A stretch of 10,104 nucleotides of DNA from Zoogloeaceae bacterium (lineage in GTDB: Bacteria; Pseudomonadota; Gammaproteobacteria; Burkholderiales; Rhodocyclaceae): assembly GCA_031290535.1 (NCBI GenBank), contig JAITNI010000005.1, forward strand, positions 1-10,104, read 5' to 3'. The position numbers and the translations under genes were made by a program. Under the pieces are notes generated by a model, which was not told where the DNA came from, did no database searches, and worked only from the letters and a program-made list of their open reading frames with translations. Positions within the stretch are counted from its first letter, which is position 1. Each line of letters opens with the position of its first letter. Positions 1 through 10,104 of this stretch are shown piece after piece.

Positions 1-2214
1 CAGAAAAGTTTTGTGCGCGAACTGGGCGAGACGGAGCGGGAAGCCTCCCTGATGCTCGAAGGCATTACCTGCGCCGCCTGCGTCTGGTTGAACGAGCGGC
101 ACATCGGCCAGTTGCCGGGGGTGACGGGCATCAGCGTCAATTACGCCACCCGCCGCGCCCGTGTGCGCTGGGATACGCAACGCCTCAAACTTTCCGAAAT
201 TCTCGCCGCCATCGCCGCCATTGGCTATCGCGCCCATCCCTACGACGCGACGCGGCACGAGGAACTGGCGAAAAAGGAACGCCGCGACGCCCTCTGGCGG
301 GTCTGGGTGGCGGGCTTCGGCATGATGCAGGTGATGATGTACGCCATCCCCGTCTATCTGGCGGGCGAAGGCGACATGTCGATGGACATCGAGACCCTGA
401 TCCGCTGGGCCAGCCTGCTGTTGACCCTGCCGGTCGTGCTGTATTCGTCCGCGCCCTTTTTCCGGGGCGCCTGGCGCGACCTCAAATGGCGTCGGGTCGG
501 CATGGATGTGCCGGTGGCGCTGGGGGTGGGCGTATCTTTCGCCGCCAGCGTCTGGGCCACGCTGACCCGCAGCGGTGAAGTGTATTTTGATTCCGTCGCC
601 ATGTTCGTTTTTTTCCTGCTGGGCGGTCGCTATCTGGAAATGACGGCGCGTCAAAAAGCGGTCAGCGTGACGGAAGCGCTGACCAAACTGTTGCCCGCCT
701 TCTGCCAGCGCCTGCCGCGCTTTCCCGCCAGCCGGGAGCCGGAACAGGTGATGGTGGCCGATCTCGCCGTGGGCGAGGCCGTGCTGGTGCGTCCCGGCGA
801 GGCCATTCCGGCAGATGGTCGGGTGCTGGAAGGCAAGAGCAACGCCAATGAATCCCTCCTGACCGGCGAGAGCCGTCCCTGCCCGAAGCAGGCGGGCGAC
901 ACGGTGACGGGCGGCGCGCTGAATATGGAAAGCCCGCTCATCGTAGAAGTCCGGCAGGTGGGCGAGCAAAGTCGTCTGGCGGCCATCCTCCGCCTCATGG
1001 AGCGGGCGGCGGCGGAAAAACCGCATGTGGTCGAAATGGCGGACAGGGTGGCGCAATGGTTTGTCGCCGTCCTGCTCGTGGTGGCGGCGGCGGTGGCGCT
1101 CGGCTGGTGGTGGGTGGATGCCGCCCGCGCCCTGTGGATTACGGTTTCGGTGCTGGTGGTCACCTGTCCCTGTGCGCTGGCGCTGGCCACCCCCATCTCG
1201 CTCACCGTGGCCGCCGGGGCGCTGGCCAGGGACGGATTGCTGGCAACAAGAGGGCACGCCGTCGAAACCCTGGCGCGCGCCAACTGTTTTGTGTTTGACA
1301 AAACCGGCACGTTGACCCGTGGCGAAATGCAGCTTCTGGAGGTTTTTACACCCGACGCGCTTCTGGACGCCGCTGTTGCGCTGCGCCACGCGGCGGCGCT
1401 TGAACAGGCGTCGGAACATCCGCTGGCGCGCGCCCTGCGGCAGGCGGCGGGCGAGGCGGCGCTGCCTGCCGTCGAGGCCATTGAGGCGCTGGCCGGACAG
1501 GGGCTGGAAGGACGCATCGACGGCCAGCGCTGGCGCATTGGCCGCCCGGATTACGCGGCGGCGCTGACGCAAAATCCCCCGCAGGACGATGCCTGTCCGG
1601 CGGACTGGCGGGTTTCCGGGGATACCGTGGTGGCGCTGGGCAACGAACAGGGCATAGTCGCCTTCTTTCGCTGCGGCGACGAAGTCCGCACAGAAGCCGC
1701 CGCGTTGATCCACGACCTGCGTATAAACAACTGCCGGGTGCTCCTGATGTCGGGCGACGCCGAACCTGTGGCGCGGCGGGTGGCAAAACAACTGGGCATT
1801 GACGAAGTCCGCGCCGCCATGTCGCCGCAGGACAAGCATCAGGCGGTGGTGGCCCTGCAAGCCGAAGGGCGGGTGGTGGCGATGGTGGGCGATGGCGTCA
1901 ACGACGCGCCCGTGCTGGCGCAGGCGCAAGTCTCCATCGCGATGGGGGCGGGGGCGCAACTGGCGCGCGCGCAGGCGGATTTCATCCTGCTCTCGGACAA
2001 TCTGGAACACTTGCGGCGCGGCGTGCGGCGCAGCCGTTTTGCCCTCCGCATCATTCGCCAGAATCTTGCCTGGGCTTTTGTCTATAATGTGCTGGCGCTG
2101 CCTTTGGCGGCGCTCGGCTATGTCAAGCCCTGGGCAGCGGGCATTGGCATGTCGGCCAGTTCGCTGCTGGTGGTGTTGAACGCGCTGCGTATCCAGAAGG
2201 ATGCGCCCGACTGA
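1..2214 (+). CDS. ccoI: Copper-exporting P1B-type ATPase CcoI/FixI (5' end outside window)
   Basis: Inner-membrane P1B-type ATPase that exports Cu+ for assembly of the heme-copper centre of cbb3 oxidase. Residues are numbered from the in-frame GTG at 13. The heavy-metal-associated domain shows GITCAAC (C20, C23). TGES of the actuator domain is at 284-287, the intramembrane metal site CPC at 385-387, the phosphorylation loop DKTGTLT at 429-435 (D429), the SEHPL nucleotide-binding motif with HP at 469-470, and GDGVNDAP at 626-633. Hydrophobic segments lie near 95-117, 129-150, 165-183 and 190-208, around CPC, and near the C-terminus, as expected for eight helices. The frame stays open to base 1 and the codons before 13 read QKSF, which fits the family. 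CcoI proteins usually have about 80-90 more N-terminal residues including a cysteine cluster, so I treat the gene as 5'-partial rather than starting at 13. The stop at 2214 is 22 bases before ccoS. No catalytic residue is missing in the visible part. Confidence 0.96.
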   Translation, partial: QKSFVRELGETEREASLMLEGITCAACVWLNERHIGQLPGVTGISVNYATRRARVRWDTQRLKLSEILAAIAAIGYRAHPYDATRHEELAKKERRDALWRVWVAGFGMMQVMMYAIPVYLAGEGDMSMDIETLIRWASLLLTLPVVLYSSAPFFRGAWRDLKWRRVGMDVPVALGVGVSFAASVWATLTRSGEVYFDSVAMFVFFLLGGRYLEMTARQKAVSVTEALTKLLPAFCQRLPRFPASREPEQVMVADLAVGEAVLVRPGEAIPADGRVLEGKSNANESLLTGESRPCPKQAGDTVTGGALNMESPLIVEVRQVGEQSRLAAILRLMERAAAEKPHVVEMADRVAQWFVAVLLVVAAAVALGWWWVDAARALWITVSVLVVTCPCALALATPISLTVAAGALARDGLLATRGHAVETLARANCFVFDKTGTLTRGEMQLLEVFTPDALLDAAVALRHAAALEQASEHPLARALRQAAGEAALPAVEAIEALAGQGLEGRIDGQRWRIGRPDYAAALTQNPPQDDACPADWRVSGDTVVALGNEQGIVAFFRCGDEVRTEAAALIHDLRINNCRVLLMSGDAEPVARRVAKQLGIDEVRAAMSPQDKHQAVVALQAEGRVVAMVGDGVNDAPVLAQAQVSIAMGAGAQLARAQADFILLSDNLEHLRRGVRRSRFALRIIRQNLAWAFVYNVLALPLAALGYVKPWAAGIGMSASSLLVVLNALRIQKDAPD

Positions 2215-2236
2215 ACGTCACAAAGGTCAAAACCCT

Positions 2237-2455
2237 ATGGAAGTGCTGTATCTCCTGATTCCCTTCTCGGTGCTCCTCGTCTTCGCCATTGCCGTGATTT
2301 TCTGGCGTTCGGTGTGCGGCGGCCAGTTCGACGATCTGGAAGGCCCCGGTTTCCGGCTCCTGATGGACGATGACTTGCCCAAAGAAAAAACGCTTCCGCC
2401 TGCGGCTGCGCCAGACACTTTGCCCCCAGACCCGGAAAAACTACCGCCCGTTTGA
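2237..2455 (+). CDS. ccoS: cbb3 oxidase maturation protein CcoS/FixS
   Basis: Small single-span membrane protein (72 residues) needed to obtain active cbb3 oxidase with its heme and copper cofactors. One hydrophobic helix (about 4-23) is followed by the family signature GQFDDLEGP at 29-37, then a short acidic stretch. I chose the ATG at 2237 because the helix then begins at once, as in other CcoS proteins. An upstream ATG at 2201 would overlap the end of ccoI and add unrelated residues. A weak AAAGG lies at 2222-2226, ten bases before the start. The C-terminal tail (about 49-72) is rich in proline and charged residues and makes the protein somewhat longer than many CcoS. The gene sits directly behind ccoI, as is usual. 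Its TGA stop is embedded in an FNR box. Confidence 0.93.
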   Translation: MEVLYLLIPFSVLLVFAIAVIFWRSVCGGQFDDLEGPGFRLLMDDDLPKEKTLPPAAAPDTLPPDPEKLPPV

Positions 2456-2465
2456 TTTGCATCAA
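2452..2465 (+). promoter_or_regulatory. FNR/ANR box 1
   Basis: TTGAT-TTGC-ATCAA is a perfect match to the FNR/ANR/CRP-fold consensus TTGAT-N4-ATCAA. It overlaps the last codons and stop of ccoS. It lies more than 180 bases upstream of the ccoN promoter, with a terminator in between, so it probably serves a separate transcript starting near 2499. Confidence 0.85.
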
Positions 2466-2486
2466 AGCCAGAAGCCCGCTTCAGAA

Positions 2487-2492
2487 CATAAT
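2487..2492 (+). promoter_or_regulatory. -10 element of FNR promoter 1
   Basis: CATAAT matches five of six bases of TATAAT. There are 21 bases between it and the right half of FNR box 1, so the box would be centred near -41 relative to a start near 2499. This is the class II geometry for FNR activation. No good -35 hexamer is needed or seen. Confidence 0.6.
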
Positions 2493-2498
2493 CCCCCT

Positions 2499-2587
2499 CA
2501 CTTTACTGCGAGGTAAATGTGACCTCTCACGAGGTCAGACTGTTTCTCTGTTGGGGTTGGGGTGCGTTGCGACGCACCCTTTTTTTT
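2499..2587 (+). ncRNA. Candidate FNR-activated small RNA (about 88 nt)
   Basis: The predicted start near 2499 (from FNR box 1 and CATAAT) and the intrinsic terminator ending at 2587 define a compact transcript. It contains a perfect 7-bp hairpin, TGACCTC/GAGGTCA (2520-2526 with 2531-2537) with a TCAC loop, then an unpaired pyrimidine- and G-rich stretch with two TTGGGG repeats (2551-2562), then the terminator hairpin. An alternative pairing of GAGGT (2510-2514) with ACCTC (2522-2526) is also possible. No convincing ORF or ribosome binding site is present. FNR-controlled sRNAs are known in other bacteria (FnrS, AniS, PhrS), but I see no basis for assigning this one to those families. The alternative is that the terminator only ends ccoIS transcription and box 1 is incidental. 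Confidence 0.55.
2560..2587 (+). terminator. Rho-independent terminator between ccoS and ccoN
   Basis: A perfect 8-bp stem, GGGTGCGT (2560-2567) with ACGCACCC (2572-2579), has a TGCG tetraloop and is followed by eight T (2580-2587). It would end ccoIS read-through and the candidate small RNA, and it insulates ccoNOQP from upstream transcription. Confidence 0.93.
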
Positions 2588-2644
2588 CGTCTGTCAAGCC
2601 CTGTCCCCTTTGGTCGGCCATATTTTTGTGCTTCAACCATTCAA

Positions 2645-2658
2645 TTGATCTACATCAA
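2645..2658 (+). promoter_or_regulatory. FNR/ANR box 2 (ccoNOQP promoter)
   Basis: TTGAT-CTAC-ATCAA is a perfect FNR/ANR consensus box just downstream of the terminator and 101 bases before the ccoN ATG. It is expected to activate ccoNOQP under low oxygen, which is the usual control of cbb3 operons in beta- and gammaproteobacteria. Confidence 0.92.
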
Positions 2659-2680
2659 ATAGCGGCTTGCCCGCCTAAAA

Positions 2681-2686
2681 TAGCAT
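2681..2686 (+). promoter_or_regulatory. -10 element of the ccoN promoter
   Basis: TAGCAT fits TANNNT and lies exactly 22 bases after the right half of FNR box 2, placing the box at -41.5 relative to a start near 2693. TAAAAT at 2676-2681 is a closer match to the hexamer but would bring the box about 5 bases too near for a class II site. Confidence 0.55.
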
Positions 2687-2696
2687 CCTGCACCAT

Positions 2697-2729
2697 GTGC
2701 CATCTCATGTTTTTGGCGTGATGGCGCAC
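2697..2729 (+). other. Hairpin at the 5' end of the ccoN leader
   Basis: GTGCCATC (2697-2704) pairs with GATGGCGCAC (2720-2729) as an 8-bp stem with a two-base bulge (2724-2725) and a 15-base loop. It begins about four bases after the predicted transcription start, so it may protect the 5' end of the mRNA. It leaves the ccoN ribosome binding site free. Confidence 0.4.
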
Positions 2730-2746
2730 CAAGTCTTTTTATCAAC

Positions 2747-2754
2747 GAGAGGTG
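2747..2754 (+). promoter_or_regulatory. ccoN ribosome binding site
   Basis: GAGAGGTG, with its GAGAGG core ending seven bases before the ATG at 2760, fixes that ATG as the ccoN start rather than the in-frame GTG at 2697. The GAGAGGT core is complementary to ACCTCTC in the hairpin of the candidate small RNA (2522-2528). Confidence 0.75.
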
Positions 2755-2759
2755 GGTCC

Positions 2760-4223
2760 ATGTCGGAAACGCAAACCACATATAACTACAAGGTCGTGCG
2801 GCAGTTTGCCGTGATGACCGTCATCTGGGGCATTGTTGGCATGCTGGTCGGTGTCATCATTGCCGCCCAGCTGGTCTGGCCGGAGCTTGTCAGCGCCAAT
2901 GTGCCTGAATTCCTTGCTCCTTTTCTATCTTATGGTCGTCTGCGCCCACTGCATACCAATGCGGTGATCTTCGCGTTCGGCGGTTGCGCGCTGTTTGCAA
3001 CCTCTTACTATTGTGTGCAACGTACCTGTCACACGCGCCTGTTCAGCGACGGGCTGGCGGCCTTTACCTTCTGGTTCTGGCAAATCGTCATCCTGCTGGC
3101 GGCGCTCTCCCTGCCGATGGGCATTACCACCGGCAAGGAATACGCCGAGCTGGAATGGCCAATCGACATCCTGATTACCGTGGTCTGGGTGGTCTATGCC
3201 GTGGTGTTCTTCGGCACGATCGCCAAGCGCAAGGTTCAGCATATTTATGTCGCCAACTGGTTCTTTGGCGCCATGATTATCGCTGTCGCCCTGCTGCACC
3301 TGGTCAATAGCGCGGAAATCCCCGTGCTGGCCGCGCCGTGGTGGTCGCCGAGATCGTACTCCCTCTACGCGGGCGTACAGGACGCCATGATCCAGTGGTG
3401 GTATGGTCACAATGCCGTGGGCTTCTTCCTGACGGCGGGCTTTCTGGGCATGATGTATTACTTTGTGCCGAAACAGGCGGGGCGCCCGATCTACTCCTAC
3501 CGGCTGTCCGTAGTGCACTTCTGGGCGCTGATCTTCACCTACATGTGGGCTGGCCCGCACCATCTGCACTACACCGCCCTGCCAGACTGGACGCAATCCA
3601 TCGGCATGCTGTTCTCCCTGATTCTGCTGGCGCCTTCCTGGGGCGGCATGATTAACGGCATCATGACCCTGTCTGGCGCCTGGCACAAGCTGCGTGATGA
3701 CCCCATCCTGAAGTTCCTGGTGACGTCGCTCTCCTTCTACGGCATGTCGACCTTTGAAGGCCCGATGATGTCCATCAAATCGGTGAATGCGCTCTCCCAC
3801 TACACCGACTGGACGATTGGTCACGTGCACTCTGGCGCGTTGGGCTGGGTGGCGATGGTGTCCATCGGTTCGCTCTACTACCTGCTGCCGCGTCTCTTTG
3901 GCCGCAAGGAAATGTACAGCGTCAAGCTCATCACGGCGCACTTCTGGATTGCCACTATCGGCGTGGTGCTTTACATCGCCGCCCTGTGGATTGCCGGGGT
4001 GATGCAAGGACTGATGTGGCGCTCGATCAATCCTGACGGCACTCTGGCGTACAGCTTTGTGGAATCGGTGAAGTATTCCTATCCCTTCTGGCAAATCCGT
4101 GTCGTAGGCGGTCTCCTGTTCCTCGTGGGGATGCTCATCATGGCCTACAACATGTTCAAAACCATCGGGGCGGGCGAGTCTGAAGACGCGCCGGTTCTGG
4201 CGCCTGCCGCGCATCACGCCTAA
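2760..4223 (+). CDS. ccoN: cbb3-type cytochrome c oxidase subunit I, CcoN
   Basis: Catalytic subunit that reduces O2 to water and pumps protons in the inner membrane; it carries low-spin heme b, high-spin heme b3 and CuB. The 487-residue, very hydrophobic protein keeps the expected ligands. H65 (LHTN) and H357 suit low-spin heme b, H355 (GHVHSG) suits heme b3, and H217 (WYGH) with H267 and H268 (GPHHLH) suit CuB. Y261 in the FTYMW segment corresponds to the Tyr that is cross-linked to a CuB histidine in C-family oxidases. Length is normal for the family (about 475-490). The start at 2760 is supported by GAGAGGTG and by the usual length of the N-terminal tail. It is the first gene of ccoNOQP, driven by FNR box 2, and ends 12 bases before ccoO. 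Nothing suggests loss of function. Confidence 0.98.
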
Positions 4224-4235
4224 GGAGAAGACTTC

Positions 4236-4862
4236 ATGAGTCAGGAAAAAATTGAAAAGAATGTTGCGCTGCTGATTGTGTTCACCCTGCTGGCGGTGAT
4301 CTGGGGCGGACTGGTGGAAATCGTTCCCCTGTTCTTCCAGACCTCCACGACCACAGCGGTGGAAGGGCTGAAACCCTATGACGCCGTGCAACTGGCGGGT
4401 CGGGAAGTGTATATCCGCGAAGGCTGCTACAACTGCCACTCGCAGATGATTCGTCCCTTCCGGGCGGAAACCGAGCGCTATGGCCACTACTCTGTCGCGG
4501 GTGAGTTTGTTTACGATCACCCGTTCCAGTGGGGTTCCAAGCGTACCGGCCCTGATCTGCAACGCGTGGGCAATCGTTATTCCGATGAATGGCATCGCGC
4601 GCACCTCAGAAATCCGCGTAGCGTGGTGCAGGATTCCAACATGCCGAGCTATTTCTGGCTGGAAAAAACGCTGGCCTCCGACACCGTCGGTCATGACATC
4701 GTGGAAAAGATAAGCGCCCTGAGAGCCATTGGCGTTCCTTACGAGGAGTCCGACATCACGGGGGCACGAGATGCGCTGAAAGACAAGACAGAAGCGGATG
4801 TTCTGATTGCCTATCTGCAAGGTCTCGGTCAAAGCAGCCCGACGCTGTCGAACTTCCAGTAA
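4236..4862 (+). CDS. ccoO: cbb3-type cytochrome c oxidase subunit II, CcoO (monoheme cytochrome c)
   Basis: Membrane-anchored monoheme cytochrome c that passes electrons from CcoP to the CcoN heme centres. The 208-residue protein has one N-terminal helix (about 10-33), which holds the cytochrome domain in the periplasm. The heme c site is CYNCH (C64, C67, H68), and the likely axial methionine is M136 in SNMPSYFWL, typical of CcoO. The conserved segment around [13 protein letters not shown] is intact. AGGAG at 4223-4227, overlapping the end of the ccoN stop, is a strong ribosome binding site eight bases before the ATG. The length matches the family (about 200-240). Confidence 0.98.
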
Positions 4863-4874
4863 AGGCCATCCATC

Positions 4875-5069
4875 ATGGATTTCAACGATTTCCGTGCCGT
4901 TCTGACGCCGCTCGTAGGGATTATTCTCTTCCTGTGCGTGGTGAAATGGGCGTATGGCAGAAAAAGCAAGCAAGTCTATGACGAAGCGGCCAACCTGCCC
5001 TTTACGGAAGATGATGATTCGGAGTCGGGCGAGACGCCCGCTCCTGTCGATCAAAGGAAAATGTTATGA
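4875..5069 (+). CDS. ccoQ: cbb3-type cytochrome c oxidase subunit CcoQ/FixQ
   Basis: Small accessory subunit (64 residues) with one membrane helix (about 8-27) and a cytoplasmic tail. In other organisms CcoQ/FixQ stabilises the association of CcoP with CcoNO or protects the complex. After the helix come the basic WAYGRKSK segment and EAANLPF (38-44), then an acidic stretch, all typical of the family. AAAGG at 4861-4865 precedes the ATG by nine bases. The TGA stop overlaps the ccoP ATG as ATGA (5066-5069), so translation of ccoP is probably coupled to ccoQ. Confidence 0.93.
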   Translation: MDFNDFRAVLTPLVGIILFLCVVKWAYGRKSKQVYDEAANLPFTEDDDSESGETPAPVDQRKML

Positions 5070-5998
5070 GCGATTTCACTAGCGATATCTGGAACTTCTA
5101 CGTGATCGGGATTGTGGTCGCAGGCATCATCACCTGCATCATCCTGCTGTGGTCACACGGTTCCGCAACCTTCACTCCTGGCCAAGTGACCGGGCACAAA
5201 TGGGATGAAACCCTGGAGGAATACAACAACCCCCTGCCGAAATGGTGGAGCGGGCTGTTCGTTCTGACGGTGGTGTTCGCCATTGTGTATCTGGCACTGT
5301 TCCCTGGCCTGGGTGCTTTTGGCGGCTTTCTGGGGTGGACTTCTGCCGAAGGCCCGAATAGTCAATGGGCGCAAGAGACCTCAAAGGCAGAAGACGCACT
5401 GAAAGACACGCTGGATGCTTATCTGGCGCAGGATCTCCCAACGCTCGCCAGCAACTCGGCGGCAATGGCAACGGGCAAGCGCCTCTTTCAGTCCTACTGC
5501 ATCCAGTGCCATGCTTCGGATGGTAAGGGACAGCCCGGCTTTCCCAACCTGACCGACGATAACTGGCAGTTTGGCGGCGAACCCGCGACGATCGAGGAAA
5601 CCATCGCCAATGGTCGTCAAGGGGTGATGACGCCTCACGCAGACCTGTTGGACGCAGAGAGCATCAAGGACATCGCCAACTACGTCCTGTCCCTCTCCCA
5701 CAATCCGGCAGCGGACGCGAACCGCATCATCCGGGGTCAGCAAGCCTTTGCCGCCAGTGACTGTACGAACTGTCACGGCTCCGACGCCAAGGGCAGCGCG
5801 GGGGTCGACGCGGCGGTCGCGCGGGCTTATGGCGCGCCGAACCTGACCAGCGGCATCTGGCTGTACAGCAGCGCCGAAAGCACCATCATCGAAGGCATCA
5901 CCAACGGGCGGCAAAACAGAATGCCCGCCTGGGAAGGCTTCCTTGGCAAAGGCAAGGTGCATTTGCTGGCGGCCTATGTGTATAGCCTGAGCCACTAA
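5066..5998 (+). CDS. ccoP: cbb3-type cytochrome c oxidase subunit III, CcoP (diheme cytochrome c)
   Basis: Diheme membrane cytochrome c that receives electrons from periplasmic donors or the bc1 complex and passes them to CcoO. The 310-residue protein has two N-terminal helices (about 11-30 and 61-80) joined by the conserved HKWDETLEEYNNPLPKWW segment (44-61). Two periplasmic cytochrome c domains follow. The first has CIQCH (C145, C148, H149) with M188 as likely axial ligand; the second has CTNCH (C233, C236, H237) with M286 in NRMPAW. AAGGAA at 5054-5059 is the ribosome binding site. It is the last gene of ccoNOQP, and a strong terminator starts 15 bases after the stop. All heme-binding motifs are intact and the length is normal. 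Confidence 0.98.
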   Translation: MSDFTSDIWNFYVIGIVVAGIITCIILLWSHGSATFTPGQVTGHKWDETLEEYNNPLPKWWSGLFVLTVVFAIVYLALFPGLGAFGGFLGWTSAEGPNSQWAQETSKAEDALKDTLDAYLAQDLPTLASNSAAMATGKRLFQSYCIQCHASDGKGQPGFPNLTDDNWQFGGEPATIEETIANGRQGVMTPHADLLDAESIKDIANYVLSLSHNPAADANRIIRGQQAFAASDCTNCHGSDAKGSAGVDAAVARAYGAPNLTSGIWLYSSAESTIIEGITNGRQNRMPAWEGFLGKGKVHLLAAYVYSLSH

Positions 5999-6012
5999 GG
6001 CGTACTCATACG

Positions 6013-6040
6013 ACGGGGTGGGCAACCACCCCGTTTTTTT
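6013..6040 (+). terminator. Rho-independent terminator of ccoNOQP
   Basis: A perfect 9-bp stem, ACGGGGTGG (6013-6021) with CCACCCCGT (6026-6034), is closed by a GCAA tetraloop (GNRA type). The T run is 6034-6040. It ends the structural-gene operon and separates it from ccoG. Confidence 0.95.
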
Positions 6041-6050
6041 GCGCTTTTTC

Positions 6051-6079
6051 TTGCCGGATCGGCAGCGGCGGGGTATCGT
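6051..6079 (+). promoter_or_regulatory. Possible sigma-70 promoter for ccoGH
   Basis: TTGCCG (6051-6056) and TATCGT (6074-6079) are separated by exactly 17 bases; each matches four of six consensus bases. The start would fall near 6086. A promoter is needed here because a strong terminator lies just upstream, but the hexamers are weak. No FNR box is visible, which would make ccoGH expression less oxygen-dependent than ccoNOQP. Confidence 0.35.
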
Positions 6080-6084
6080 TTCAA

Positions 6085-6117
6085 AATCGCATGGCGGGAG
6101 CCTCTCCCCGTGCGATT
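6085..6117 (+). other. Inverted repeat in the ccoG leader
   Basis: AATCGCATGG (6085-6094) pairs with CCGTGCGATT (6108-6117), with one T-G wobble, and the stem continues past a bulged C through GGG/TCC (6096-6098 with 6105-6107). No T run follows on the + strand, so it is not a terminator for ccoP. It lies almost at the predicted start of the ccoG transcript and could be a 5' stabilising or regulatory hairpin. On the - strand it is followed by four T only. Confidence 0.5.
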
Positions 6118-6147
6118 CTAAAACGAGGCACAACGAGGACATTCACC

Positions 6148-7575
6148 ATGACCGAAGCGGCCAAAGTCGCGGTGCCGGAGGCAAGCGGAGAAACCGCGCC
6201 AGCTCCGCAGCAGATTCACTTCTACGAAAAACACAAAAAAATCTACATTCGTTCCGTGCAGGGATGGTGGGCAACCTGGCGCTGGGTTTTTGTCTGGGGC
6301 ACGCAGCTCCTGTTTTATGGCCTGCCGTGGATTCAGTGGAATGAGCGTCAGGCCATCCTGTTTCATCTGGTGGAGCGCAAATTCTACCTGTTTGGCCTGA
6401 TTCTCTGGCCGCAGGACGTGTTCTACCTGACCGTAATCCTGATTTTGTCCGCCTATGGCCTCTTTCTGTTCACGGCGGTTGCCGGACGGCTCTTTTGCGG
6501 CTACGCCTGTCCGCAGACGGTGTATACGGAAATTTTCATGTGGGTCGAAAACCGGCTCGAAGGCGACCGTCCGGCGCGCCTCAAGCTGGACAAGGGGCCG
6601 ATGACCGGCAAAAAGCTCCGCCTCAAGACGGTGAAGCACCTGATCTGGGGTCTCTTTTCCCTGTGGACGGGCTTTACGCTGGTGGGCTATTTCACGCCCG
6701 TGCAGGAATTGCTGACGAACGCCCGCCACTTCGGGTTTGGCGGCTGGGAAATTTTCTGGATTTTGTTCTACGGCGGCTTTACCTACCTGATGGCCGGTTT
6801 TATGCGCGAGCAGGTCTGCAAGTACATGTGTCCCTATGCCCGCTTTCAGTCAGTGATGTTCGACCCGGACACGCTGGTGATTACCTACGACCAGAAACGC
6901 GGCGAGCCGCGTGGCGTGCGGCGCAAGAACGCCGACAATGCCGCGCTCGGCGCGTGTATTGATTGCAGCATCTGCGTACATGTCTGCCCCACCGGCATCG
7001 ACATCCGCAAGGGGCTGCAATACGAGTGCATCGGCTGCGGCGCCTGTATCGACGCCTGCGACGAGGTGATGGACAAAATCAGCCAGCCGCGCGGTCTGGT
7101 GCGTTATACCTCTGAAAATGCCCTGGCGGGCAAATATGGGCGCACCGGCCTGATGAGCCACATCATCCGGCCCCGGATTCTTGTCTATACGGCCATTCTG
7201 GCGCTGATTACGCTGGCGGCGAGCTGGTCACTGCTCACCCGTGTGCCTCTGCGCGCCGATGTCCTGCGCGACCGCACCATTCTGTCCCGCGAAGTGAGAG
7301 GCGGTAAAATCGAAAACCTCTACATCCTGAAAGTGATGAACATTTCCGAAACCCCCCGCACGTTTTCCATTCAGGTCTCCGGGCTGGAAGGACTGGAACT
7401 GGCAACGGGTCAGCAGATTACCATCGCGGCGGCGGAAAACGAGGAACTCACCGTCAGTGTGCAGGTTCCGATGGGCGTCACGCCGAAGGGGACGCACAAG
7501 ATTTTCTTCGATGTCGTGGCCGATGACGACCCACAGGTCGCGGTTCACGAAAAAACAACCTTTATCATGCCGTGA
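6148..7575 (+). CDS. ccoG: cbb3 oxidase assembly protein CcoG/RdxA/FixG (cupric reductase)
   Basis: Membrane-bound iron-sulfur protein of cbb3 biogenesis; characterised CcoG acts as a cupric reductase supplying Cu+ to the copper route that includes CcoI. The product is 475 residues. Hydrophobic segments lie near 43-62, 90-112, 164-183, 200-218 and 343-361. Conserved cysteine pairs CGYACP (C117, C121) and CKYMCP (C224, C228) flank the membrane region. Two ferredoxin-type 4Fe-4S clusters are carried by C270/C273/C276/C280 and C294/C297/C300/C304. The C-terminal portion (about 365-475) is the soluble FixG C-terminal, Ig-like domain. I chose ATG 6148 because GAGGA (6135-6139) sits eight bases before it; an in-frame ATG at 6091 lies inside a hairpin and lacks a good binding site. 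The stop leads directly into the ccoH ribosome binding site. Confidence 0.96.
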   Translation: MTEAAKVAVPEASGETAPAPQQIHFYEKHKKIYIRSVQGWWATWRWVFVWGTQLLFYGLPWIQWNERQAILFHLVERKFYLFGLILWPQDVFYLTVILILSAYGLFLFTAVAGRLFCGYACPQTVYTEIFMWVENRLEGDRPARLKLDKGPMTGKKLRLKTVKHLIWGLFSLWTGFTLVGYFTPVQELLTNARHFGFGGWEIFWILFYGGFTYLMAGFMREQVCKYMCPYARFQSVMFDPDTLVITYDQKRGEPRGVRRKNADNAALGACIDCSICVHVCPTGIDIRKGLQYECIGCGACIDACDEVMDKISQPRGLVRYTSENALAGKYGRTGLMSHIIRPRILVYTAILALITLAASWSLLTRVPLRADVLRDRTILSREVRGGKIENLYILKVMNISETPRTFSIQVSGLEGLELATGQQITIAAAENEELTVSVQVPMGVTPKGTHKIFFDVVADDDPQVAVHEKTTFIMP

Positions 7576-7585
7576 GGAGCACAAA

Positions 7586-8095
7586 ATGAATGGAGTCCTG
7601 ACCCAACAACAACCCTGGTACAAAGAACCCTGGCCGTGGATTCTCATGGCGGGGCCGGGGATCGTCGTCATCGCGGGATTCATCACCCTCTGGCTGGCAC
7701 TCAGCTCTGCGGATGGCGTGGTGGCGGACGCTTATTACAAACAGGGGCTGGCCGTCAATGATGTGATTCACCGCGACCAGGCCGCGCAAAGCATGGGCTT
7801 GCAGGCGGAAATCATGCAAAACGGCCAGGAACTGCGCGTTTTTGTGACCGCTTCTGAGAACGCCGCGCCGCTGGCGGAGCAATTGAACCTGCATCTGGCG
7901 CACCCCACCCGCAGCGGCATGGATCAAAACATTGTACTCACCAAAACGGAGGACGGGTTTTACAGCGGCAGGCTGGACGCTGAAATTGCCGACCGCTGGC
8001 ATGTCTATCTTGAAGACCAGGAACTGACCTGGCGTTTATCGGGAGACTGGCGGCTTGCCGCTGGCGTTCCCTTGCAGTTGCTTCCCCAGCATTGA
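7586..8095 (+). CDS. ccoH: cbb3 oxidase assembly protein CcoH/FixH
   Basis: Single-span inner-membrane protein needed for late cbb3 assembly; in studied species it interacts with the oxidase subunits, notably CcoN, and with CcoI-dependent steps. The 169-residue product has a short N-terminus, one helix (about 17-40) and a periplasmic domain with the family signature DGVVADAYYKQGLAVN (43-58). The rest is a beta-rich FixH domain. AGGAG (7575-7579), overlapping the last base of the ccoG stop, is a strong ribosome binding site six bases before the ATG, so the two genes are almost certainly cotranscribed. An upstream extension of the frame to 7457 overlaps ccoG and is not credible as a start. The length is typical. 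Confidence 0.93.
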   Translation: MNGVLTQQQPWYKEPWPWILMAGPGIVVIAGFITLWLALSSADGVVADAYYKQGLAVNDVIHRDQAAQSMGLQAEIMQNGQELRVFVTASENAAPLAEQLNLHLAHPTRSGMDQNIVLTKTEDGFYSGRLDAEIADRWHVYLEDQELTWRLSGDWRLAAGVPLQLLPQH

Positions 8096-8120
8096 TTTTC
8101 AACGTTCAATCAACACACAT

Positions 8121-8128
8121 GGAGGTGA
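8121..8128 (+). promoter_or_regulatory. Strong Shine-Dalgarno of the 48-residue ORF
   Basis: GGAGGTGA is an essentially ideal match to the 16S rRNA 3' end, and its GGAGG core ends six bases before the ATG at 8132. It is the best ribosome binding site in the window and the main argument that the short ORF is translated at a high rate. Confidence 0.85.
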
Positions 8129-8131
8129 CAT

Positions 8132-8278
8132 ATGTTTGCGGTGTTTTCGGAACTTTTCTCAAGCGACATCGGTCTCTTGAGTATTTTCACCATCGGCTTT
8201 GTGATCGTCATTGCCATCTTTTTCCTGCTTTTTTTCGGCAAAAAGATCAATGAGGATTCCCGGCGCCGGAATCGCTGA
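8132..8278 (+). CDS. Small membrane protein, DUF3149-like (48 residues)
   Basis: A 48-residue ORF in the gap between ccoH and the terminator, preceded by an ideal Shine-Dalgarno sequence. It has a short amphipathic start (MFAVFSELFSSDIG), one strongly hydrophobic helix (about 15-35), and a basic C-terminus with GKK and RRR, so the C-terminus should be cytoplasmic. The N-terminal 'ELFSSDIGLLS' pattern and the size resemble DUF3149 proteins of unknown function from beta- and gammaproteobacteria; this is recognition only. It starts 36 bases after the ccoH stop, with no terminator between, so it is probably cotranscribed with ccoGH. The position suggests a role with the oxidase or its assembly, but that is inference. 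Its 3' end contains a small hairpin (8255-8273). Confidence 0.82.
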   Translation: MFAVFSELFSSDIGLLSIFTIGFVIVIAIFFLLFFGKKINEDSRRRNR

Positions 8279-8306
8279 AGTCTCTGGCGTTCCGGGTCTT
8301 TTCCCC

Positions 8307-8333
8307 TTCCGGTAAGGCATTCCCTTGCCGGAG
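8307..8333 (+). other. Hairpin upstream of the ccoGH terminator
   Basis: CCGGTAAGG (8309-8317) pairs with CCTTGCCGG (8323-8331), with one T-G wobble and a CATTC loop; the stem can extend outward by a T-A and a T-G pair. It directly abuts the terminator stem and has no T run of its own. It probably stabilises the 3' end of the ccoGH mRNA against exonucleases. Confidence 0.6.
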
Positions 8334-8374
8334 AAAAAAGCCTTCTGGCGTTTCTCGCCGCGAAGGCTTTTTTT
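8334..8374 (+). terminator. Rho-independent terminator of ccoGH and the 48-residue ORF, possibly bidirectional
   Basis: GCCTTC (8340-8345) pairs with GAAGGC (8362-8367). An inner GGCG/CGCC stem (8347-8350 with 8356-8359) closes a TTTCT loop. Seven T follow (8368-8374), and six A (8334-8339) lie on the left side, so the same hairpin would also work on the - strand. The outer A and T runs can pair to lengthen the stem. Confidence 0.92.
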
Positions 8375-8437
8375 ATTGGGCTTTTATATTGCGCCGCACA
8401 ATGCGAAAATCGGGTCTGACATCAAGGAGTCAAGTGG

Positions 8438-10036
8438 GTGAAACGCAAACGCATCTGGTTTCTGGCCGCGTTCCTGTTATTGGCGGCGGCGCTCTTGGCG
8501 CTCGGCATTGGTTTTGACAGCGAGGTTCTCAGGGAACGCCTGATCGCGGAGGTCAAAGCCCAGACCGGGCGGAATCTTTCCATCGACGACCCGCTGCGCC
8601 TGCGCCTTTTCCCCCGTCTGGCCGTAGAAATCCGTGCGGCGCGTCTTTCCGAGGCGGACGCGCCGGACAGGGACTTTCTCACGCTGGACGAATTGACCGG
8701 GGCGCTCAAAATCATGCCGCTCCTGCAAGGCAAAGTCCTCATCAATCGCATTGAAATCCGGGGCTTGCGCGTTCACGCGCGGCGTTATGCGGATGGCCGC
8801 ACCAACTTTGACGACCTTCTGGCCTTAAAAAGCGCGGGGGAGTCCTCATGGAGCGTCGATGTGGAAAAAGCCGTACTGCTGAACGGGCTGCTGGCATGGC
8901 AGGACGAAATGAGCGGTCGTCATCTGGAAATCCGGGAAATTTATCTGGGCACGGGGCATCTGGGGCAGCAGGCGCGGGGAAAACTGAACATGGGCGGACG
9001 CCTGGTCATGGAACCGGAAGGCGTACAAATGTCCCTGATGCTGGAGAGTCTCTATTGGATCAACAGCGCCCATAAAAGTCTGCAACTGGACAATCCCCGC
9101 TTCACTCTGAAAGGACTGGGCGATGGCTCAGAACAACTGCGTGTAGAACTGGCGGCCCGACAACTGCGCGGGACGGCGCAGCCCGCATCTCTGGGGCTGG
9201 ATCGCCTCACCCTGCGCGGCGAAACCGACGGGCAGGACATGCGCCTGACGACAGAAATAACGCTGGAAGAGATGGACTGGCATTCCGGGCAAGGCGGACA
9301 GTTGCGCCAGCTAACCGCCCAACTGACCCATACAAGCCATGCCGCGCCCTTCTCCCTGCACCTGCAAATGGAAACCATGCAAGGCTCGGCAAACGCATGG
9401 CAAAGCGAGCGGCTGGCGCTCACAACCCGTGGCGTCTGGGAAGAGCACGAATTTCAGGGCGAGTTGGCGACGCCGCTGTACATCGGTTCAGAAGCAGGCG
9501 CAAGCCTGCGCGTTCGGGCAGCGAAACTGGAAGGAGAAGCCCTCGCCAATCCGGGCAGTCGACTGGCGCAGCCCCTGCGCCTGAAACTGCAAGGCAATCT
9601 GGAAGCCGACCTGAACACCCGTCAGGCGCAGGGCGCGTTTGATCTGGGTCTGGACGACAGTACGCTGGCCGTGATCTGGCAACTGGAACAACTGGATCCC
9701 CTCCAGCTCCGCCTTCAGGCGAAGCTGGATCGCCTGAATCTGGATCGCTACCTGAAACCCAACCCTGCCGAAGCCGGAACAAAGGACGGGAAATCTGCCC
9801 CGCCCCCCCTCGACAAAACCGTATCGCCATCGCCCGCTTCCGGGCAAGACATGGAACAGCGCATGGAACTGGAAGGCAGCTTGCAGATTGGCGCCCTGCA
9901 ATTCAACGGCGCAAAACTGGAAAACCTGACAGGTCGCCTCCGTATGCGTCAGGGCAAGCTGGAAATCCAGCCGTTCCCTGAAAAGACATCTCCCGTCCGA
10001 AAAAAAGCGGGCGCGAAAAAGGGCAAACAGCGTTAG
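8438..10036 (+). CDS. AsmA-family protein, C-terminally short
   Basis: AsmA proteins are anchored in the inner membrane with a large periplasmic beta-rich domain; the family is linked to outer-membrane assembly and lipid transport. The 532-residue product has a basic start and one anchor helix (about 6-26). The AsmA N-terminal region follows, with TGRNLSIDDPLRLRLFPRL (43-61) and GRTNFDDLL (120-128). A proline/serine/lysine-rich linker lies near 440-472, then a strand-rich segment ending in LRMRQGKLEIQPFP. At this point family members normally continue into the conserved C-terminal domain; here the frame ends after a short lysine-rich tail (AKKGKQR). The start is the GTG at 8438, eight bases after AAGGAG (8424-8429). 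A bidirectional terminator separates it from the cco genes, and a weak TATATT lies at 8385-8390. It may be a natural short variant or a truncated gene; no AsmA continuation is visible in other frames before the window ends. Confidence 0.85.
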   Translation: MKRKRIWFLAAFLLLAAALLALGIGFDSEVLRERLIAEVKAQTGRNLSIDDPLRLRLFPRLAVEIRAARLSEADAPDRDFLTLDELTGALKIMPLLQGKVLINRIEIRGLRVHARRYADGRTNFDDLLALKSAGESSWSVDVEKAVLLNGLLAWQDEMSGRHLEIREIYLGTGHLGQQARGKLNMGGRLVMEPEGVQMSLMLESLYWINSAHKSLQLDNPRFTLKGLGDGSEQLRVELAARQLRGTAQPASLGLDRLTLRGETDGQDMRLTTEITLEEMDWHSGQGGQLRQLTAQLTHTSHAAPFSLHLQMETMQGSANAWQSERLALTTRGVWEEHEFQGELATPLYIGSEAGASLRVRAAKLEGEALANPGSRLAQPLRLKLQGNLEADLNTRQAQGAFDLGLDDSTLAVIWQLEQLDPLQLRLQAKLDRLNLDRYLKPNPAEAGTKDGKSAPPPLDKTVSPSPASGQDMEQRMELEGSLQIGALQFNGAKLENLTGRLRMRQGKLEIQPFPEKTSPVRKKAGAKKGKQR

Positions 10037-10104
10037 CGCGAGACCTGATTTGGCAACCCGGCAACGTCTCTCTTTCTCCCATTTTGTTTCCCGGCGTCCC
10101 CTGT
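10037..10104. other. Unassigned end of window
   Basis: Sixty-eight bases after the AsmA-like stop. The last 35 bases or so are pyrimidine-rich. I see no terminator hairpin with a T run, no start codon with a ribosome binding site, and no coding similarity. Confidence 0.4.

Follow-up and report, generated by a model that had tools for sequence, protein, structure and literature searches.

Organization of the locus

The window, that is the whole stretch of 10,104 bases that was analyzed, comes from a draft genome of 1.71 Mb that is 62.6% complete. On its plus strand lie ccoI (13-2214), encoding a copper P-type ATPase typical of these loci, ccoS (2237-2455, TIGR00847) and, further downstream on the same strand, ccoN (2760-4223, TIGR00780). 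A candidate small RNA gene is located between the latter two, also on the plus strand. Its promoter would contain an FNR box, TTGATTTGCATCAA, at positions 2452-2465 (hereafter box 1), which overlaps the stop codon of ccoS, and a -10 element, CATAAT, at positions 2487-2492, located 35 nt from the start of the box. The RNA is predicted to begin 7 nt past the -10 element and to end at a T run (2499-2587, 89 nt). The distance from the center of box 1 (2458.5) to the predicted start is about 40.5 nt, corresponding to class II spacing. A second box, TTGATCTACATCAA, at positions 2645-2658 of the plus strand (box 2), is taken as ccoN's own. The original prediction, which was made from the sequence of the window, had named a perfect FNR box, a -10 element at class II spacing, a transcript of about 88 nt and a second FNR box before ccoN, and all four agree with our results, in which both boxes showed 0 mismatches to the consensus TTGATN4ATCAA.

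Scanning for this consensus identified the two boxes as the only perfect ones in the 10,104 bases, against about 0.01 perfect matches expected per such window from the base frequencies. With up to 2 mismatches allowed, 5 boxes were found as compared to a mean of 2.73 in shuffled sequences, and 26 of 200 shuffles contained 5 or more, a control that spans boxes of up to 2 mismatches and is not informative on perfect boxes. A generic sigma-70 scan of the whole window predicted zero promoters, and the promoter call therefore rests on the box, the -10 element and the conservation of both. Two open reading frames span the interval, one starting with TTG (2452-2721) and one with GTG (2519-2662). They are not taken as coding, since the 5' part of the RNA varies in length among relatives, and the possibility of a coding RNA was set aside.

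A second strong intrinsic terminator with a 10-pair stem was observed between ccoP and ccoG (window positions 6012-6040), suggesting that ccoG may be transcribed separately from ccoNOQP.

Structure of the predicted RNA

The predicted RNA consists of two 5' hairpins (2502-2517 and 2520-2537), a core, UCUCUGUUGGGGUUGGGG, at positions 2545-2562, and an intrinsic terminator at positions 2559-2587, all on the plus strand. The core, which is invariant or nearly so and whose complement occurs at the ribosome binding sites of other genes, is the proposed seed. The terminator has a 9-pair stem (2559-2580) and a run of eight T ending at position 2587, which confirms the GC-rich terminator described previously. 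The window RNA (2499-2587) folded better than 200 of 200 shuffled sequences, with a z-score of -3.57. In a set of 56 sequences, 99.0% of the cells in the terminator stem were paired, and three of the seven pairs were compensatory.

The 5' hairpins were analyzed in 14 sequences from the genus, in which three of the five pairs of hairpin 1 and four of the seven pairs of hairpin 2 were changed on both sides. Paired cells made up 86.8%, as compared to at most 54.3% in slid versions; the covariation score was matched by 8 of 500 shuffles and the number of compensatory pairs by 15 of 500. The hairpin at positions 2520-2537, for which a search for compensatory changes in relatives had been suggested, exists and covaries within the genus, whereas across the family the 5' part is variable in both length and sequence, with predicted RNA lengths ranging from 40 to 158 nt (median 91). 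RNAalifold returned the same three hairpins, plus a 4-pair helix within the core that carries no information, as its pairs never vary. In the minimum-energy fold of the window RNA, part of the core is paired with the 5' end of the RNA, and we therefore only infer that the seed is exposed.

Conservation and distribution

A DNA similarity search matched 26 of 60 relatives. The most conserved portion of the loci found in this way was TCTCTGTTGGGGTTGGGG together with the terminator, and an FNR-like box (up to 2 mismatches) was located upstream in every locus listed from the search. A 17-mer from the core was found in at least 119 stretches from GTDB species genomes, the names listed being mostly Rhodocyclales or unclassified Betaproteobacteria, and the terminator T run was present in 107 of these. 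The other 12 stretches were rejected as chance or repeat matches (Lysinibacillus, Nocardioides, Anabaena and others) or as leaders of TusE genes (L044 and L147). Also rejected were five matches to the core in viral contigs, none of which had a T run, and a search of the window stretch against plasmids gave no match. Among the matches listed, the named carriers included Azoarcus, Thauera, Aromatoleum, Dechloromonas, Accumulibacter and Zoogloea.

The 107 loci with a T run and 27 loci found by similarity were combined into a set of 134 loci, including 7 duplicates. Since every one of the 134 loci was chosen by its T run, and 107 of them also by the 17-mer, the constancy of the core and the T run is partly built in; no such selection was applied to the box, the -10 element or the stem. 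A perfect TTGAY-N4-RTCAA box was present at most 170 nt upstream in 130 of the 134 loci (7 of the 130 being duplicates). Of the four loci with no perfect box, two are cut by the contig end (L105 and L127) and two are true misses (L085 and L114). A -10 element (NANNNT) was observed 35 or 36 nt from the start of the box in 128 of the 130 boxed loci, with L034 and L086 as exceptions, giving 128 of 134 loci in which both promoter elements are present. The core was kept in all 27 loci found by similarity, with a single change, in L019.

A covariance model of the core and the terminator (R1) was searched against 150 genomes of the window's family. Strong matches, with E-values below 1e-9, were obtained in 117 of them, and 126 genomes matched at an E-value of 1e-3 or better. 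Even among the lowest-scoring of the 117, the genomes G157, G061 and G139 retain the box, a core-like sequence and the terminator. The ccoN gene was identified in 138 of the 150 genomes: 114 contained both the RNA and ccoN, 24 only ccoN, 3 only the RNA and 9 neither. The three genomes with only the RNA (G099, G146 and G189) are all drafts. In an order-wide search of 300 genomes, 9 of which were family members, strong matches outside the family were limited to G336 and G355, and both copies sit between ccoS and ccoN; stricter filters were applied in this search, and weak kin in the order may therefore have been missed. Of the weaker order-wide matches, 19 (L177-L195) were inspected and rejected, as no cco gene adjoined them and most looked like plain terminators by eye.

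Two genomes of the genus, G004 (L002 and L027) and G006 (L010 and L028), carry two RNA copies each, with every copy placed before ccoN on its own contig, which reflects either duplication or mixed bins.

Independence from ccoS and ccoN

Among the 134 loci, ccoS had no match in 17 (4 of them duplicates) despite more than 600 nt of upstream sequence, and ccoN had no match in 9 despite more than 1000 nt (1-7 kb) of downstream sequence. In four loci, ccoN was located more than 700 nt from the RNA. Other genes were identified by eye in some of these places: an rlmN-like gene lies within 0.8 kb downstream in L136, L138 and L146, preceded by an ndk-like gene in L138, and genes for an Rrf2-type regulator and an Fnr-like protein lie downstream in L126 and L143. 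The unit is thus kept with no adjoining ccoS or ccoN, and the RNA gene therefore stands on its own. The box, the -10 element, the core and the terminator are conserved jointly and outlive the adjacency of ccoS and ccoN, in support of the independent small RNA gene put forward in the original prediction.

It could be argued that the terminator, which is placed directly behind ccoS, merely ends the ccoIS operon, and that box 1, as one of two boxes ahead of ccoN, serves ccoNOQP as an additional activator site, with no separate RNA. The terminator may well end ccoIS transcription as well. However, a terminator with no RNA of its own leaves unexplained the near-invariant core between the -10 element and the stem, the fixed distance of the -10 element from box 1, the survival of the unit with no ccoS or ccoN nearby and the complementary sites described below, and we consider it very improbable. 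It is scarcely credible that the RNA is a regulated leader, such that transcripts from box 1 extend into ccoN except when halted at the terminator. The position of ccoN downstream on the same strand, in the window and in most loci, would agree with a leader, but ccoN has its own box, the unit persists in loci with a distant ccoN or with none found behind it, and the T run and stem are constant, with no alternative pairing seen that would open the stem.

We also inspected about 1.2 kb ahead of ccoN in the 24 genomes that contain ccoN but no strong match to the RNA. One of these, G094, has a diverged copy of the RNA, and the core strings were absent from the inspected stretches (about 1.2 kb each) of the other 23. 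Perfect boxes before ccoN numbered one in 15 of the 23 genomes, in keeping with the assignment of box 2 to ccoN, none in 6 and two in 2 (L397 and L410), and ccoS was not found in the stretch before ccoN in 7 of the 23.

Nine loci contain ccoIS and the RNA but no ccoN within the downstream stretch covered (L102, L123, L126, L136, L138, L143, L146, L063 and L025); for L025, in genome G020, ccoN is located about 20 kb further along the same contig. In a separate observation, the CcoN matches of G064, G124 and G169, which are all three genomes of genus g46, contain one in-frame TAA each and otherwise show full-length similarity.

The regulator

The genome of the window encodes an Fnr protein (L428) that matches NF008365 with 250.5 bits, as compared to a cutoff of 228, and that has an N-terminal cysteine cluster. 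A second protein of the Crp type is also encoded in this genome. The RNA is probably activated by FNR. Another activator of the Crp-Fnr group, such as the NO-sensing Dnr/Nnr, would make a real RNA report nitric oxide rather than oxygen. The second Crp-type protein is consistent with such a regulator, as are the TTGAC/GTCAA half-sites of many relatives (among the 130 boxes, C at position 5 in 87 and G at position 10 in 83). Yet the box in the window is a perfect FNR consensus, a clear Fnr is encoded and the ccoN box is of the same kind, which makes a nitric oxide regulator quite improbable, although to our knowledge FNR and Dnr/Nnr regulators are inseparable from sequence alone.

Sites complementary to the core

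The complement of the core, CCCCAACCCCAACAGAGAGA, resembles a leader that is rich in C and passes into a Shine-Dalgarno sequence. We searched the 150 family genomes for this complement with up to 3 mismatches and obtained 212 matches, 209 of which were located in the 117 genomes that contain the RNA and 3 in the 33 genomes that do not. Subtracting one self match per genome leaves about 92 non-self sites in the RNA-bearing genomes, whereas a reversed-pattern control gave 27 matches in all 150 genomes. The excess in RNA-bearing genomes was significant against a chance spread over the genomes (p 2e-7); a stricter comparison of the real and the reversed pattern (92:23 versus 3:4) gave p 0.04, a value to be read with the caveat that related genomes are not independent.

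For a set of 60 non-self sites, with at least 8 further sites lying outside the set, an ATG opening a reading frame of at least 80 amino acids on the same strand was located 2-20 nt past the site in 34 cases, as compared to 3 of 60 on the opposite strand (p 2e-10) and 3 of 27 reversed-pattern control sites (p 4e-5). The remaining 26 sites had no such start codon. A pattern of a 10-mer followed by ATG, through which TusE first surfaced, was found 27 times in 61 genomes versus 5 times for the control, although five of these 27 matches fell on the RNA locus. The corresponding 9-mer pattern in the genus gave 22 matches versus 13 for the control, which is barely above noise, and a scan of 17 stretches from one genus genome provided no convincing top target.

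Genes behind the sites

An ATG 2-40 nt past the site, opening a frame of at least 60 amino acids, was present for 44 of the 60 sites, and 40 of the proteins were compared to NCBIfam and 10 of these also to Pfam. Several of the genes with the site 2-20 nt before the ATG encode proteins for the defence against oxidative stress: Fe-superoxide dismutase (SodB, L250), Cu/Zn-superoxide dismutase (SodC, L254), peroxiredoxin C (L248, L249), thiol peroxidase (Tpx, L263) and a glutathione-peroxidase-like protein (L226, below cutoff). The same group includes aconitase AcnB (L257), the Rieske protein (PetA, L260), cytochrome bd subunit I (L232, below cutoff), 4-hydroxybenzoate 3-monooxygenase (PobA, L255), catechol 2,3-dioxygenase (L277), BoxC (L230), a FA_desaturase_2 protein (L240, with L241 alike by eye), a glutathione-transferase-like protein (L246), a phasin (L237) and TusE/DsrC (L245, L251, L252, L256, L259 and L272 by profile, L253 by likeness only), in addition to others not named here. 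With the site 22-38 nt before the ATG, we identified isocitrate lyase (L269), pyruvate kinase (L261), a WrbA-like protein (L238), a FAD-dependent oxidoreductase (L279) and acetaldehyde dehydrogenase (L275).

TusE-type proteins were found at an E-value of 1e-25 in 20 of 71 family genomes. The leaders of 13 of the 14 closest orthologues were analyzed, as L378 was unalignable at the start, and distant paralogues were left out. In the RNA-bearing genomes, 11 of 11 leaders paired with the core at -27.3 kcal/mol or lower (median -33.3), a level that at most 3.5% of 343 background starts get to. Seven of the 11 lay outside the set of 60 sites, and in leaders such as ccccuaacccug (L366) the pairing was held through G-U. 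For the two genomes with no RNA, the site was lost in G060 (-20.5 kcal/mol) and kept in G107 (-31.4 kcal/mol). Just upstream of the core complement before the TusE/DsrC gene, L044 and L147 contain a palindrome that by eye we take to be of the IscR type, and which might link the sulfur relay to iron-sulfur control.

The sole target inspected in the window's own genome was sodB, whose leader (...cacaacgacaacggagaaaacaaaATG) can form 11 pairs, one of them G-U, with the RNA over the Shine-Dalgarno region. The pairing energy of -26.1 kcal/mol is reached by 7.6% of background starts. Thus, the RNA gene is very likely to be real in the organism of the window, whereas the indication of targets from its own genome is weak, and the targets there are inferred from relatives.

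Comparison with known small RNAs

No Rfam family matched the window or 14 related loci at gathering thresholds. Neither FnrS nor RF02278, the Betaproteobacteria toxic small RNA, was among the matches to the window stretch at E-values up to 10. AniS (RF02274) aligned end to end with 26.8 bits, as compared to a cutoff of 50, and SorY (RF02651) reached 27.8 bits in the window; of 10 further loci tested, 9 likewise gave a sub-threshold SorY match where the RNA lies (range 21.9-35.5, cutoff 111). By model score, the RNA is not a member of the FnrS, AniS or SorY families.

FnrS of Enterobacteriaceae has a class II FNR promoter centered at -41.5 (PMC3032703). Its repressed targets, over 30 mRNAs in number, function in aerobic respiration, central metabolism and oxidative stress (PMC8139620) and include that of SodB (PMC8595263). 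The window RNA resembles FnrS in its class II FNR promoter and in its predicted aerobic and oxidative-stress targets, but differs in seed, lineage and its location in a cbb3 oxidase locus. AniS of meningococci, called FnrS in gonococci, is produced by these Betaproteobacteria when oxygen is limiting; the gonococcal RNA combines a class II FNR promoter with a 5' stem-loop, an open stretch and a terminator, and is embedded in coding sequence of the opposite strand (PMC3032703). The targets of AniS were still termed elusive in 2017 (PMC5362039). The window RNA would be of a similar build, but its model score is below the cutoff and its genomic place differs. With SorY of Rhodobacter sphaeroides, the window RNA has CUGUUGG-N2-UUGGG by the terminator in common. 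SorY differs in that we take it to be an RNA of the singlet-oxygen response, as in its Rfam family title, and in its alphaproteobacterial host. The recurring sub-threshold match may mean that the two RNAs have converged on a useful seed, or that they are distantly related.

S17 of Bordetella pertussis (bdhR1, RF02278) contains a short region said to be fully conserved across Betaproteobacteria, including Aromatoleum; its annealing is predicted to disrupt ribosome binding, the gene adjoins coq7 and a short form arises by processing (PMC11722255). A conserved short region and predicted blocking of ribosome binding sites are features shared with the window RNA, whereas the locus differs (coq7 versus cco). 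SicX of Pseudomonas aeruginosa is induced at low oxygen via the FNR homologue Anr and is described as activating ubiUVT translation (PMC10247376). In contrast, the window RNA is predicted to repress.

Proposed function

We consider it quite probable that the locus encodes an independent, FNR-activated small RNA that acts in trans by masking the ribosome binding sites of aerobic and oxidative-stress mRNAs. At low oxygen, FNR would activate transcription of the RNA from a class II promoter belonging to the RNA gene alone, and transcription would end at the intrinsic terminator. The core would then pair with leaders rich in C and with the Shine-Dalgarno motifs AGAGAG and GGAGA, and this pairing is predicted to block ribosome binding on mRNAs of aerobic metabolism and oxidative-stress defence, such that these genes would be turned down when oxygen is lacking. 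Repression is the presumed direction of control, and Hfq may assist, as the T run of eight in the predicted RNA would fit Hfq binding.

The RNA is very likely real and family-wide; its seed can be read, and its regulon is predicted to resemble that of FnrS. It is undescribed as far as our literature search reached: no earlier report was found in the main texts searched, which included a minority of the subscription journals. A broader proposal, which we regard as rather unlikely, is that the RNA constitutes a family-wide post-transcriptional off-arm of FNR in Rhodocyclaceae, with one frozen 18-nt seed and a target set rewired per genus by point changes in ribosome binding sites, and that an ancient superfamily of proteobacterial redox RNAs, characterized by CUGUUGG-N2-UUGGG, unites it distantly with SorY and perhaps AniS.

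Azoarcus, Thauera, Aromatoleum, Dechloromonas, Accumulibacter and Zoogloea are known as denitrifiers, from the treatment of wastewater and as degraders of aromatic compounds, and they often shift between conditions with and without air. With its conserved, readable seed, the RNA yields candidate genes for the shutdown under anoxia that can be tested directly. A. aromaticum is reported to have no ArcBA, and small RNAs are mentioned there only as a possibility (PMC9765128).

Some of the site-bearing genes do not fit a pure shutdown of aerobic functions, namely those for NifB (L224), a NifX-like protein (L258), IspH (L228) and the YfhL ferredoxin (L227). The complements of the core are located 3 nt ahead of nifB and of the nifX-like gene, and these sites hint at a possible additional role in nitrogen fixation.
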